Assembly (NCBI GenBank): GCA_001800315.1
Contig: MGVE01000008.1
Coordinates: 248,001-312,000 of the forward strand
Length of the DNA: 64,000 nucleotides
Direction of reading: 5' to 3'
Source of the DNA: Elusimicrobia bacterium RIFOXYA2_FULL_47_53
Lineage (GTDB): Bacteria > Elusimicrobiota > Endomicrobiia > Endomicrobiales > XYA2-FULL-47-53
Shown: in pieces, positions 1 through 64,000 of the stretch
Layout of the letters: the number at the start of each line of letters is the position of its first letter
Position numbering within the stretch: position 1 is the stretch's first letter
Made by a program: the position numbers and the translations under genes
The notes under the pieces: model-generated
What the model was told of the DNA's origin: nothing
The model's database searches: none
What the model saw: only the letters and a program-made list of their open reading frames with translations

Positions 1-1
1 G

Positions 2-898
2 AACATCCTGGCAAAAAACATCCTTATTTTAGACGAATTGCGAAGGTTTTCGGAGCTGGTTTGCGGCGCCGGAATGCGGGCGGTTGTTTTAAAGGGCGCG
101 GCTCTTATCGCGCTTGAGCCGGCGTATATCGGGACAAGAGCGATGGACGACATTGATATTTTTGTCCGCGGAGAAGATATGCCGGCAGTAAGAAGCATCA
201 TATCCGCCCTGGGGTATTATCCGGTGCCGGGAGACCCCTGGACGCTTAAAAACGGTAAAAGCGGAATTGCCTTTGATCTCTGCGCGGGGCTTTGGTACCT
301 TTCACGGAAAGAAAACGAAGCGGCCTTTCAGGGTTCAAAGCGCTTCCCGCTTAATCAAATCGGCGCGGGCCTGTTTCATCTGCCGCCCGACGAGTTTTTT
401 ATACACCTGGCCGCGCACTGCGCGGTTCATCATAACATAAAAGAGAAAAAATGGATTGAGGACATCTCGCTGTTACGGGCCTTATGGCCCAAAGAAACCT
501 CAACAGCGGCCCTCGCGGAAAAGCTTTCAGGATACGGGCTGTGGGAGGCCGCTGGGTTTATGCTTCGTGATGTGAGCGGCGTGGATAAATCCTCAGGAGA
601 GCTTTGGAACAGGCGCCGCGGAAGAAGATTGGCAGGATTTCTGCTCAACTCCGGATTTAACAAAACAATTCCAAACTACGGGCATATCCTTCGTTTCGCC
701 CTGCTCCCCGGAACAAAAAAAATACCGCATCTTCTAAAAGCCCTGTTCCCGTCAGGAGAATTCCTGGCTTTAAGATACGGCCTGACCGGCGCTTCCGCCG
801 TAACAATGTTTCGTTTTTTAAGGCCCTGCATTATGCTGTTTAAACTGCTTCTTCTGCCCTTTAAGAAACTGCGCGCCGCCCCGGCGGCGGATCAATAA
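2..898 (+). CDS. Nucleotidyltransferase family protein (NTP_transf_5-like), 5' partial
   Basis: The reading frame is open from base 2, so the true start probably lies before the window. A TTG at 38 is the first start codon inside it and has no convincing Shine-Dalgarno. The protein shows VLKGAAL followed by a DDIDIFV motif, the pattern of the uncharacterised nucleotidyltransferase family PF14907, in which the DxD would bind metal and nucleotide. A basic hydrophobic segment closes the C-terminus. PF14907 proteins are common beside surface-polysaccharide genes, which fits the downstream locus, but the substrate is unknown. The gene converges on the leftward ABC permease and overlaps its end by 7 bp. 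Confidence 0.72.
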   Translation, partial: NILAKNILILDELRRFSELVCGAGMRAVVLKGAALIALEPAYIGTRAMDDIDIFVRGEDMPAVRSIISALGYYPVPGDPWTLKNGKSGIAFDLCAGLWYLSRKENEAAFQGSKRFPLNQIGAGLFHLPPDEFFIHLAAHCAVHHNIKEKKWIEDISLLRALWPKETSTAALAEKLSGYGLWEAAGFMLRDVSGVDKSSGELWNRRRGRRLAGFLLNSGFNKTIPNYGHILRFALLPGTKKIPHLLKALFPSGEFLALRYGLTGASAVTMFRFLRPCIMLFKLLLLPFKKLRAAPAADQ

Positions 899-1653
899 CT
901 TCCCAGCTCGCCTTTTTTTCTCGTCAACTTTAACGCGATTTTAAAACAGAAAATTCCCGCCGTTATAAGCGCCGCGGCCCACAGAGCCTGCCCCGACAAG
1001 TCCGGGAAACTTAAATGCCTTCCTTCCACTATAACGGCTCTCCATCCCAAAAGCGCCGGTGTGGTCGGGATAACGGCCGAAATATGTTTTAAAAAATCCG
1101 GCAAAACCGCCACGGGGAAATAAACACCGCTTAAAATATCTATCGGCGCGCTCAAAAGCCAGCTTACCGGGTCTCCGCGTTTTAGATACATTACAAAAGA
1201 CGCCGAAATAAGCCCGAGGCCCGCGAAAGCAATTCCGTTGACAAAGATAAGCAGCAGGAAATACGGATCCGGCTTAACCGCCGCGCCGAAAACATAAAAG
1301 GAAACCGCGAGGTAGGAAAAAACTTCAAGCAAAAGCACTATGAATTTCAGCAGGACGGAAGAAAAAAGCACGACAACGGGATTTTTCGGCGACAGGAATA
1401 GCAGTTCCGCCGTACCCCAGTACTGCTCCTGGCGGACAACCTGCGCGAAAATATTTATCCAGAACTGGAAAAACCTTGAAAAGATCAGTCCCACGACCAC
1501 AAAATCAAAATAACCCGGTTTTGAAAGGTATCCCGCGATGAAATAAAATATCGCCATCTGAAAAACAAAATCCGCGAACTTTATCAGCAAATGAAAGCGG
1601 TATTTTTTTTCTATCGCGAGATCTCTTAATATAAAAGCGCCAAGGATATTCAT
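892..1653 (-). CDS. ABC-2 type transporter permease
   Basis: This 253-residue protein is mostly hydrophobic, with about six predicted membrane segments after a short basic N-terminus (MNILGAFILRDLAIEKKYRF). Its length and layout are those of ABC-2 permeases, which export polysaccharides, lipids or drugs as dimers. It lies directly behind the ATPase gene with an ATGA overlap (1650-1653), so the two are almost certainly co-translated and form one transporter. The neighbouring polysaccharide locus makes a glycan or lipid-linked substrate plausible, but nothing in the sequence fixes it. Confidence 0.8.
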   Translation of the reverse strand: MNILGAFILRDLAIEKKYRFHLLIKFADFVFQMAIFYFIAGYLSKPGYFDFVVVGLIFSRFFQFWINIFAQVVRQEQYWGTAELLFLSPKNPVVVLFSSVLLKFIVLLLEVFSYLAVSFYVFGAAVKPDPYFLLLIFVNGIAFAGLGLISASFVMYLKRGDPVSWLLSAPIDILSGVYFPVAVLPDFLKHISAVIPTTPALLGWRAVIVEGRHLSFPDLSGQALWAAALITAGIFCFKIALKLTRKKGELGSY

Positions 1654-2318
1654 AACCGGCCTTCCGATATTTTTCCGTTTTCCAGGACCCCGTGCCTGGC
1701 TCCGAAATACGCGGCTATCTCCCTGTCATGCGTCGCCACCAGCACGGAGGCCTGCCTCTGGCCGGCCTCCCGTTTAATGGCTCCCAGCAGCGCCTCGCGG
1801 TATTTGTCATCCAGGCTCTTTGTCGGTTCGTCCAAGAGCAGGACCTTAGGCGAGGGGAGAAAGGCCCGCGCCAGCGACACCCTCTGCCTGACTCCGGAAG
1901 AACAGTGAAAGACTGGTATATTCGCGTAGTCGGACAAGCCGAACTCCGATGAAATCTCGGAGAAGCGCTTCTTGAATTCTTCACTGTTCATTTCAAACAG
2001 CCCGGCGTAAAACCTGAGATTTTCATAAACGCTGAGCATCTGATAGAAACTTTTCTCGCTGTCGCACGAAACGCCTATGCTCCGCCTGGCCTTCGCGGGC
2101 TCTTTGGCGGTATCAAAACCGCATACGGATATCCCGCCCGAGTCTTTTTCCACGAGCCCGGAAATTAGTTTTAACAAAGTGGTTTTACCTGAGCCGTTCC
2201 GGCCGAAAAGCGAAAAAACCTCGGAAGCTTCCAGGCTCAGATTAAGCCCGGAAATAACGCTTTTAGAGCCTCCGTTGTCTGTGAATGATTTAAACAGGCC
2301 TGTAAGTATAATATTCAT
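1650..2318 (-). CDS. ABC transporter ATP-binding protein
   Basis: This is a 222-residue nucleotide-binding subunit. It shows Walker A GRNGSGKTT near residue 40, a degenerate signature CSSGVRQRVSLARA in place of LSGGQ, and Walker B VLLLDEP followed by an H-loop ATHD. The signature keeps the central SG and the QR positions. It is the first gene of a leftward pair with the ABC-2 permease, behind its own promoter at 2334-2362. The product should power export by the 892-1653 permease. Confidence 0.88.
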   Translation of the reverse strand: MNIILTGLFKSFTDNGGSKSVISGLNLSLEASEVFSLFGRNGSGKTTLLKLISGLVEKDSGGISVCGFDTAKEPAKARRSIGVSCDSEKSFYQMLSVYENLRFYAGLFEMNSEEFKKRFSEISSEFGLSDYANIPVFHCSSGVRQRVSLARAFLPSPKVLLLDEPTKSLDDKYREALLGAIKREAGQRQASVLVATHDREIAAYFGARHGVLENGKISEGRL

Positions 2319-2333
2319 TGTATTTACCGTTTC

Positions 2334-2362
2334 ATTTTAGCTTTTTTTCCTTGACTAATCAA
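2334..2362 (-). promoter_or_regulatory. Leftward sigma70-like promoter of the ABC exporter
   Basis: On the minus strand, TTGATT (2357-2362) and TAAAAT (2334-2339) are separated by exactly 17 bp. The predicted start lies near 2328, ten bases before the ATPase ATG. The -35 box directly abuts that of the rightward promoter. Confidence 0.6.
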
Positions 2363-2379
2363 TTTTATTTATATAGAAT
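2351..2379 (+). promoter_or_regulatory. Rightward sigma70-like promoter of the polysaccharide operon
   Basis: TTGACT (2351-2356) and TAGAAT (2374-2379) are separated by 17 bp. The predicted start is near 2386, giving a leader of about 55 nt before the gene at 2441. TAGAAT is also the -10 of the promoter at 25557-25585. Confidence 0.65.
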
Positions 2380-2440
2380 TTGTTTGAAAATTGCGGTAAA
2401 TTTACTCATCTCAGGAGCATGTTTCTAAAAAAATAAGAAC

Positions 2441-2926
2441 ATGGATAAATTCCTCTTAATTACCTTCAAAGACCCTGTGCTTCTTACCTCATCCGTATTT
2501 ATCGTTATAACCATCGGCATGCTTTATTGGGCCTTTTCAAAACTAAAGTCCGGAGCGAAAGCTTCGGGGGAAGACACCCAGTATGAGCCGGAAGAGGAAA
2601 CGCCTGAAACGCGCGCCGGCGACAACTCCGGCCTTACCGAAGCAAGGCTTCAGGAAATAGCCTCGCAGATCGGCGAGGTCAACCGCAGACTTTCCGAAAT
2701 TGAAAAACTTCTTAAAGAAAATAAACCCTCGGAGCAGACTATCCCGGGCCTGCCCACGGCTCCGGACATGGAAAAATTCATAAAAAGGATAGAGGCGCGC
2801 CTGGAGCATATATCCTCCGAATCAGCCGCTCCCGGCACGGACCTTTCCAATCTGGAAGCGAAACTTGAAGGCATTCACAAGCTGCTGATTATTCTAACCG
2901 ACAGCGGAAGCACGGAACCGAAATGA
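2441..2926 (+). CDS. Membrane-anchored coiled-coil protein of unknown function
   Basis: The 161-residue product starts with one hydrophobic segment (about residues 14-32) followed by an acidic, Glu/Leu-rich region. Two stretches, about 60-90 and 105-150, have heptad-like spacing and look like coiled coils. No catalytic motif is visible and I do not recognise a family. It is the first gene after the rightward promoter and overlaps the CBM48 gene by ATGA, so it probably acts with that protein at the inner membrane, perhaps as a scaffold of the export machinery. That role is inferred from position only. Confidence 0.7.
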   Translation: MDKFLLITFKDPVLLTSSVFIVITIGMLYWAFSKLKSGAKASGEDTQYEPEEETPETRAGDNSGLTEARLQEIASQIGEVNRRLSEIEKLLKENKPSEQTIPGLPTAPDMEKFIKRIEARLEHISSESAAPGTDLSNLEAKLEGIHKLLIILTDSGSTEPK

Positions 2927-3426
2927 ACAGGCAAAACCTGATATCGCTGATATTGCTGGACGCCATACTGCTTTTTATCGCTTTGGGTATGTTCGGATAC
3001 CGCTACTACTCCGTAACCAAAGCTTCCGCGCCGGCCGCGGCCGTGCCGCAGCCGTCTAAAACCGCGGCCATACCGTCACCTCAGGCGCGGGCGCAGGAAG
3101 CCGATAGAATAAAACCGCAGACTGAAAAACCGGCCGCGAATGGTTTTAAGATAACCAGAAACATCGGCTTTACTTACCGCAGCTCAAAAGCAAGAAAAGT
3201 GGAAGTTATAGGCGACTTTAACGACTGGATACCGCGAAAGATGACAAAAGGGAAAGACTACAAATGGGCCGTGACTCTGGCCCTGGAACCCGGCGAATAC
3301 GCCTATAACTTCGTGGTGGACGGCAGGCCAATCAGAGACCCGAACAATTCAAAAGTCTGCGACGCAGGACGGGGTTTTCCTAATTCTTACTTAAAGGTAA
3401 GCCCGCATGAGCAGAGAATACCCTAA
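2923..3426 (+). CDS. Membrane-tethered CBM48 / AMPK-type glycogen-binding domain protein
   Basis: An N-terminal membrane segment (about residues 7-27) is followed by a Pro/Ala-rich linker to about residue 75. An AMPK1_CBM-like carbohydrate-binding domain fills residues 83-163: the core VEVIGDFNDW, then YKWAVTLALEPGEYAYNFVVDG and a final strand LKV, match the CBM48 (isoamylase-N/AMPK-beta) pattern. No catalytic domain is attached. It sits second in the polysaccharide operon, coupled by ATGA to the preceding gene. It may bind an alpha-glucan or the exported polymer on the periplasmic side. That is inference; the fold assignment is much firmer. Confidence 0.82.
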   Translation: MNRQNLISLILLDAILLFIALGMFGYRYYSVTKASAPAAAVPQPSKTAAIPSPQARAQEADRIKPQTEKPAANGFKITRNIGFTYRSSKARKVEVIGDFNDWIPRKMTKGKDYKWAVTLALEPGEYAYNFVVDGRPIRDPNNSKVCDAGRGFPNSYLKVSPHEQRIP

Positions 3427-3445
3427 AACCGGCACACCATAAATA

Positions 3446-5050
3446 ATGAAATACAAAAGGGTTATAAAATATCCCGCATTAATAGCCGCTCTATTCGTAA
3501 TTTTTTCCTTCCAGTCAGCCTCGTACTCCGATCAGGCGGCGAACCAAAGCTTAAAAAAAGATATTGAGTACTACCACAGGGTTTCCAGAGAAAAATCCCT
3601 CAACAAAAACGACAGAAAATTCATACTTTTAAGAATTGAGGAAAAGTACGCCGGCTCTCCGGTTGATCTTGCCCCTCTTAACAAGGAATTTGAGAAACTT
3701 GACGGCACGCCACAGCCGAGACAGGCGTCGGGCAGCGTTGACAAAATACTTGTCTCCGAAACACCGTCTGATTCAATAATTACGGTGCAGACAACTGGAG
3801 CGGAGCGCGCGAACCATTTTGTTTTAAAGGACGCCGATCCGGCGGTCCCGGTCAAGATAGTCCTGGACATCTATGGAGCTCGGGAAAAACTGATTTCAAA
3901 AGCCAGGGATATCAGGCTTAAGCGCGGCGCTTTTTCAAGAGTTCAGGCGGCCCAGTTTGAGGAAAGCCCGGATTTTATAGTCAGGGTTGTGGCTGAGCTG
4001 AGAAAAGACAAACCCTATAAGGTCACAGATAAAAACGGCTCCTGGGTTATATCCGTAAAAAAGGACGAACCCGCGCAAAAGTCAGCGCCAGCAAAGAATC
4101 TTATTTTGCCAAAATCACAGGCCAAAACGCCCGAAGCGCGGACGCCCCTGCAAATCAGCGCTTCAACCGGCACGCCGACACAACCCTCAGCACAGCCTTC
4201 CGTGAAAAGCGATATCTCTTCAAGCTATATTATTGAGGCGGGCGATGTCCTTGCCATTTCGGTTTACCCGGCCGAGGAACTCTCCAGGGAAGTCATCGTG
4301 CAGCCCGACGGTATGATCTCATTTCCGCTTATCGGCTCGGCAAGAGCCAAATCCCTGACTCCGGAACAGCTTGCCAGGTCAATGAGCGAAGAGCTCGGCA
4401 AGTACCTTTCCAATCCGCAGGTGAATATCACCGTAAAACAGTTCGCGAGACGGCAGATCTTTATTACGGGCGAAGTAAAATCCGCCGGAGCCTACAATTA
4501 CAAGGAGAACCTGCGGCTGATGGAATTTATTTCTTCCGTGGGCGGATTCACCGATAACGCCGACAGACGCGCGGTCAAGATTTACCGCGGCCCTCCTACT
4601 AAACGGCAGACCCACACCATAAATGTTGAAGAAATAATAAGCACGGGCGATTTCACGCGCGATTTTCTTTTGGAACCCGCCGATATTATTGAGGTTTCCA
4701 AGGGGAAAAACAGAATATCGGTTCTCGGAGAAGCGAGAACTCCAGGCTATTACGACTTTAAAGACAACATGAAACTGCTGGAACTGATATCGCAGGCGGG
4801 AGGGTTCACCGAGAGCGCCCTGATATCCCAGATAAAAATAATCAGGCCGGACAAACTCAACGCCCAGAAAGTCATCAAAGTAAACCTTGTGAGGACTCTT
4901 GAAGGAAAACAAAAAGATATTGTTGTTGAGCAGGGAGATACCGTTTACATACCGAAAAAAAGTTTGGCTTCGGCAAATACATTCTTAAACAATATCCTGC
5001 CCTGGCTGAGCCTGATATCGCTGATAATTGTTATCAGGGCCGGTATTTGA
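3446..5050 (+). CDS. Polysaccharide export protein with AMIN and SLBB domains
   Basis: The 534-residue protein begins with a signal peptide (cleavage near SASYS-DQ). An AMIN-like domain covers about residues 100-200, with the typical VKIVLDIYGA and a closing YKVTDKNGSWVISV strand. After a Pro/Thr/Gln-rich linker comes a Poly_export domain (about 258-335, YIIEAGDVLAISVYP) and two SLBB domains (RQIFITGEVKSAGAY and RISVLGEARTPGYY). A C-terminal hydrophobic helix (about 515-534) ends the protein. Wza-type proteins form the outer-membrane channel for capsule or exopolysaccharide. The AMIN domain, known from AmiC and PilQ as a peptidoglycan-binding module, is an uncommon addition. Confidence 0.9.
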   Translation: MKYKRVIKYPALIAALFVIFSFQSASYSDQAANQSLKKDIEYYHRVSREKSLNKNDRKFILLRIEEKYAGSPVDLAPLNKEFEKLDGTPQPRQASGSVDKILVSETPSDSIITVQTTGAERANHFVLKDADPAVPVKIVLDIYGAREKLISKARDIRLKRGAFSRVQAAQFEESPDFIVRVVAELRKDKPYKVTDKNGSWVISVKKDEPAQKSAPAKNLILPKSQAKTPEARTPLQISASTGTPTQPSAQPSVKSDISSSYIIEAGDVLAISVYPAEELSREVIVQPDGMISFPLIGSARAKSLTPEQLARSMSEELGKYLSNPQVNITVKQFARRQIFITGEVKSAGAYNYKENLRLMEFISSVGGFTDNADRRAVKIYRGPPTKRQTHTINVEEIISTGDFTRDFLLEPADIIEVSKGKNRISVLGEARTPGYYDFKDNMKLLELISQAGGFTESALISQIKIIRPDKLNAQKVIKVNLVRTLEGKQKDIVVEQGDTVYIPKKSLASANTFLNNILPWLSLISLIIVIRAGI

Positions 5051-5075
5051 TTGATGTCAGCATAAAGGATAAATC

Positions 5076-6968
5076 ATGGCGCAGTATGAACTGAATTTAA
5101 GCGATTATTGGCGGGTACTCAAGAAAAGGCGCTGGGTTATATTTGTGACCCTGTTGGCCGTGCTCGGCTCCGTGACTGTTTTTACCAACCTGCAGACACC
5201 GATTTATCAGGCTACCGCCACGGTAAAAGTTGAGCCAAACATGAGCATTCCAGGGGTAGTCACCGACCAGATGTACGACTCCTACACAGCTCTTAACACC
5301 GAGGTGAAAATAATAAAAAGCACCATAGTCGCCGAAAGGGCCGCGTTGAAACTCGGGCTTTTAAGCGATGATATGACGCCCGACCATAGACAGGCTGTTG
5401 TCGGCGCCGTGCTGGGAAAAATAAGCGCGGAACGGGTAGGAGACACCAACCTGATAACCATCTCGGCAACCTCCTCTAACCCGGCCGAAACCGCCAAAGT
5501 CGCTAACACTACCGCCGAAGTTTACATTGAAAAAGGCATTGAGGACCGCAACAGGCGCGCCCGCGAATTGAGGGAATTCGTTGAAATTCAGCTCAGAGAT
5601 GCCGAGGAAAAATTAAAAAGTTCCGAAGATGAGCTTAAAAGATACACGGAAAAATCCGGAGCAAAGGGCGTGGGCGGGTATATGTCCACGCGGCTCGTTG
5701 ACCTTGAGACCAAGAAAGGCGATCTGCTGAAAAGATATACCGAACAGCACCCCGAGGTACAGCGGCTGGAGCAGCAGATACAAAACATTGAGTCGCAGAT
5801 GAAGCAGCTCCCCACCGAAGAGCTTGAGTACGCCAGGCTCAACCGCGAAGTAAACATTAACGAAGAACTTTACACCCTGCTTTCCAAGAGGTATAAAGAA
5901 GCGCAGATTTCAGAAGCCGACAGAGTACAGTCGGCGTTTGTCGTCACTCCGGCAACCGAACCAACCTCTCCGACAAAACCGAACAAATTGACCAACATCA
6001 CCATAGGCGCCCTTTTAGGCATTTTCCTCGGGCTTCTTTTCGCTCTGATCATTGAGAACCTGGATACCTCCATCGGCACCATTGAAGATGTGGAAAAATT
6101 CCTGGGCATTCCGGTTTTGGGCATTATTCCTCACATAGAAGCGGAAAAGAAGCAAAAGAAATTTTTTTCGCGGCCCCAGGTTCATGAAAAATCAACTGAC
6201 CTGCTGCGCCTCAAACTCATAGTGAATCACAGCACAAAATCGCCTTTCGTTGAGGCATACCATACCCTCCGGACCAATCTAACTTTTTCACTGCTGAAGA
6301 AAACGGGAAACATCATAGCTTTCACGAGCGCGGGCATCGGAGAAGGTAAAACGGTTACTTCGTCTAATTTTGCCCTGGCCGCTGCTCAAAGCGGCATTAA
6401 AACTCTTTTGGTTGAAGCCGACCTGAGGCGCCCGATCCTGCACAGAATTTTCGGTTTAAAGAGAGATCCCGGCTTTACGGACTGTTTGATAGGAACCCGA
6501 AAGTGGCAGGATGTCGCCAGGGGAACAACCGATTTTCTGATGAGCGAGCTTAACATGGAGAAGATTCTTCAGTTCCCTGGAATAGAGAACCTCAAAGTCA
6601 TTACATCGGGCCCTATTCCGCCCAATCCCGTAGACCTTTTCAATTCTCCGGGCCTGAAAGTTATGCTTGACGAAATGGCCCGTCAATATGAGCTTGTCGT
6701 GCTGGACTGCCCTCCGGCGCTTCTTTTCGCCGACCCGCTTATAGTGGGAACAAAAACCACGGGCACCATACTGGTTTACAGAGCGGGGAATGTTCCGAGA
6801 GGCGCCCTGAAGCGCGCCAAGGAACAGCTCTCCAATGTGAAAGTTCCCGTCATAGGCGTCGTTCTCAACGACATAACTTCTTCAGAAATGGAACCGCACT
6901 ACGGATACTACTTTTCTTATAAGTATTACGATACAAGGAATGAAGCCAAAAAACAGGAAAACGCGTAA
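5076..6968 (+). CDS. Wzz chain-length determinant fused to BY-kinase (Wzc-like)
   Basis: This is a 630-residue co-polymerase. It has a Wzz domain with the first membrane segment near residues 20-38, a long coiled-coil periplasmic region (about 165-290), a second membrane segment near 308-326, and a cytoplasmic CpsD/Wzc-type kinase. The kinase shows Walker A SAGIGEGKT, Walker A' LLVEADLRRP and Walker B LVVLDCPP. A Tyr-rich tail (HYGYYFSYKYYDT) is the expected autophosphorylation cluster. These proteins set polymer length and gate export together with the SLBB protein encoded just upstream. The stop codon shares one base with the start of the next gene (TAATG). Confidence 0.93.
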   Translation: MAQYELNLSDYWRVLKKRRWVIFVTLLAVLGSVTVFTNLQTPIYQATATVKVEPNMSIPGVVTDQMYDSYTALNTEVKIIKSTIVAERAALKLGLLSDDMTPDHRQAVVGAVLGKISAERVGDTNLITISATSSNPAETAKVANTTAEVYIEKGIEDRNRRARELREFVEIQLRDAEEKLKSSEDELKRYTEKSGAKGVGGYMSTRLVDLETKKGDLLKRYTEQHPEVQRLEQQIQNIESQMKQLPTEELEYARLNREVNINEELYTLLSKRYKEAQISEADRVQSAFVVTPATEPTSPTKPNKLTNITIGALLGIFLGLLFALIIENLDTSIGTIEDVEKFLGIPVLGIIPHIEAEKKQKKFFSRPQVHEKSTDLLRLKLIVNHSTKSPFVEAYHTLRTNLTFSLLKKTGNIIAFTSAGIGEGKTVTSSNFALAAAQSGIKTLLVEADLRRPILHRIFGLKRDPGFTDCLIGTRKWQDVARGTTDFLMSELNMEKILQFPGIENLKVITSGPIPPNPVDLFNSPGLKVMLDEMARQYELVVLDCPPALLFADPLIVGTKTTGTILVYRAGNVPRGALKRAKEQLSNVKVPVIGVVLNDITSSEMEPHYGYYFSYKYYDTRNEAKKQENA

Positions 6969-8386
6969 TGAACCGGCCGCTCGTCCTTATTATTGCCATG
7001 ATAGCCTCAATCGTACTGGCTATTTTGATCGGGCGGCTCCTTACCGTAAATATTGTCATCCCCATCGCTATAGTACTTGGTCTTTTTGTCGGATTTTTAA
7101 CATTTCAGAATCCGGAGAATGGATTAATTGTAATAATTTTTTCCATGCTTTTATCCCCGGAAATACCTATCGGCACCTTAGCCGGGCCCAACAATATGGC
7201 CAGCCGGGCTATCGGCATAAGAGTAGACGATGTTCTAATCATTGTAGTTTTTCTCGCCTGGCTTGCGCATACAGCGATAGATAAAAATTGGAAAGGGTTT
7301 GTCAGAACGCCATTTAACAACATACTATTGTTTATGACAACCCTTTACATAGTCAGCACGGCAATCGGCATAATCAACGGAAATGTCAACTTGGCCAGGG
7401 GCATATTATTTGGACTGAAATATATTGAGTATCTGATTATTTACTGGCTGGTTGTAAATGTTTCGTCAAAGGCTTCGCTGCCGAAATATCTCTATGCCGG
7501 GCTGATAACATTCATTATTGTAATGATACACTCCTATTCGCTTTTCGGGTCAGTCAACAGGGTTTACGCGCCGTTTGATTCCCAGGCGGGAGGGGAGCCG
7601 GCAACACTCGGAGGATATTATTTAATAATATACGCGATATTATTCTCTTTGATCCTTCACGCGAAATCAACACCGGTTCGCGTCGCTATTATCAGCCTTA
7701 TTCTCATCTCAATGCCGACTTTCATGAAAACACTGTCAAGAGCCTCATTCCTTGGGTTTGTTCCAATGGTGCTCAGCATGCTGTTATTGACAAGGAAAAG
7801 GAAGATATTGTTCGGGCTGATACTGTTGACGGGCGTCCTGCTCATGCCGATACTTTTCCAGAGTTATTACACCGAATTGATAGACCGCGTTAAATACACT
7901 TTTACCGGCGCCCACATGCAGGGTTATCAGACACTGAAACTCGCGGGAGCAAAAATAGAAGATCAATCCGCGCTTGAAAGAGTTCTCAGCTGGGAAAGAA
8001 CCGTAAATGTCTATTTTCTGAAAAATGCGCGCACCATGCTCATAGGCAACGGCATTACAGGCATCAGGTTCACTGAAGGCCAGTTCTTTCTTCTGCTTGG
8101 CGAACTGGGCCTTCTGGGCGTGATAACTTTTTACTGGATGCAAATCAAGATCATGTTATCCAGCTATAAATTATACCTTACATCTGATGAACCTATCACA
8201 CAGAGCCTGGCTTTGGGCATGATAGCTGTTTTTGTGGGGCTTACTTTTCAGTCTCTGACGACAAACACATTTATTATTGTCAGAATAATGGAGCCTTTCT
8301 GGTTTCTTGTCGCGATCGTAGCTTTCCTCATTGAACAAAACAAAGACGCGCGCGCTCAACAGCAAACTGTCATTAAAACCGTTTAA
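6968..8386 (+). CDS. O-antigen ligase / Wzy-type polymerase family membrane protein
   Basis: This 472-residue protein has about 12 hydrophobic segments and a large soluble loop around residues 290-360, typical of Wzy/WaaL (PF04932) proteins. The gene is translationally coupled to the Wzz-kinase gene (TAATG). In a locus that also encodes a Wzx-like flippase and Wzc, polymerisation of lipid-linked repeat units on the periplasmic face is the likeliest role. Ligase activity cannot be excluded from sequence. Confidence 0.82.
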   Translation: MNRPLVLIIAMIASIVLAILIGRLLTVNIVIPIAIVLGLFVGFLTFQNPENGLIVIIFSMLLSPEIPIGTLAGPNNMASRAIGIRVDDVLIIVVFLAWLAHTAIDKNWKGFVRTPFNNILLFMTTLYIVSTAIGIINGNVNLARGILFGLKYIEYLIIYWLVVNVSSKASLPKYLYAGLITFIIVMIHSYSLFGSVNRVYAPFDSQAGGEPATLGGYYLIIYAILFSLILHAKSTPVRVAIISLILISMPTFMKTLSRASFLGFVPMVLSMLLLTRKRKILFGLILLTGVLLMPILFQSYYTELIDRVKYTFTGAHMQGYQTLKLAGAKIEDQSALERVLSWERTVNVYFLKNARTMLIGNGITGIRFTEGQFFLLLGELGLLGVITFYWMQIKIMLSSYKLYLTSDEPITQSLALGMIAVFVGLTFQSLTTNTFIIVRIMEPFWFLVAIVAFLIEQNKDARAQQQTVIKTV

Positions 8387-8409
8387 AGGCAAAATATAAG
8401 GAGATATCT

Positions 8410-9069
8410 TTGAAGTATTTACGCGACCTGACTGCCGCGGCGCTGAAAAGATTTGACGCCCTGTCGGGCACAAGCTTAAAACCGGCGGTTGGCGGCATTT
8501 ACAGATGGCTGTTGAAGTTATCCTCGTTAGTGAGGAGAAGAACCGATCCCGCGATTATCAGAACGCTTTGTTTCCTGAAAATATACAAACCAAAAGAATT
8601 GAAATTGAATCTCGGATGCGGGACCAAACATTTCAAAGGATACCTTAATGTTGATATCTGGATAACACAGGCTACTGATGTCATTTCAGACATAACCAGG
8701 CTGCCCTGGCCCGACGGCTCAGCGCAAATTATTGAAGCTTATCATGTAATAGAACATATTTCTCACACGAGAATCTCCGCCGTGCTTAAGGAGTGGAACC
8801 GGGTATTGGCTAAAAACGGCCAGCTTATACTTGAAATGCCGCATTTTGACAACGCGATAAAAGAATATTTCAACGGAAACGAAGAGCGCCTTATGAATGT
8901 TTTCGGGAGACAGAGGTGCCCCGGCGACACGCATCTTTTCGGTTACAATCCGCAGCGTTTGGTAAGGATTCTTGAAAACGCCGGATTTACCGGTTTTACC
9001 GAGGAACAGCCCACGGGAACTCAAATAACCCAGGAACCCTGCTTCAGGCTCAAGTGCGCGAAAAAATGA
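8410..9069 (+). CDS. SAM-dependent methyltransferase (class I)
   Basis: The protein has 219 residues. The TTG start is supported by AAGGAG about six bases upstream, and no ATG fits better. The SAM-binding motif LNLGCG lies at residues 66-71, followed by LNVDIW as the acidic second motif, and VIEHI and WNRVLAKNG as later motifs of the Methyltransf_11 fold. About 60 residues precede the domain. It probably methylates a sugar or lipid-linked intermediate of the polysaccharide, judged only from its place between the polymerase and other glycan genes. Confidence 0.8.
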   Translation: MKYLRDLTAAALKRFDALSGTSLKPAVGGIYRWLLKLSSLVRRRTDPAIIRTLCFLKIYKPKELKLNLGCGTKHFKGYLNVDIWITQATDVISDITRLPWPDGSAQIIEAYHVIEHISHTRISAVLKEWNRVLAKNGQLILEMPHFDNAIKEYFNGNEERLMNVFGRQRCPGDTHLFGYNPQRLVRILENAGFTGFTEEQPTGTQITQEPCFRLKCAKK

Positions 9070-9088
9070 TTACTGAGAGGCTTAAACT

Positions 9089-9772
9089 ATGTGTAACCAG
9101 GCTTGCGTAGACTTTATTAAGAAAAGCTTAAACCAGGGCAATGTCAGGGGGAAATCTGTTATTGAGGTGGGGGCATTGAATGTTAACGGCTCGGCAAGAG
9201 CTTACATTGAGACCCTGTCACCGGCTAAATATATTGGCGTTGACATAGAGAAAGGCCCGGGAGTGGACGAGGTATGCGACGCGGAGCAGCTTCTTGAGCG
9301 CTTCAACAATGAATCCTTTGATATTTTAATTTCAACGGAAGTCATTGAACATGTTAAGGATTGGAAGCTCGTATTGCATAATTTTAAAAACATTTTAAAA
9401 CCTGGCGGCATGATCGTTATAACAACAAGGTCTTTCGGCTATCCTTATCACGGCTATCCTTACGATTATTGGCGGTTTGAAACTTCGGATTTTGAAAGTA
9501 TTTTTTCCGACTTTAAGATTCAGAGCGTGGAAAAAGATTTATCTAAGCCCGGGGCCTTTATCGCTGCGGTCAAACCGGATAATTTCATTGAAACCGCGCT
9601 GTCCGGTTATCGCCTCTTTTCAATGATCTGCAACGATAGAGTTGTAGGCATATCCGCCGGGGATATCGTTAAATTTAAAATCCTGCGCGGCATTACAATA
9701 TTGGCCTCAAAACTAATCCCGGGGGCGTTAAAACCTGTGATAAAGAAGTATATATTAAGGCGCGGAGCATAA
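9089..9772 (+). CDS. SAM-dependent methyltransferase (class I)
   Basis: This 227-residue class I methyltransferase carries the SAM motif VIEVGALNVNGSAR at about residues 24-37, GVDIEKGPGVD as motif II, and LISTEVIEHV followed by LKPGGMIVITT as the later strands. A C-terminal basic helix may contact the membrane. It resembles glycan-locus methyltransferases and is unlike the preceding one outside the SAM motifs. A GAGAGG upstream supports the ATG start. Confidence 0.8.
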   Translation: MCNQACVDFIKKSLNQGNVRGKSVIEVGALNVNGSARAYIETLSPAKYIGVDIEKGPGVDEVCDAEQLLERFNNESFDILISTEVIEHVKDWKLVLHNFKNILKPGGMIVITTRSFGYPYHGYPYDYWRFETSDFESIFSDFKIQSVEKDLSKPGAFIAAVKPDNFIETALSGYRLFSMICNDRVVGISAGDIVKFKILRGITILASKLIPGALKPVIKKYILRRGA

Positions 9773-9797
9773 GGCAACTCAGCGGGAGCCATTCTAT

Positions 9798-10592
9798 ATG
9801 ACGGAGCATTATTCTTTACAGCAAATCAAACAATCCTTCACTCAGAAAATAATTTGGGAAAAGCAGTTCCCCGTCAGTTATTATTTATTCAGGCCGGTAT
9901 CGTTCTACGCGGCATACCTGATATTACGGATTACTCATTCCCCGAGCAGAGTTGCTTTTGCCGGCTTGTTTATCGGGATGACGGGCAATATTTCTTTTCT
10001 GTTCATGGACAAACTCGGCATATTTGCCGGCATAGTATTGTTAATGCTCTGCGCCCTCTCGGACGCTGTTGACGGCAATATCGCAAGAACCACAAAAAAT
10101 GTAACCTATTACGGAAAATATCTTGACAGTGTCCTGGGCGCGGTGGCAGAGGGGAGCTTCCCGTTTTTCCTCGGCGCCGGGCTCTACCTTTATAACACCA
10201 ATTCAATTTATCTTAATCCGTTAGCCCTGCCTGACAGCGAAATAAAGTTCCTCATGCTGCTTTGTGGTTCAGTCATCATGGGGGGGATAGTATTTTCAAA
10301 CAAGATCGCCGAAACCTATGATTATCAGCGCATACAAAAGGAAAAAGACAGCAATGGATTTAAGCATGAGATCAACGCGCAGATCGGAACATCTACTTTC
10401 AGCGGGAACATATTCTATTTAGTTTTTGTTAATCTGCACGCCTTTAATCTTCAGCTTCTTTTCCTGCTTATTTGCGCCCTTTTAAACATTGTTGATGTTT
10501 TTATGTTTGTGTTCGCTTCTTATTACTTATTCAGGATTATATTCAATTTGACATTTTATACCCATAGGGCGGGCGCCAGGTTGAACAAATAA
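9798..10592 (+). CDS. CDP-alcohol phosphatidyltransferase family protein, last Asp replaced
   Basis: The 264-residue membrane protein has about six hydrophobic segments. The family signature is DxxDGxxAR-x8-GxxxDxxxD. Here it reads SDAVDGNIAR, eight residues, then GKYLDSVLG, so the first three aspartates are present but the fourth, normally the catalytic base, is Gly. The family condenses CDP-alcohols with an acceptor hydroxyl to make phospholipids or phosphodiester-linked glycans. The enzyme may therefore be altered or inactive, or use another base. It lies between a methyltransferase and the flippase. Confidence 0.83.
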   Translation: MTEHYSLQQIKQSFTQKIIWEKQFPVSYYLFRPVSFYAAYLILRITHSPSRVAFAGLFIGMTGNISFLFMDKLGIFAGIVLLMLCALSDAVDGNIARTTKNVTYYGKYLDSVLGAVAEGSFPFFLGAGLYLYNTNSIYLNPLALPDSEIKFLMLLCGSVIMGGIVFSNKIAETYDYQRIQKEKDSNGFKHEINAQIGTSTFSGNIFYLVFVNLHAFNLQLLFLLICALLNIVDVFMFVFASYYLFRIIFNLTFYTHRAGARLNK

Positions 10593-10593
10593 C

Positions 10594-11937
10594 ATGCGAC
10601 TTCAAATAATAGACAAAATAAGGAATTATTTTTCTAAACAGAGTTCATTAAAGCAGCAAACCTCAAGAAATGTATTCTGGGCTTTTTCCGGAACAAGCCT
10701 ACTTCAACTTTCAAATTTAGCCGCGTCAGTGATAGTCGCGAGATACATAGGGCAGAATTCCTTCGGAGCGCTCGGTGTCTTAAATACCACTCTTTCAATG
10801 TTTGTCGGTTTTGCCGGATTGAGCATGGGGGTGACCGCGACAAAGCATGTCGCTGAGTTTCGCAACAGCGATCCTGCCAGAGCGGGAAAAATAATCGGGC
10901 TTTCTCATGTAGTTTCGCTGATAACCGGCGCCGTAATAGCATCCCTGGTTTTTATATTCGCCCCCGCCATCGCTTCCAAAGCGCTCAATGCGCCCGCATT
11001 AAGCAATCTTTTAAGGCTTGCCTGTGTCATCCTGTTAACCAACGCGTTTAACGGCTCTATTTCGGGAGCCCTGGTCGGGCTTGAGGCTTTTAAGAAAATC
11101 GCCAAGCTGAATTTAGTTTTGTCTCTGGTGAATTTTATATTTGTTTTTATCGGGGTAAATCTCCTCGGATTGACAGGCGTTATCTTTGCGATGATAGCTT
11201 CCGCCTTTTTGTCCTTGAGCGCGAATTACCTTATTCTGAGGAAACTGGCAGCGCAGAACAATATCAAAATTCAGTATACGGGCCTCAAAAGCGAACTGCC
11301 AATCCTGTGGAATTTTTCCATACCCGCGTTGCTTTCCACATCAATAGCAACGCCTGTCATGTGGTTATCTCTTACATTCCTGGTTAACAAACCGGGAGGA
11401 TACGGTGAAATGGGAATTTTTAACGCGGCATTTCAATGGAGAACTTTTATTCTGTTTATTCCCAATATTATTAATCAGGCATCTTTACCGATCTTCTCAA
11501 ACCTGTACGGGAACAAAAACTATGCCGCCCACTCAAAACTGGTGACATATAATCTTCTGGTTATTTGTTTGTTTTCTTTTCTGGTATGGGGAATAATATC
11601 TATTTTTTCAAAACAAATAATGTCCATTTACGGGCCGGGTTTTGCAAACGGTTCAATGACGATGATACTGCTGACCGCGGCGACAGTTTTTCATGTCTCA
11701 TCGGGGGTAATCGGGCAATATATGTTCAGTACTTCTAAAATTTGGCATATCTTCACGGTAAATTCCATCTGGGCCGTAATTCTGATTATTTCATCCTACT
11801 ATCTCACCTCAAAAGGTTCCGTCGGATTAGCGTTAGCCTACCTGATTTCATACGGCGCGTTGACAGCGTGCGTCGCCTATTACACATTTATTTTGAAAAG
11901 AAACGAATTTTTCGCAAAAGGAGCGCGGCCAGTATGA
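10594..11937 (+). CDS. Wzx-like polysaccharide flippase (MOP superfamily)
   Basis: This is a 447-residue protein with 12-14 predicted membrane segments. The N-terminal SRNVFWAFSGTSLLQLSNL and VIVARYIGQNSFGALGV are characteristic of polysaccharide_synt/Wzx proteins. It would move undecaprenyl-linked repeat units across the inner membrane before polymerisation by the Wzy-like protein. It starts two bases after the preceding stop and overlaps the FkbM gene by ATGA, so it sits within the same operon. Confidence 0.88.
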   Translation: MRLQIIDKIRNYFSKQSSLKQQTSRNVFWAFSGTSLLQLSNLAASVIVARYIGQNSFGALGVLNTTLSMFVGFAGLSMGVTATKHVAEFRNSDPARAGKIIGLSHVVSLITGAVIASLVFIFAPAIASKALNAPALSNLLRLACVILLTNAFNGSISGALVGLEAFKKIAKLNLVLSLVNFIFVFIGVNLLGLTGVIFAMIASAFLSLSANYLILRKLAAQNNIKIQYTGLKSELPILWNFSIPALLSTSIATPVMWLSLTFLVNKPGGYGEMGIFNAAFQWRTFILFIPNIINQASLPIFSNLYGNKNYAAHSKLVTYNLLVICLFSFLVWGIISIFSKQIMSIYGPGFANGSMTMILLTAATVFHVSSGVIGQYMFSTSKIWHIFTVNSIWAVILIISSYYLTSKGSVGLALAYLISYGALTACVAYYTFILKRNEFFAKGARPV

Positions 11938-12614
11938 TTAAAGCGATTGCCAGGTCAATTTTAAGCTCATTAGGTTACGAAATCAGGAAGAAATATGAAA
12001 GGGGGTTTTATGCTCCCTACCTTGCTAAGCTTTGCAGCCCTAAAACCGTTATTGATGTCGGCATAGGAAACGGCACTCATGAACTCTACAAGGCGTTCCC
12101 GAGAGCTAAATTTGTTTTAATTGAGCCTCTGACGGAGTTTCAGGACAGCATCAAAAAGATATTGAGCTCCTATAACGCCATGGTTTACTATAAGGCGCTC
12201 GGGAGGCAAAGCGGGCAGATGGAAATAGAAGTAAATACTGCCGACCCGTTATTATCGTCTTTTAACAAAAGGCCGGGACAGGCAGCGGCGTCTTATAAGA
12301 AACAAATTGAAGTTACGACTTTAAATCAGATTTTTAAAGATAACAGCCAATTTGATGAACCGATACTTCTGAAAATTGATACTGAGGGCCACGAACTGGA
12401 GGTGCTTGCGGGCGCTTCCGAAGTATTAAACCGGATAGACACCGTAATTCTTGAAGTCTCAATTCGCAAGAGGTTTGAAAATAGCTATGATTTCGCGGAG
12501 ATAATAAATTTCATGCACAGCCATGGCTTTAAGGTTTTTGATTTTCTTACTATATGCTACGAGAAAGATGTGCCCGGAGCAAATCTGACGGATATAGTAT
12601 TTAAAAGAAAGTAA
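11934..12614 (+). CDS. FkbM family methyltransferase
   Basis: I place the start at the ATG at 11934, preceded by AAAGGAG and overlapping the flippase stop (ATGA); the frame runs further upstream but only inside the flippase gene. The 226-residue product shows the SAM motif VIDVGIGNGTHE, then FVLIEP, and the FkbM signature LLKIDTEGHELEVLAGA. FkbM enzymes O-methylate hydroxyls of sugars or polyketides. Here a sugar of the surface polymer is the natural candidate. Confidence 0.88.
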   Translation: MIKAIARSILSSLGYEIRKKYERGFYAPYLAKLCSPKTVIDVGIGNGTHELYKAFPRAKFVLIEPLTEFQDSIKKILSSYNAMVYYKALGRQSGQMEIEVNTADPLLSSFNKRPGQAAASYKKQIEVTTLNQIFKDNSQFDEPILLKIDTEGHELEVLAGASEVLNRIDTVILEVSIRKRFENSYDFAEIINFMHSHGFKVFDFLTICYEKDVPGANLTDIVFKRK

Positions 12615-12619
12615 TATTT

Positions 12620-13822
12620 GTGCTGTTTTCGCGCGCAAGCCGCTTAACGGTTAAAACGCCGGTTGCGGCAAAGCTTGAACCGCGTCACGCGGAAACCAAC
12701 GGGTTTAAAATGCCGGATAAAAAACAATGCAAAATATTTTATTTTCTTCATGACCTGGCGCCCTTCGGGGCCCAGAGAGCGGTTCTTTACGCCGTTAAGA
12801 ATATTGATAAGGCGGCCTTTTCTGTTTTTGTATGCAGTTTGTGGCACGAAGAGACGATGAAAGCCGATTTTGAGAACGCCGGCGCAAAAGTTGTGCTCCT
12901 GCGCGCAAAAAGATTTTTTGACATTTTCGCGTGGCTGCGCCTTGTCACAACGCTTAAACGGCTGCGGCCGGACATAATTCATACAACCATACCGGAACTC
13001 GGCGTAATTGTAAGATTTTTGAAATTTATCCTTCCCGGAACAAAGATCGTTCACACTTTCCAAAACCCGTTGTCCTCGGAAACCTCTTTCTGGCGGTCCC
13101 TCAACGCTAAAACCATCGGGCTATGCGACTTCGTTACATTCGCGTCTTTAGGGATCGTCACTGAAGTTTTGGATGCCGCGCCGGTTATAAAAAGTAAATA
13201 CGCTGTAATTCAGAACTCGGTTACTCTAAACGAGCACTCAGGCCAAAAATCCGATATCAGAAAAGAATTCAAAATAGACGCTTCAGCCAGGCTTCTGGTA
13301 TGCAACGGAAGGCTAACCAGGCAAAAAGGCCAGGAATTTTTAATTGACGCCCTGAATATTCTGGCAGACAAAGGCTTAAACCTGAAATTAATGCTTGTCG
13401 GCGATGGGGACCAGCTTGATTACTTCAAACAAAGAACCGTAAATCTCGGATTAACCGATTCTGTTATCTTTGCGGGAAGAAGGATGGACATACCTTCAAT
13501 ACTGCAGGCAGCCGATATTTACGCCGCCGCTTCAAGATGGGAATCTTTTAATATTGCTCTCGGAGAAGCTATGCTCGCGGGCCTGCCCTGCGTCGCGTCG
13601 GATATTCCCGGTCATAAAGACCTGGCTGAGAATCACAAAACGGCGATACTGGTTAAAGCGGAAAACTCAGCCGATACCGCCGCCGCGATAGAATGGATTC
13701 TTGAACACGCGGAGGAATCAAAAACTATCGCGGAAACAGCAAAAAAAAGAGTCGCGGAAGAATTTACTCCGGAAAAAATGGGCAGAAAATATCAGGATCT
13801 ATATTTGAGCCTGTGCAAATGA
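12620..13822 (+). CDS. Glycosyltransferase family 4
   Basis: The protein is a GT-B fold GT4 enzyme. The N-terminal domain begins KIFYFLHDLAPFGAQRAV. The C-terminal nucleotide-sugar domain contains GRLTRQKGQEFLIDA, AADIYAAASRWESFNIALGEAM and GLPCVASDIPG, with the two Glu residues of the EX7E-like motif. The GTG at 12620 gives 400 residues. The ATG at 12710 would give 370 and fits the domain start better; neither has a strong Shine-Dalgarno. The donor and acceptor sugars cannot be told from sequence. Confidence 0.85.
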   Translation: MLFSRASRLTVKTPVAAKLEPRHAETNGFKMPDKKQCKIFYFLHDLAPFGAQRAVLYAVKNIDKAAFSVFVCSLWHEETMKADFENAGAKVVLLRAKRFFDIFAWLRLVTTLKRLRPDIIHTTIPELGVIVRFLKFILPGTKIVHTFQNPLSSETSFWRSLNAKTIGLCDFVTFASLGIVTEVLDAAPVIKSKYAVIQNSVTLNEHSGQKSDIRKEFKIDASARLLVCNGRLTRQKGQEFLIDALNILADKGLNLKLMLVGDGDQLDYFKQRTVNLGLTDSVIFAGRRMDIPSILQAADIYAAASRWESFNIALGEAMLAGLPCVASDIPGHKDLAENHKTAILVKAENSADTAAAIEWILEHAEESKTIAETAKKRVAEEFTPEKMGRKYQDLYLSLCK

Positions 13823-13870
13823 ACAGAAAGCCGCGCCTGCGCGGCAGATAAGTTTTTCAGCAAGGATAAT

Positions 13871-16090
13871 ATGCCAAAGAAAATATTTTATGTCGTGGCA
13901 AACGGCTTTTTCGGCGGAGGGGAAAGGGTATTCCTTCAGCTTGCCGCGAAACTTGACAAGAATGAATTTGAGCCGATTTTTATATGCGGCGGCAGCGCCC
14001 CCTTGTTGTCCGCGTTAAAAACTCAGGGTTTGAGAACAATAAGCGCCGATTTCGGCAGACAGTTCAACCCCGGCATCATTTTTCACCTGCTAAAAATATT
14101 GCGGAGGGAATCGCCGGATGTAATTCACGCTCAGGGCGCCAGGGTATGCTTCTACTTAAGAATAGCTTCTTTTCTGGCCTGGCGGCGCGCTTCAAGGCCG
14201 GTTATTATTTCAACGGTTGCCGCTCCGGTTGAAGAATATGATGTCCATCAGTTCAGGAAGATTATTTATACATTTTTAGATAAACTCACTGAAAAAATTG
14301 ACGATCATTTTATCGCGGTGACAGAATCCATAAAAAACGGTATTTTGCGGGTGCATAAAATATCTCCCGATAAAATTTCGGTCATTCACAACGGCATTGA
14401 GCTGGATCACTTTTCGCCGGAGAAAACAGACAGCGAAACATTTAGAAAAGAGTTAAACATTGACTCCTCGGTAAAACTCATTGTTTCCATCGGAAGGCTT
14501 TCAAATGTCAAAGGCTTTGAATATTTAATTGAGGCCGCGAAACTTATCTTTAAGGAAAACCCCGAGGCTAACCTTAAGTTCGCGATCGCGGGAGAGGGAG
14601 AACTGCGGCAGGAGCTTGAAACAAAAATCAGAGAGAGCCGGCTGCAGGGCAAAGTGATACTCCTGGGCCACAGAACCGACACAAATATGATACTCGCGGC
14701 ATCCGACATATTTGTTTTGCCGTCAATACGCGAAGGTTTCCCCATGTGCCTGCTTGAGGCCATGGCAATGAAAAAGGCAATAATTTCGTCGGATTTCGCG
14801 GGAGTTAACGAAATTTTGGCTGACTATTCGGACGGGCTTGTAATACCGGCAAAAAACATCCCGGCCCTGAAGGATGCGATCAATAAACTTTTAAATAACA
14901 CGGCGCTGGCCGCTGAATTATCTGCCGGCGCGCACAGAAAAGTTTCAGAGTCATTCGGCATAAACAAAACAATCGCGCTGCACATTGACGCCTATAACCG
15001 CTGCCTTTTTAAAAAATTTACCCCGATAAAAAAAATTCTTATAATTAATGTCTCTGGGATCGGCGATTTTGTGGAATCCGCGCGGGCCATTCAGTCAATT
15101 ATCAGCAAATTTCCGCATTCAAAGATTGACCTGCTGGTCTCGTCAAAAGTTTTTGATTACGCGAAGGATTTCCCGCGCGTCAACAAAGTATTTTCATTCC
15201 CGGTCGCGCGCGCTAAAGGCTATCCGGAATTCAGCTTCAAAATATATTTTTCGCTGGCAGGGCTATTGTTAAAACTGAGAGCCGCTAAATATGACCTTGC
15301 GGCTAACCTCTTTGAGATAACCACGGTTGGCGGAATGCTGAGGATGTTCCTGCTATTTTTGGTGATTAACCCTAAAAAAAGTGCCGGAAGAAACACGGAC
15401 GGCAGAGGATTTTTCTTCAGCAGGCAGGTTGCGGAAAACAGCGGCGAGGCGCGCAACCGGGTATACTATTTTGATAAAATTTCAGAAGTAATAACGGGAG
15501 ATAAAGCAATACGGGATTTCAAACTGTTTTACAGCGACGCGGACAAGGATCAGGTTGAAAAACTTCTGCAAAACTGGGGCATCGGCCCGGCGGATAAGCT
15601 GGTCCTGCTTAATCCCGGTTCCGACAGGCCTTCAAGGAGATGGAGTTCGGATAACTTCGCGCTCACAGCTGACCAGCTCGCGCGCGAGTATTCCACAAAA
15701 ACTATAATATTAGGCAGTAAGAATGAAAAAGACTTATCCGATTCAATCGCGGGTAAAATGCATGCCCCGGTTTTCTCATCGGCCGGACTTATCAGTATCG
15801 GGCAGTTGGTGTGCCTGATCTCTAAAGCCAGGCTTTTGCTGACAACAGACAGCGCGGCGATGCATATGGCGGGATTATTGAATGTGCCTCTGGTTGCCCT
15901 TATGGGCCCCGGCTCGCCGGAGCGTAATACTCCCTATGGGACTAATTCAAAAATGGCTATACTCCACAAAGAAGTCGGATGCAACCCTTGTTTTTACTGG
16001 GATTGCCCTAAACAGGACTTTATGAAATGCATGAATATAATAACACCTCAAGAGGTGCTGTCTGAGGTTGAAAAATTTAACACCTTATGA
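13871..16090 (+). CDS. Bifunctional glycosyltransferase: GT4 fused to GT9
   Basis: The 739-residue product joins two complete GT-B enzymes in one frame. Residues 1-375 are a GT4 enzyme (FFGGGERVFLQL, GRLSNVKGFEYLIEAA, SIREGFPMCLLEAM). From about residue 385 a heptosyltransferase-like GT9 enzyme follows (ILIINVSGIGDFVESARAI, LVLLNPGSDRPSRRW, LLTTDSAAMHMAGLLNVPLVALMGP) with a Cys-containing C-terminal segment CNPCFYWDCPK. No stop or frameshift separates them. Fusion suggests that two successive sugars are added. The gene overlaps the next GT4 gene by ATGA. Confidence 0.88.
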   Translation: MPKKIFYVVANGFFGGGERVFLQLAAKLDKNEFEPIFICGGSAPLLSALKTQGLRTISADFGRQFNPGIIFHLLKILRRESPDVIHAQGARVCFYLRIASFLAWRRASRPVIISTVAAPVEEYDVHQFRKIIYTFLDKLTEKIDDHFIAVTESIKNGILRVHKISPDKISVIHNGIELDHFSPEKTDSETFRKELNIDSSVKLIVSIGRLSNVKGFEYLIEAAKLIFKENPEANLKFAIAGEGELRQELETKIRESRLQGKVILLGHRTDTNMILAASDIFVLPSIREGFPMCLLEAMAMKKAIISSDFAGVNEILADYSDGLVIPAKNIPALKDAINKLLNNTALAAELSAGAHRKVSESFGINKTIALHIDAYNRCLFKKFTPIKKILIINVSGIGDFVESARAIQSIISKFPHSKIDLLVSSKVFDYAKDFPRVNKVFSFPVARAKGYPEFSFKIYFSLAGLLLKLRAAKYDLAANLFEITTVGGMLRMFLLFLVINPKKSAGRNTDGRGFFFSRQVAENSGEARNRVYYFDKISEVITGDKAIRDFKLFYSDADKDQVEKLLQNWGIGPADKLVLLNPGSDRPSRRWSSDNFALTADQLAREYSTKTIILGSKNEKDLSDSIAGKMHAPVFSSAGLISIGQLVCLISKARLLLTTDSAAMHMAGLLNVPLVALMGPGSPERNTPYGTNSKMAILHKEVGCNPCFYWDCPKQDFMKCMNIITPQEVLSEVEKFNTL

Positions 16091-17217
16091 AAAAGAAAAT
16101 ATTCCTTATAATAACCAGGCTGGATGCCGGCGGCTCATCCGAAGCGGTGCTGGCGATAAAAAACGGGCTAAGTGAAAAATACGATATCTCTGTTCTGAGC
16201 GGGCCGGGCGACAGGAAGCCAGACATTCTCGTGCCTTCACTGCAAAGAGAAACTAACCCCGTTAAGGACCTGAGAGCACTGATTGAACTGATAAATATTT
16301 TAAAAGAGCACAGGCCGGACATAGTCCAGACAAATACCTCCAAAGCGGGATTTATCGGCCGCTGGGCCGCGAAATTCGCCGGAATAAATAGAATTATTCA
16401 TATGCCTCACGGCCATGTTTTCTACGGCTATGAATTCAGCGGTATTAAAACAAAACTTTTTCTGCTTCTGGAAAAGCTCTCGGCTCCGATAACCGGTATA
16501 CTTATTGCGCTGACTCAGGGCGAGAAAAATGAGTCTCTGCTGTTGGGGGTGGGCAAACCGGAACAGTGGGAGATAGTTCATCCCTGCGTTGATAAAACTG
16601 AAATGACTCCCAAAAGGACAAGAGAGGAAGTCAGGCGCGAATTAAATATCCCGGACTCGGCCGTAGTAATCGGATGCGTGGCAAGGCTTGTGCCGGTTAA
16701 AGGCGTTATATATCTGGTGGAGGCGGCGGCGCTTTTGGAAAAATTAGCCGCAGAGGAAACGAGGTACCTTGTGGTGGGCGACGGCCCGCTCGGGCAGGAG
16801 ATCAAATCAAAAGTATTTTCACTCGGCTTAACAAACCGATTTATTTTTACCGGTATGAGGAATGATGTTCCGGATATGATGTCTGCCATGGATATTTATG
16901 TCCAGCCTTCGCTCAACGAGGGCATGGGAAAAACGCTTGTGCAGGCGCACGCGGCCGGGCTTCCGATAGTCGCGTCCAGAGTTCAGGGAATCCCTGATGT
17001 GGTAGCGGAAGGGAAAACGGGTTTTCTGGTGCCGCCGGCGGATGCTCTGGGATTGTCTGAAAAGATTTCGGCCCTGGTATCAAGTCCGGAACTTAGAAAA
17101 CAAATGGGCGGGGCAGGCAAAGAAAGCGTCTTAAGAAAAGAAAACGGACTGGAGTATTTCGGCAAAGAGAGAATGCTGTATTTGATAGACAAAATTTATG
17201 AAAATATTTCGCGCTGA
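16087..17217 (+). CDS. Glycosyltransferase family 4
   Basis: This is a 376-residue GT4 enzyme: ITRLDAGGSSEAVL at the N-terminus, HMPHGHVFYGY in the acceptor domain, then ARLVPVKGVIYLVEAAALL, YVQPSLNEGMGKTLVQAHAAGLPIV and TGFLVPPAD in the donor domain. It resembles the GT4 enzymes that transfer N-acetyl-hexosamine or deoxysugars to lipid-linked acceptors, but specificity is not readable. It is coupled to the GT4-GT9 gene by ATGA and overlaps the following PHP gene by 20 bp. Confidence 0.88.
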   Translation: MKKKIFLIITRLDAGGSSEAVLAIKNGLSEKYDISVLSGPGDRKPDILVPSLQRETNPVKDLRALIELINILKEHRPDIVQTNTSKAGFIGRWAAKFAGINRIIHMPHGHVFYGYEFSGIKTKLFLLLEKLSAPITGILIALTQGEKNESLLLGVGKPEQWEIVHPCVDKTEMTPKRTREEVRRELNIPDSAVVIGCVARLVPVKGVIYLVEAAALLEKLAAEETRYLVVGDGPLGQEIKSKVFSLGLTNRFIFTGMRNDVPDMMSAMDIYVQPSLNEGMGKTLVQAHAAGLPIVASRVQGIPDVVAEGKTGFLVPPADALGLSEKISALVSSPELRKQMGGAGKESVLRKENGLEYFGKERMLYLIDKIYENISR

Positions 17218-18616
17218 AACAATTCTATTCCTGTTAATGCTTATGAGCATGCGCAATGCTCTTTACTCCGAACAAACAGAACAATACAAACAGGTTTCCT
17301 GCGCCGTGCATGTTCATTCAAATTACAGCGGCGGCAAAAATCAAAACCTCTCGGAGGTTGTAAAGAAGGCTATTGAAAAAAAGATAGCCGTGCTGGTGCC
17401 CACCGATCACGCGATTATGAAGTGGGAATACGGAATATTCCCGCTGCGCAATCTGCTGAAGGCAAGCAAATCAGAGAATTCCATTTTAAAACTCGGCCCG
17501 AAAAACTATCTTGAAGAAATCCGAAAGCTTCAGGAGCAAAATCCCGAAATACTGCTGATTCCGGGAACCGAAACAGCCGCCTACTATTACTGGAGCGGAT
17601 CTCCTCTCAAAGGAGATTTGAAGCTTAATGACTGGCACAAACATATGCTTCTCATAGGAATGGATAAAGAAACCGACTACAAAAATCTTCCGCTCCTCTC
17701 CAACTGGAATGTAGGAAAATTTAACTTCCTCGCGTTTTGGCCGGTTCTATTGATGCTTTTAGCCTACGCGGCCCCCGACAAACGCGTCAGGATATTTCTT
17801 TTTGCTGTTTCAGCGCTTATTCTGTTAAACAACTACCCGTTCAGAATTACCGGCTATGGCCAGTACAGCGGCTCTAAAGGGGAAAAGCCTTATCAGGCGT
17901 TGATTGATTACGCCGGAAGCAAAGGAGCCCTTGTTTTTTGGGCTCACCCGGACGCTCCAAACTGGGCAAAACCCGTAAAGGTCGGCCCCGCCTCAATAGC
18001 GACAAAACAGTACTCTCAAAGCCTGCTTGAGAATACAGGCTATGACGGCTTTGCCGTATTTTCCGAGGGATACAAAGTAACAGGGGCTATCGGCGGCCCC
18101 TGGGACAAGGCACTAATGGAATACTGCGCCGGCGCCAGGGAAAAGCCCGTATGGGCCATCGGCGAACTGGATTACAACGGCGAATATCCTAAAAACATGG
18201 CCGATATTCAGAACATGCTGTGGGTAAAAACACTTGACAAAAGCTCCGTGTTGAACGCCCTTAAAAACGGAATATTTTATGTCAGGTGGGCCAAGGAAAG
18301 CTGGGGTGTAAATCTCCTGGACTTTAATGTTAAAAGCGGGAAGCGCCAGTGGCTTTATGGAAGGGAATTGCCCTACGATGGCAAGCCGCGGATAGTTATT
18401 TCTCTTGAGGCAAGCGATGCCGGGCAGCATCCCGCAAAAATAAATATTATCAAGAACGGAAAACTATTAAATACCATGCATGTAACTCTCCCGGGGCGTT
18501 TTGCCTTTGAGGACTTTTCTGAAATTGAAGACGGAAAAAGCTACTACAGGGTATTTGTTGATGCCGGTTATCCGAATTATATAATTACAAATCCTGTTTT
18601 TGTGGATAAAAAGTAA
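17198..18616 (+). CDS. PHP-domain metal-dependent phosphoesterase-like protein with membrane segments
   Basis: The 472-residue protein starts with a signal-peptide-like segment and then shows PHP-type metal ligands: CAVHVHSN, PTDHA, PGTETA, WAHPD and AIGELDY. Two adjacent hydrophobic helices (about residues 172-215) interrupt the domain between the third and fourth motifs, which would place a membrane hairpin inside the catalytic fold. The start lies inside the preceding GT4 gene. PHP proteins hydrolyse phosphoesters; an extracytoplasmic one in a glycan locus may trim phosphorylated polymer, though this is inference. Confidence 0.72.
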   Translation: MKIFRAETILFLLMLMSMRNALYSEQTEQYKQVSCAVHVHSNYSGGKNQNLSEVVKKAIEKKIAVLVPTDHAIMKWEYGIFPLRNLLKASKSENSILKLGPKNYLEEIRKLQEQNPEILLIPGTETAAYYYWSGSPLKGDLKLNDWHKHMLLIGMDKETDYKNLPLLSNWNVGKFNFLAFWPVLLMLLAYAAPDKRVRIFLFAVSALILLNNYPFRITGYGQYSGSKGEKPYQALIDYAGSKGALVFWAHPDAPNWAKPVKVGPASIATKQYSQSLLENTGYDGFAVFSEGYKVTGAIGGPWDKALMEYCAGAREKPVWAIGELDYNGEYPKNMADIQNMLWVKTLDKSSVLNALKNGIFYVRWAKESWGVNLLDFNVKSGKRQWLYGRELPYDGKPRIVISLEASDAGQHPAKINIIKNGKLLNTMHVTLPGRFAFEDFSEIEDGKSYYRVFVDAGYPNYIITNPVFVDKK

Positions 18617-18658
18617 TTTGGCACGAATTCAATTTGTTTTTTTATGGGAGGAAAACAA

Positions 18659-19117
18659 ATGGTTATGAAAAAAACTGAGTACTTAAAGGTCCGAAAAACA
18701 AAAATGCCGGATTTCATCATAAAAACTGCCGGCTGGCTTTTTCCCTATGTAATACCGAGCCAGTTGAGGATGTTTTTATTGAAGCTGATGGGCGTAAAAC
18801 TCGGAAAAAAAATCTATATCGGGCGCATGACGCTGATTGACGATAATTTTCCGGAATTGCTGACAATAGAGGACGATGTCATAATTTCATACGGATGCAT
18901 GATTTTCATGCATGACGCCTCAAAGCCGGACGATATGACGGTGGCCCCCGTTACCATAAAGAAGGGCGCTTATCTCGGGCTTGCGTCGCGGGTACTGCAG
19001 GGTGTAACTATCGGCGAGAATGCTGTTGTCGGAGCCTGCGCGCTTGTGACAAAAGATGTCGCTCCCGGGCAAACTGTTATCGGGATTCCGGCGCGCCCGA
19101 TTGAAAAAAAGATGTAA
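18659..19117 (+). CDS. Hexapeptide-repeat acyltransferase (left-handed beta helix)
   Basis: I choose the ATG at 18659 because GGGAGG lies seven bases upstream; an in-frame ATG at 18644 would place that site inside the gene. The 152-residue product has the repeated hexad pattern of LbH acyltransferases (VKLGKKIYIGRMTLID, LTIEDDVIISYGCMIFMHD, VTIKKGAYLGLASRVLQGVTIGENAVVGACALVTKDVAPG). The missing early part and short length match WcaF/CysE-like acetyltransferases that decorate surface sugars. Confidence 0.87.
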   Translation: MVMKKTEYLKVRKTKMPDFIIKTAGWLFPYVIPSQLRMFLLKLMGVKLGKKIYIGRMTLIDDNFPELLTIEDDVIISYGCMIFMHDASKPDDMTVAPVTIKKGAYLGLASRVLQGVTIGENAVVGACALVTKDVAPGQTVIGIPARPIEKKM

Positions 19118-19163
19118 GAATTTTGTTGTATGCGAAAAATATCGTGAGTTTTTGTTAATTATC

Positions 19164-19172
19164 TGCTATAAT
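19164..19172 (+). promoter_or_regulatory. Extended -10 promoter before the WbqC gene
   Basis: TGCTATAAT is a perfect TATAAT with an upstream TGN extension. No good -35 lies 17 bp upstream, which is usual for extended -10 promoters. The predicted start near 19179 leaves a leader of about 10 nt before the ATG at 19189. Confidence 0.5.
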
Positions 19173-19188
19173 TTCACTGGTAGCAACT

Positions 19189-19863
19189 ATGATTCTATCC
19201 GTACACCAACCACAATACCTGCCCTGGCTCGGCTATTTTGATAAAATAAAAAATAGCGACGCGTTCGTTTTTCTTGATAATGTCCAGTACAAAAAACGGG
19301 AATTCCAGAACCGCAACAGAATAAGAACCCGCGAAGGAAGCATGTGGCTTACGGTTCCCGTGATCTCAAAAGACCGCTTCTATCAGAAAATATCGGAAGT
19401 TCTAACTAACGGCGATACCGACTGGGCTAAAGAACACCTGAAAAGCATTGAATGCAACTATTCCAAGTCTGAATTTTTTCACAACTACATCACTGTGCTC
19501 AGGGACATCTACTCTAAGCGCTGGGAAAAACTCATAGACATAAACCTTGAATTCATTAATTTATTTCTCAAAACCTTTGAAATAAAAACACCCGTCTATT
19601 TTGAATCCACCCTTTCCGTTGAAACAACTTCCAGCCAGCGCATTATTGACATCTGCAGGAAAATGAAGGCCGACACTTATTTATCCGGACAGGGCGCCAG
19701 GGAATACATGGACGAGAATCTTTTTAAGGATAATAATATTAAAGTAATTTACCAGGACTTTAAGCATCCGCAATACAAACAGCAGTTTGAAGGTTTTGAG
19801 TCTCACCTCTCGGTGCTGGACTATCTTTTAAATAACGGGCCGAAACTCTGGCAGCAGCAATAA
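19189..19863 (+). CDS. WbqC family protein
   Basis: The 224-residue protein opens with the family hallmark LSVHQPQYLPWLGYFDKI and continues with AFVFLDNVQYKKREFQNRN, then ends in YQDFKHPQYKQQF and FESHLSVLDYLLNNG, all conserved in WbqC-like proteins (PF08889). Members are found in O-antigen and polysaccharide loci and are thought to take part in making unusual sugars, but no reaction is firmly assigned as far as I know. It starts a new transcript in front of the ExeA-like ATPase. Confidence 0.88.
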   Translation: MILSVHQPQYLPWLGYFDKIKNSDAFVFLDNVQYKKREFQNRNRIRTREGSMWLTVPVISKDRFYQKISEVLTNGDTDWAKEHLKSIECNYSKSEFFHNYITVLRDIYSKRWEKLIDINLEFINLFLKTFEIKTPVYFESTLSVETTSSQRIIDICRKMKADTYLSGQGAREYMDENLFKDNNIKVIYQDFKHPQYKQQFEGFESHLSVLDYLLNNGPKLWQQQ

Positions 19864-19872
19864 AGGCGGACA

Positions 19873-20667
19873 ATGTACGAATCCTACTGGAATTTTTCTG
19901 AAAAACCGTTTGAGAATACGCCTGACCCGCGTTTTCTGTATAATTCGCCCCAGCATGAAGAGGCGCTTAACAGGCTTCTTTATGTGGTAAAGGAAGGAAA
20001 AGGCGCGGGCCTTTTGACCGGCATATACGGCTGCGGTAAAACCCTGCTTGCCCGGGCCCTTATGAAGGAACTGGAAAGCTCGGTTTACAAGGTCGCGATA
20101 ATCTCAAACCCCAGGCTTGACGACATAGAACTGCTCAGGATGATAGCCTATAACCTCGGCGTAAATGATCCTCCGGTGAGAAAAGCCGACATACTTATCA
20201 CGCTTGAGCGGGTCCTGCAGAACAATTTGAACGACGGCAAAAAAACCGTGGTTGTAATTGACGAGGCGCATGCCATTGAGGACAAAAATATTTTTGAGGA
20301 AATCAGGCTGCTTTTGAATTTCCAGCACGAAAATAAATTTCTTCTTACCCTGCTTATTCTGGGCCAGCCGGAACTCAAAGACAAAGTGGAGGGCAACAAA
20401 CAGCTCAATCAGAGAATAGCGATGCGCTACTATCTGGAGGCCCTGAATCTCTCCGAGACTGAACATTATATAAAACACCGTTTAAAAGTAAGCGGCGGCA
20501 GCCAGGAGCTTTTTGAACCTGACGCTATAGCCCTGATACACGAGCGTTCCGGCGGTATACCGCGCAGAATTAATCAGATTTGCGATGTTTCGCTTCTAAC
20601 CGGTTTCGGCAGAGAAGCAAAATCCATCACCAGAGATATTGTAGACGAAACATTAAAGAGCTTATAG
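19873..20667 (+). CDS. ExeA-like AAA ATPase, polysaccharide-locus associated
   Basis: This 264-residue AAA protein shows MYESYWNFSEKPFENTPDP, the opening shared by ExeA/GspA and the ATPases of XrtA exopolysaccharide loci. It has Walker A GIYGCGKTLLARA, Walker B VVVIDEAHAI and a sensor region GGIPRRINQICD. No periplasmic peptidoglycan-binding domain follows. In XrtA-type loci such ATPases sit beside Wzz-kinase and SLBB genes, as here, but no exosortase gene is present in the window. Confidence 0.85.
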   Translation: MYESYWNFSEKPFENTPDPRFLYNSPQHEEALNRLLYVVKEGKGAGLLTGIYGCGKTLLARALMKELESSVYKVAIISNPRLDDIELLRMIAYNLGVNDPPVRKADILITLERVLQNNLNDGKKTVVVIDEAHAIEDKNIFEEIRLLLNFQHENKFLLTLLILGQPELKDKVEGNKQLNQRIAMRYYLEALNLSETEHYIKHRLKVSGGSQELFEPDAIALIHERSGGIPRRINQICDVSLLTGFGREAKSITRDIVDETLKSL

Positions 20668-20699
20668 CTCTATCCCGCTTTGAAGGGAGAGGAGAACAA

Positions 20700-21326
20700 A
20701 TGAAAATCGTAGCCATTGGAGCGCATCCGGACGACCTTGAATACGGCTGCGGGGGAACTCTCTACAAACTTTCAAAGGCTAAGCATGACATAAACCTTGT
20801 CGTTATGACCAGGGGTGAAATGGGCGGCGACCCGGACCTGCGCCAGAAAGAGCAGGAAAAAGTCGCCAAGATGCTCAACGCGAAACTTTACTGGGGCAGG
20901 TTCACGGATACCCAGGTTCCTCTTCAGAAGGAAACCATAAACACCATTGAGTTCTTCATAAAAAAAATAAAACCGGATCTTATTTTTGTAATGTTTCCCA
21001 ACGATACCCATCAGGACCACAGGGTTGTCTCTCAGGCGACCATGACCGCCACAAGGTATGTAAAAAATGTCCTGTTTTACGAAGTGCCCTCAACCGTGGA
21101 ATTTACTCCCGCCAGCATTTTCACCGACATTGAGCCGGTTCTGAATAAAAAGATGGAGATTTTAAAGGCTCACAAGTCTCAGGTTTTCGCGACGAGGGTC
21201 GCTGACCTTTCAATTCTTGAAACGGCCAGAGCCACGGCTCTCTTCAGGGGATTTCAAAACCGCACAAAATACGCCGAGGGCTTTGTTCCTTTAAGGTTCT
21301 CGCTGGATAACATAAATGGAATTTAA
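20700..21326 (+). CDS. PIG-L / LmbE family N-deacetylase
   Basis: The start is the ATG at 20700, directly behind GGAGAGGAG. The 208-residue product begins MKIVAIGAHPDDLEYGCGGTL and has the second zinc motif HQDHRVV, the two marks of the PIG-L fold (as in MshB and BshB1). These zinc enzymes remove acetyl groups from N-acetylglucosamine conjugates. It could act on the HexNAc-lipid made by the WecA-like enzyme encoded next (11-bp overlap), or on a bacillithiol-type precursor; no other thiol-synthesis gene is nearby. Confidence 0.9.
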   Translation: MKIVAIGAHPDDLEYGCGGTLYKLSKAKHDINLVVMTRGEMGGDPDLRQKEQEKVAKMLNAKLYWGRFTDTQVPLQKETINTIEFFIKKIKPDLIFVMFPNDTHQDHRVVSQATMTATRYVKNVLFYEVPSTVEFTPASIFTDIEPVLNKKMEILKAHKSQVFATRVADLSILETARATALFRGFQNRTKYAEGFVPLRFSLDNINGI

Positions 21327-22449
21327 ATCAAAACCTTTCAGGATTATTTCTTATGTTTTGATGATCCTTGTGCTTGCTTTCCTTCTGCAGCCGAGCGGCG
21401 GCACCTGGACCTGGCTGCATGATGTGCGCTGGTTTTATGTCCTGATCCTGTCTTTTATTCTCGCTTATGTTATTACTCCGATAGCGATTAAAGCCGCGTG
21501 GCGGCTTAAACTGCTTGATATGCCCAACGAGAGAAAAATTCACTCCGTTCCCATCCCAAGGGTCGGGGGCATAGCCATAGTGCTGGCGGTCATTGTTGCC
21601 ACGGCAAGGAATTTTCAGTTTTCAAGCGAGTTGACCGGCCTGGTAATTGGAAGCTCAATAATTTATCTTATCGGGCTTATTGACGATATTAAACCGCTTT
21701 CCGCTTCTCTGCGCCTGGCCGCCCAGGTTATCGCCTGCGTCATAGTTATTAAAAGCGGCGTTGTCCTTAATACTCTTCCTCTGGGATTTCCGGGCGGACA
21801 TATTATTGAGATCATACTTACCGCCTTCTGGCTTATAGGCATAGCCAACGCGATTAATTTTTTAGACGGCGTTGACGGCCTCGCGACCGGCATGGTGGCG
21901 ATCTCCGCGCTTTTGTTCTTTATGATAGCCTGGCCCACAAGACAGAGTTATCTTGCCTATCTGACTATCGCCCTGGCAGGGGCGAGCCTCGGTTTTCTGC
22001 CTTACAATTACAAACCGGCGAGGATATTTCTCGGAGACGCCGGCGCCACCTTTATGGGATTCCTTCTGGCCGGCCTTGCCGTCATGGGCTCCTGGGCCTA
22101 TAATAACCCCATGGTCGCCATCTCAACCCCTCTTCTTATCCTGGGTATTCCGATTTTTGATATGATTTACACGACCATATCCCGAGTAAAAAACGGCTCC
22201 GTCCGCAATGTTAAAGAATGGCTGGAATACGCCGGTAAGGACCATTTTCATCACAGGCTCATGAAGCTTGGTTTTTCCGAGAAGAAAACCGTTATTTTCA
22301 TCTGGGGGTTAAACCTCTGCCTCGGTTTGGGATCGCTGGTCATCAGAGACTCCGGCGTCAAAGGTTCAATACTTCTGCTCGTGCAATCTGTGATTATTTT
22401 TCTCATGATAGTCGTGCTCATGCTTTCGGGGCGCGAAATTAAGGTTTAA
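21316..22449 (+). CDS. WecA/MraY-family polyprenyl-phosphate sugar-1-phosphate transferase
   Basis: The 377-residue protein has about 11 membrane segments and the family loops: NERKIHSVPIPRVGG, GLIDDIKPLS, NAINFLDGVDGLATG, RIFLGDAGATFMG and HFHHRLMKLGFS. The DD and NxxNxxDGxDGLA motifs bind magnesium and the sugar nucleotide, and the HxHH motif is typical of the WecA branch. It would start glycan assembly by moving HexNAc-1-phosphate to undecaprenyl phosphate. Confidence 0.93.
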   Translation: MEFKSKPFRIISYVLMILVLAFLLQPSGGTWTWLHDVRWFYVLILSFILAYVITPIAIKAAWRLKLLDMPNERKIHSVPIPRVGGIAIVLAVIVATARNFQFSSELTGLVIGSSIIYLIGLIDDIKPLSASLRLAAQVIACVIVIKSGVVLNTLPLGFPGGHIIEIILTAFWLIGIANAINFLDGVDGLATGMVAISALLFFMIAWPTRQSYLAYLTIALAGASLGFLPYNYKPARIFLGDAGATFMGFLLAGLAVMGSWAYNNPMVAISTPLLILGIPIFDMIYTTISRVKNGSVRNVKEWLEYAGKDHFHHRLMKLGFSEKKTVIFIWGLNLCLGLGSLVIRDSGVKGSILLLVQSVIIFLMIVVLMLSGREIKV

Positions 22450-22451
22450 AA

Positions 22452-23213
22452 ATGACAAAACGCCGCAAAATACTGCTGTTTTCAGTTTTGCTTTCCGCGT
22501 CGGTTTATCAGGCCGGCTGGGCAAGAATAAACCTGCTGGAACCCTGGTTCCCGGGCCAGGACACGAAAATAGCCGAAGAAACATCAAGCCAGTTTATTGC
22601 TTCCTTTATTTCGGGCGACGAACTATGGGAACTCCCGCTTCAGTATTCTATAGTTCCGGGCCCAAAATACGAGATTGGGGCGAGGTGGTCCTTAAAATCC
22701 GTCGCGGGCAGGGCGGGCATAAGCGATATTCTGCTCGGCGCCAAGTTCAAGCTTATGGATGAAACATCATCCAAGCCTTCAATAATCGGTGAGACGGCGC
22801 TTTCACTCCCGTCGGGAGACTACACAAGGGGCCTCGGGACCGGGGGAATCGGGCTTCTGCTGAACTGGGCTCTTGAAAAAAAACTTCGCCGCTACACGGG
22901 GTATCTTGGCCTTGGCATTCAGCTTAACACGGAGAATCCTGACCGGGTGCAGCAGGGAAATACCTTTTTCTACCATTTTGGGGCAAGCTGGCCCTATCGC
23001 GAACTTTTCAGGCTGCACGCCGAGTTTAAGGGGTTCATGCACTCGCCTCTGAAAGCGCAGGGTGTAAGCGTGGGATCCACAGTTCAGGAATTTTACCTGG
23101 CGCCCGGTTTGAATTATAAGCTTGACGCAAGACATACTTTGTCCTGCTCGGTGCTTATTGGCATGACACCCGAATCGGACAGGCTGGGCCTCATTGCAAG
23201 CATTAATTTTTAG
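22452..23213 (+). CDS. Putative outer-membrane beta-barrel protein
   Basis: This 253-residue protein has a signal peptide (cleavage near QAGWA-RI) followed by alternating amphipathic strands and a terminal strand ending in LIASINF, with Phe as the last residue, as in outer-membrane barrels. Phrases such as GETALSLPSGDYTRG and LNTENP recall the Phenol_MetA_deg/transporter-like barrel group. It starts three bases after the WecA-like gene, so it may be the outer-membrane member of the polysaccharide locus. The family call is tentative. Confidence 0.68.
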   Translation: MTKRRKILLFSVLLSASVYQAGWARINLLEPWFPGQDTKIAEETSSQFIASFISGDELWELPLQYSIVPGPKYEIGARWSLKSVAGRAGISDILLGAKFKLMDETSSKPSIIGETALSLPSGDYTRGLGTGGIGLLLNWALEKKLRRYTGYLGLGIQLNTENPDRVQQGNTFFYHFGASWPYRELFRLHAEFKGFMHSPLKAQGVSVGSTVQEFYLAPGLNYKLDARHTLSCSVLIGMTPESDRLGLIASINF

Positions 23214-23272
23214 ATCCGCCGTCATAATCGCCGCAGCACGCGAGCACAATACTGATTTAAAGGGAGCCCACG

Positions 23273-24574
23273 ATGAAAACATTCGTGCTTGACACAAATG
23301 TTCTGATACACGATCCCGAGTCAATACACTCTTTCGGAAATAATAAGGTAGTCATTCCCATGGCTGTGATTGAGGAGCTTGACGGCTTTAAGCACCTCAA
23401 CGACGAAAGAGGCAGAAGCGCCCGCCTGGTATCCAGGATGCTTGATGCCCTTAGAACCAAAGGAAGGCTTTTTGAAGGCGTCAAGCTTAAAGGCGGCGGC
23501 ACGCTTGTTATTGAGCTTCAGTACCAGACCGACCTGCCCAACGGATTTATGACCTCGCAGGTTGACCACAGACTGCTGGGCATCGCGCTCCTGCTGCAGA
23601 AAAAGGGCGAGAAGGTATTTTTTATCACAAAAGACATAAACCTCAGGATAAAGGCCGAAGCTATAGGCCTTGAGGCGCAGGACTACGAAAAATCCAAAGT
23701 TAAGGTTGAAGAGCTCTACACCGGCTGGCGCGAAGTGCCGGTCGCGGGCAAAATGATTGACACCTTTTATAAAGACCAGAAACTCGTTTTAAAAGACATG
23801 CCATTTTTCCCGAACGAGGGCGTCTTGCTTAAAGACGAAGCCAACGCCTCCAAAAGCGCGCTGGCCAAATACAACTCCCAGAAGAAAGCCCTTATACCGC
23901 TGTTTCATTTAAACTCTGTGCCCTGGGGCCTTAAGGCGCACAATACCGAGCAGCGTTTCGCCATTGAACTGCTTTTGTGCAATGATGTGAGCCTCGTGAC
24001 GCTTATCGGGGTGCCGGGCGCGGGTAAAACCCTGCTCTCGCTTGCCTGCGGACTTCAGAAAACTGTTGAGGAAAAACAGTTCAGGCGCCTTTTCATAGCA
24101 AGGCCCATTATCCCCGTAGGCCGGGATATCGGCTATCTGCCCGGCTCTAAAGAAGAAAAACTGACTTCCTGGATGGGAGCCATACACGACAACCTTGAAT
24201 ATCTCATAGACCATACTCACCCCGACGAAAAAACCGAAGAAAAGATCCAGTATTTCTTTGAAACCGGCAAGATAGAGATAGAGTCGCTTACCTATATCCG
24301 CGGGCGCTCGCTCCCGAGCCAGTACATAATAATAGATGACGCCCAGAACCTGACGCCGCACGAAATCAAAACAATTATTTCGCGCGCCGGCGACGGAACA
24401 AAGATTATTCTGACGGGAGACCCCTATCAGATTGACAACCCTTACTTAGACGCCTCGTCAAACGGGCTTACATACCTCGTAGAAAGGTTTAAAGGCCAGG
24501 ATATTTTCGGCCATCTTACATTTACCAAAAGCGAAAGGAGCAGCCTCGCGGCAATGGCATCAGAACTGCTGTGA
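23273..24574 (+). CDS. PIN domain-PhoH fusion ATPase
   Basis: The 433-residue product combines an N-terminal PIN ribonuclease domain (residues 1-140; TFVLDTNVLIHDP, VIPMAVIEELDGFK, KDINLRIKAEAIG) with a PhoH ATPase domain (about 215-433; GVPGAGKTLLSLACG, IIIDDAQNLTPHEIKT, LTGDPYQIDNPYL). This is the architecture of PhoH2/YlaK proteins, thought to be RNA-unwinding and cleaving enzymes. It has no evident link to the glycan genes around it. Confidence 0.94.
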   Translation: MKTFVLDTNVLIHDPESIHSFGNNKVVIPMAVIEELDGFKHLNDERGRSARLVSRMLDALRTKGRLFEGVKLKGGGTLVIELQYQTDLPNGFMTSQVDHRLLGIALLLQKKGEKVFFITKDINLRIKAEAIGLEAQDYEKSKVKVEELYTGWREVPVAGKMIDTFYKDQKLVLKDMPFFPNEGVLLKDEANASKSALAKYNSQKKALIPLFHLNSVPWGLKAHNTEQRFAIELLLCNDVSLVTLIGVPGAGKTLLSLACGLQKTVEEKQFRRLFIARPIIPVGRDIGYLPGSKEEKLTSWMGAIHDNLEYLIDHTHPDEKTEEKIQYFFETGKIEIESLTYIRGRSLPSQYIIIDDAQNLTPHEIKTIISRAGDGTKIILTGDPYQIDNPYLDASSNGLTYLVERFKGQDIFGHLTFTKSERSSLAAMASELL

Positions 24575-24643
24575 CGCGCGGGCGCGGCTTATAGCGCCTG
24601 CGGCCTTAGTTACAGCTTTACTGCCGCATTGCCGGAACAATCT

Positions 24644-25501
24644 ATGCCAAATTCAAAAAAATATGTGGACTTGCATGTGCACACGAATTATTCGGACGGT
24701 TCATTTTCACCCACAGAGGCGGTGCAGTACGCGAAACACGCGGGCCTTGCGGCAATAAGCATAACGGACCATGATATTACTGACGGCATACCCGAAGCCC
24801 TCGCGGAAGGGGAGAAGTGCGGGGTGGAGATTATCCCCGGCATTGAGCTTTCCGCCGAAACCAACGGCCCCAATAAAGCGGAGATACACATCCTGGGCTA
24901 CTATATAGACATTGAAAACGCGGCCCTGCAGAATGTGCTTAAAAAATTCAGAGACGCGAGGGAAACCCGGGCGCAGGAAATAACGGGCAAACTTAAGGCC
25001 TCCGGTATAGAAGTAAACGCCGAACGCCTTGCCAGAATATCGGGAAACGGAACTATAGGCCGCCTGCACTTCGCCAGGGCGATGGTGGAAGACGGCATAG
25101 TCAGGACTATTTCGGAAGCCTTTCAGCGCTTCCTGGGTTACGATAAACCCGCGTATGTTCCCAAGCTTTCCTTTGAACCGAAAGAAGCCCTGGAGCTTAT
25201 CAATTCAAGCGGCGGAATTCCCGTAATCGCTCATCCCATGTATGTTTACTATAAAAACGAAAATATCATCAATGAACTTGTCCCTCTCGGCCTTAAGGGC
25301 ATAGAGGTCTGGCACAGCAGGCACTCCAATTCCGCGGTAAAAACTTTTTCCGACCTCGCGTTTGAAATGGGCCTTGTTTCCACCGGCGGTTCGGACTGCC
25401 ACGGCAGGTTTGAAGACGACCCGGCCGTAATGGGGAAAATAAAAGTGCCTTACAGCGCCGTAGAAGCCCTGAAAAAATTAAAACAAAAGATAAACGCCTA
25501 G
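24644..25501 (+). CDS. PHP-domain phosphatase (TrpH/YciV-like)
   Basis: I take the ATG at 24644; an upstream in-frame TTG at 24629 is less likely. The 285-residue protein has a full PHP set: VDLHVHTNYSDGS, SITDHDITDG, PGIELSAE, HILGYY, PVIAHPMY, and a terminal GGSDCHGRFED. This pattern is that of the YciV/RNase AM group, which cleaves 3',5'-nucleoside bisphosphates and RNA 5' ends. Unlike the PHP protein at 17198 it has no membrane segment or signal peptide. Confidence 0.88.
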   Translation: MPNSKKYVDLHVHTNYSDGSFSPTEAVQYAKHAGLAAISITDHDITDGIPEALAEGEKCGVEIIPGIELSAETNGPNKAEIHILGYYIDIENAALQNVLKKFRDARETRAQEITGKLKASGIEVNAERLARISGNGTIGRLHFARAMVEDGIVRTISEAFQRFLGYDKPAYVPKLSFEPKEALELINSSGGIPVIAHPMYVYYKNENIINELVPLGLKGIEVWHSRHSNSAVKTFSDLAFEMGLVSTGGSDCHGRFEDDPAVMGKIKVPYSAVEALKKLKQKINA

Positions 25502-25556
25502 CCCCCTAATTCCCCGAACTACCCGTTTATCATTAAAAAAAATCTATCAGACTGCC

Positions 25557-25585
25557 TTGTTTTGGGCTCCCGATTTTTATAGAAT
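25557..25585 (+). promoter_or_regulatory. Promoter of the LolD/MacB-like ABC operon
   Basis: TTGTTT (25557-25562) and TAGAAT (25580-25585) have a 17-bp spacer. A start near 25592 gives a leader of about 33 nt before the GTG at 25625. Confidence 0.55.
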
Positions 25586-25624
25586 TGCTGTGTTAGGTGC
25601 CTGACAACTATTGAGGAGAATTCC

Positions 25625-26302
25625 GTGAGTATAATTGAAATTAAAGGATTGAAAAAAGACTACCCGCTTGGCGACACGAAAGTGCACGCCCTGCGCGGAG
25701 TGGACCTTTCCATCAACGAAGGCGATTTTATGAGCATAATCGGACCTTCCGGCAGCGGCAAAACCACGCTTCTCAACATTATAGGATGCATTGACTTCGC
25801 CACGGAGGGAAGCGTGATGGTCGGCGGCCACGAAATAACGGCTTTAAATGACCGGCAGATTACGGATATCCGTCTAAACAAAATCGGTTTCATATTCCAG
25901 ACCTTTAACCTGATTCCGGTTTTAAACATTATTGAAAATGTGGAGTTTCCTCTGCTGCTTATGAAAAAGCACTCCGCCTCAGAGGTAAGAAAAAGAGCAG
26001 AAAAGCTTATTTCCGAAGTGGGCTTAAGCGAGTTCGCCAGGCACCGCCCCGCCGAGCTTTCCGGAGGCCAAAGGCAGCGTGTCGCCATAGCGAGGGCTCT
26101 TGTCACAAATCCGGATATAGTGCTTGCCGATGAGCCTACCGCGAACCTGGATTCTGTGACTGGCGATCAGATATTGTCTCTTATGCGGGAAATGAATAAA
26201 ATTGAGAAAACAACTTTTGTATTTTCAACTCACGACCAGAATGTGTTAAAGTACGCCAACAACATCACCAAAATCAAAGATGGCCGCTGCGCGACTGAAT
26301 AA
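25625..26302 (+). CDS. LolD/MacB-type ABC transporter ATPase
   Basis: The GTG start has GAGGAG six bases upstream. The 225-residue ATPase shows Walker A GPSGSGKTT, Q-loop FIFQTFNLIPVL, signature LSGGQRQRVAIARA and Walker B IVLADEPTANLDS, with DRQITDIRLNKIGF typical of the LolD/MacB/FtsE branch. It should drive the two FtsX-type permeases downstream. Its last codons (GRCATE) and stop lie inside the first copy of a 60-bp tandem repeat. Confidence 0.93.
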   Translation: MSIIEIKGLKKDYPLGDTKVHALRGVDLSINEGDFMSIIGPSGSGKTTLLNIIGCIDFATEGSVMVGGHEITALNDRQITDIRLNKIGFIFQTFNLIPVLNIIENVEFPLLLMKKHSASEVRKRAEKLISEVGLSEFARHRPAELSGGQRQRVAIARALVTNPDIVLADEPTANLDSVTGDQILSLMREMNKIEKTTFVFSTHDQNVLKYANNITKIKDGRCATE

Positions 26303-26550
26303 GGAGCGCGTGATAGCGGCGGACGCGAGTCAGTGAGCGGCCTTCGCTGCGCGACTGAATAAGGAGCGCGAGACAGCGGCGGACGCGAGTCAGTGAGCGG
26401 CCTTCGCTGCGCGACTGAATAACGAGCGCGAGACAGCGGCGGACGCGAGTCAGTGAGCGGCCTTCGCTGCGCGAGGAATAACGAGCGCGAGACAGCGGCG
26501 GACGCGAGTCAGTGAGCGGCCTTCGCTGCGCGACTGAATAAGGATATTTA
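26285..26550 (+). repeat. 60-bp tandem repeat, 4.4 copies, starting inside the ABC ATPase gene
   Basis: Units begin CGCTGCGCGACTGAATAA and end GTCAGTGAGCGGCCTT. Copies span 26285-26344, 26345-26404, 26405-26464 and 26465-26523 (59 bp, one deletion), with a 27-bp partial copy at 26524-26550. Differences between units are only a few bases. The first unit supplies the final codons and TAA of the upstream gene. GACTGA and TCAGTG within each unit form imperfect inverted repeats. Confidence 0.95.
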
Positions 26551-26582
26551 GAATTGTGTCAATTGAAAAACCCTAAAGAATG

Positions 26583-26695
26583 CCCTGTCATTGCGATCTC
26601 CCGCAGGGAGAGAAGCAATCTCGCTTTTTCGTCGGAAACGACGAGATTGCTTCGTCGTTTCACTCCTCGCAAAGACGGCCCGAAAGATTTTTCAA
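26583..26695 (+). repeat. Interspersed palindromic repeat (CATTGCGA / TCGCAAAGAC type)
   Basis: The segment reads CATTGCGATCTCCCGCAGGG, then GAAGCAATCTCG, a CGTCGGAAACGACG hairpin, CGAGATTGCTTC and CTCCTCGCAAAGAC, so it folds back on itself. A related copy lies at 58835-58915 inside the giant FG-GAP reading frame. The rest of the 26303-26792 gap holds the tandem repeat and about 100 bases with no feature I can see. Confidence 0.75.
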
Positions 26696-26792
26696 TTGAC
26701 TCAAATTACAAAACAGGTTTGTCATGCCGGAAATCTGTTGTCCGGCATCCACAACAAAGCCGTTTATGAATGACTTTTTGAAAAGGTTATAA

Positions 26793-28319
26793 ATGAAACT
26801 TATTTTTACAATAGCCTGGAGAAATATATTAAGGCACAGAGGAAAGAGCCTCGTGATAGGGGCTATACTTTTTATCGGAGCCTTTCTAATGACGCTGGGT
26901 AACGGCGTGACCACCGGCATGGATCACGGCATCAAAAAAAATATCGTCAACTCGTTTATGGGCGACATTGTGCTTATTTCCGAGAAGCAAAAATCCGATA
27001 ACATTCTTTTTGATATGATGGGCTCGGCCATTGAGCCTGTAACATCATACCGGATTATCAAAGAGACACTCAAAGAGCAGGATTTCGTGGACCGCTTTGT
27101 CCCGGTGGGGAAAAATCTTGTAATGCTTCTCAAAGAGGACGAGAATCAGCCGGGTTTTACCTATCTTTTAGGGGTTGATTTCAATGAGTACCAGAAGATG
27201 TTTCCTCAAAGGTTTGAAATTATTGAAGGCACCTCGCTTGTCAAAGGCCAAAACGACATATTGATCCCTACCCACGCGCGCGACGACATTTATATGACGA
27301 TAAGCACCTGGCTTATCCCCGAGGGCGGGGAGCTGGTAAAGAAAAATCTTTCAAAAGACGCTCTTGACAACATCAATAGCATTGAGGTTTCCTCTACCAT
27401 CGTTCTCATGGGCACGGCTAACAGCGTAAACTCCTCTACCGATATCCGTTTCGGCGTCAAAGGCATATACAAATACGCGGCCTTAAACCATTTCTTCGGA
27501 AATTTCTGTATTACCGACATAGAGCTTTACAGGGAATGCATGGGTTATTTTTCAACGAAGGAGAACATGGTTGAAGTGCCAAAGGAAGAAAAGAAACTGC
27601 TTTCCCTTGAAAACGAGGATTTAGACAGTCTTTTCGGCGCGGAGGATATCGCGGACAAACCCGGCAAAGCTTCATCGCGGGAGGATGATGAAACCGCGGC
27701 GGTTTCTAAACAACAGGCGATATCAAGCGAATTCGGAACCTATAACCTGGTTTTCATAAAGCTCAAAAGCGGCGTGCCCTACGATACCGCCATAAAAAAA
27801 CTTAACGCAGCCCTTCAGGCAAAAGGGGCGGGGGTCAGGGCAGTCACCTGGAACAGGGCATCGGGGCCTGTCGGCAGCATGGCGATAATAATTAAAAGCG
27901 CGCTTTTTGTTTTCGTAACTCTTCTGTTTGTGGTAGCGATAATAATTATCATTAATACGCTTACAATGTCGGCCCTGGAGAGAACCTCCGAGATAGGCAT
28001 GATGAGAGCCATTGGAGCCAAAAAATCATTTATCGCGGGCATGTTCTACGGCGAAACGGGCATACTGTCGGCGTTTTTCGGAGGAGCCGGCATAGTATTC
28101 GGCGTAATCGCGGTTAAAATTATCCCTCTGTTTAACATTTCCACCACCAACGATATGCTTCAGATGCTTTACGGAGGGGATGTATTCCATCCTCTGCTTT
28201 TCGCGCCGGACATACTGATAACCGTTTTCCAGCTGGTTTTCGTAACCGTGATAGCCGCGCTCTACCCGGTAAGCGTGGCGCGGGGCATCACGCCGCTTGA
28301 CGCTATTTCAAGGGATTAA
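26793..28319 (+). CDS. FtsX-type ABC transporter permease (LolC/E-MacB family)
   Basis: The 508-residue protein has a first membrane helix near residues 20-38 (IAWRNILRHRGKSLVIGAILF), a large extracytoplasmic domain (about 40-370), and three C-terminal helices separated by the FtsX coupling motif ERTSEIGMMRAIGAKKSFI. A charged insert rich in Glu/Asp/Lys near residues 260-310 is longer than usual. It pairs with the second permease and the upstream ATPase to move lipids, lipoproteins or a barrel-bound substrate out of the inner membrane. Confidence 0.9.
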   Translation: MKLIFTIAWRNILRHRGKSLVIGAILFIGAFLMTLGNGVTTGMDHGIKKNIVNSFMGDIVLISEKQKSDNILFDMMGSAIEPVTSYRIIKETLKEQDFVDRFVPVGKNLVMLLKEDENQPGFTYLLGVDFNEYQKMFPQRFEIIEGTSLVKGQNDILIPTHARDDIYMTISTWLIPEGGELVKKNLSKDALDNINSIEVSSTIVLMGTANSVNSSTDIRFGVKGIYKYAALNHFFGNFCITDIELYRECMGYFSTKENMVEVPKEEKKLLSLENEDLDSLFGAEDIADKPGKASSREDDETAAVSKQQAISSEFGTYNLVFIKLKSGVPYDTAIKKLNAALQAKGAGVRAVTWNRASGPVGSMAIIIKSALFVFVTLLFVVAIIIIINTLTMSALERTSEIGMMRAIGAKKSFIAGMFYGETGILSAFFGGAGIVFGVIAVKIIPLFNISTTNDMLQMLYGGDVFHPLLFAPDILITVFQLVFVTVIAALYPVSVARGITPLDAISRD

Positions 28320-28320
28320 C

Positions 28321-30075
28321 ATGAAACTGCTCATAACACTAAGCCTAAGAAACCTTTTCAGGCAGAAACGCAGAAATATTCTCCTGGGCATTGCCATAGC
28401 CCTCGGGGTTACTATACTTGTGCTGGCTAATTCTTTTTCGCAGGGCATATCCGACATAATGTTCAATAAGATAATGCGCTGGGTGACGGGCCAGGTCACG
28501 GTGCGCTTCAACGAAAAAGGACGAATGAACAGGGAGATTTTCAGGGACAAGGAACGCGTAATGGCACTGATTAAAAATACTCCGGGGGTACTTGAAGCGG
28601 ACGAGGGAGCCGGGATGTTCTGCCGGGCCATAGGCAACGGCAAATCCGATAACATAATAATCGTAGGGGTGAACACCTCGCTGGAAATCACCGAGGAAAC
28701 AAAGAAAGAGCTGGAAGATTCGTTCAGGCTGATAGAAGGCGGATGGAAAGATTTAGAAAATCCGGCCATAAACAACCCCGTTATTGTATCCGAGGAAAAA
28801 GCCCGTTTTCTGAATGTAAAAAAGGGCGATGTCATAAGGGTAAGGTTCCGCAATATGTTCGGCCAGGACCAGGCCGCGAGGCTTACGGTCAGCGGCATAA
28901 TGAAAAATGACAATATATTCATGCAGCCGGTTGTTTTTCTGGAGCTTCGCAACGCCAAGCTCATTTTCGGGTATAAGCCCTATGAAACCGCGAGCCTGAC
29001 CCTTAAAGTAAAAGACGCCGTAAAAAATTCAGCGGCCATAGCCGACAGTATTCATGCAAAACTCAAGCCCGGCGTAGCGGTAATTCACGCCCTCACGGCA
29101 AGAGGGGATAAATCTTCAGTAGCTGATGTTTTAGGATACAGGAGCGACGAAGAATCCAAAAAGAAGCTCTCCGCGCTCCTGAAAATTAAATCCGGTTCCG
29201 TTGAAGCCGCGTTGAAAAAAGACGGCGTGGTTATTTTTAACACACTTGCCGGAGCGCTTAAGGTAAAAGCCGGCGATGAGATAAAAATAGGCTTTGCGCG
29301 TAAGTTTGAGGAAACACCCGCGGAAAAATATTTAAAAGTAAGCGCTGTCGCCGCTGACAACCCGGAACTTAAGGGCAATGTAATACTTGTCAATGACGAG
29401 AAGTTTTACGACATCTATTACGAAAACCTCCCTAAACCGGCCCCGGAAGCCTTTATACCGGACAAGGACGGCTCCTGGGCGGGGCTTGTATCTCCCGAGT
29501 GGATTCTGCTGGAGCGGACCGCAAACACCGAGGAAGCCAAGAAAAAATATATCGCTCTTGGAAAAAAGAAATGGAAGGGCACTACCATAGATGTATCAAC
29601 AATGTATGAAACCGCGAGCGACATAATGAAGCTTGAAGGTGTGCTCAAATTAATAACTCTTTCCGCCGTAATGGTGCTTTTTTTCATTATACTGCTGGGC
29701 GTGGTCAATACCCTGCGCATGACTATCCGGGAACGCACCAGAGAAATAGGAACCATCCGGGCCATAGGCATGCAAAAAAATGATGTCAGGCATATTTTCA
29801 TTCTTGAGACTTTCTTTCTCACGCTTTTCGCCTCAATAGCCGGAATAGCAGCCGCCTATATTTCCATGTGGCTTCTATCACAGATTACTTTTAAAATGTC
29901 GGACAACCCCATGGGCATGCTGCTTGTAAACGGCCATCTGTATTTCCTGCCCACATTTACCGGCATCGCTGGTAATGTCGCTTTGATTATCCTGATAGCA
30001 GTTGTCACGGCGTATTTCCCGTCAAGGCGCGCCGCGAACCTTTCGCCCGCCAAAGCCCTGGGTCATTTTGAATAA
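28321..30075 (+). CDS. FtsX-type ABC transporter permease, second subunit
   Basis: I place the start at the ATG at 28321, one base after the previous stop, giving 584 residues. It has the same layout as its neighbour: N-terminal helix (SLRNLFRQKRRNILLGIAIA), a long periplasmic domain of about 400 residues, and three C-terminal helices with the motif ERTREIGTIRAIGMQKNDV. The periplasmic domain is about 90 residues longer than that of the first permease, so the transporter is a heterodimer like LolCE. Confidence 0.9.
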   Translation: MKLLITLSLRNLFRQKRRNILLGIAIALGVTILVLANSFSQGISDIMFNKIMRWVTGQVTVRFNEKGRMNREIFRDKERVMALIKNTPGVLEADEGAGMFCRAIGNGKSDNIIIVGVNTSLEITEETKKELEDSFRLIEGGWKDLENPAINNPVIVSEEKARFLNVKKGDVIRVRFRNMFGQDQAARLTVSGIMKNDNIFMQPVVFLELRNAKLIFGYKPYETASLTLKVKDAVKNSAAIADSIHAKLKPGVAVIHALTARGDKSSVADVLGYRSDEESKKKLSALLKIKSGSVEAALKKDGVVIFNTLAGALKVKAGDEIKIGFARKFEETPAEKYLKVSAVAADNPELKGNVILVNDEKFYDIYYENLPKPAPEAFIPDKDGSWAGLVSPEWILLERTANTEEAKKKYIALGKKKWKGTTIDVSTMYETASDIMKLEGVLKLITLSAVMVLFFIILLGVVNTLRMTIRERTREIGTIRAIGMQKNDVRHIFILETFFLTLFASIAGIAAAYISMWLLSQITFKMSDNPMGMLLVNGHLYFLPTFTGIAGNVALIILIAVVTAYFPSRRAANLSPAKALGHFE

Positions 30076-30099
30076 TAACTTTTTTTAAGGAGAATGTGC

Positions 30100-30864
30100 T
30101 TGAACAAACTAATTACTGCAGCGCTGATAAATATATTGTTTGCCTCCGCTCTTTTCGCTGAGAGCAGGATTGCCCCGATCCTTAACTCCATTGACGAGAT
30201 ATACAAAATTAAAACCGACGCCAGGGCCGATGTCATGCTTACCCAGCAGAAACCCGAGCAGGGCACGAAAGTCATTAAAATGATATATTACAGGAGGGAT
30301 TCAGACGACTCTTTCCTTATCGTGATGTCGGAACCCGAAAACGAAAAGGGCAACGGTTATCTCAGGGTGGGCGACAATTTCTGGATGTACAGGAAAAACA
30401 CCAGGACATTTCAGCACATAAACAGGGATGAAAATATAGGCGGTTCGGACGCGCGAAGCGACGATTTTGAGACCAGAAAACTAAGCGAGCTTTACGGCCC
30501 CGCGCTCGGGCCTGACGGCAAAGAAATATTCTCGCAGGAAATGCTCGGGCAGGTGCCGGTAAATAGATTTGAAGTCAAAGCTTTGGTTAACGATGTGGAT
30601 TACCCCAAGAAAATATACTGGGCCAGAAGGGACAACAACCTCATTTTAAAGGAAGAATCCTACTCTCTTTCCGGAACGCTTATGCAAACCGCGTATTTCC
30701 TTAAGTATTCTATTATTGACGGCAGATACCTTGCGGTTAAACACCTGTATATAGATGAATTTGAGAAAGGCAACAAGACCGTGGTTGATATTTCAAATGT
30801 GTCAACGGCCAAACTTGAGAACAGCATATTTACTAAAGCCTACCTGGAGAATCTGAGCAAATGA
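30100..30864 (+). CDS. LolA-like outer-membrane lipoprotein-sorting protein
   Basis: A TTG at 30100 is the likely start: AAGGAG sits seven bases before it but only one base before the alternative ATG at 30094. The 254-residue product has a signal peptide (cleavage near ALFAES-RI) and the PF17131 LolA_like pattern, with RVGDNFWMYRKNTRTFQHI, SDDFETRKLSELYGP and YPKKIYWARRDNNL. Such proteins fold like LolA and accompany FtsX-type transporters; this one probably ferries the lipid or lipoprotein substrate across the periplasm. Confidence 0.85.
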   Translation: MNKLITAALINILFASALFAESRIAPILNSIDEIYKIKTDARADVMLTQQKPEQGTKVIKMIYYRRDSDDSFLIVMSEPENEKGNGYLRVGDNFWMYRKNTRTFQHINRDENIGGSDARSDDFETRKLSELYGPALGPDGKEIFSQEMLGQVPVNRFEVKALVNDVDYPKKIYWARRDNNLILKEESYSLSGTLMQTAYFLKYSIIDGRYLAVKHLYIDEFEKGNKTVVDISNVSTAKLENSIFTKAYLENLSK

Positions 30865-32174
30865 AGAAACTTATAGCCGCGCTGCTGCTGTGCCTGGCCT
30901 GTTCTTTTGCGCCCAATACGCTTCCGGCCGAGGAAGGCATTGACGAAAGCGAACTGTTTTCAAGCCCGGAAATGATATCGGCCCCGGCCTCCGCGGTTTA
31001 CGAAGAAGATAAAAAGACTATCGGTTTTTCGGGCGAGATTACAAGCGCCCTTGCCGGAGTAGTTTCAAGCACCTCAAACGCCAACTCCCTTTACTCCTAC
31101 ACCGTCGCGAATATATTCCTTGATATCCGCATGAAACAGGGCCTTAAGGCCTTTGCCAACCTGGAAACCACCTACTTTTCCAATACCAAAAATACGGAAG
31201 TGGCGCTCCGCGAACTATTTTTTGATTTTAACTTTAACCGTAAAATATATTTGAGGACCGGAAAACAGGTGCTCCAATGGGGGAGATGTTACCTGTGGAA
31301 CCCTACCGACCTGATTAATATTGAGAAAAAAACCTTTATCAGAAAAATTGGATACCGCGAAGGCGCCTACGGCATGAAAATGCATATGCCCTTCGGCACA
31401 AAATACAATATCTACGGATTTTTGGATACCGGCAATACCTCAGCCGCCGAGGATGCCGGCGGCGCGCTTAAATACGAATTTTTGCTCGGCAATACCGAGA
31501 TGGCCTTTTCGGGATGGGGCAAGAATAATTACAACCCTGTTTTCGGTTATGATTTTTCAAGCCGCCTGGCCGGTATAGACATAGCCGGAGAACTCAGCGT
31601 ATCCCGGAAAGACAATGTGAGGAAAATGGTGGAAAACCAGGGCCTGCTGGACATAAAGACGGGCACCGAGGAATGGTCTAAGAAGGCAAGCGTGGATTTC
31701 TCAAAAAGTTTCAGGCTTGGTGAGTTTAACGACAGATTCTCGGTTACAAGCGAATTTTTCTACAATCAGGCGGGTTACGAGGGGGATATATTCAGCGACA
31801 AGGCTTCCTACGCCTTCGCCTCTCCCGTCCTGACGCTTGACGCGGCGGGTATGCCGGCATTAAAAACAACGGGCACGAAAAGCGAGTTTATTACCTTTAA
31901 CAGTCTCTACGAAATTCACAACTTCTCCAGGTATTACGGTGCTGTCTTTACCACTATTTCCAGGTTTGTTATAACCGATATGACGCTTAATATCAATTAT
32001 ATAAGAAACCTGTGCGATTCTTCGGGCATTATCTCAAGCGGCGTCACCTACAAAAACTTAAACGATTTCTCCGCCGGCCTGCTTATCAGCGCCAATACAG
32101 GCCCCGGCAACAGCGAATATACCCATACGGACGAGAAATTCGGCCTGCAGCTTACTCTTGGAATTGCCTTTTAG
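30861..32174 (+). CDS. Outer-membrane beta-barrel protein of the LolD-like operon
   Basis: The gene overlaps the LolA-like gene by ATGA. The 437-residue protein has a signal peptide (cleavage near TLPA-EEG), many alternating aromatic strands, and a last strand LQLTLGIAF ending in Phe, so it should be an outer-membrane barrel. A segment RTGKQVLQWGRCYLWNPTDLIN resembles the DUF1302-like barrels that often accompany LolA-like/MMPL or FtsX transporters. It likely completes a trans-envelope route. Confidence 0.78.
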   Translation: MKKLIAALLLCLACSFAPNTLPAEEGIDESELFSSPEMISAPASAVYEEDKKTIGFSGEITSALAGVVSSTSNANSLYSYTVANIFLDIRMKQGLKAFANLETTYFSNTKNTEVALRELFFDFNFNRKIYLRTGKQVLQWGRCYLWNPTDLINIEKKTFIRKIGYREGAYGMKMHMPFGTKYNIYGFLDTGNTSAAEDAGGALKYEFLLGNTEMAFSGWGKNNYNPVFGYDFSSRLAGIDIAGELSVSRKDNVRKMVENQGLLDIKTGTEEWSKKASVDFSKSFRLGEFNDRFSVTSEFFYNQAGYEGDIFSDKASYAFASPVLTLDAAGMPALKTTGTKSEFITFNSLYEIHNFSRYYGAVFTTISRFVITDMTLNINYIRNLCDSSGIISSGVTYKNLNDFSAGLLISANTGPGNSEYTHTDEKFGLQLTLGIAF

Positions 32175-32179
32175 AAACA

Positions 32180-32208
32180 TTGACACCGGGAATTTATTGT
32201 TTCACAAT
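32180..32208 (+). promoter_or_regulatory. Possible promoter of the TIG-repeat gene
   Basis: A perfect TTGACA (32180-32185) is followed after 17 bp by the weak hexamer CACAAT (32203-32208). The leader would be about 35 nt. Confidence 0.35.
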
Positions 32209-32251
32209 GTATGCCTCACCACAAATACACATTGAATAATGGGGAGTATCT

Positions 32252-35200
32252 ATGAACTGTTCTTTTTTGACCAAATTTTTGAAAAGATCGGCCCTTCTCT
32301 CAGTATCTTACCTTTTATTTTCTTCGGCAGTCTACGCTTTTACAGCAGATTCCATTACACCATCCAACGGCTATAACAGCGGCCCGGTAAATATAACAAA
32401 CCTCGCGGGAAGCGGCTTTCTTGAAGGCTCAACGGTCACTTTAACCATGGCCGGGAAAAACAACATAAATGCCACGGCGGTTGTGGTTGCGCCCACGCAG
32501 ATAACCTGTACTTTTGATTTGACAGGAGCCGCAACCGGCTTGTGGAATGTGGTAGTTACAAGCGAAATTGCCACCGCTACAATAACAAACGGTTTTTATG
32601 TTGAGTTTACATCTCCTACTGTGACCAATAGCGTACCAAACGCCGGAAATCAAGGCGATTCCTTGTCAATAGTGATTAACGGAACTGCTTTCAGGGATGG
32701 CTCCGCTGTGGCTTTCTCAGGCACGGGGATATCTGCATCCACCGCTTCTGTAAGCGCCACACAGATAGGCGCTGACATTGTTATATCCAGTATTGCCGCT
32801 ATAGGCTCAAGAAATATAACCGTAACAAACGAGGACGGTAAAACAGTTACTCTAAACAGCGCTTTCACCGTGGGGTACTCTTCGCCCATAGTTGGCGCCA
32901 TAACGCCGTCTGCGGCCAATCAGGGTGACTCTATTGCTGTCACTATTACAGGATCCAAATTCACTAACGGTTCATCGGTGTCTTTCTCGGGCACCGGCGT
33001 TTCGGCCACGACCACCACTATTAACGCCAATTCTATTACCGCCAATGTCACAGTAACGGCGGGCGCCACTATTGGCACAAGGGACCTTACCGTCACCACC
33101 GCGGACGGTAAAATAAACACTTTAGGCTCGGCTTTCACTATAGGCTATTCATCGCCGACACTCACAAACGCCGTGCCAAACTCGGCAAACCAGGGCGAAT
33201 CGGTATCCATTGTCCTTAACGGCACTAACTTCCGCGACGAAGCCCTTGTTACTTTCTCGGGCACAGGGATAACCGCATCCACCACATCGCTAAGCGCCAC
33301 TCAAATCGGCGTTGACCTTGTCATATCTCCTACAGCCGCGACAGGCGCGCGCAACATAACGGTCACCAACAATGACGGCAAATATGTGACCCTTAACTCC
33401 GGGTTTACTATTGAAGGAAGCTCTCCGGTTATTACAGAAATTATGCCCGCCAATGCCAACCAGGCGGAGGAAATTGAAGTCACCATTTCCGGTGCTTTCT
33501 TTGTTCCCGGCACTGCCGTATCGTTATCGGGCGACACCGACATCATAGTTACAACCACGGCGGTATCCGATTTCTCAATTACGGCAACCTTGACTGTTTC
33601 ATCTGCAGCAGCAATAGGCTTGCGTAACCTGATTGTAACAAATCCTGACGGTAAATATAAATCGCTTGCGGATGCATTTACAGTTAATTACGCGTCACCA
33701 ACTATTTTAAGCGTCCTGCCGCTGTCCGCCAATCAGGGTGACTCCATCGCAGCCACAATTTCCGGATTTCGTTTCACAAACGGCTCTGCCGTTTCGTTGT
33801 CCGGTACTGGTGTGACGGCTTCAACCACATCCATAACAGACAACACCATTACCGCAAATCTCACAGTCACCGCGGATGCCGCAGTTGGCGCAAGAGACCT
33901 GACTGTCACTACCTCTGACGGAAAAACACACACGCTTGGCTCGTGCTTTTCCATAGGTTATTCATCGCCGACGCTCACCAATGCCGTGCCAAGCTCGGCC
34001 ACTCAGGGCGATTCTGTGTCCATTGTTCTTAACGGCACTAACTTCCGTTCAGGCGCGGCCGTCTCTTTCTCGGGTACTGGGATAAGCGCTTCCACCACCT
34101 CGCTGAGCGCCACCCAGCTGGGCGTTGACATCGTCATTTCATCTGTGGCCCCTGCAGGCGCGAGAAACATAACCATTACTCACAACGACGGAAAATATGT
34201 AACTCTTAATTCAGGGTTTACCGTTGAGAACAGTTCACCGGTGGTCACTGGGATTGCGCCGGCATACGGCAACCAGGCAGATGTCATCAGCGTAACCGTT
34301 TCAGGATCTAACTTTAATGCCGGAGCGTCAGTTTCGCTTTCAGGCACTGACATTACGGCCTCAACAACCGCCATAACCTCAAACTCAATAACCGCGACCG
34401 TGACTATTTCTTCCATAGCCGCGACGGGCACGCGCAACCTTACTGTAACCAATCCTGGCGGCAAATATGCTTCGCTTGCAAGCGCTTTTACAATAGGCTT
34501 GGCTTCGCCGGTTGTTTCAGGTGTTGCGCCGACTGAGGCAAATCAGGGCGACACTGTCTCAGTTACGATAAGCGGCTCAAAATTCACTAACGGCTCGTCA
34601 GTTGCTTTCTCGGGCACCGGTGTTTCGGCTACAACCACCACCATTAACGCCAACCAGATCGTTGCCGATGTCACGGTTGCCGCCGGCGCCGCCATTGGCG
34701 CAAGAAACCTTACCGTCACCACCTCTGACGGTAAAATCGGCACGCTCGCGGCTGCTTTTACTGTGGCCGACAGCTCTCCGACAGTTTCTTCCATCAGCCC
34801 GTCCTCCGGCAACCAGTCAGACGCTATCAGCGTAACTATTTCGGGTTCAAACCTGACAAACCTGGCTTCCGTATCTCTGGGAGCGGGAATAACCATAACA
34901 ACAACCTCGGTAAGCTCAACTCAGCTCAGCGCGAACCTTCTAATCGCGGCGGGCGCTTCATTGGGCCAGAGGAACCTTACGGTAACGAAAATTGACGGAA
35001 AATATAACACGCTTTCCAACTGCTTTACAGTAGGTTACGCCTCGCCGACGTTTACAAATGCTTCGCCTAACTACGCGAATCAGGGCGATACCCTGACCGT
35101 TACGCTTAACGGGACAAATTTCCGCGACGGCGCGGCCGTGACGATAAGCGGAAGCGGCATAACAATAGCCACAACAAGCGTCAGCGCCACCCAGATAGGC

Positions 35201-37087
35201 GCATTGTTTACGATATCCACTACGGCTGCCCAGGGCTCCAGAAGCATCACAATTACTAACAATGACGGTAAATATGTATCTGCTTCCGGAGCCTTTACTG
35301 TCGCCTACGCTTCGCCTACCATAACCGATTCTACGTTTCCTTTAAGTTCTGTTAATCAGGGAGAAACCCTTTCTTTCACTATTCAGGGAACAGGTTTCAG
35401 GACAGGCGCCGCGGTGACAACCGACGGGACGGGAATAACTATTACTCCTACCGCCATTGCCGACACTCAGATAACCGCATCTATGATCCTTGCTCTTACG
35501 GCCACCATGGGCCTCCACAACCTTACCGTCACAAATGACGACGGCAAATCTGCCGTAAAGTCAAACCAGTTTGAAGTCAAATACGCATCGCCTACCATAA
35601 CAGCTATTAACCCGGGTAATCTTGTGCCCGGAACGACAACTTCAGTCAGTATTTCAGGTACCGCCTTCAGGTCAGGATTTATCCTCTCTGTCTCAGGTTC
35701 GGGAGTGGTAATACTGTCCTCGGCGATTACAAACAGCACGCTTATAACCGCGTCCATAACCGTATCAACTTCCGCAGCGCTTGGCTCAAGAACTCTCACT
35801 GTCACTAATGACGACAACAAATCCAACGCCTCAAGCTTTGCGGTCAGCTATCCGGTTCCAACCATTACTACAGTCAGCCCGAATTCGGCCCTGAAAGGAT
35901 CAGTTAACAATGTAACAATCACAGGAACCAACTTCCGCGCTGGAGCCCAGCTCTCAGCTATGGCTGGCATTACAGTATCGGGATATGCCGTAATAAGTGA
36001 AACTCAGATAAAAGCTGTGTTTACGGTGGCCGCTGACGCTGCTTCTGGCGGCAGGGATGTTACAATAACCAATACCGACGACAATGGCTCTGTCACAAAA
36101 ACAGCAGGCTTTGCTGTAGGTTTTTCGGCTCCGGACATATCGTCAGTTACCCCGAACACAGTTGAACTTGGCAACACAACGACTCTGACAGTAACCGGCA
36201 CGGAATTCAGAAGCGGAATAACCGCCGCGATATCCGGAAGCGGTGTAACGGTGCTCAGCACGGCCTATGTAAGCGCTACCGAGATCACGGTGGTAATAAA
36301 AGCCACTATGGACGCGGCCGCGGGCTTACGGAATATATCCGTAACAAACGATGACAGCCAGACGGCGACAAAGGACGGCGCGTTAACTCTTAAAGCCGCA
36401 GCCTCCAATGCCGAGATGGAAGTCTCCATGGACACCGAAATGACAGGCACAATAGTGCCCGTATCCGGTGAAATTATTGTTGAGATCCCTAAAAATACAT
36501 TCAGCGAGGATGTGACTGTCACGATTTCAACTTATACCGTTCCCGCTTCAAAAGTTGATAAAATTAAGATCACAAATATCGGAATAGAGATTAAAAACGA
36601 CAAATCGCTCCAGCCAGATAAAGAGATCACTCTGACGGTATCATACAGGGCGGAGGATGTAGTCGGCTTGGACGAAAAGAAACTTGTGCTAGCGAGATAC
36701 GACGAAGCGCATGAAAGATGGATAGTATTGCCGTCAACCGTTGATAAGGTTAATAAGCGCATTGTAGCCACGCTTAACCATCTCTCAAAGTTCGCGGTCA
36801 TCCAGCTTGCTCCTTCGGCTGACCTGGCAAAAGTTTATGTATTCCCGAATCCGTTTAATTCAAACAACACTTCCTTGACATTTGACGGCCTCACTTTGGA
36901 TGCCACCATAAAGATATATACCATAGCGGGCGAACTGGTCAGAAGCATTGATGTCACGGATTCAAACGGCAGGGCCAGTTGGGACGGCAAAAACGACAGC
37001 GGCAACAAAGTTTCAAGCGGCATATACATAGCGTACATTGACGGCAAAACGAGCAAGGCTAAAGTGAAAATAGCGGTTGAAAAATAA
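32252..37087 (+). CDS. Giant secreted IPT/TIG-repeat protein with FlgD-like C-terminal domain
   Basis: The 1611-residue product has a signal peptide (cleavage near SAVYA-FT) and about 15 IPT/TIG domains of about 88-90 residues, each starting SPT/SPV followed by a GNQGD- or ANQGD-like turn. Domains 3-5 recur as 6-8, and domain 9 again resembles 3. A ZU5/GAIN-like beta region follows (about 1390-1525; VEIPKNTF, LSKFAVIQLAP). The C-terminus has VFPNPFNSNN, IYTIAGELVRSIDV, WDGKNDSGNKVSSGIYIAYI, the FlgD-like pattern seen in type IX secretion cargo. It is probably a surface adhesin, placed beside a PorV-like barrel. Confidence 0.92.
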   Translation: MNCSFLTKFLKRSALLSVSYLLFSSAVYAFTADSITPSNGYNSGPVNITNLAGSGFLEGSTVTLTMAGKNNINATAVVVAPTQITCTFDLTGAATGLWNVVVTSEIATATITNGFYVEFTSPTVTNSVPNAGNQGDSLSIVINGTAFRDGSAVAFSGTGISASTASVSATQIGADIVISSIAAIGSRNITVTNEDGKTVTLNSAFTVGYSSPIVGAITPSAANQGDSIAVTITGSKFTNGSSVSFSGTGVSATTTTINANSITANVTVTAGATIGTRDLTVTTADGKINTLGSAFTIGYSSPTLTNAVPNSANQGESVSIVLNGTNFRDEALVTFSGTGITASTTSLSATQIGVDLVISPTAATGARNITVTNNDGKYVTLNSGFTIEGSSPVITEIMPANANQAEEIEVTISGAFFVPGTAVSLSGDTDIIVTTTAVSDFSITATLTVSSAAAIGLRNLIVTNPDGKYKSLADAFTVNYASPTILSVLPLSANQGDSIAATISGFRFTNGSAVSLSGTGVTASTTSITDNTITANLTVTADAAVGARDLTVTTSDGKTHTLGSCFSIGYSSPTLTNAVPSSATQGDSVSIVLNGTNFRSGAAVSFSGTGISASTTSLSATQLGVDIVISSVAPAGARNITITHNDGKYVTLNSGFTVENSSPVVTGIAPAYGNQADVISVTVSGSNFNAGASVSLSGTDITASTTAITSNSITATVTISSIAATGTRNLTVTNPGGKYASLASAFTIGLASPVVSGVAPTEANQGDTVSVTISGSKFTNGSSVAFSGTGVSATTTTINANQIVADVTVAAGAAIGARNLTVTTSDGKIGTLAAAFTVADSSPTVSSISPSSGNQSDAISVTISGSNLTNLASVSLGAGITITTTSVSSTQLSANLLIAAGASLGQRNLTVTKIDGKYNTLSNCFTVGYASPTFTNASPNYANQGDTLTVTLNGTNFRDGAAVTISGSGITIATTSVSATQIGALFTISTTAAQGSRSITITNNDGKYVSASGAFTVAYASPTITDSTFPLSSVNQGETLSFTIQGTGFRTGAAVTTDGTGITITPTAIADTQITASMILALTATMGLHNLTVTNDDGKSAVKSNQFEVKYASPTITAINPGNLVPGTTTSVSISGTAFRSGFILSVSGSGVVILSSAITNSTLITASITVSTSAALGSRTLTVTNDDNKSNASSFAVSYPVPTITTVSPNSALKGSVNNVTITGTNFRAGAQLSAMAGITVSGYAVISETQIKAVFTVAADAASGGRDVTITNTDDNGSVTKTAGFAVGFSAPDISSVTPNTVELGNTTTLTVTGTEFRSGITAAISGSGVTVLSTAYVSATEITVVIKATMDAAAGLRNISVTNDDSQTATKDGALTLKAAASNAEMEVSMDTEMTGTIVPVSGEIIVEIPKNTFSEDVTVTISTYTVPASKVDKIKITNIGIEIKNDKSLQPDKEITLTVSYRAEDVVGLDEKKLVLARYDEAHERWIVLPSTVDKVNKRIVATLNHLSKFAVIQLAPSADLAKVYVFPNPFNSNNTSLTFDGLTLDATIKIYTIAGELVRSIDVTDSNGRASWDGKNDSGNKVSSGIYIAYIDGKTSKAKVKIAVEK

Positions 37088-37114
37088 TTTACATCCGTGC
37101 TAAGGGGAATTAAA

Positions 37115-38029
37115 ATGAAACAAATGAAATTGGTTTTGACAGCGGCGATTATGCTATCGGCTTTCACGGCACCTGCGCTGGCGGCGAAAGCCGACATCGG
37201 AACCTCCGGGGCGCAGTTCCTCAAACTTGGCGCCGGCGCCAGGACAGCCGGAATGGGAGACGCCGGTTCGGCTGTTGTTTCAAAAAGCGACTCCATTTAC
37301 TGGAATGTAGGCGGCCTGGCGGCGCTGAAAAAACCCAATATTGAGGTTATGCATTCCATGTGGTTTGAGGATATATCCTACCAGTGGGTTTCATTCGGAA
37401 TGCCGACAAAAATCGGAGTTTTCGGGCTCGCGGTTCAGTATTTAAGTTACGGCAAAATAGACCAGACCGATGATACCGGCCTTGTTACATCAAGCTTCTC
37501 TCCGCTTGATATGATGGCTTCCTTGAGCTATGCCAGAAAGCTTTTCGGAGTAGATTCGGGACTAAGCGTAAAGTATATACAATCCAAGATTACCAACACG
37601 GCAACGGCGTACGCGGCAGACCTCGGAGTCAGAAAGAGTTTTATGGGAAAAAAACTCTCAACCGGGCTGGCAATTCAAAATCTCGGAACAAAACTTAAAT
37701 ATATTGTCGCCGAGGAACCATTGCCGATGAATATCAAGGCCGGAGCCGGGTATGATTTCGGTTCGGGACTTCTTGCGGCCTTAGATATCAACCTGCCTCA
37801 GGACAGCGAGATATACTACGCCCTGGGAGTGGAGAAAAAACTTAAAATAAAGGATTTTGAGGCCTTTGGAAGGCTTGGATACAACACAATAACCAAAGAT
37901 ATAGTGGGAACTAAAGGGATCGGCATCGGACTGGGCCTGAATTATAACGCCTACTCCTTTGATTATGCCTTCACGCCCTACGGCGAACTTGGCAACACTC
38001 ACAAAATAAGCATAGGATTTGTTTTTTAA
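37115..38029 (+). CDS. PorV/PorQ-like outer-membrane barrel (UPF0164 family)
   Basis: The ATG at 37115 has AAGGGGA six bases upstream; an in-frame GTG at 37097 is less likely. The 304-residue protein has a signal peptide (cleavage near ALA-AK) and the family start GTSGAQFLKLGAGARTAGMG and DSIYWNVGGLA, then barrel strands ending KISIGFVF. PorV is the type IX secretion shuttle that binds cargo C-terminal domains. Immediate adjacency to a FlgD-like cargo protein suggests a cognate pair; other type IX genes are not in the window. Confidence 0.88.
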   Translation: MKQMKLVLTAAIMLSAFTAPALAAKADIGTSGAQFLKLGAGARTAGMGDAGSAVVSKSDSIYWNVGGLAALKKPNIEVMHSMWFEDISYQWVSFGMPTKIGVFGLAVQYLSYGKIDQTDDTGLVTSSFSPLDMMASLSYARKLFGVDSGLSVKYIQSKITNTATAYAADLGVRKSFMGKKLSTGLAIQNLGTKLKYIVAEEPLPMNIKAGAGYDFGSGLLAALDINLPQDSEIYYALGVEKKLKIKDFEAFGRLGYNTITKDIVGTKGIGIGLGLNYNAYSFDYAFTPYGELGNTHKISIGFVF

Positions 38030-38032
38030 TCA

Positions 38033-38061
38033 TTGACAAGCGCTGGTTTATTTGATAGCAT
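38033..38061 (+). promoter_or_regulatory. Promoter of the cobalamin operon
   Basis: A perfect TTGACA (38033-38038) and TAGCAT (38056-38061) are separated by 17 bp. The start near 38068 lies just before the riboswitch aptamer. Confidence 0.6.
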
Positions 38062-38079
38062 TACACCGTAGTCGTAGCA

Positions 38080-38275
38080 TGTTTTATTGACAACTAAAGC
38101 AATACGAGGAAGTCCTGTGGAGTCTGCCGAGAGGCAAACACGATTCAGGCACTGCCCCGCAACGGTAATTTGATAGGCGTCTTGGTCACAGCTGAAATCC
38201 GGTAATTAGGAAGTAGTACTTTCGCCGGATTTGATTAATATCACCAAGAGCTTATCATTAGTCCGGCCGACGTTT
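38080..38275 (+). ncRNA. Cobalamin riboswitch controlling the cobO-btuD operon
   Basis: The highly conserved core CTGCCCCGCAACGGTAA (38142-38158) identifies a cobalamin aptamer. Upstream, GAGGAAGTCCTGTG and ATTCAGG form the P4 arm with an enlarged loop holding a GTCTGCC-GAGA-GGCAAAC hairpin. A B12-box-like AGTCCGGCCGACG closes the domain near 38260-38273. The usual GCCACTG and GGGAAGG internal motifs are poorly preserved. Between the aptamer and cobO lie small hairpins and a strong terminator, so ligand binding should favour termination. Confidence 0.85.
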
Positions 38276-38369
38276 TGCTTTCCATAAGTGCGCTAAGCTT
38301 GCGCATGTCCTTTCGCGGGAAAGGTTATTCTCTTTGGGCACAAGGAATTTCTGCCCGGAGAAGAAATTG

Positions 38370-38400
38370 ACCTCATTTTCTCACGAAATGAGGTTTTTTT
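38370..38400 (+). terminator. Intrinsic terminator of the first cobalamin riboswitch
   Basis: A perfect 9-bp stem ACCTCATTT (38370-38378) and AAATGAGGT (38386-38394) has a 7-nt loop and runs straight into seven T residues, then TATTTT. It lies 60 bases before the cobO start and is the likely off-switch. Two preceding hairpins (CCTTTC/GAAAGG near 38310 and GGGCA/TGCCC near 38345) may be part of the switching platform. Confidence 0.85.
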
Positions 38401-38460
38401 TATTTTACTTCTTCTTCTGCTCATGCCTATCCGTGTAGCAGGAGAAAAAAAGGATATACT

Positions 38461-38985
38461 ATGATAATCATAAACACCGGTGACGGGAAGGGAAAAACAA
38501 CCGCGGCCGTAGGACAGGTAATACGTTCTCTGGGCCGGGGATACAAGGTGTGCATAATACAGCTCTTTAAGGGCAAGGAGTTCTACGGAGAACAGCTTGT
38601 TCTCAAGAAACTTAAAAACCTGAAATTTTATTCATTCGCTCCTAAACACCCCGGTTGTTTCAGGGACACCGACCCAAAGCTCGTAAGAAAGGACTGCCTT
38701 AAGGCACTGGATAAGTTCGGAGAAGTGCTCAAAGGCAAACCGCGTTACGATCTTATCGTGCTTGAAGAGTTCAACATTGCCTTAAGGGACGGTTATTTAA
38801 AAGTTAATGAATTACTTAAAGTATTGGATAAATCGTATTTAAATAACAATAAGATACATGTCATAATAACAGGCAGGGCCGCACCTAAAGCTTTACTTGA
38901 AGCGGCTGATCTTGTTACTGAAATGAAGGAAGTTAAACATCCCTATAATAAAGGAATGGTAGCCACAAAAGGAATTGAGTTCTAA
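38461..38985 (+). CDS. cobO: Cob(I)yrinic acid a,c-diamide adenosyltransferase
   Basis: This is a 174-residue CobA/CobO/BtuR-type enzyme. It shows the P-loop NTGDGKGKTTAAVGQ at residues 5-19, then RSLGRGYKVCIIQLFKG, the YDLIVLEEFNIAL acidic strand and VIITGRAAP. It adds the 5'-deoxyadenosyl group to the cobalt of corrinoids, which adenosylates salvaged cobinamide or cobalamin. It is the first gene behind the riboswitch and shares one base (TAATG) with cobU. Confidence 0.94.
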   Translation: MIIINTGDGKGKTTAAVGQVIRSLGRGYKVCIIQLFKGKEFYGEQLVLKKLKNLKFYSFAPKHPGCFRDTDPKLVRKDCLKALDKFGEVLKGKPRYDLIVLEEFNIALRDGYLKVNELLKVLDKSYLNNNKIHVIITGRAAPKALLEAADLVTEMKEVKHPYNKGMVATKGIEF

Positions 38986-39503
38986 TGGGCAAATTAATAT
39001 TTATTACGGGCGGGGCCAGGTCCGGCAAAAGCGGCTTTGCCTTAAAATTGGCAGAAAAGCGCGGCAGGAATGCCGCCTACATAGCAACCGGCGAGCCGAA
39101 AGACAGCGAGATGAAGCGAAGAATCTCTGCTCACAGGAAATCCAGGCCGAAAGAATGGATCACCTGCGAGGAACCTCTTGATCCGGCCTCAAAACTCCTA
39201 AAATTGGATAAGAAAACCGGTGTTGCCATAATTGATTGTATTACCCTGCTTGTTTCAAACCTCGTGCTGGCCGGCATACCCGAACCAAAAATAATCTATC
39301 AGGCAGAAAAAATAGCCGAAAACGCCGGTAAATCAGGCTTTGATGTCATCGTGGTATCAAACGAGCTGGGCTCCGGTGTAGTCCCTGAAAACAAGCTCGC
39401 CAGGGATTTCCGCGACACAGCCGGCCGGGTAAACCAACTGCTCGCGAAAGCAAGCGACAAAGCCTATTTAATGGTTTCCGGCCTGCCGGTAAAACTTAAG
39501 TAA
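38985..39503 (+). CDS. cobU: Adenosylcobinamide kinase / adenosylcobinamide-phosphate guanylyltransferase
   Basis: The 172-residue protein has P-loop ITGGARSGKSGFALKLAE, YIATGEP, and SAHRKSRPKEW with the His that takes the GMP in CobU. IIDCITLLVSNL and VIVVSNELGSGVVP are the remaining family motifs. It phosphorylates adenosylcobinamide and converts it to the GDP form for CobS. Confidence 0.94.
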   Translation: MGKLIFITGGARSGKSGFALKLAEKRGRNAAYIATGEPKDSEMKRRISAHRKSRPKEWITCEEPLDPASKLLKLDKKTGVAIIDCITLLVSNLVLAGIPEPKIIYQAEKIAENAGKSGFDVIVVSNELGSGVVPENKLARDFRDTAGRVNQLLAKASDKAYLMVSGLPVKLK

Positions 39504-39584
39504 TCCCGGGTGGCCGGAATAGTTTCACAAAAAATGCATTTTGAGATTGACAATCAATGCCCGACAAAGAAACAGGGAGCTAAA

Positions 39585-40643
39585 ATGAATCTATTAAAAT
39601 CCACATTAGAGCTTATTGAAAAACCAAGCCAGCCTGTTATGGATAAGGCGCAGGCAAGGCTTGATAACCTCACAAAGCCGCTGGGCAGCCTCGGCAGGCT
39701 GGAAGAGCTGGCCAAAAAGATATCCGGCATAATGGGCACTGAGCGCCCGCGTATATCCCAAAAAACAATTATCGTTGCCGCGGCTGACCACGGGGTCGCG
39801 AAAGAGGGCGTGAGCGCGTTTCCTCAGGAAGTCACTCCGCAGATGGTGCTTAATTTTCTTTCCGGCGGCGCGGGAATCAATGTTTTGGCAAGGCACATCG
39901 GCGCAAATGTACTTGTGGTTGATGCCGGGGTGGCCTCCGATATAGCGCCGCATACCGCTCTGCTGAACAAAAAAATAGCTTACGGCACTAAAAATATGGC
40001 GACAGGCCCGGCTATGTCCATGGATGAAGCCGTAAAAACAGTTGAAGCCGGCATTGAAACCGCCGAAGCGGCAATAAAGGGCGGGGCTTCAATTATCGGC
40101 ACCGGCGATATGGGAATTGGCAACACTACGGCCTCAAGCGCCATTACCGCCGTTATAACAGGCCAAAAACCAGAGGATGTGACCGGCAGGGGCACCGGCA
40201 TTGACGATAAATCTCTGGCAAACAAGGTTGAGGTAATAAAAAAAGCCATTAAAGCAAACTCGCCGGACAAGAATAATGCCCTTGACATATTAAGCAAAGT
40301 CGGCGGCTTTGAGATAGGTTTCTTATGCGGCGTTATTCTCGCCTGCGCGGCAAACAAAAAGCCCGTGGTAATAGACGGGTTTATTTCCGGCGCGGCCGCA
40401 CTTCTGGCCTATGTTTTTAAACCTGAAACCTCTGACTATATGATAGCTTCGCACTGCTCGGTGGAAAAAGGCCACATCGTCGCGCTAAAACATATGGGGC
40501 TTAAGCCAATTCTGGATCTGGACCTAAGGCTTGGTGAAGGCACGGGCGCGGCGCTGGGCATAAGTATAGCCGAAGCCGGAGTAAAGATTCTAAATGAAAT
40601 GGCAACCTTCGCTCAGGCCGGTGTCTCAGAGAAAAACAAATAG
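39585..40643 (+). CDS. cobT: Nicotinate-nucleotide-dimethylbenzimidazole phosphoribosyltransferase
   Basis: I place the start at the ATG at 39585, with AGGGAG five bases upstream, rather than a GTG at 39510; this gives 352 residues, the usual CobT length. Family motifs include LTKPLGSLGRLEELA, VAADHGVAKEGVSAFPQEVT, GTGDMGIGNTTASSAI and LDLRLGEGTGAAL, the last carrying the catalytic Glu. CobT makes alpha-ribazole phosphate, the lower-ligand precursor of cobalamin. Confidence 0.95.
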   Translation: MNLLKSTLELIEKPSQPVMDKAQARLDNLTKPLGSLGRLEELAKKISGIMGTERPRISQKTIIVAAADHGVAKEGVSAFPQEVTPQMVLNFLSGGAGINVLARHIGANVLVVDAGVASDIAPHTALLNKKIAYGTKNMATGPAMSMDEAVKTVEAGIETAEAAIKGGASIIGTGDMGIGNTTASSAITAVITGQKPEDVTGRGTGIDDKSLANKVEVIKKAIKANSPDKNNALDILSKVGGFEIGFLCGVILACAANKKPVVIDGFISGAAALLAYVFKPETSDYMIASHCSVEKGHIVALKHMGLKPILDLDLRLGEGTGAALGISIAEAGVKILNEMATFAQAGVSEKNK

Positions 40644-40665
40644 ATTCACCTGAGAAGCAAATAAT

Positions 40666-41403
40666 ATGAACTCATTAATAATAGCCCTGCAACTGCTTAC
40701 AAAAATACCTTTTAGAACCGTCGGAGAACCTTCAAAGGCTTCTTTCGGCGGCTCGCTTGTTTTCTTTCCCATAGCCGGGCTTTTTATCGGCCTTCTGTGC
40801 TCGGGAATAAACCTTTTGTCCGGCGCGTATCTGCCTCAAGCCGTGCTAAGCGTTGTCATTGTCCTGTTTATGGCCTTTATCACCGGCGGGCTTCATTTAG
40901 ACGGCCTGGCCGATACCATAGACGGAACATCAGCCTCCGGGACAGCCGAAAAAATACTTGCCGTCATGCGCGACAGCCGCGTAGGCTCCATGGGGGTTGT
41001 AGGCCTTTTCGGAACGCTTGCCCTTAAAACAAGCTTGATTTATTACATCCCCGGTGAAACAAAAGGCGTATCGCTGATAGTGGCGCTCACGGTTTCAAGA
41101 TGGGCCATGCTCCTGCCTATGACATTATTTAAATACGCCAGAACCGACGGCAAAGCAAAAATATTTTTTGATAACGCTTCCATCGGAAGCCTGCTCTCCG
41201 CGACTGCCATTACTGCCGCGGTCGCGGCTTTATATTTTGGATTTTCAGCCCTCTACATCCTGGCCGCTCCGGCCGCGGCCTCGTTGCTGCTGGCGGCTTA
41301 TATAAACAAAAAAATAAACGGTATCACGGGGGACACTCTCGGCGCCGTGAACGAAACTGCCGAGATAGCCGCATTCTCGGCAATATATTTTATCGCGGGG
41401 TAA
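40666..41403 (+). CDS. cobS: Adenosylcobinamide-GDP ribazoletransferase
   Basis: The 245-residue membrane protein has about six hydrophobic helices and the CobS motifs QLLTKIPF, GGLHLDGLADTIDG and VMRDSRVGSMGVVG. The DGLADTxDG aspartates bind the metal. It joins adenosylcobinamide-GDP with alpha-ribazole (phosphate) to finish cobalamin. Two bases separate it from the PgpA-like gene. Confidence 0.94.
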   Translation: MNSLIIALQLLTKIPFRTVGEPSKASFGGSLVFFPIAGLFIGLLCSGINLLSGAYLPQAVLSVVIVLFMAFITGGLHLDGLADTIDGTSASGTAEKILAVMRDSRVGSMGVVGLFGTLALKTSLIYYIPGETKGVSLIVALTVSRWAMLLPMTLFKYARTDGKAKIFFDNASIGSLLSATAITAAVAALYFGFSALYILAAPAAASLLLAAYINKKINGITGDTLGAVNETAEIAAFSAIYFIAG

Positions 41404-41405
41404 TA

Positions 41406-41870
41406 ATGAAAAAGAAACTTAAGGCTCCGACAGTTCAGAAGGCGCTCGCGGACATGAAAATTTCATCCGAGGATATCGCCAGAACTGCCCTTTCAACATA
41501 TATTTACGACCCGGGAATCGGCTCCGCGGCCAAGGTCTCCGCGCTATTTAAAAAAGAGTTGGCCGCGGCCTTTCGCGATATCAATATTTCTTCTCTTGTA
41601 ATGTCAGCTGTTTATCTTGAACGCGCCGGCAGTATAGGCCTTATACCGGGCATCAGCGCGAAATATTACAGCTCCGACCCGGTCAGCCTGATAGCCGACG
41701 AGCTTATCGGCCAGTCCATAGCGGTTTATATCGGCGGGAGCAGGGCCATATTTGAGTTCTCAAGGCTTGACCGCTTAAAACCGGGGATAATATCCAGGCT
41801 CCCTCCGTTTATGGATGACTGCGTAGCCGGCCTTATCAGCGGCATAATGGTGAAAATATGCTCAAAATAA
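41406..41870 (+). CDS. PgpA/YutG-family phosphatase, candidate alpha-ribazole-5'-phosphate phosphatase
   Basis: The 154-residue protein resembles Bacillus YutG-type members of the phosphatidylglycerophosphatase A family: SSDPVSLIADELIGQSIAVY, SRLDRLKPGIISRLPP and FMDDCVAGLISG match their conserved C-terminal half. It has no obvious membrane helix, unlike E. coli PgpA. Placement directly behind cobS suggests the missing phosphatase step, since no cobC is visible and the archaeal CobZ phosphatase replaces CobC. That link is my inference. Confidence 0.75.
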   Translation: MKKKLKAPTVQKALADMKISSEDIARTALSTYIYDPGIGSAAKVSALFKKELAAAFRDINISSLVMSAVYLERAGSIGLIPGISAKYYSSDPVSLIADELIGQSIAVYIGGSRAIFEFSRLDRLKPGIISRLPPFMDDCVAGLISGIMVKICSK

Positions 41871-42697
41871 AACTCTTCGCGGCCTTCTTAATATTTTTTC
41901 TGTCTCAAAATACTTTCGCGTCACCAGCAAGGATAGTTTCCCTTGCCCCTTCGGTGACAAAAAGCGTAATGCTCCTCGGCTCGTCATCAAAACTCGCGGG
42001 CATAACCACATTCTGCCCGGATCCGTCGGGCTCAATAGACAAAATAGGCACCGTGCTTGAACCCAATATTGAAAAAATAGTGTCGCTTAAACCGGATCTC
42101 GTAATAGCGTCCAAAGAGGGCAACCTGCCGGGCCCGGTTGAAAAACTCAGGAAGCTCGGAATAAAAGTATATGTAATGGACGCTTACAGAAATTTTGATG
42201 ATATCTGCCTCTCCTTTATTGAACTGGGAAAGGTCATAGGGCGGGAAGCCGAAGCGGAAAAGATAGTAACAAATTCAAAGGCCCGCATTGACGCGGTGAA
42301 AAAGAAAACGCTGACATTATCCAGGCCGGCGATTTTCTGGGAAATAGGAGCCCAGCCGCTTTATACCGTAAGCGATAAAAGCTTTGTAAACGATTTTATA
42401 GAATTTGCCGGCGCGAACAACATTTTCGCGGATATGCCTATTGCCTACCCGCAGGTAAGCCGTGAAGAGGTGCTCGTAAGAAACCCCGACATGATATTTA
42501 TTGTCATGATGGGAGACATAAATGAAAATGAACGCTCCTCCTGGCAAAAGTACGGAACGCTTAAAGCGGTAAAAACCGGAAATATCCACATATTAAACGA
42601 CCTGGTTTTTCTTGAACCTACCCCTGAAGCTTTCGCCGAGGGCACCGAGAAACTTAATAAAGTTATTTTTGAAAAAAAAGGAGGGGCCGGGCAATGA
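41858..42697 (+). CDS. btuF: Cobalamin/corrinoid-binding periplasmic protein
   Basis: The start overlaps the PgpA-like gene by 13 bp. The 279-residue protein has a signal peptide (cleavage near NTFA-SP) and the class III binding-protein pattern ARIVSLAPSVTKSVMLLG, LEPNIEKIVSLKPDLVIAS and a single long helix linking two lobes. No lipobox Cys is present, so it should be soluble. It would hand corrinoids from BtuB to BtuCD. Confidence 0.9.
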   Translation: MLKIKLFAAFLIFFLSQNTFASPARIVSLAPSVTKSVMLLGSSSKLAGITTFCPDPSGSIDKIGTVLEPNIEKIVSLKPDLVIASKEGNLPGPVEKLRKLGIKVYVMDAYRNFDDICLSFIELGKVIGREAEAEKIVTNSKARIDAVKKKTLTLSRPAIFWEIGAQPLYTVSDKSFVNDFIEFAGANNIFADMPIAYPQVSREEVLVRNPDMIFIVMMGDINENERSSWQKYGTLKAVKTGNIHILNDLVFLEPTPEAFAEGTEKLNKVIFEKKGGAGQ

Positions 42698-43356
42698 AAG
42701 TTATCGCGTCCTGGAGCGGAGGGAAAGACAGCTGTCTTGCTTTATATAAAGCCATTCAATCCGGACACGAGGTTAAGGCTCTTCTTAATTTCGTATCGGA
42801 AGAGTATAAAAGATGCTGTTTTCACGGCATACCGCCTGAGCTTATACAAGCTCAGGCCTCTTCCCTTGGAATACCCCTGGTTCAGCATGAAATGCCGGTG
42901 GACATGGCGGGCTATGAAAAAGAGTTCGTCAACATAGTATCTCGCCTGCGCGATGAGCAGGGCATAGAAGCCGTTGTTTTCGGAGACATCTACTTGGACG
43001 AACACAAGTTATGGGTGGAAAAAGTCTGCAGGAAAGCCGGCGTTGATGCCCTTGAACCTATATGGAATGTGCCGGTTGATACTGTCATTAATGAATTCAT
43101 CAGCCTGGGTTTTAAAACAAAAGTGGTAAGCGCGAAAGCCGATATTCTGGGCGAAGACTTTGTCGGTTCGGACATTGATAAAGCCGCGGTGGCCGAATTA
43201 AAAAAGAACAATGTCTGCGTGTGCGGCGAGGGCGGAGAATTCCATACCTTTGTCTACGACGGGCCGCTGTTTAACAAAAGCATAGAGGTAACAAACTACA
43301 AAAAACTTTTAGTGGACGGGTTCTGGAAACACTGGTTCCTGGACATACAGGTATAA
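42694..43356 (+). CDS. Dph6/MJ0570-like PP-loop ATPase within the B12 uptake operon
   Basis: The 220-residue protein belongs to the ATP_bind_4 (Dph6-like) family: PP-loop VIASWSGGKDSCLALY at residues 3-18, FHGIPPELIQAQASSLGIPL, VFGDIYLDEHKLWVEKVC and GEGGEFHTFVYDGPLF. In eukaryotes and archaea Dph6 amidates diphthine on EF2, a substrate bacteria lack. It is embedded between btuF (ATGA overlap) and btuC (1-bp gap), so a role on a corrinoid, for example an amide side chain, is plausible but unproven. Confidence 0.88.
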   Translation: MKVIASWSGGKDSCLALYKAIQSGHEVKALLNFVSEEYKRCCFHGIPPELIQAQASSLGIPLVQHEMPVDMAGYEKEFVNIVSRLRDEQGIEAVVFGDIYLDEHKLWVEKVCRKAGVDALEPIWNVPVDTVINEFISLGFKTKVVSAKADILGEDFVGSDIDKAAVAELKKNNVCVCGEGGEFHTFVYDGPLFNKSIEVTNYKKLLVDGFWKHWFLDIQV

Positions 43357-43357
43357 A

Positions 43358-44353
43358 ATGGCCAAAAAATATTTATCCATTACGCTTTCAGCCGTCTTTC
43401 TTGCCGCCGCGCTTGTCTGCGCGCTTTACCTCGGAGGAAGCAGTCTGAGTTTCGGCGAAATAGCAAACGCGGTGCTAAATCCGCGCGCCGGCACAATTCC
43501 TTCCGAGATAATCTGGCAGATCAGGATCCCGAGGATTCTGCTGGGCCTGCTCGTGGGCATGGGGCTTGCGTCAAGCGGCGCTGTGCTGCAGGGAATGCTC
43601 AGAAACCAGCTGGCCGACCCATATACTCTGGGCATATCGGGCGGAGCGGCGTTTGGCGTTACGGCCGCCATTGTTTCAGGTGCGGGAGCCGTAAGCGTTT
43701 TTTTTATGCCGCTTGGCGCATTCGCGGGAACCCTTATTTGCATAGGGCTTGTATATATTATCGCCTCAAGAAAAAGCTTCAGCGCCTCGTATCTGATACT
43801 CACCGGCGTCATACTCGGTTTTATTTTTTCGGCGGCGGTTCTGCTGATGTTTGCCGTCGCGGACCCCAAAAGAGTGCATTCGGCCCTGTTCTGGCTTATG
43901 GGCGACCTTTCCTCGCCTGAAACCGGTCTGGTAAAAATGGCCGCCGCGGTAATTCTGCCTGGCATCGCGGTCTTGTTATACTACGCCAGGGAAATTAATA
44001 TTTTAACTTTGGGAGAGGAAAAGGCCAAAAATCTCGGCATAGAAACCGGCAGGCTTATAAAAATTCTCTTTATTACGGCCTCGCTTATTACAGCCGCCTG
44101 CGTCTCAGCCTCCGGCATAATAGGTTTCGTGGGATTAATAGTCCCTCACTGGGCCAGGAAGTTCACCGGCCCGGACAACGAGGTTCTTTTGCCCGTATCG
44201 GCGATTTTCGGCGGAGGATTCCTCGTTTTATGCGATGCCGTGGCGCGCTCAATCATAGCTCCCATAGAACTTCCGGTCGGCGTTATAACCGGGCTTATCG
44301 GCGGTATTTTTTTCCTGAGTTTTCTCTACAAATCGTCAGAAAAGGTATTTTAG
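43358..44353 (+). CDS. btuC: Vitamin B12 ABC transporter permease
   Basis: This is a 331-residue FecCD-type permease with about 10 membrane helices. Motifs RIPRILLGLLVGMGLASSGAVLQGMLRNQLADP and GFVGLIVPHWARKFTGPDN are diagnostic of the family; the latter contains the coupling helix that touches the ATPase. Neighbouring btuF and btuD and two riboswitches make B12 the substrate. Confidence 0.92.
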   Translation: MAKKYLSITLSAVFLAAALVCALYLGGSSLSFGEIANAVLNPRAGTIPSEIIWQIRIPRILLGLLVGMGLASSGAVLQGMLRNQLADPYTLGISGGAAFGVTAAIVSGAGAVSVFFMPLGAFAGTLICIGLVYIIASRKSFSASYLILTGVILGFIFSAAVLLMFAVADPKRVHSALFWLMGDLSSPETGLVKMAAAVILPGIAVLLYYAREINILTLGEEKAKNLGIETGRLIKILFITASLITAACVSASGIIGFVGLIVPHWARKFTGPDNEVLLPVSAIFGGGFLVLCDAVARSIIAPIELPVGVITGLIGGIFFLSFLYKSSEKVF

Positions 44354-44354
44354 C

Positions 44355-45152
44355 ATGTCGGTTCTTGAACTTAAAGATATCAGTTTCGGCTATTCCGATA
44401 AAAAGGTAGTTGAAGCTGTTTCGCTCACCCTTGAAGCGGGGGATTTCACCTGCCTCATAGGGCCGAACGGAGCCGGCAAAACAACTCTTTTTAAGATTAT
44501 TTCGGGAACACTAAAACCATGGAGCGGGCAAATACTCTACGGAGGCGCGGACACCGCGCTTATTTCAAGTAAAACGCTGGCAAAGGAAATTGCCGTAATG
44601 CCCCAGCTGCTTGAAGCCTACTTTCCATTTTCCGTGGAAGATTTCGTAATGATGGGCAGGTTTCCGCACCGGAACCGCTGGCAGCCGCCGGCGAAGCTGG
44701 ATATCGCCTCGGTTGAAACAGCTATTGAACTCTGCGACCTTTCATCTCTAAAGCGGCGGCCGATAAACGAGCTTTCCGGAGGGGAACGCCAGCGCGCCAT
44801 GCTCGCCCAGGCTCTCGCGCAGGACCCTAAACTCCTTCTGCTGGACGAACCGACGGCGCACCTTGACATAGGCCATCAGTGCGCTATACTTGATTTAATA
44901 AGAAAGCTTAACCGTGAAAACGGCCTGACTGTCCTCTCGGTTCTACACGATCTAAACCTTGCCAGCGAATACAGTTCAAAAATGATTCTCCTGGACAAAG
45001 GCGCCGTTCATTCCACCGGCGCTCCCGGAGAAGTTTTGACTTACAAAAATATTGAAGCGATATATAAGACCGTGGTGGTAGTAAGAGACAACCCGATGAC
45101 ATCCAAACCGCATATTTTCGCGGTTTCGCAGGATAACCTGAAAAAGAAGTAA
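44355..45152 (+). CDS. btuD: Vitamin B12 ABC transporter ATPase
   Basis: The 265-residue ATPase has Walker A GPNGAGKTT, Q-loop VMPQLLEAYFPF, signature LSGGERQRAMLAQAL and Walker B LLLLDEPTAHLD, the FepC/BtuD pattern. It starts one base after btuC and ends immediately before the second riboswitch. Confidence 0.92.
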   Translation: MSVLELKDISFGYSDKKVVEAVSLTLEAGDFTCLIGPNGAGKTTLFKIISGTLKPWSGQILYGGADTALISSKTLAKEIAVMPQLLEAYFPFSVEDFVMMGRFPHRNRWQPPAKLDIASVETAIELCDLSSLKRRPINELSGGERQRAMLAQALAQDPKLLLLDEPTAHLDIGHQCAILDLIRKLNRENGLTVLSVLHDLNLASEYSSKMILLDKGAVHSTGAPGEVLTYKNIEAIYKTVVVVRDNPMTSKPHIFAVSQDNLKKK

Positions 45153-45520
45153 CTGCCGGTAACGGGAAACCGGTTAAAATCCGGTGCAGCCCCGCTACTG
45201 TGACCTGTCCTTGAAGATTTGAGGACTATTTTAATGCCACTGCTTAACGCGGGAAGGTATTAAAAGAAGGCAAAGTTGGAAACCCTAAAATTGTTTTTGC
45301 GCTTGAAAGCGGTTCATAACAAGCCATTGCAGGATGGCGCGTTGTACCCGCTTTTAAAGCGAAAAAAAAAGTTTTGCCGCGAAACAAGGAAGCCGAGTCC
45401 GAGGATACTTAAAAAGTATCTGAGGCAAGGCTGACGAAGTTGCAGCGCAAAAATTATTTTTGCAGCTAAAATGGGGTACAACAAGCCATCCTAAAGGAAG
45501 CCAGGAGACCGGCCGGCAGA
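45153..45520 (+). ncRNA. Cobalamin riboswitch with an unusual 239-nt internal expansion, upstream of btuB
   Basis: Conserved parts are GGGAAACCGG (45163-45172), AATCCGGTGCAGCCCCGCTA (around 45178-45197), GCCACTG (45236-45242), GGGAAGG (45251-45257) and the B12 box GAAGCCAGGAGACC (45497-45510). In common aptamers the last two are separated by a few tens of bases; here 239 lie between. The insert holds a 17-bp paired arm (AGGATGGC and GTTGTACCC, 45331-45349, with GGGTACAAC and GCCATCCT, 45474-45492), another inverted repeat (45287-45302 with 45445-45460), and two direct copies of AACAAGCCAT (45318-45327, 45480-45489). Confidence 0.85.
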
Positions 45521-45556
45521 ATAAAACCAGCATTGAGCTGGGATACTCGAGGGAGG

Positions 45557-45568
45557 CATACCGGTATG
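45557..45568. promoter_or_regulatory. Palindrome and mini-ORF in the btuB leader
   Basis: A perfect 12-bp palindrome CATACCGGTATG lies just after the riboswitch. Its last three bases start ATG TCA ACA AAA TAA, a four-codon frame preceded by GGGAGG. It could be a ribosome-stalling leader or an operator; both are speculative. Confidence 0.3.
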
Positions 45569-45582
45569 TCAACAAAATAACC

Positions 45583-45700
45583 GTCGTTCCAGAATAACGA
45601 CACAAAAGCCGTTGTTTACTTATAACTTACAACTTAAAACTTATAACTTGAAAAGTTGTCTGGAATCCGGAACAATGGCGTTTCATCAATGTCTTTAGGA
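45583..45700 (+). repeat. Interspersed repeat remnant with heptamer array in the btuB leader
   Basis: A GTCGTT / AACGAC hairpin (45583-45601) precedes five CTTANNN heptamers (45619-45653: CTTATAA, CTTACAA, CTTAAAA, CTTATAA, CTTGAAA). The following TGTCTGGAATCCGGAACAAT and CATCAATGTCT match the arm-2 loop of the four-way-junction repeats elsewhere. This is thus a degenerate copy between the riboswitch and btuB. Confidence 0.7.
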
Positions 45701-45732
45701 AACATAATTAAATCTAACTAATGGAGAGATCT

Positions 45733-47613
45733 ATGTATTCAAAAATAGTAAGCTGGCTTTCAATACTCTTGTTAACGGTTTCAATTCCGCTTTTCGCTGA
45801 TACGGACGGCTCGGTTTTCTTAAGCCTCACGCGAAAAGTCAGCAAACTCAAGGATATGCCCACGAATGTTTCCGTGATCCCGTTTGAAAAAATCCAGGAA
45901 TCAAAAGCAAAGACCGCGGCAGAAGTCCTGCAGAACAGCGCCTCATTAAATGTCGGCAGTTACGGAACCCTCGGAGCAAACCAGAATATCATAATAAGGG
46001 GCGCCGCTCCCGAGGAAGTCCTTGTGCTTATTGACGGAAGGAGAGCCAACGACCCGGCAATGGGGCTCATTGACTTAAGCACTCTTCCGGCCGAAAATAT
46101 TGAAAGAGTGGAGATTATCAGGGGAGGCGCGTCGGCTATTTACGGAACCGGGGCTCTGGGCGGCGTGGTAAACATAATTACAAGAAAACCCCAGCTGGAA
46201 ACGCCGAAAACAAATATAGGTTTTTCAATGGGCAGTTTTAATACGCAGAAAACCGGCGTTGACTTTGAAATAAAACGGGAAAAAACCTATGGTTTTCTGA
46301 GCGCCGCGCGGACTCTCTCCGACGGCTGGAGGCAGAACTCCGGCTTTGACGGCAGCAATTTCTTCGCGAGAATGGGCTATGACGCGGGCTCAGCCGGACA
46401 GATTGACCTCTCAGGCGCCTATTCAAGAAGCGACGCGGGCGTGCCGGGAATGGGCATACCACTGGCTCAATACGACGGTTCCGCGGAAAAACTTGCCTCA
46501 ACGCCTGACGCCAATCAAAAAGTAAACAAGAGTTTCGGCAGGATTGACCACACGGTTAATCTCGGTGAAGATACTTTTAAAACATCCTTCCACGCTTCGC
46601 AGGATATCACTTTCTACAAAGTTCCCGCGTGGCTTCAGGATGACGAATACAAGTCATTCTCCTTCGGAGGCGAAACCCAGTACCAGAGCTCGCTGGGCCT
46701 GACAACAGGCTTTGAGTGGTATGAAGAGCTTTACAAACAATATGACAATACAATGAGCGCTCTGGAAACCGACAGAAGCCGCGTTTCAGCCAATATCTTC
46801 GCCCAGCAGGAGATTAGAATAGCAAACCTGAGCGTAATACCAAGCGCGAGATACGACAATAACTCGGTATTCGGCAGCGTTTTCAGCCCGAGCATCGGGC
46901 TCGTTTATCAAGCAAATGAACTCCTGAAAATTTCGGCAAATTCCGGGAAGGCCTGGCGGGCTCCCACACTAAACGAACTCTACTGGCCCAATGAGACCTC
47001 AAGCTTCTGGGGAACAACTTATATAACACAGGGCAACGCCACTCTCAAACCCGAAGAAGGAGTTGCTTCCGACTTCGGCGTTGAATACGGCAGCAATAAA
47101 TTCAGCAATAAGGTTACCTTGTTTTATACCGAGAGCAGAGACCTGATTTCGTGGCAGCAGACGACAGACCCGGTCTCAAACTCTGTCACCACAATGCCTC
47201 AGAATATCGGCAGGGCAAAATCACAGGGCCTTGAATACGAACTGGGCCATAAAATAGCCGACGGCCTCTATCAAACCATAAACTACACTCATACCTGGGC
47301 TATAGACGCGGATTCACTGCAGGTTCTGCCCTACAGGTCACCGAATATCATTAACTACGACCTCTCGTACATAGCGCCCTGGAATATGAAGCTTAACATC
47401 AACGGCAAATATGTATCGGCGACCCCGGTTTCAGGCGTAAATTCCCTGCCTGATTACACCCTTGTGGGATTAAAAGTATCGCAGAAAATAGCGGAGCTTG
47501 AGCTCTGGGTCGGCATTGACAACCTGCTTGATAAAATGTATCAGTCAAGAATAAACTACCCGCTTCCCGGCAGGAGTTACAACTTCGGCTTAAGCCTGAG
47601 GTTTATTGACTGA
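45733..47613 (+). CDS. btuB: TonB-dependent vitamin B12 receptor
   Basis: I place the start at the ATG at 45733, with GGAGAG just upstream and a clean signal peptide (cleavage near LFADT), rather than at 45721. The 626-residue product has a plug domain (about residues 35-150; VLIDGRRANDP, VEIIRGGASAIYGTGALGGVVNIIT) and a 22-strand-type barrel ending YNFGLSLRFID. No clear TonB box is seen. The preceding cobalamin riboswitch fixes the substrate class better than the protein does. Confidence 0.92.
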   Translation: MYSKIVSWLSILLLTVSIPLFADTDGSVFLSLTRKVSKLKDMPTNVSVIPFEKIQESKAKTAAEVLQNSASLNVGSYGTLGANQNIIIRGAAPEEVLVLIDGRRANDPAMGLIDLSTLPAENIERVEIIRGGASAIYGTGALGGVVNIITRKPQLETPKTNIGFSMGSFNTQKTGVDFEIKREKTYGFLSAARTLSDGWRQNSGFDGSNFFARMGYDAGSAGQIDLSGAYSRSDAGVPGMGIPLAQYDGSAEKLASTPDANQKVNKSFGRIDHTVNLGEDTFKTSFHASQDITFYKVPAWLQDDEYKSFSFGGETQYQSSLGLTTGFEWYEELYKQYDNTMSALETDRSRVSANIFAQQEIRIANLSVIPSARYDNNSVFGSVFSPSIGLVYQANELLKISANSGKAWRAPTLNELYWPNETSSFWGTTYITQGNATLKPEEGVASDFGVEYGSNKFSNKVTLFYTESRDLISWQQTTDPVSNSVTTMPQNIGRAKSQGLEYELGHKIADGLYQTINYTHTWAIDADSLQVLPYRSPNIINYDLSYIAPWNMKLNINGKYVSATPVSGVNSLPDYTLVGLKVSQKIAELELWVGIDNLLDKMYQSRINYPLPGRSYNFGLSLRFID

Positions 47614-47631
47614 GATGTAATGGTGAGTCGG

Positions 47632-47835
47632 GTATCCCGACACCTGATTTTAACTTTCTTTGGGCGAGCAAAGATAATAAAGAAACGCGACCCACGAGCC
47701 ATTCGCAAAGTATTTTAGGCAGTCTTGCAAACTCCCTGCCCTGTCGGCAGGTCAAACAGGCAAGACTGAAGGACTCCAAAAATACTTTTGCTCATAACCG
47801 GCTCGGAAGGGGGTATTTAAAATCATAAAAAGTCC
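47632..47835 (+). repeat. Interspersed repeat module C (copy 1)
   Basis: This stretch is repeated at 54172-54358. Shared parts are TAACTTTCTTTGG, AATAAAGAAACGCGACC, GAGCCATTCGCAAA, and a long hairpin CAGTCTTGC ... GCAAGACTG with an inner CTGCC/GGCAG stem. The end, CTCGGAAGGGGG and TTAAAATCATAAAAAG, recurs directly before other four-way-junction repeats at 56800-56831. No coding sequence is visible. Confidence 0.8.
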
Positions 47836-47897
47836 GTCATTCCTGCAAAAGCAGGAATCCAGAAAAACCTCTGGATGCCAGCTGCTGCTGGTATGAC
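47836..47897 (+). repeat. Four-way-junction palindromic repeat, copy A
   Basis: The 62-nt unit has an outer stem GTCAT/ATGAC enclosing three back-to-back hairpins with no unpaired bases between them: TCCTGC/GCAGGA, ATCCAG/CTGGAT and GCCAGC/GCTGGT (one GU pair). Confidence 0.88.
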
Positions 47898-47917
47898 GAC
47901 ACAAAAGCGCACACGCC

Positions 47918-48011
47918 GTCATTCCCGAATTGTTCTGTCGGGAATCCATAACAATGGCATTTTGTTAATGACTCAAAGAAGTGGATCCCAGACTGAACCC
48001 TCTGGTATGAC
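47918..48011 (+). repeat. Four-way-junction repeat, long arm-2 type, copy 1
   Basis: The outer stem is GTCAT/ATGAC. Arm 1 is TCCCGA (loop ATTGTTCTG) TCGGGA, arm 2 is ATCCA/TGGAT with a 35-nt loop, and arm 3 is CCCAGA/TCTGG. Near-identical copies lie at 54518-54611 and 57969-58062. Confidence 0.82.
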
Positions 48012-48034
48012 GACACGAAGAAGTTTGCCGTTCA

Positions 48035-48069
48035 CTTATAACTTACAACTTAAAACTTATAACTTAAAA
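48035..48069 (+). repeat. CTTANNN heptamer array
   Basis: Five uninterrupted 7-bp units: CTTATAA, CTTACAA, CTTAAAA, CTTATAA, CTTAAAA. Confidence 0.9.
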
Positions 48070-48096
48070 TGTTCTGTCTGGGATCCATAAAGGGCC

Positions 48097-48224
48097 GTCA
48101 TCCCTGTGAAAACAGGGATCCAGCAAAACCCTGAATACCAGCTTCCCAGACTGTGTCGTAATTGCCAAAAATGACCGTTTTGTCATTCTGGGACATTGTG
48201 ACACAGTCTGTCCGCTGGGATGAC
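48097..48224 (+). repeat. Four-way-junction repeat with nested 64-bp insertion
   Basis: The outer GTCAT/ATGAC stem and arms 1 (TCCCTGT/ACAGGGA) and 2 are present. The arm-3 loop TTCC is interrupted by 48147-48210, which begins CAGACTGTGTC and ends with its exact complement GACACAGTCTG. TCC stands on both sides of the insertion, like a target duplication. The insert contains a smaller AATGAC/GTCATT hairpin. Confidence 0.82.
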
Positions 48225-48247
48225 GACACGAAGAAGTCCGTCGTTCA

Positions 48248-48282
48248 CTTACAACTTAAAACTTAAAACTTATAACTTAAAA
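48248..48282 (+). repeat. CTTANNN heptamer array before the flavin reductase gene
   Basis: Five units: CTTACAA, CTTAAAA, CTTAAAA, CTTATAA, CTTAAAA. The Shine-Dalgarno AAGGAG of the next gene begins two or three bases later, so the array sits in its leader. Confidence 0.88.
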
Positions 48283-48296
48283 TACAAGGAGTCCGT

Positions 48297-48848
48297 ATGA
48301 AAACCCCATTTAAATCCGTTCCTTTAAAGCAGTTTTACCGCCTTATCAATCACGGCCCCTGCGTAGTCGTAACCACGGCCAGCGGGAAATCAAAAAATGC
48401 CGCGCCGATAGCCTGGGCCATGCCCGTAAACGACGAACCGCCTCTTGCCGCGATTTCAGTGGCCGACACCCATTTTACCGCGGAACTTATTAAGAAAAGC
48501 GGGGAGTTTGCCATAAATGTGGCAAACGAGGCTATCTTAAAGGAAATGCTTTTTTGCGGCAGCGTTTCAGGAAGAAAGACCGATAAAATAAAAAAATCCG
48601 GCCTCTCTGTTATTAAAGGCAAAAAGATAAAAGTTCCGGTCTTGAAAGACTGCGCCGGATATCTTGAATGCAGAGTTATAGACAGTATTGAATACGGCGG
48701 CGTTACGGTTTTTGTGGGGAAAGTTCTTTACGCGGCGGCAAAGCGGGGAGCCTTTGATTCCTGCTGGGTACCGGAAAAAGCTAAAACCGTGCATCACATA
48801 GGCGGAAAGTTTTTTGCCTTTACAGGAAGCCGGTTTCAGTCGGAGTGA
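48297..48848 (+). CDS. Flavin reductase-like (FMN-binding split barrel) protein
   Basis: The ATG has AAGGAG six bases upstream. The 183-residue protein shows the flavin_reduct pattern: PCVVVTTASGKSKNAAPIAWAMPVN, DTHFTAELIKKSGEFAINV and a C-terminal GKVLYAA strand. Such proteins bind FMN and act as NAD(P)H:flavin reductases or as accessory flavoproteins. It stands alone between a repeat cluster and a convergent operon. Confidence 0.87.
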   Translation: MKTPFKSVPLKQFYRLINHGPCVVVTTASGKSKNAAPIAWAMPVNDEPPLAAISVADTHFTAELIKKSGEFAINVANEAILKEMLFCGSVSGRKTDKIKKSGLSVIKGKKIKVPVLKDCAGYLECRVIDSIEYGGVTVFVGKVLYAAAKRGAFDSCWVPEKAKTVHHIGGKFFAFTGSRFQSE

Positions 48849-48880
48849 AATTGCGGCAGAGGTTATTCTACTGACTCAAA

Positions 48881-50968
48881 TTATATTTTAAAAAGCTTTG
48901 TTATTATGTACGAAAGCGTTGTGCCGAGCACGGCGCCGGCCAGGACATCCAGAGGGAAATGCACGCCCACATATATTCTGGAAATGCCTATTAAGGCGGC
49001 AAACGCGAAAAAGATATACCAGAACTTGCGGACTTTCAAAGAAAGGAAAGTGGCGGTTAAAAATGAAACCTGCGTATGGCCGGAAGGAAAAGAATTGTAT
49101 TTAAGGCCCGGCCCGAGCACCCTGACCAGATCCCCGAAAACAGTAAGCGGCCTTGCCCTGCTGAAAAATTCCTTTATAAAATGAGTGAGTGCCCCGCTGA
49201 AAAGCATCAAGGCCACCATAAACAAAAACTTTTTCCAGAAGTTTTCGCGGCTGTAAAACCACAGCACCAGGCCGCCGAATATTCCCAGAAGGATGCCGTC
49301 GCCGGTAAAACTCAGAAACCTCATCAGATAATCAATCAAAGGAAGTTTTCTCTCCCTGTTCAGGAAAAAAAATACCTTTGTGTCGGCTTTATTAAGGTAA
49401 TCCTTCCAGTAAACCCAGGGGCTTAAAGCGCCGGCAGTATATTCTTTTGGCAATGCTGACAATTTAAAATTCCTTCCCGTAGTCAGCCAGAAAATTCTTG
49501 TTTTTTTGCCTTTGCGGAAACTTTCAACCGCGACAGGCTTATCCCAGGAGCTGAACGGGTATATTTTTTCTGGTTCGGTGAAAAACCTGTTATCGCAGAC
49601 GAAGATACCGTCTCTTCCGTCAAGGACAGAGAGGTCCCTCTGCCAGAAATCGTAGGCGTCAATCCTGTCCGACAAGCAATATATTTTCGGATGGCCCGGC
49701 ACATAAAACTTCAGCTGGCTGGCGATATAATGGCGGTGCGTGAAAATAAACGGCTTTGGCTCCGGGGAATTCTCCACCAGCTCTGCAATTTTTCTGCCGG
49801 CGTCGCCCCAGCCGTAGAGTTCGTTGGTGACATCCATTTTTTCCGCTTTAGTTATACCGTCCTCAATTTTTCGCGCTTCCTGCGCCGGCAGAAACAGCTC
49901 GGCAGGCAATACCTTGTAAACCGCCTGAAGCGGCACCAGCAAAGTCAGAAACAGCCCGAAACCCCAGGCGGTGTAACTTGAAACCCTGAACCATTTTTTA
50001 TCCCAGCTCTCCAAGGTCATTTTCGCCACGGCCGGCGTCAGCACAAGGTATCCCATAGCCGGCCAGTGAGGCAGTATCTCGTTGAAACTTGCTATGGCGT
50101 TAAAAAGAAAAAGCGTGGGGAACGAAAAAGAAAATATTAGAAGGGAATTTTCATCTTTTGCCTTTAAGGCCTTAATAGCAAAATAAACCAGCGCGGCCCA
50201 GTAAATAATGAACAGAAAAGGAGAGATATATCCGGCCTGGGCGCCGAGGCATTTGCCGAGAAGCGCCGCGGAAAATGCCGGAGCCTTGCTCCCGAAACCG
50301 TGCTTTAGCTGGAAACCGAACGAGGCCCAGCCGTTTTCCATATTCCACAAAAGGACCGGAAGAAATATTATAAATGCCGAAACAAGGGCAAGATAAGGCT
50401 CTTTTTTCATCAGCCAGTGCCGGTGTTTGGGAGACAGGGCTATAAACAGCAGGGCCGAGGCGGGAAGCAGAATAGCGTTATACTTAGACAAAAGCCCCGC
50501 TCCGAGCAGAACACCCAGAATATACCAGTAGCCGGGCTTTTGAGTCCTTACAAGAAGGATAAAAACATAAATGAATATTACCCACAAAAGCGCGAGAGGG
50601 ACATCCGGCACCGTCAGCACCGCCCCGAGAAAAGAAAATACCGGAACGACATTTAACAGGATTATGCTCCAGAGCGCCGTCTTTTCGTCAAACAGCTTTT
50701 TCGCGATGAAATAAATAAAAATGCTCATCACAAAAAAGAAAAGGACGGCCGGAAACCTTACGGCAAACTCGTTTACTCCGAAAATACCGGTGAAGAATTT
50801 TATTATGTAGCCTATGGCGGGGGGGTGGTCAAAATAGGACAGTTCGGGCTGGCGGCTGAAAGCGAAATAATGCCCCTCGTCGTCGCCAAGGCCTATGCGC
50901 CCTATGACAAGCAGCCTTAAAAGCGCGGTGGAAATATTAATAAGCCAGAAAATCACAATATTGCTCAT
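48881..50968 (-). CDS. GT39/ArnT-like glycosyltransferase fused to PAP2 phosphatase
   Basis: I place the start at 50968, where ATG overlaps the stop of the upstream GT2 gene (ATGA), giving 695 residues. The N-terminal two thirds is a polyprenol-phosphate-sugar-dependent GT39/83 transferase with many helices and the motif GDDEGHYFAFSRQPELSYFDHPP. The C-terminal part (about 530-695) is a PAP2 phosphatase with KEFFSRARP, PSGHTQ and SRIYVGVHFPLD, all three catalytic motifs intact. The fusion may couple sugar transfer to recycling of the lipid carrier. Confidence 0.9.
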   Translation of the reverse strand: MSNIVIFWLINISTALLRLLVIGRIGLGDDEGHYFAFSRQPELSYFDHPPAIGYIIKFFTGIFGVNEFAVRFPAVLFFFVMSIFIYFIAKKLFDEKTALWSIILLNVVPVFSFLGAVLTVPDVPLALLWVIFIYVFILLVRTQKPGYWYILGVLLGAGLLSKYNAILLPASALLFIALSPKHRHWLMKKEPYLALVSAFIIFLPVLLWNMENGWASFGFQLKHGFGSKAPAFSAALLGKCLGAQAGYISPFLFIIYWAALVYFAIKALKAKDENSLLIFSFSFPTLFLFNAIASFNEILPHWPAMGYLVLTPAVAKMTLESWDKKWFRVSSYTAWGFGLFLTLLVPLQAVYKVLPAELFLPAQEARKIEDGITKAEKMDVTNELYGWGDAGRKIAELVENSPEPKPFIFTHRHYIASQLKFYVPGHPKIYCLSDRIDAYDFWQRDLSVLDGRDGIFVCDNRFFTEPEKIYPFSSWDKPVAVESFRKGKKTRIFWLTTGRNFKLSALPKEYTAGALSPWVYWKDYLNKADTKVFFFLNRERKLPLIDYLMRFLSFTGDGILLGIFGGLVLWFYSRENFWKKFLFMVALMLFSGALTHFIKEFFSRARPLTVFGDLVRVLGPGLKYNSFPSGHTQVSFLTATFLSLKVRKFWYIFFAFAALIGISRIYVGVHFPLDVLAGAVLGTTLSYIITKLFKI

Positions 50969-51669
50969 GCGGCCAGCTTCAGCTTCCACACCCGAAAAAG
51001 GTATTTTATCAGAGTGGCGGGTTTGAGTTTTGACTGCCCCTTTCCTCTCGGCATGAATTCTATGGGAGATTCTTTGATTTTAATATTGTATTTTTTCAGG
51101 TAAAACAAAACTTCCGTCACAATAAAAGGGTCGCGCGAAGAAAGATTCGGAAGAATTTTTTCCAGCGCGGATTTTGAAAACATCCTGAACCCCGAGGTCG
51201 GATCCTGCACCTTAACTCCCAAAACAGCCGCGAGATATTTTCTCGCGAAACCGCTTATGGCCTGGCGCAGGAAAGTTCTTGCCTCGTCCTTTCCGCCGGG
51301 AACATACCTTGAGCCGATAACAACATCACAGCTTCCGGAATTATTGACAAAATCAGGAATAAAGCGCGGATCATGCGAAAGGTCGCCGTCCATCTCAACA
51401 ACCCAGTCAGCTCCCAGTTCAAGAGCTTTTTTGAAACCGTCAATGCCGGCCCAGCCGCGCCCGCGGTTCTCCTTTCTGAGCAGAAGATGAACCCTGCTGT
51501 CTTTAGAGGCTAAACTCTCAACGATTTTACATGTTCCGTCGGGCGAATTATCGTCGGCTATCAGCACCTCAATGTTTAAGGGCAGGCTCAAAAGGCGCTC
51601 AATAAGAGCGGCTATATTGCCGGCTTCGTTGTAAGTCGGTATCATAGCTATAATTTTTTGGGTATTCAT
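50965..51669 (-). CDS. Polyprenol-phosphate mannosyl/glucosyltransferase (DPM1-like GT2)
   Basis: The 234-residue GT2 enzyme has MIPTYNEAGNIAALIERLL, VLIADDNSPDGT, WVVEMDGDLSHDPRFIP and DPTSGFRMFSK, diagnostic of the DPM1 branch without C-terminal membrane helices. It should make polyprenyl-phosphate-hexose, the donor needed by the fused GT39 enzyme encoded next. Both junctions in this operon are ATGA overlaps. Confidence 0.93.
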   Translation of the reverse strand: MNTQKIIAMIPTYNEAGNIAALIERLLSLPLNIEVLIADDNSPDGTCKIVESLASKDSRVHLLLRKENRGRGWAGIDGFKKALELGADWVVEMDGDLSHDPRFIPDFVNNSGSCDVVIGSRYVPGGKDEARTFLRQAISGFARKYLAAVLGVKVQDPTSGFRMFSKSALEKILPNLSSRDPFIVTEVLFYLKKYNIKIKESPIEFMPRGKGQSKLKPATLIKYLFRVWKLKLAA

Positions 51670-52805
51670 TTTTTTTCCGGGCGGGCGGGCAGGCTTTTTT
51701 CAATAACATGCCACAGTATGCCGGGCTTTATGGAGTTCATACAGTCGGGTTTTTTATCGCATGTCTGCCTGTAACAGCACACACAGGGCAGGCCTGAAAC
51801 AACCTTGGGCCCCAAACCGTACATTTCAATTTCCGGCTCTGAGGTGGGGCCGAAAATGGCCACGGCTTTTTTCTTAAGGCCGAGCGCCGCGTGAAGCGCC
51901 ATGGTATCGCCCGTAATTACCATATCGCAGAGGTTAATAAACGCGAAAAAATCCGGTATTGAATTATTAGTGCCGGCGCTTATAGCCTTGCCGCGGCTCT
52001 TTTTTAACATTTTCCTGATTATGGATTCTTCTTCCGGGCCGCCGAGCAGGATAACCTTCGCCCCGCGCGAATGGAGTTTGTTTATTATCTCCAGGTAGCC
52101 TGAGGCCGTCCAGCGTTTCATTTTCCAGCGTTTTCCGGCGCCGGGGTTAATTCCGACAACCAGTTTATTGTTGAGCCCGTGTTTCACGGCGAATTTACCG
52201 GCTCTGACAGCCGAGTCCGCGGCTATCGGTACATAAATGGGATAATCCGGTTTCTTTAAGCCGGTTATCTTTGATATCCAATATTGGTATGTACTTTTAT
52301 TGGCTTTTTTCAGGTCGTCAAAAGCGCTCATGGAAAGCCAGTGCTTCGCGTAATGGTTTGAACTTACGACCTGCCTGGCGGAATTCAGGGAATATCCCGT
52401 TATCTTTTTTGCCGCCGCCATTGAGGCAAGAGCCAGGCTTGCGGGGGAAAGGTCAAGGTTAATAACCTCGTTAAAACCCTCTGACAATAATTTTTCAAAA
52501 ATATGCTTGTCATTAATCCAAATATGTTCTATATAAGGGTTGCCTTTTAGCACCTCCGAAGAGGATGCCGACGAGACCCAGGTAATTTTGCAGTTAGGAT
52601 ATTTCTTTTTGAGTCCGGGAAGAAGGAAAGTCGTACGAAGCACATCGCCCATGGCATCAAGCTTTATAATCAGGATTTTATACGGCTTAATATTTTTGGG
52701 TATAACCGGAGCGTAATGGCCGCAGGAAACGCACTTAATTCCATTCTGTTTATGGAACCTGCAGGGGCGGTCAAGCGGGAAATTGATACAGTCGGTTTTT
52801 ATCAT
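51666..52805 (-). CDS. GT9 heptosyltransferase-family glycosyltransferase with Cys-rich termini
   Basis: This is a 379-residue ADP-heptose:LPS heptosyltransferase-like protein: ILIIKLDAMGDVLRTTFLLPGL, VGINPGAGKRWKMKRW and VITGDTMALHAALGLKKKAVAIFGPTS. It has an added N-terminal segment with four Cys (DCINF, RPCRF, IKCVSCGHY) and a C-terminal CVCCYRQTCDKKPDC cluster, which together could bind a metal. It leads the leftward operon with its own promoter. Confidence 0.9.
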   Translation of the reverse strand: MIKTDCINFPLDRPCRFHKQNGIKCVSCGHYAPVIPKNIKPYKILIIKLDAMGDVLRTTFLLPGLKKKYPNCKITWVSSASSSEVLKGNPYIEHIWINDKHIFEKLLSEGFNEVINLDLSPASLALASMAAAKKITGYSLNSARQVVSSNHYAKHWLSMSAFDDLKKANKSTYQYWISKITGLKKPDYPIYVPIAADSAVRAGKFAVKHGLNNKLVVGINPGAGKRWKMKRWTASGYLEIINKLHSRGAKVILLGGPEEESIIRKMLKKSRGKAISAGTNNSIPDFFAFINLCDMVITGDTMALHAALGLKKKAVAIFGPTSEPEIEMYGLGPKVVSGLPCVCCYRQTCDKKPDCMNSIKPGILWHVIEKSLPARPEKK

Positions 52806-52831
52806 AAATGATTGCCGGTAAAATTTGTTTC

Positions 52832-52860
52832 ATCCTAACAAATTTTTTCTTTTCCGTCAA
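52832..52860 (-). promoter_or_regulatory. Promoter of the leftward GT9-GT2-GT39 operon
   Basis: On the minus strand, TTGACG (52855-52860) and TAGGAT (52832-52837) are separated by 17 bp. A start near 52825 gives a leader of about 20 nt. Confidence 0.6.
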
Positions 52861-52923
52861 ATATTGTACAATGCTTTATGCTCGGATGGGTCCCGGAAGG
52901 GGTGTGAGAAACAAAAAAAGTCT

Positions 52924-52985
52924 GTCATTCCTGCAAAAGCAGGAATCCAGAAAAACCTCTGGATACCAGCTTCCGCTGGTATGAC
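52924..52985 (+). repeat. Four-way-junction palindromic repeat, copy B
   Basis: This is the cleanest copy: outer GTCAT/ATGAC, arms TCCTGC/GCAGGA (loop AAAA), ATCCAG/CTGGAT (loop AAAAACCT), ACCAGC/GCTGGT (loop TTCC), and no base unpaired at the junction. It is preceded by a module C tail (CCGGAAGGGG near 52896) and followed by heptamers at 53009-53029. Confidence 0.9.
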
Positions 52986-53029
52986 GACTAAAAGAAGTCC
53001 GTCGTTCTCTTACAACTTACAACTTGAGT

Positions 53030-53282
53030 CAATTGAAAAAGTGTTTCAGCCCGTCTTTGCCTGCCCGCCAAAGCTTTTGTGGAGGGCGAGGAGTGCAACG
53101 ACGCGTTAGCCCGCCAGAGGTTCAGTGGCGGGGCAATCTCGCAGTTAAATGGTTTTGTAGCTGCGCAGCTTGCTGCGCGTTCCGTAAAAGCTGTCATTCC
53201 TGCAGTTGCAGTGCGGCGAATAAGCCGCACAAGCTTGCAACGGGTGCGAGATGTGAGCACACACAGGAATCCAGAAAAACCA
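53030..53282 (+). repeat. Interspersed repeat module D and a four-way-junction fragment before larE
   Basis: The stretch holds TGGCGGGGCAATCTCGCAGT, TTTTGTAGCTGCGCAGC and a GCGCAGC-TT-GCTGCGC hairpin, matching 54402-54478 and, with compensatory changes, 56912-57013 and 57085-57211. Then come GTCATTCCTGCAGTTGCAGT and GGAATCCAGAAAAACC, a four-way repeat whose arm 1 has been expanded. The frame of larE stays open through it but this is repeat, not gene. Confidence 0.75.
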
Positions 53283-54086
53283 ATGGATAGAAAAATATCA
53301 AAGCTTAGAGATATATTAATCAGGCATAAAAGAGTTCTTATAGCCTTCTCCGGCGGAGTGGACTCGTCCTTTCTGCTGGCGTTTGCCGTCAAAACACTCG
53401 GCAGAAACAATGTCCTTGCGGTAACGGCAGTAAGCGAGACCTATCCAAAACAGGAACTGGTAAACGCCAGAGCCATGGCTGCAAAGCTCGGCGCGAGGCA
53501 TAAAATATTGCGCACCTGCGAGCTTAACAACATAAAATTCAGCTCAAACCCGCCGGAGCGCTGTTTTTACTGCAAAGACGAGCTGTTTTCAAAACTCTCG
53601 TCTTTGGCCGCCGAAAACAAAATGGTTCTCTGCGACGCCACAAATTATTCCGACAACTCCGACTACCGTCCCGGCAGAAAAGCCGCGCGTAAGTGGGCCG
53701 TTGCTTCTCCGATACTTGAGGCGAAAATCACAAAGTCCAAACTGCGCTCTTTCAGCAGGCGGTTAAAACTCGGCAACTGGAACAGCCCGGCTCAGGCCTG
53801 CCTGGCCTCCAGGATACCTTACGGAACCAAAATAAACCGCGAAGAACTCTCCAGAATAGAACGAGGAGAAGAATACCTTAAAAAAATGGGCTTTAATGTC
53901 GTACGGATAAGAAGCCACGGGGATTTGGCAAGGCTTGAGGTCGCGGCGGATTCGGTGCGCAAGCTCGCGCAAGAAAAAATAAGGAAAAAAATCTCGGTTG
54001 TCTTAAAAAAACTCGGCTGGAAGTACGCAACCATTGACATGGATGGCTACAAAATGGGAAGCCTGAACCGCCAGATAGGGCATTGA
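53283..54086 (+). CDS. larE: ATP-dependent sacrificial sulfur transferase LarE-like
   Basis: The likely start is the ATG at 53283, giving 267 residues (typical LarE length). Motifs are the PP-loop IAFSGGVDSSFLL, RHKILRTCEL, NPPERCFYCKDELFS with the CxxC-like sulfur-donor Cys, and SPAQACLASRIPYG. LarE builds the nickel-pincer cofactor of lactate racemase with LarB and LarC, neither of which is nearby. The start codon coincides with a repeat's usual CTGGAT, changed to ATGGAT, and lacks a good Shine-Dalgarno. Confidence 0.85.
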   Translation: MDRKISKLRDILIRHKRVLIAFSGGVDSSFLLAFAVKTLGRNNVLAVTAVSETYPKQELVNARAMAAKLGARHKILRTCELNNIKFSSNPPERCFYCKDELFSKLSSLAAENKMVLCDATNYSDNSDYRPGRKAARKWAVASPILEAKITKSKLRSFSRRLKLGNWNSPAQACLASRIPYGTKINREELSRIERGEEYLKKMGFNVVRIRSHGDLARLEVAADSVRKLAQEKIRKKISVVLKKLGWKYATIDMDGYKMGSLNRQIGH

Positions 54087-54128
54087 CCTTACTGCGCGTT
54101 TCTGTTTTGAAGCAGTCCCGTAAAGGCG

Positions 54129-54650
54129 TCATTCCGGAACCGTTCTGTCAGGAATCCTAACACCCCTTTCTAACTTTCTTTGGACGCTCAAAGAAAGTTA
54201 ATAAAGAAACGCGACCCCGCGAGCCATTCGCAAAAGAATTTTAGGCAGTCTTGCAAACTCCCTGCCTTGTCGGCAGGTCAAACAGGCAAGACTGAAAGCA
54301 TCCAAAAATACTTTTGCTCATAACCGACTCGGAAGGGGTATGCGACACAAAAAAAGTCCGTCATTCCAGGGTGGTTCTGCCCGGAATCCAGAAAAGGTTG
54401 TCATTGCGAGGAACGAAGCAGTCTCGCAGTTAAATGGTTTTGTAGCTGCGCAGCTTGCTGCGCGTTGCGTAAAATCTGTCATTCCAGAATGGTTCTGTCT
54501 GGAATCCATAAAAGTCTGTCATTCCCGAATTGTTCCGTCGGGAATCCATAACAATGGCATTTCATCAATGTCTCTAAGAAGTGGATCCCAGACTACTACC
54601 TCTGGGATGACAACACAACAAAACCTGTCAGCCCCGACTACTGCATGAGG
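54129..54650 (+). repeat. Cluster of interspersed repeats (modules C, D and four-way-junction types)
   Basis: The order is a repeat arm (GTCATTCCGGAACC, 54129), module C copy 2 (54172-54358; AACTTTCTTTG / CAAAGAAAGTT hairpin and CAGTCTTGC / GCAAGACTG stem), a GTCATTCCAGGGTGG arm, module D (54402-54478), and a full long-arm-2 four-way repeat at 54518-54611. Short frames here are chance. The 54087-54128 and 54651-54736 edges hold nothing I recognise. Confidence 0.82.
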
Positions 54651-54736
54651 GATGACGGTCAACAACCAACTGCTAATATTTGCTCCGTAACAACCAGAGC
54701 ACTGCCTAAGGATTAGCTCACAACTGTAACTTTTGC

Positions 54737-54765
54737 TTGACAGTCCGGTCATAAAATTATATATA
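54737..54765 (+). promoter_or_regulatory. Promoter of the Orn/Lys/Arg decarboxylase gene
   Basis: A perfect TTGACA (54737-54742) and TATATA (54760-54765) with a 17-bp spacer. The start near 54772 leaves a leader of about 38 nt before the ATG at 54810. Confidence 0.6.
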
Positions 54766-54809
54766 AAGCAGCTAAATCAGCGGTGCCGGAAATGCCGCAA
54801 AAGGTTAAC

Positions 54810-56264
54810 ATGAGAACCAGAAGCAAAGCACCTTTATTTGAAACACTGCTTGACCACGCTAAACGCAAGGTCATTTCCTTTCACACGCCCGGGCACAAGA
54901 ACGGGCGCGGCATAGACAAGCGCCTGCGCTCATTTACCGGAAAAAATTTATACCACATGGATGTAACGGTTTTTCCGGAGGTTGATTCGCTTCACGACCC
55001 AACGGGCCCAATAAAAAAAGCTCAGGAGCTTATGGCGAAAGCCTACGGCGTGAGCCATTCGCTTTTCCTCGTCAACGGTTCCACTGTGGGCAACACCGCG
55101 ATGTTCCTTTCGGCTTGCAAGCCGGGGGACTCGGTAATCGTTTCAAGAAACTCTCACAAATCCATAATGGCGGGCATAATCCTTTCCGGCGTCTGGCCCA
55201 TATGGATACAGCCGAAAATAGACCAGAACCTGGACATTATATTTGATTCTTCGCCTGAGCAGATACTGGAAGCTCTTGAAAAATATCCGGAGGCCAAGGC
55301 CGTTTTCGTCACAAGCCCGACCTACAACGGCGTGGCGACCAACCTTACCAAAATAGCCGAGATTTGCCACGAAAGAGGCAAAATCCTGCTGGTTGACGAG
55401 GCTCACGGGCCGCACCTGAAATTTCACGAAGACCTTCCTATTTCCGCGGTGGACACCGGAGCCGACCTCTGCGTCCAGTCAACGCATAAGATTCTTTCAG
55501 CAATGTCGCAGGGCTCGGTTCTCCATTTCAATTCCAAACTGCTTGACATAAACAGGGTAAAAAAAGTAGTTTCCATGCTCCAGACCACAAGCCCTAATTA
55601 CATAACGCTCGCGAGCCTGGACCTTGCGCGCCTTCAGGCGCTTGAGCACGGGCGCCAGATGCTCGGCAGGGTCCTGAAAGCCGCCGAATACGCCAGAAAA
55701 AATATCAACCACCTGCAAAAGTTCAGCTGTTTCACCCGTCAGGAAATATTAAGGCTCGGCTACGATCTTGACACTTCAAAACTTACAATAAATGTCACTC
55801 GTTCCGGGTTCTCCGGATACCAGATTGAAGACATACTCACAAAAGAATACAACATACAGGTTGACTGCGCCGATCTTTTCAACCTTATCGCTATAATGGG
55901 CATAGGCTCGGAAAAAAGCGATGTCGTCGCGCTTGTCAACGCGCTCTCGGACATTGAGAAGAAGTATACGGGCCACCAGCAGAACTGGGCGCTTCAGATA
56001 CCTTCGCTCGCGACAGAGATGGTGCTTATGCCCAGAGATGTATTTTTGTCCGGCAAAACCAAGAGGGTTCCGATAAATAAATCCGTTGGTTTTATTTCCG
56101 CTCAAACCTTAACGCCATATCCTCCGGGTATTCCGGTTCTTATCCCGGGCGAGCGCATAACAAAAGAAATTTGCGAGTACTTGACTGAAATGTCCGCAAA
56201 AGATATAAGAATAAGCGGACAGGAGACAGACACGCTTAGAACAATAAAAGTTGTAGCAAGTTAA
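54810..56264 (+). CDS. Orn/Lys/Arg decarboxylase family PLP enzyme
   Basis: The ATG at 54810 has AAAAGG five bases upstream and is preferred over a GTG at 54783; the product has 484 residues, the length of the short SpeA/YaaO branch. Motifs are SFHTPGHKNGRG, LFLVNGSTVGN, VDEAHGPHLKFH and the PLP-binding STHKILSAMSQGS. The C-terminal domain includes PGIPVLIPGERI. It decarboxylates arginine, lysine or ornithine, feeding polyamine synthesis; the exact substrate is not readable. Confidence 0.92.
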   Translation: MRTRSKAPLFETLLDHAKRKVISFHTPGHKNGRGIDKRLRSFTGKNLYHMDVTVFPEVDSLHDPTGPIKKAQELMAKAYGVSHSLFLVNGSTVGNTAMFLSACKPGDSVIVSRNSHKSIMAGIILSGVWPIWIQPKIDQNLDIIFDSSPEQILEALEKYPEAKAVFVTSPTYNGVATNLTKIAEICHERGKILLVDEAHGPHLKFHEDLPISAVDTGADLCVQSTHKILSAMSQGSVLHFNSKLLDINRVKKVVSMLQTTSPNYITLASLDLARLQALEHGRQMLGRVLKAAEYARKNINHLQKFSCFTRQEILRLGYDLDTSKLTINVTRSGFSGYQIEDILTKEYNIQVDCADLFNLIAIMGIGSEKSDVVALVNALSDIEKKYTGHQQNWALQIPSLATEMVLMPRDVFLSGKTKRVPINKSVGFISAQTLTPYPPGIPVLIPGERITKEICEYLTEMSAKDIRISGQETDTLRTIKVVAS

Positions 56265-56280
56265 GTGTAAACATAAGGCT

Positions 56281-56312
56281 GGATCCCAGACTACTACCTC
56301 TGGGATGACGAC
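56281..56312 (+). repeat. Arm-3 remnant of a four-way-junction repeat
   Basis: GGATCCCAGACTACTACC and TCTGGGATGAC repeat the third arm and closing strand of the long-arm-2 type. The rest of the unit is missing. Confidence 0.65.
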
Positions 56313-56377
56313 TCAAATGAAAATCAACGCAAGAGTAAGCCCGGGTTTGCGAGGGCACATCAAAAAGGGAGAATAAA

Positions 56378-56719
56378 ATGAACAAAAAAGAAATGGAAAA
56401 ATTCAAAAAAATTCTGCTTGAGAAGCGGGATGACCTCATGAAAGTCGTGAAAACAAAAAAAGAGCAGGACCTTACCGATGTGGAAATCGGCGACGAAATT
56501 GACAGCGCCTCCGCCAACACCGAGAAGGAAATGCTTTTTGAGGTGACCGACAACGAAAAGGTTATGCTTGATTCAATAGAATCCGCGCTTAGAAGAATTG
56601 AGAAGGGGACTTTCGGGGCCTGCGAGTCCTGCCGCCAGAAAATTTCAGAGGCAAGAATTAAAGCTATTCCCTGGGTGCGCTACTGTATTGAATGCCAGTC
56701 AAAAGCCGAAAAAGCGTAA
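56378..56719 (+). CDS. TraR/DksA family zinc-finger protein
   Basis: The 113-residue protein has an N-terminal coiled-coil helix pair (about 1-75) and a C-terminal C4 zinc finger (CESC and CIEC, 17 residues apart) with the family phrase ALRRIEKGTFGACESC and IKAIPWVRYCIECQ. A GGGAG upstream marks the start. Such proteins bind the RNA polymerase secondary channel and adjust transcription, often with ppGpp. Its terminator follows directly. Confidence 0.93.
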   Translation: MNKKEMEKFKKILLEKRDDLMKVVKTKKEQDLTDVEIGDEIDSASANTEKEMLFEVTDNEKVMLDSIESALRRIEKGTFGACESCRQKISEARIKAIPWVRYCIECQSKAEKA

Positions 56720-56741
56720 ATATCAAAAAATCCTGGGATGC

Positions 56742-56786
56742 AATCGTTCCCGCGTTGCTTAAATACAACCCGGGAACGATTTTTTT
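56742..56786 (+). terminator. Intrinsic terminator of the TraR/DksA gene
   Basis: A perfect 11-bp stem AATCGTTCCCG (56742-56752) and CGGGAACGATT (56771-56781) has an 18-nt loop and runs into seven T residues (56780-56786). It lies 22 bases after the stop codon. Confidence 0.9.
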
Positions 56787-56799
56787 GCCAATAAGCGCC

Positions 56800-57350
56800 T
56801 CGGAAGGGGGATTTAAAATCATAAAAAGCCCGTCATTCCTGTGCAAACAGGAATCCAGAAAAACCACTGGATACCAGCTTCCGCTGGCATGACAACACAT
56901 ATAAAGTCTGTCATTGCGAGCGAAGAGACGCGTCAGTCCGCCGAAGACACAGTGGCGGGAAGCAATCTTGCAGTTAGTTGGTTTTGTAGCTGCTGAGCTT
57001 GCTCAGCGTCCGTAAATCCGTCATTCCAGAAAAACCACTGGATACCAGCTTCCGCTGGTATGACGACACATAAAAAAGACCGTCATTGCGAGCGAAGCGG
57101 CGCGTCAACCCGCCAACGGTTAAGTGGCGGGAGAGTCCGCCGAAGACACAGTGGCGGGAAGCAATCTTGCAGTTAGTTGGTTTTGTAGCTGCTGAGCTTG
57201 CTCAGCGTCCGCAAATCCGTCATTCCAGAAAAACCACTGGATACCCGCTTGCGCTGGCATGACAACTAAAAGAAGTTCGTCGTTCACATATAACTTACAA
57301 CTTAAAACTTATAACTGAAAAAGTTGTCTGGGATCCAGTAAAAACTCTGG
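56800..57350 (+). repeat. Cluster of four-way-junction repeats, module D and heptamers
   Basis: Copy C of the four-way repeat is 56832-56893, whose arm 1 TCCTGT/ACAGGA differs from copies A and B at both paired positions. Module D occurs at 56912-57013 and 57085-57211, each with a GCTGAGC-TT-GCTCAGC hairpin. Two four-way copies lacking arm 1 lie at 57020-57064 and 57219-57263. Heptamers CATATAA, CTTACAA, CTTAAAA, CTTATAA stand at 57287-57314. No gene is visible. Confidence 0.85.
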
Positions 57351-57357
57351 ATGATTT

Positions 57358-57870
57358 TTAGAACAATTGTATTTCAATTACTCTAAGGACAATCCCGGCG
57401 GAGAGAAAAACTGTATACGGAAGTGATGTGGTTTTTTCACTGTCAAAAATCAACGACTCCCTGTATCTGAATGTAAAAAACAAAACCAGCCTTTTCGCGA
57501 TATCTTTTACAACATTTAACAATCTACCCTGAAAAAGCATTATTACGACAGCGGCGGCGCCCCCTATAACCGCGCCGTAAATCCCGCCGTTTATCGCAAG
57601 GTCATACCCTTTAAGGCTTCCGACGGCCATCATAAATTTCACATCGCCGGCCCCTATCCCACCCGCCAGGTAAAACAAAATCAAAAGCGCGAATCCCGCC
57701 AATACGCCAAGAGCCGATTCCTTCAGCCCCAGCAGCCCGAAGTTAATAAAGTTTAGCCCGAGCCCGAGAGCGATGACGGGGAATGTTATGGCGTTGTAAA
57801 CTTTTCTGTATTTGATGTCCGAGAAGACGCAGACGGCAATAAACTCGGCGAGCAAAATATCTATTATCAT
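57358..57870 (-). CDS. Prepilin peptidase / A24 (TadV-CpaA type)
   Basis: This 170-residue membrane protein has about five helices. Two catalytic aspartates are seen: CVFSDIKYRKVYN and the GxGD motif GGIGAGDVKFMMAVGSLKGY. It lacks the N-terminal methyltransferase domain of PilD, so it belongs to the short TadV/CpaA branch, which cleaves prepilin leaders of Flp-type pili. No pilin or other tad gene is in the window. Confidence 0.9.
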   Translation of the reverse strand: MIIDILLAEFIAVCVFSDIKYRKVYNAITFPVIALGLGLNFINFGLLGLKESALGVLAGFALLILFYLAGGIGAGDVKFMMAVGSLKGYDLAINGGIYGAVIGGAAAVVIMLFQGRLLNVVKDIAKRLVLFFTFRYRESLIFDSEKTTSLPYTVFLSAGIVLRVIEIQLF

Positions 57871-57878
57871 ATTTCAGT

Positions 57879-57907
57879 AATTTACCACAATCGTTTTACT
57901 TTGTCAA
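57879..57907 (-). promoter_or_regulatory. Promoter of the prepilin peptidase gene, nearly leaderless
   Basis: On the minus strand, a perfect TTGACA (57902-57907) and TAAATT (57879-57884) have a 17-bp spacer. The predicted start near 57872 leaves only a few bases before the ATG at 57870. Confidence 0.55.
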
Positions 57908-57968
57908 AAATTCCTTAGACTCCCCAAGCACCCAAGAGCCAAGCAGCCAGTTTTGTCCAACAAGGTTT

Positions 57969-58412
57969 GTCATTCCAGAGTGGTTCTGCCTGGAATCCAT
58001 AACAATGGCATTTCGTCAATGTCTCTAAGAAGTGGATCCCAGACTACTACCTCTGGGATGACAACAAAAAGAAAGTCTGTCATTCCCGAGTTCTTCTGTC
58101 GGGAATCCATTAAGCCGTCATCCCAGAAATCTTCAGTCTGGGATCAGAAAAACCACTGGATACCAGCTTCCCAGACTGTGTCATAACTGCCATTAACGAG
58201 GGTTTTGAGCTGTTGTCATGCTGAACGCAGTGAAGCATCTCGACGGTAACAATAACTTCGCGATCCTTCGCTAACGCTCAGGATGACATTGCCACACAGT
58301 CTGTCCACTGGTATGACGACACAAAGAAGCCTGTCGTTCACTTATGACTTACAACTTAAAACTTATAACTGCCGTTGATGTTCACTTACCGCTTACCCCT
58401 TATCCCTTACCA
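57969..58412 (+). repeat. Interspersed repeat cluster with a Russian-doll insertion
   Basis: A long-arm-2 four-way repeat (57969-58062) is followed by a GTCATTCCCGAG arm (58079) and a four-way repeat at 58117-58317. The latter's arm-3 loop holds an insertion, 58172-58303, starting CAGACTGTGTC and ending CACACAGTCTG, flanked by TCC. That insert itself contains a second palindromic element (GTCATGCTGAACGC ... CTCAGGATGAC). Heptamers of CTTANAA and CTTANCC type follow at 58341-58368 and 58385-58412. From 58413 to 58548 I see nothing. Confidence 0.82.
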
Positions 58413-58548
58413 CTGTAGTCCCGTGTGCTTTTTGTCACATGCCATTGATTTTTCATATAAAACAAGCAATAGTATCAGTGTCCGCTAATGTGGGTTGTCA
58501 ATTCATTTTCATATACTATTTTTCACAATAACCATCCCAATTTTTTAG

Positions 58549-58577
58549 TTGACAAGCCGAATAATTATAATTATAAT
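58549..58577 (+). promoter_or_regulatory. Consensus sigma70 promoter of the giant FG-GAP gene
   Basis: TTGACA (58549-58554) and TATAAT (58572-58577) both match consensus and have the ideal 17-bp spacer. The predicted start near 58584 leaves a leader of about 29 nt before the ATG at 58613. Confidence 0.72.
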
Positions 58578-58612
58578 TGAATTGAATTTAGTTGCATTTT
58601 TTGAAATCCATT

Positions 58613-61600
58613 ATGAAAAACAAATCCCGTTTATATTATGGCGCCGGCACCAGCGACAGCCCGAAACTGTCCGCGGTGTTTTTTTATTTAATAAATTTGT
58701 TTTTTAAATTACTGGATGGCAGAAGTCGCGGAGCAACTCAAACGATACCGTCATCACAGAAATGTTCAGTCTGGGATCCAGAAAAACCACTGGATACCAG
58801 CTTCCGCTGGTATGACGACTCAAAGAAGCCTGTCATTGCGAGCCCGCAGGGCAAAGCAATCTCGTCATTAACGAATAGATTGCTTCGTCGTCACACTCCT
58901 CGCAAAGACTGCAAAACCACCTGTCACCCCTTTATAGCACACATCATAAAACTTATAGCTGACAATTTCCGTTCACTTATCCCTTACCCCTTAGCCCTTA
59001 CCACTGTCTTTATGGCATTTTCTCTTGCGCACGCGGGACCGGCAGTGATAAACACACTGACTGCTTCAACTACCTGCCAATATCAAATTATGCTTACCTG
59101 GACCGCTCCCGACAACGGAGCAGGCGGAGCCTGCAATTCTTATCTTGTTAAATATTCAACAACAGCCGACATAATTGATGAGGCTTCCTTCACGACGGCA
59201 TCCACTTACGGCCACAACTGGGCGCCGCGTACACCAGGCCTGGTTGAAAAGCGGTTCCTGACGGGTCTAATACCTGGAGTCACTCACTATTTCTCAATAA
59301 AAGGCGAGTTCAGCTCACAATATGCCGTGCCGTCAACCACGGGAACCAACGGCGGTATAACCGGCCCCTTCAGTCTATATATTTCAACTCTGACTGGCTT
59401 TGGCAGTGGCACTTCACTTGCCTGGGGCGATTACGACAATGACGGCGACCTGGACCTGGTTGCCTGCGGCATGATCAATGGCGTGACAACAAAAAACATT
59501 ATTTACCGGAATGACAACGGTTCTTTGAATAATAATGGCGCTGGAATACCTGATACCAGCGGTACATCTCCGGCCTGGGGAGACTACGACAATGACGGCG
59601 ACCTGGATTTAGCTTTAACCGGCCAGTCAAGCGCTATTTACCGTAATGACTCGGGGAGTTTCAGCAATATTAATGCCGGATTAACTGGCCTGGAAAACGG
59701 ACCTTGCGCCTGGGGCGATTATGATAACGACGGCGATTTGGATCTGGCCTACGGAGGAAGGGACTCTTTATACACTTCAAGATCCTATATATACCGCAAT
59801 GATTCCGGAACTTTCAGCGATATCAATGCGGTCCTTTCAGGCAGCTACTACAATGGAGCTCTTGCCTGGGGCGATTATGATAACGACGGCGATCTGGATC
59901 TGGCTGTCAGCGGCAGTAACATTTCACGCATTTACCGCAACGACTCAGGATCCTTCAACAATATAGACGCGGGATTACCGGCGCTTGAGAGTTCTTCTGT
60001 TGTGTGGGGTGACTACGACAACGACGGCGATTTGGATATGGCTGTCAGCGGCAGTGGTATTTCGCGCATTTACCGCAACGACTCAGGATCCTTCAATAAC
60101 ATAAATGCCGGGTTGACGGGCCTTTATAACAACTCTCTTGACTGGGGCGATTATGATAACGACGGAGACCTGGATCTGGCAATAGCTGGAATAGACGGCA
60201 GTTCTCGCGTACACACCTATCTATACCGCAGCGATTCCGGTATTTTCAGAAATATTTATGCCCTGGCTTACTATAGCGGTTCTGTTGCATTTGGCGATTA
60301 CGATAATGATGGAGACTTGGATCTGGCCGTTTCGGGTTACGACATAGCATCCGTTTACAGAACCCATTTTTACAAAAGTTATTATTCATTATCAAATCCA
60401 AATACAGCGCCTTCCGCTCCCTCAAGCGGATTCGGCTCGGACTTTAACTCAACGACAGGCATATTGCAGCTCAGATGGGATTATGGGAGCGATACGGAAA
60501 CAATAGAATCAAAAGGATTGTATTATACAGTAAGAATCGGAACTACGACACCGATGACCGATTCCAATGCTAACAAAGTTTCGTTTAAACCCGCTACCCC
60601 TTTTCTTGGCAATTATCCGCATGGATATGTAGTCGCGGCATCAACTCAAGCAGGAGTGATATACAAACCCCGCTTGACTGATACAACTTACTACTGGCAG
60701 GTCCGCACTATTGACACCTCGCTGAAAGAATCCGCCTGGTCTACCGAGCAGTCAACCTATGTGCCCGCGGGCCTTTTTGCGATACAGGATCTCGCGGTCA
60801 CTCAGGATTACCAGTTAAAACTTTCCTGGGTATCACCAGGCAATGTTTCAAACTATCTGGTGAAATACTCTTCGTACGCTAATATAACCTCCGACGAGGA
60901 ATTTATCAACGCCGCTACCTATTACCAGAGCTGGACACCTGCGGCGGCCGGTTACGGGGAATCAAAAATACTTACCGGACTTATTCCTTATGTGACATAT
61001 TACTTCTCAATAAAATGGTCCGCCGATGGCTCAGTATATTCGCCTTTATCTTCAACTGGTTCAAACATGGCCATTGCCGCTCCGTACAGTATTCACAGCT
61101 CAACGCTTACCGCTGTTTATGACGGCTCGCTGGCCTGGGGCGATTATGATAACGACGGCGACCTGGATTTAGCGTTAACCGGCAGTAACAGCGGCGGCTC
61201 GCCAATCTGCTACATTTACCGAAACGATTCGGGTAATTTCAATAATATTAATGCCGGCCTGACAGGCGTCAGCGGCAGTTCCCTGGCCTGGGGCGATTAC
61301 GACAATGACGGCGACCTGGACCTGGCGGCGGCTGGTGCCAGTAGCAGCAGAATATACCGCAACGACTCCGGAGTTTTCAATAACATCAGTGCCGCCCTGA
61401 CAACCGCCTATAGCGGTGATCTTGCCTGGGGCGATTACGACAACGACGGCGACCTGGACCTGGCCCTAACTGGCTGGACCGGAAGCGCAAGCATATCTAA
61501 TATATACCGTAATGACGCGGGAATATTTAACAATATTAGTGCCGGTATAGCTCCGGTTTACGAATCCTCATTTTCCTGGGGCGACTACGACAACGACGGC

Positions 61601-64000
61601 GACCTGGACCTGACTATCTCTGGTTATACATCCACTTATCAAGCTCACATTTACCGAAATGACAACGGGGCTTTTAATAACATAAATGCCGGATTAACCG
61701 GTCTCATGTATACCACTTCAGCCTGGGGCGATTACGACAACGACGGCGACCTGGACTTGGCTATCTCGGGTAGCGATTCCGGAGCCGGTGAAAGGGCATA
61801 TATCTACCGCAATGACTCGGGCGCTTTCAACAATATTAATGCCGGATTAACGGGTGTTGCCAAGTCATCACTTGCCTGGGGCGATTACGACAACGACGGC
61901 GACCTGGACCTCGCCGTTTCCGGAACAACTGATGTGTACTCTTCTTATGGCCTGTCCCGGGTATACCGCAACGATTCCGGCTCGTTCAATAATGTCGGCG
62001 CGGGGATTGCAAATCTTTACCTGTCTTCTCTGGCCTGGGGCGATTATGATAACGACGGTGACCTGGATCTCGCCATATCCGGAACGACTGACGGAGCGGC
62101 TACGGGCGCGCAGATAAAAATATACACATCTTTTACGAACCTCTCCGCGCCCGAAACAACTCCCTTAGAACCATCAGACGGATTCGGAGCTGATTTTAAT
62201 GCCACGACAGGAGTTCTTCAACTCCGCTGGGATTACGGCTCCGATACTGATACCCCGCAGAAGGGGCTATATTACACTGTTCGTGTTTCCACTATAACAC
62301 CCATTAGCGACGCAAACTCCAGGATGGTGGCATGGCGCCCGGCAACACCGTTCCTCGGCAATTACGCCCATGGTTATATTATCGCCTCATCAACTCAGTG
62401 CGGGCTAAACTATCACCCAAAAATAACTAATGCCACTTACTATTGGCAGGTCAGAACTATAGACACTTCGTTTAACGAGTCAGCGTGGTCAGTGGAACAG
62501 TCAACCTATGTTCCGCCAAGCCCCTCGCAGATATTAAATCTTACCGCAGTTACAGACTATCAGCTCAAGCTAACCTGGACAGCGCCAAACGACACTCAAA
62601 GCTACCTCGTAAAATATTCAACCTCCGCTAATATCACAACTGAACAGGAATTTTTCTCTGCCGCAACATATTACCATACATGGACACCGGCTTCACCCGG
62701 AGCCGCCGAATCAAAAGTATTGACGGGCCTGATTCCAAATGCGACACACTACTTTTCAATTAGGGGCATTTTCGGCTCAACCTATGGACCGCTTTCAAAT
62801 ACAGCTGGCAACAGCGCGATAGCGCGGGCTTTTGCAATTTTTGGTTCAACCTCAATATTGACCGCTGTCCAGGACGGATCTCTTGCATGGGGGGATTACG
62901 ACAATGACGGAGATATTGATCTGGCTTGCACTGGATGGTCAGTTTCATCAGGTTACATAACATATGTTTTCCGCAATGATTCCGGGGCTTTTAATAATAT
63001 AAATGCCGGGCTGACAGGCGTTTATTTTTCCTCTCTGGCCTGGGGCGACTACGACAACGACGGCGATTTGGATCTGGCGCTTTCGGGATTTGATTCCGCG
63101 CCCAGAAGTTATATATACCGTAATGACGCAGGCGCGTTTGTCAACATCAACGCCGGGCTGACCGGTGTTTATCTTTCTGCTCTTGCCTGGGGAGATTACG
63201 ACAACGACGGCGACCTGGACATTGTTGTGACCGGAAGGAACAGTTCAGCCGCATCAACAGCCAACATTTACAGAAATGATTCAGGACTATTCAACAATAT
63301 CAATGCCAGCCTGACAGGTGTTCAGAATAACTCTCTTGCCTGGGGTGACTATGACAACGACGGCGACCTGGATATCGCAATTCTTGGGGGCAGCCCTACA
63401 TCATCATACATTTACCGCAATGACTCCGGAGCTTTTAACAACATAAATGCCGGGCTGGCTAACCTCCATTCCGGTTCGCTGGCCTGGGGTGATTTTGACA
63501 ACGACGGTGATTTAGATATCGCCATATCCGGAATGGATGCCTCAAGTAATAGAAGATGTTATGTTTACCGCAACACTGCCGGCAACTTTGCCAATATTGC
63601 CACACTTACCGGCGTTCGTTACTCATCACTCGCCTGGGGCGATTACGATAACGACGGTGATTTAGATCTGGCTCTTTCCGGCACCACTAACGATGCAAAC
63701 TCTGGCGCCCTGTGCTATATATACCAAAATAATTCAGGTTCTTTCTCAAATATCAACGCGGGATTATCAGGTTTTTGGGCGTCATCCCTTTCCTGGGGCG
63801 ATTACGATAACGACAACGATCTGGATCTGGCCGTTTGTGGAAGATCCAGCGCAGGAAGAGTTTCTGTAATTTACCAGAACTTCTATTCGGTCGGCCATCC
63901 CAACACAGCGCCAACAGTGCCCGCGGGGGGATTTTCGTCAAACCTTGACCTGAACACCATGAAGCTGACGCTTAACTGGGACTATGGCACCGACTCGGAA
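58613..64000 (+). CDS. Giant secreted FG-GAP/VCBS beta-propeller protein, 3' partial
   Basis: One uninterrupted frame runs from the ATG at 58613 to the window edge (1796 codons, no stop). From about residue 142, after a hydrophobic TTVFMAFSLAHA signal-like segment, the protein alternates fibronectin type III-like domains with blocks of FG-GAP repeats, whose core is AWGDYDNDGDLDLA followed by IYRND. There are 21 cores, in three blocks of seven, in a super-repeat of about 1750 bp. DxDxDGD loops should bind calcium. The first 133 residues are mostly translated interspersed repeats, so the N-terminus is uncertain. It is probably a surface adhesin or envelope protein. Confidence 0.88.
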   Translation, partial: MKNKSRLYYGAGTSDSPKLSAVFFYLINLFFKLLDGRSRGATQTIPSSQKCSVWDPEKPLDTSFRWYDDSKKPVIASPQGKAISSLTNRLLRRHTPRKDCKTTCHPFIAHIIKLIADNFRSLIPYPLALTTVFMAFSLAHAGPAVINTLTASTTCQYQIMLTWTAPDNGAGGACNSYLVKYSTTADIIDEASFTTASTYGHNWAPRTPGLVEKRFLTGLIPGVTHYFSIKGEFSSQYAVPSTTGTNGGITGPFSLYISTLTGFGSGTSLAWGDYDNDGDLDLVACGMINGVTTKNIIYRNDNGSLNNNGAGIPDTSGTSPAWGDYDNDGDLDLALTGQSSAIYRNDSGSFSNINAGLTGLENGPCAWGDYDNDGDLDLAYGGRDSLYTSRSYIYRNDSGTFSDINAVLSGSYYNGALAWGDYDNDGDLDLAVSGSNISRIYRNDSGSFNNIDAGLPALESSSVVWGDYDNDGDLDMAVSGSGISRIYRNDSGSFNNINAGLTGLYNNSLDWGDYDNDGDLDLAIAGIDGSSRVHTYLYRSDSGIFRNIYALAYYSGSVAFGDYDNDGDLDLAVSGYDIASVYRTHFYKSYYSLSNPNTAPSAPSSGFGSDFNSTTGILQLRWDYGSDTETIESKGLYYTVRIGTTTPMTDSNANKVSFKPATPFLGNYPHGYVVAASTQAGVIYKPRLTDTTYYWQVRTIDTSLKESAWSTEQSTYVPAGLFAIQDLAVTQDYQLKLSWVSPGNVSNYLVKYSSYANITSDEEFINAATYYQSWTPAAAGYGESKILTGLIPYVTYYFSIKWSADGSVYSPLSSTGSNMAIAAPYSIHSSTLTAVYDGSLAWGDYDNDGDLDLALTGSNSGGSPICYIYRNDSGNFNNINAGLTGVSGSSLAWGDYDNDGDLDLAAAGASSSRIYRNDSGVFNNISAALTTAYSGDLAWGDYDNDGDLDLALTGWTGSASISNIYRNDAGIFNNISAGIAPVYESSFSWGDYDNDGDLDLTISGYTSTYQAHIYRNDNGAFNNINAGLTGLMYTTSAWGDYDNDGDLDLAISGSDSGAGERAYIYRNDSGAFNNINAGLTGVAKSSLAWGDYDNDGDLDLAVSGTTDVYSSYGLSRVYRNDSGSFNNVGAGIANLYLSSLAWGDYDNDGDLDLAISGTTDGAATGAQIKIYTSFTNLSAPETTPLEPSDGFGADFNATTGVLQLRWDYGSDTDTPQKGLYYTVRVSTITPISDANSRMVAWRPATPFLGNYAHGYIIASSTQCGLNYHPKITNATYYWQVRTIDTSFNESAWSVEQSTYVPPSPSQILNLTAVTDYQLKLTWTAPNDTQSYLVKYSTSANITTEQEFFSAATYYHTWTPASPGAAESKVLTGLIPNATHYFSIRGIFGSTYGPLSNTAGNSAIARAFAIFGSTSILTAVQDGSLAWGDYDNDGDIDLACTGWSVSSGYITYVFRNDSGAFNNINAGLTGVYFSSLAWGDYDNDGDLDLALSGFDSAPRSYIYRNDAGAFVNINAGLTGVYLSALAWGDYDNDGDLDIVVTGRNSSAASTANIYRNDSGLFNNINASLTGVQNNSLAWGDYDNDGDLDIAILGGSPTSSYIYRNDSGAFNNINAGLANLHSGSLAWGDFDNDGDLDIAISGMDASSNRRCYVYRNTAGNFANIATLTGVRYSSLAWGDYDNDGDLDLALSGTTNDANSGALCYIYQNNSGSFSNINAGLSGFWASSLSWGDYDNDNDLDLAVCGRSSAGRVSVIYQNFYSVGHPNTAPTVPAGGFSSNLDLNTMKLTLNWDYGTDSE
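58647..58693 (+). terminator. Terminator-like hairpin inside the 5' end of the FG-GAP reading frame
   Basis: CACC ... GACAG and CTGTC ... GGTG pair around a CCCGAAA loop, with a small internal mismatch, and are followed by TTTTTTTATTTAAT. It looks like an intrinsic terminator 35 bases into the frame, possibly an attenuator. Confidence 0.4.
58750..59003 (+). repeat. Interspersed repeats translated within the FG-GAP gene
   Basis: Copy F of the four-way repeat is 58750-58816 (arms ATCCAG/CTGGAT and ACCAGC/GCTGGT intact). A CATTGCGA...TCGCAAAGAC repeat is at 58835-58915, related to 26583-26695. Heptamers CTTATCC, CTTACCC, CTTAGCC, CTTACCA lie at 58976-59003. All three stay in the FG-GAP frame without a stop. 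Confidence 0.85.

Follow-up and report, generated by a model that had tools for sequence, protein, structure and literature searches.

Palindromic repeats that can fold as four-way junctions in an Elusimicrobia genome are very probably CGTC-tagged REP elements in head-head dimers

The genome of Elusimicrobia bacterium RIFOXYA2_FULL_47_53 (G000; 2.41 Mb in 20 contigs) contains interspersed repeats, some of which fold as a gap-free four-way junction, raising the question of whether the junction or its parts are under selection. We analyzed a stretch of 64,000 nucleotides (G000:C8:248001-312000), here called the window. An initial annotation had described four copies in it as an outer GTCAT/ATGAC stem enclosing three contiguous hairpins and had taken compensatory changes in the arms as a sign of selection on structure in DNA or RNA. 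The repeats are indeed interspersed and palindromic. With one 66-base copy as the BLAST query, we found 41 places in the genome, and a strict pattern for half of the element, GTCATNCC..GGNATCCA, matched 164 times in the 2.4-Mb genome versus 0 for the reversed control. Clusters of the element are common in this genome.

Inspection of the four copies revealed a general form, GTCAT-hairpin-ATCCAG..CTGGAT-hairpin-ATGAC. Two of them fold as a gap-free junction, with GTCAT/ATGAC outside, followed by hairpins 1, 2, and 3. One is a short (62-nt) CGTC-REP head-head dimer at 47836-47897, consisting of a ATTCCTGC hairpin, a spacer, and a ATACCAGC-type hairpin; the other, at 52924-52985, is a short head-head dimer in which every junction base can pair. 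The remaining two are less regular: arm 3 of the short head-head dimer at 56832-56893 has one A-C mismatch at its base, and 58750-58816 is a chimera whose left half is of the long type, with arm 1 mismatched, and whose right half is of the short type, identical in kind to that of the short dimers. The arm sequences were correct as read: arm 1 is TCCTGC/GCAGGA in some copies and TCCTGT/ACAGGA, a compensatory pair, in 56832-56893, and the longer type has TCCCGA/TCGGGA against TCCAG/CTGGA. This longer type is represented by a 94-nt head-head dimer at 47918-48011 and by dimers of the same class at 54518-54611 and 57969-58062. Two copies lack arm 1 altogether, one at 57020-57064, which has a three-way form, and one at 57219-57263, which lies where the preceding ~199 nt are repeated. 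The ~199-nt unit, repeated within 56906-57270, ends in the dimer copy without arm 1. The only Rfam match in the window was a cobalamin riboswitch (RF00174, 45140-45531).

The window also contains half-units, each consisting of the tag, a hairpin, and CCA. On the plus strand, the strict half-pattern identified these at 54360-54390, 54478-54508, 58079-58109, and 26721-26751, the last with G-C at the stem position that the search pattern does not fix (GTCATGCC..GGCATCCA). A solitary half-unit with an intact tag was identified on the minus strand at 56280-56309, using the half-pattern and a tag check. At 53193-53289, a half-unit whose arm-1 loop is long terminates at what is probably the start codon of a gene (ccaATGGATAG), and the start region thus seems to be provided by the end of a repeat. 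Separately, 26285-26533 is a tandem array of four ~60-nt units.

To define the half-unit, we used copies collected from searches and from sequence stretches. Each half consists of (C/T)GTC, an AT-ended hairpin, and CCA, and the halves are arranged face to face in pairs. The CCA tail was present in 132/132 cores oriented by CC/GG. In cores oriented by the tail only, GTC was present in 130/132, preceded by C in 87 and T in 38, giving CGTC or TGTC in 125/132. The stem is 8-9 bp and starts with AT, which was fixed by the core search (ATTCCTGC, ATACCAGC, and ATCCCAGA are examples), and the loop is 4 nt in short halves and about 8-9 nt in long halves. A strict partner was present for 65/132 halves, and 112/140 had an inverted tag within 200 nt, indicating that head-head dimers predominate. 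Spacer lengths peak at 10 and 33 nt, corresponding to two dimer size classes.

Hairpins with ATTGC, ATCCT, and ATGCT stems and CTC, CTT, or CGC tails follow this tag as well. A hairpin follows CGTCAT in 110/280 occurrences and TGTCAT in 84/270, compared to 1-8% for five of six control words and 30/218 for the sixth, CGAGAT. Thus, a single tagged hairpin is the unit, and a facing pair of such units makes up the element. The three arms in defined order are simply a hairpin, a spacer with complementary ends, and a hairpin.

We then asked where in the element the compensatory changes lie. At the stem position not fixed by the search pattern, in 100 listed copies from this genome, we found C-G 36 times, T-A 33, A-T 22, G-C 3, and G-T 4, with two mismatches, such that 94/100 are Watson-Crick pairs and all four types are represented. 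Shuffling yielded ~45 standard pairs, and the observed number was never reached in 5000 trials, nor when only the 56 distinct sequences were used; this test leaves the relatedness of the copies in place. Copies with identical loops also differ by paired changes, as in ATCCCAGA..TCTGGGAT, ATCCCGGA..TCTGGGAT (a G-T intermediate), and ATCCCGGA..TCCGGGAT. Such recurrent paired changes on one loop background are hard to square with shared descent alone. In 41/41 dimers of this genome, the two arms carry different bases at the first free stem position, but dimers from two other genomes (G034 and G086) have T/T there, so the difference is a founder effect rather than a rule.

The stems that close the junction behaved differently from the hairpins. 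When the copies were aligned, changes in the arms were compensatory, while the outer stem was nearly invariant and the central stem also scarcely varied. In a 13-row dimer alignment with three organisms besides this one, only arm 1 had changes on both sides of the stem; there were none in the outer, central, or right stems, although the query used to retrieve the three additional organisms had already constrained part of the right arm. The only variable outer pair (left/right tag base) was C/C in 25 cases, T/C in 12, C/T in 12, and T/T in 7, the two mixed classes being equal by construction because every pair was counted once from either half. We detected no covariation at this pair: mixed, unpaired combinations (C opposite A) were as frequent as independence predicts. 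Moreover, GTC was kept in 27/28 halves with no inverted tag within 200 nt versus 110/112 halves with one. Unless every one of them lost its partner very recently, the solitary halves must keep the tag for a reason other than pairing with a partner. The compensatory changes are real but confined to the hairpins.

Folding with DNA parameters was consistent with a junction in some copies. Clean short dimers adopt the junction, with which a single long, imperfect hairpin competes. For the short dimers of this genome, the probability of arm 1 was 0.80, that of the left half pairing with the right was 0.16, and the mean probability of the outer tag pair was 0.60. For long dimers, arm 1 had a probability of 0.64 and left-right pairing 0.29; in the dimers of a relative (G065), the corresponding values were 0.00 and 0.98. 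The long type has the same half-unit arrangement, and its RNA minimum-energy fold was one long hairpin in 3/3 copies (47918-48011, 54518-54611, and 57969-58062), with no three-arm junction predicted. In the short copies, AT at all four corners permits two junction registers, each of which is optimal in different copies.

One explanation for the fold is that the four-way junction, as cruciform DNA or structured RNA, is itself selected and is recognized by a junction-binding protein. The two gap-free copies, the outer-pair and arm 1 probabilities of the short dimers, the occurrence of equal geometry in other phyla, and a second MITE that targets hairpin loops are all compatible with this idea. 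However, the outer and central stems do not covary, solitary halves conserve their tags, the long-type copies and G065 dimers favor or mix in one long hairpin, and two copies lack arm 1 entirely. We therefore assign this explanation only a very slight probability. The covariation noted in the initial annotation is strong inside the hairpin arms, but selection on the junction is not supported. A four-way junction forms because the halves face each other, with complementary tags making the outer stem and complementary tails the central arm; it is an emergent by-product of two facing tagged hairpins. An eye-catching junction can thus look conserved without being selected, and the structure can be placed in a known class.

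That class is very probably the CGTC-tagged REP elements, here in head-head dimers; these palindromic repeats would be small and non-autonomous and would multiply in pairs. CGTC REPs are defined by a CGTC/TGTC tag, an 8-9 bp stem starting with AT, and a CCA tail, with a loop of 4-5 nt that allows exceptions, and mostly occur as head-head dimers (Di Nocera et al., 2013; PMC3733652). The three-arm design is thus already described, as head-head pairs with differing arms and complementary-ended spacers (PMC3733652). The Neisseria and Rickettsia repeats named in the initial annotation fall into this class, as dRS3 and RPE-4/RPE-6 both belong to the CGTC-tagged REPs (PMC3733652). The repeats in our genome share with these heterodimers the tag, the AT-starting 8-bp stem, the CCA tail, head-head predominance, unequal arms within a pair, spacers with complementary ends, and the lack of a transposase link; every defining feature is present except the loop length in the long class, where loops are about 8-9 nt rather than 4-5. 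They also differ in that their loops can hold a second MITE, clusters are common, and hairpins with the same tag but CTC/CTT tails (ATTGC, ATCCT, and ATGCT stems) occur in the same genome. REPINs and BIMEs of GTAG-tagged REPs, which are associated with RAYT, are similar in that the repeated unit is an inverted pair of tagged hairpins and clusters are mosaic, but here the tag is CGTC/TGTC and RAYT is not consistently present.

An enzyme that moves CGTC repeats would recognize the tag and the shape of the hairpin, rather than its sequence, in single-stranded or cruciform DNA, and would copy the pair of halves as one. With this mode of recognition, which we infer, paired stem changes would be tolerated while the tag and tail remain fixed. 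Templated repair of imperfect palindromes could contribute further paired changes. No empty sites for dimers were found among the relatives at hand, which are not close enough, and dimer movement is thus presumed.

We observed, in addition to the anatomy, copy number, and hairpin covariation, lineage-specific stems in relatives and the same dimers in unrelated phyla. The pattern was present in 68 of 150 genomes searched (our genome and relatives), at 1 to 472 halves each, with controls at 0-1 per strand. Within one genus, the dominant stem differs by species: ACCCGT/TCCCGT pairs in G065, ACCGGC/TCCGGC in G076, and CCCGA types in G053. The exact right half also occurs in Pseudomonadota, a Nitrospirota MAG, and others, and several of these are the same kind of dimer; such dimers are present in Methylobacillus, the Nitrospirota MAG, and several Pseudomonadota. 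We found nothing in the literature on REPs in Elusimicrobiota. In G065, a larger repeat bounded by TCTCTAAAAACC ends contains CGTC dimers at one place in most of the 19 copies retrieved (L234-L250), and larger carriers of this sort may account for part of the amplification.

Since REPINs can be associated with RAYT, a Y1 HUH transposase, we considered whether RAYT mobilizes the repeats in this genome. It contains five Y1_Tnp genes, and the three tested are related to REP_Tyr_transpos, with scores below its cut-off. Across 102 genomes at least 90% complete, repeat and Y1 counts correlate (Spearman 0.42), although this is confounded with genome size and kinship. RAYT mobilization is nonetheless unlikely. 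Among these genomes, five of those with 10 or more halves (G014, G019, G052, G135, and G136), each at least 93% complete and one a single contig, have 12-195 halves and zero Y1 matches; a strict half lies within about 1.5 kb at only 1 of 29 related RAYT loci; and CGTC repeats were not associated with transposase genes in the earlier survey (Di Nocera et al., 2013; PMC3733652). The tag is not GTAG, and abundant repeats are not consistently accompanied or flanked by a RAYT gene. Because the repeats are abundant in near-complete genomes of the phylum that lack any Y1 transposase, gene content offers a way to test what moves CGTC repeats. The RAYT-like gene at L001:1447-2121 (G000:C20) has three CGTC half-units within the preceding 1 kb, on one side, which counts in favor of RAYT. 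Flanking was rejected as a general feature, as several strict halves occur only near this gene, and homologs in relatives are unflanked with one exception.

A role in transcripts, as 3′ stabilizers or processing sites kept for that function, would fit the intergenic location and the G-T pairs, and a comparable role has been proposed for REPs (PMC3733652). However, elements also lie between divergent genes (52806-53078 and from 57871 onwards), copy number varies from 0 to hundreds among relatives, and no T run follows the right arm in the sequence. We consider this role quite improbable.

The loops of the CGTC elements are themselves targets of insertion. We resolved 12 sites in G000 that hold a palindromic MITE, mostly of 132 nt and with CAGACTGTG ends. 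Two are in the window, each in the right-hand hairpin loop of a dimer with TCC/TCC flanks: a 64-nt copy (48147-48210) within 48097-48224 and a 132-nt copy (58172-58303) within 58117-58317. The other ten are elsewhere in G000 (L262-L285). No full-length IS with CAGACTGTG ends was present among the matches listed. A 3-bp duplication was found at 11/12 sites, with differing triplets, and all 12 insertions are within a loop of a CGTC element: eight in the loop of one hairpin, one in the left arm, one in a long-type loop, and two in the central arm. As the search used the MITE ends and ignored the flanks, this position was not built in. Sequence-specific targeting is possible, since 8/12 sites share one hairpin loop; the other four are in different loops. 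Insertion into loops at all 12 sites suggests that the hairpins form in DNA. Tentatively, and with some doubt, extrusion of the hairpins from the DNA of living cells may be frequent enough for an unrelated transposase to use the loops as landing sites. If so, the loop-targeting MITE is a genomic readout of hairpin formation, cruciforms have left a natural record in this genome, and nesting at the tips is a way for palindromes to grow.

Insertion at the symmetry axis of REPs is known for ISPsy8 and ISRm22, the former generating a 3-bp repeat (Tobes and Pareja, 2006; PMC1525189). The MITE is similar in its position at the hairpin axis and, as for ISPsy8, its 3-bp duplication, but it is a short non-coding element, its hosts are CGTC repeats, and it occupies several different loops. 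Inside the 132-nt MITE in the window, 58214-58288 contains a further head-head pair with tags (TGTCATGCTG..AGCATCTC / ..AGGAT..GATGACA), which belongs to the CTC-tail group.
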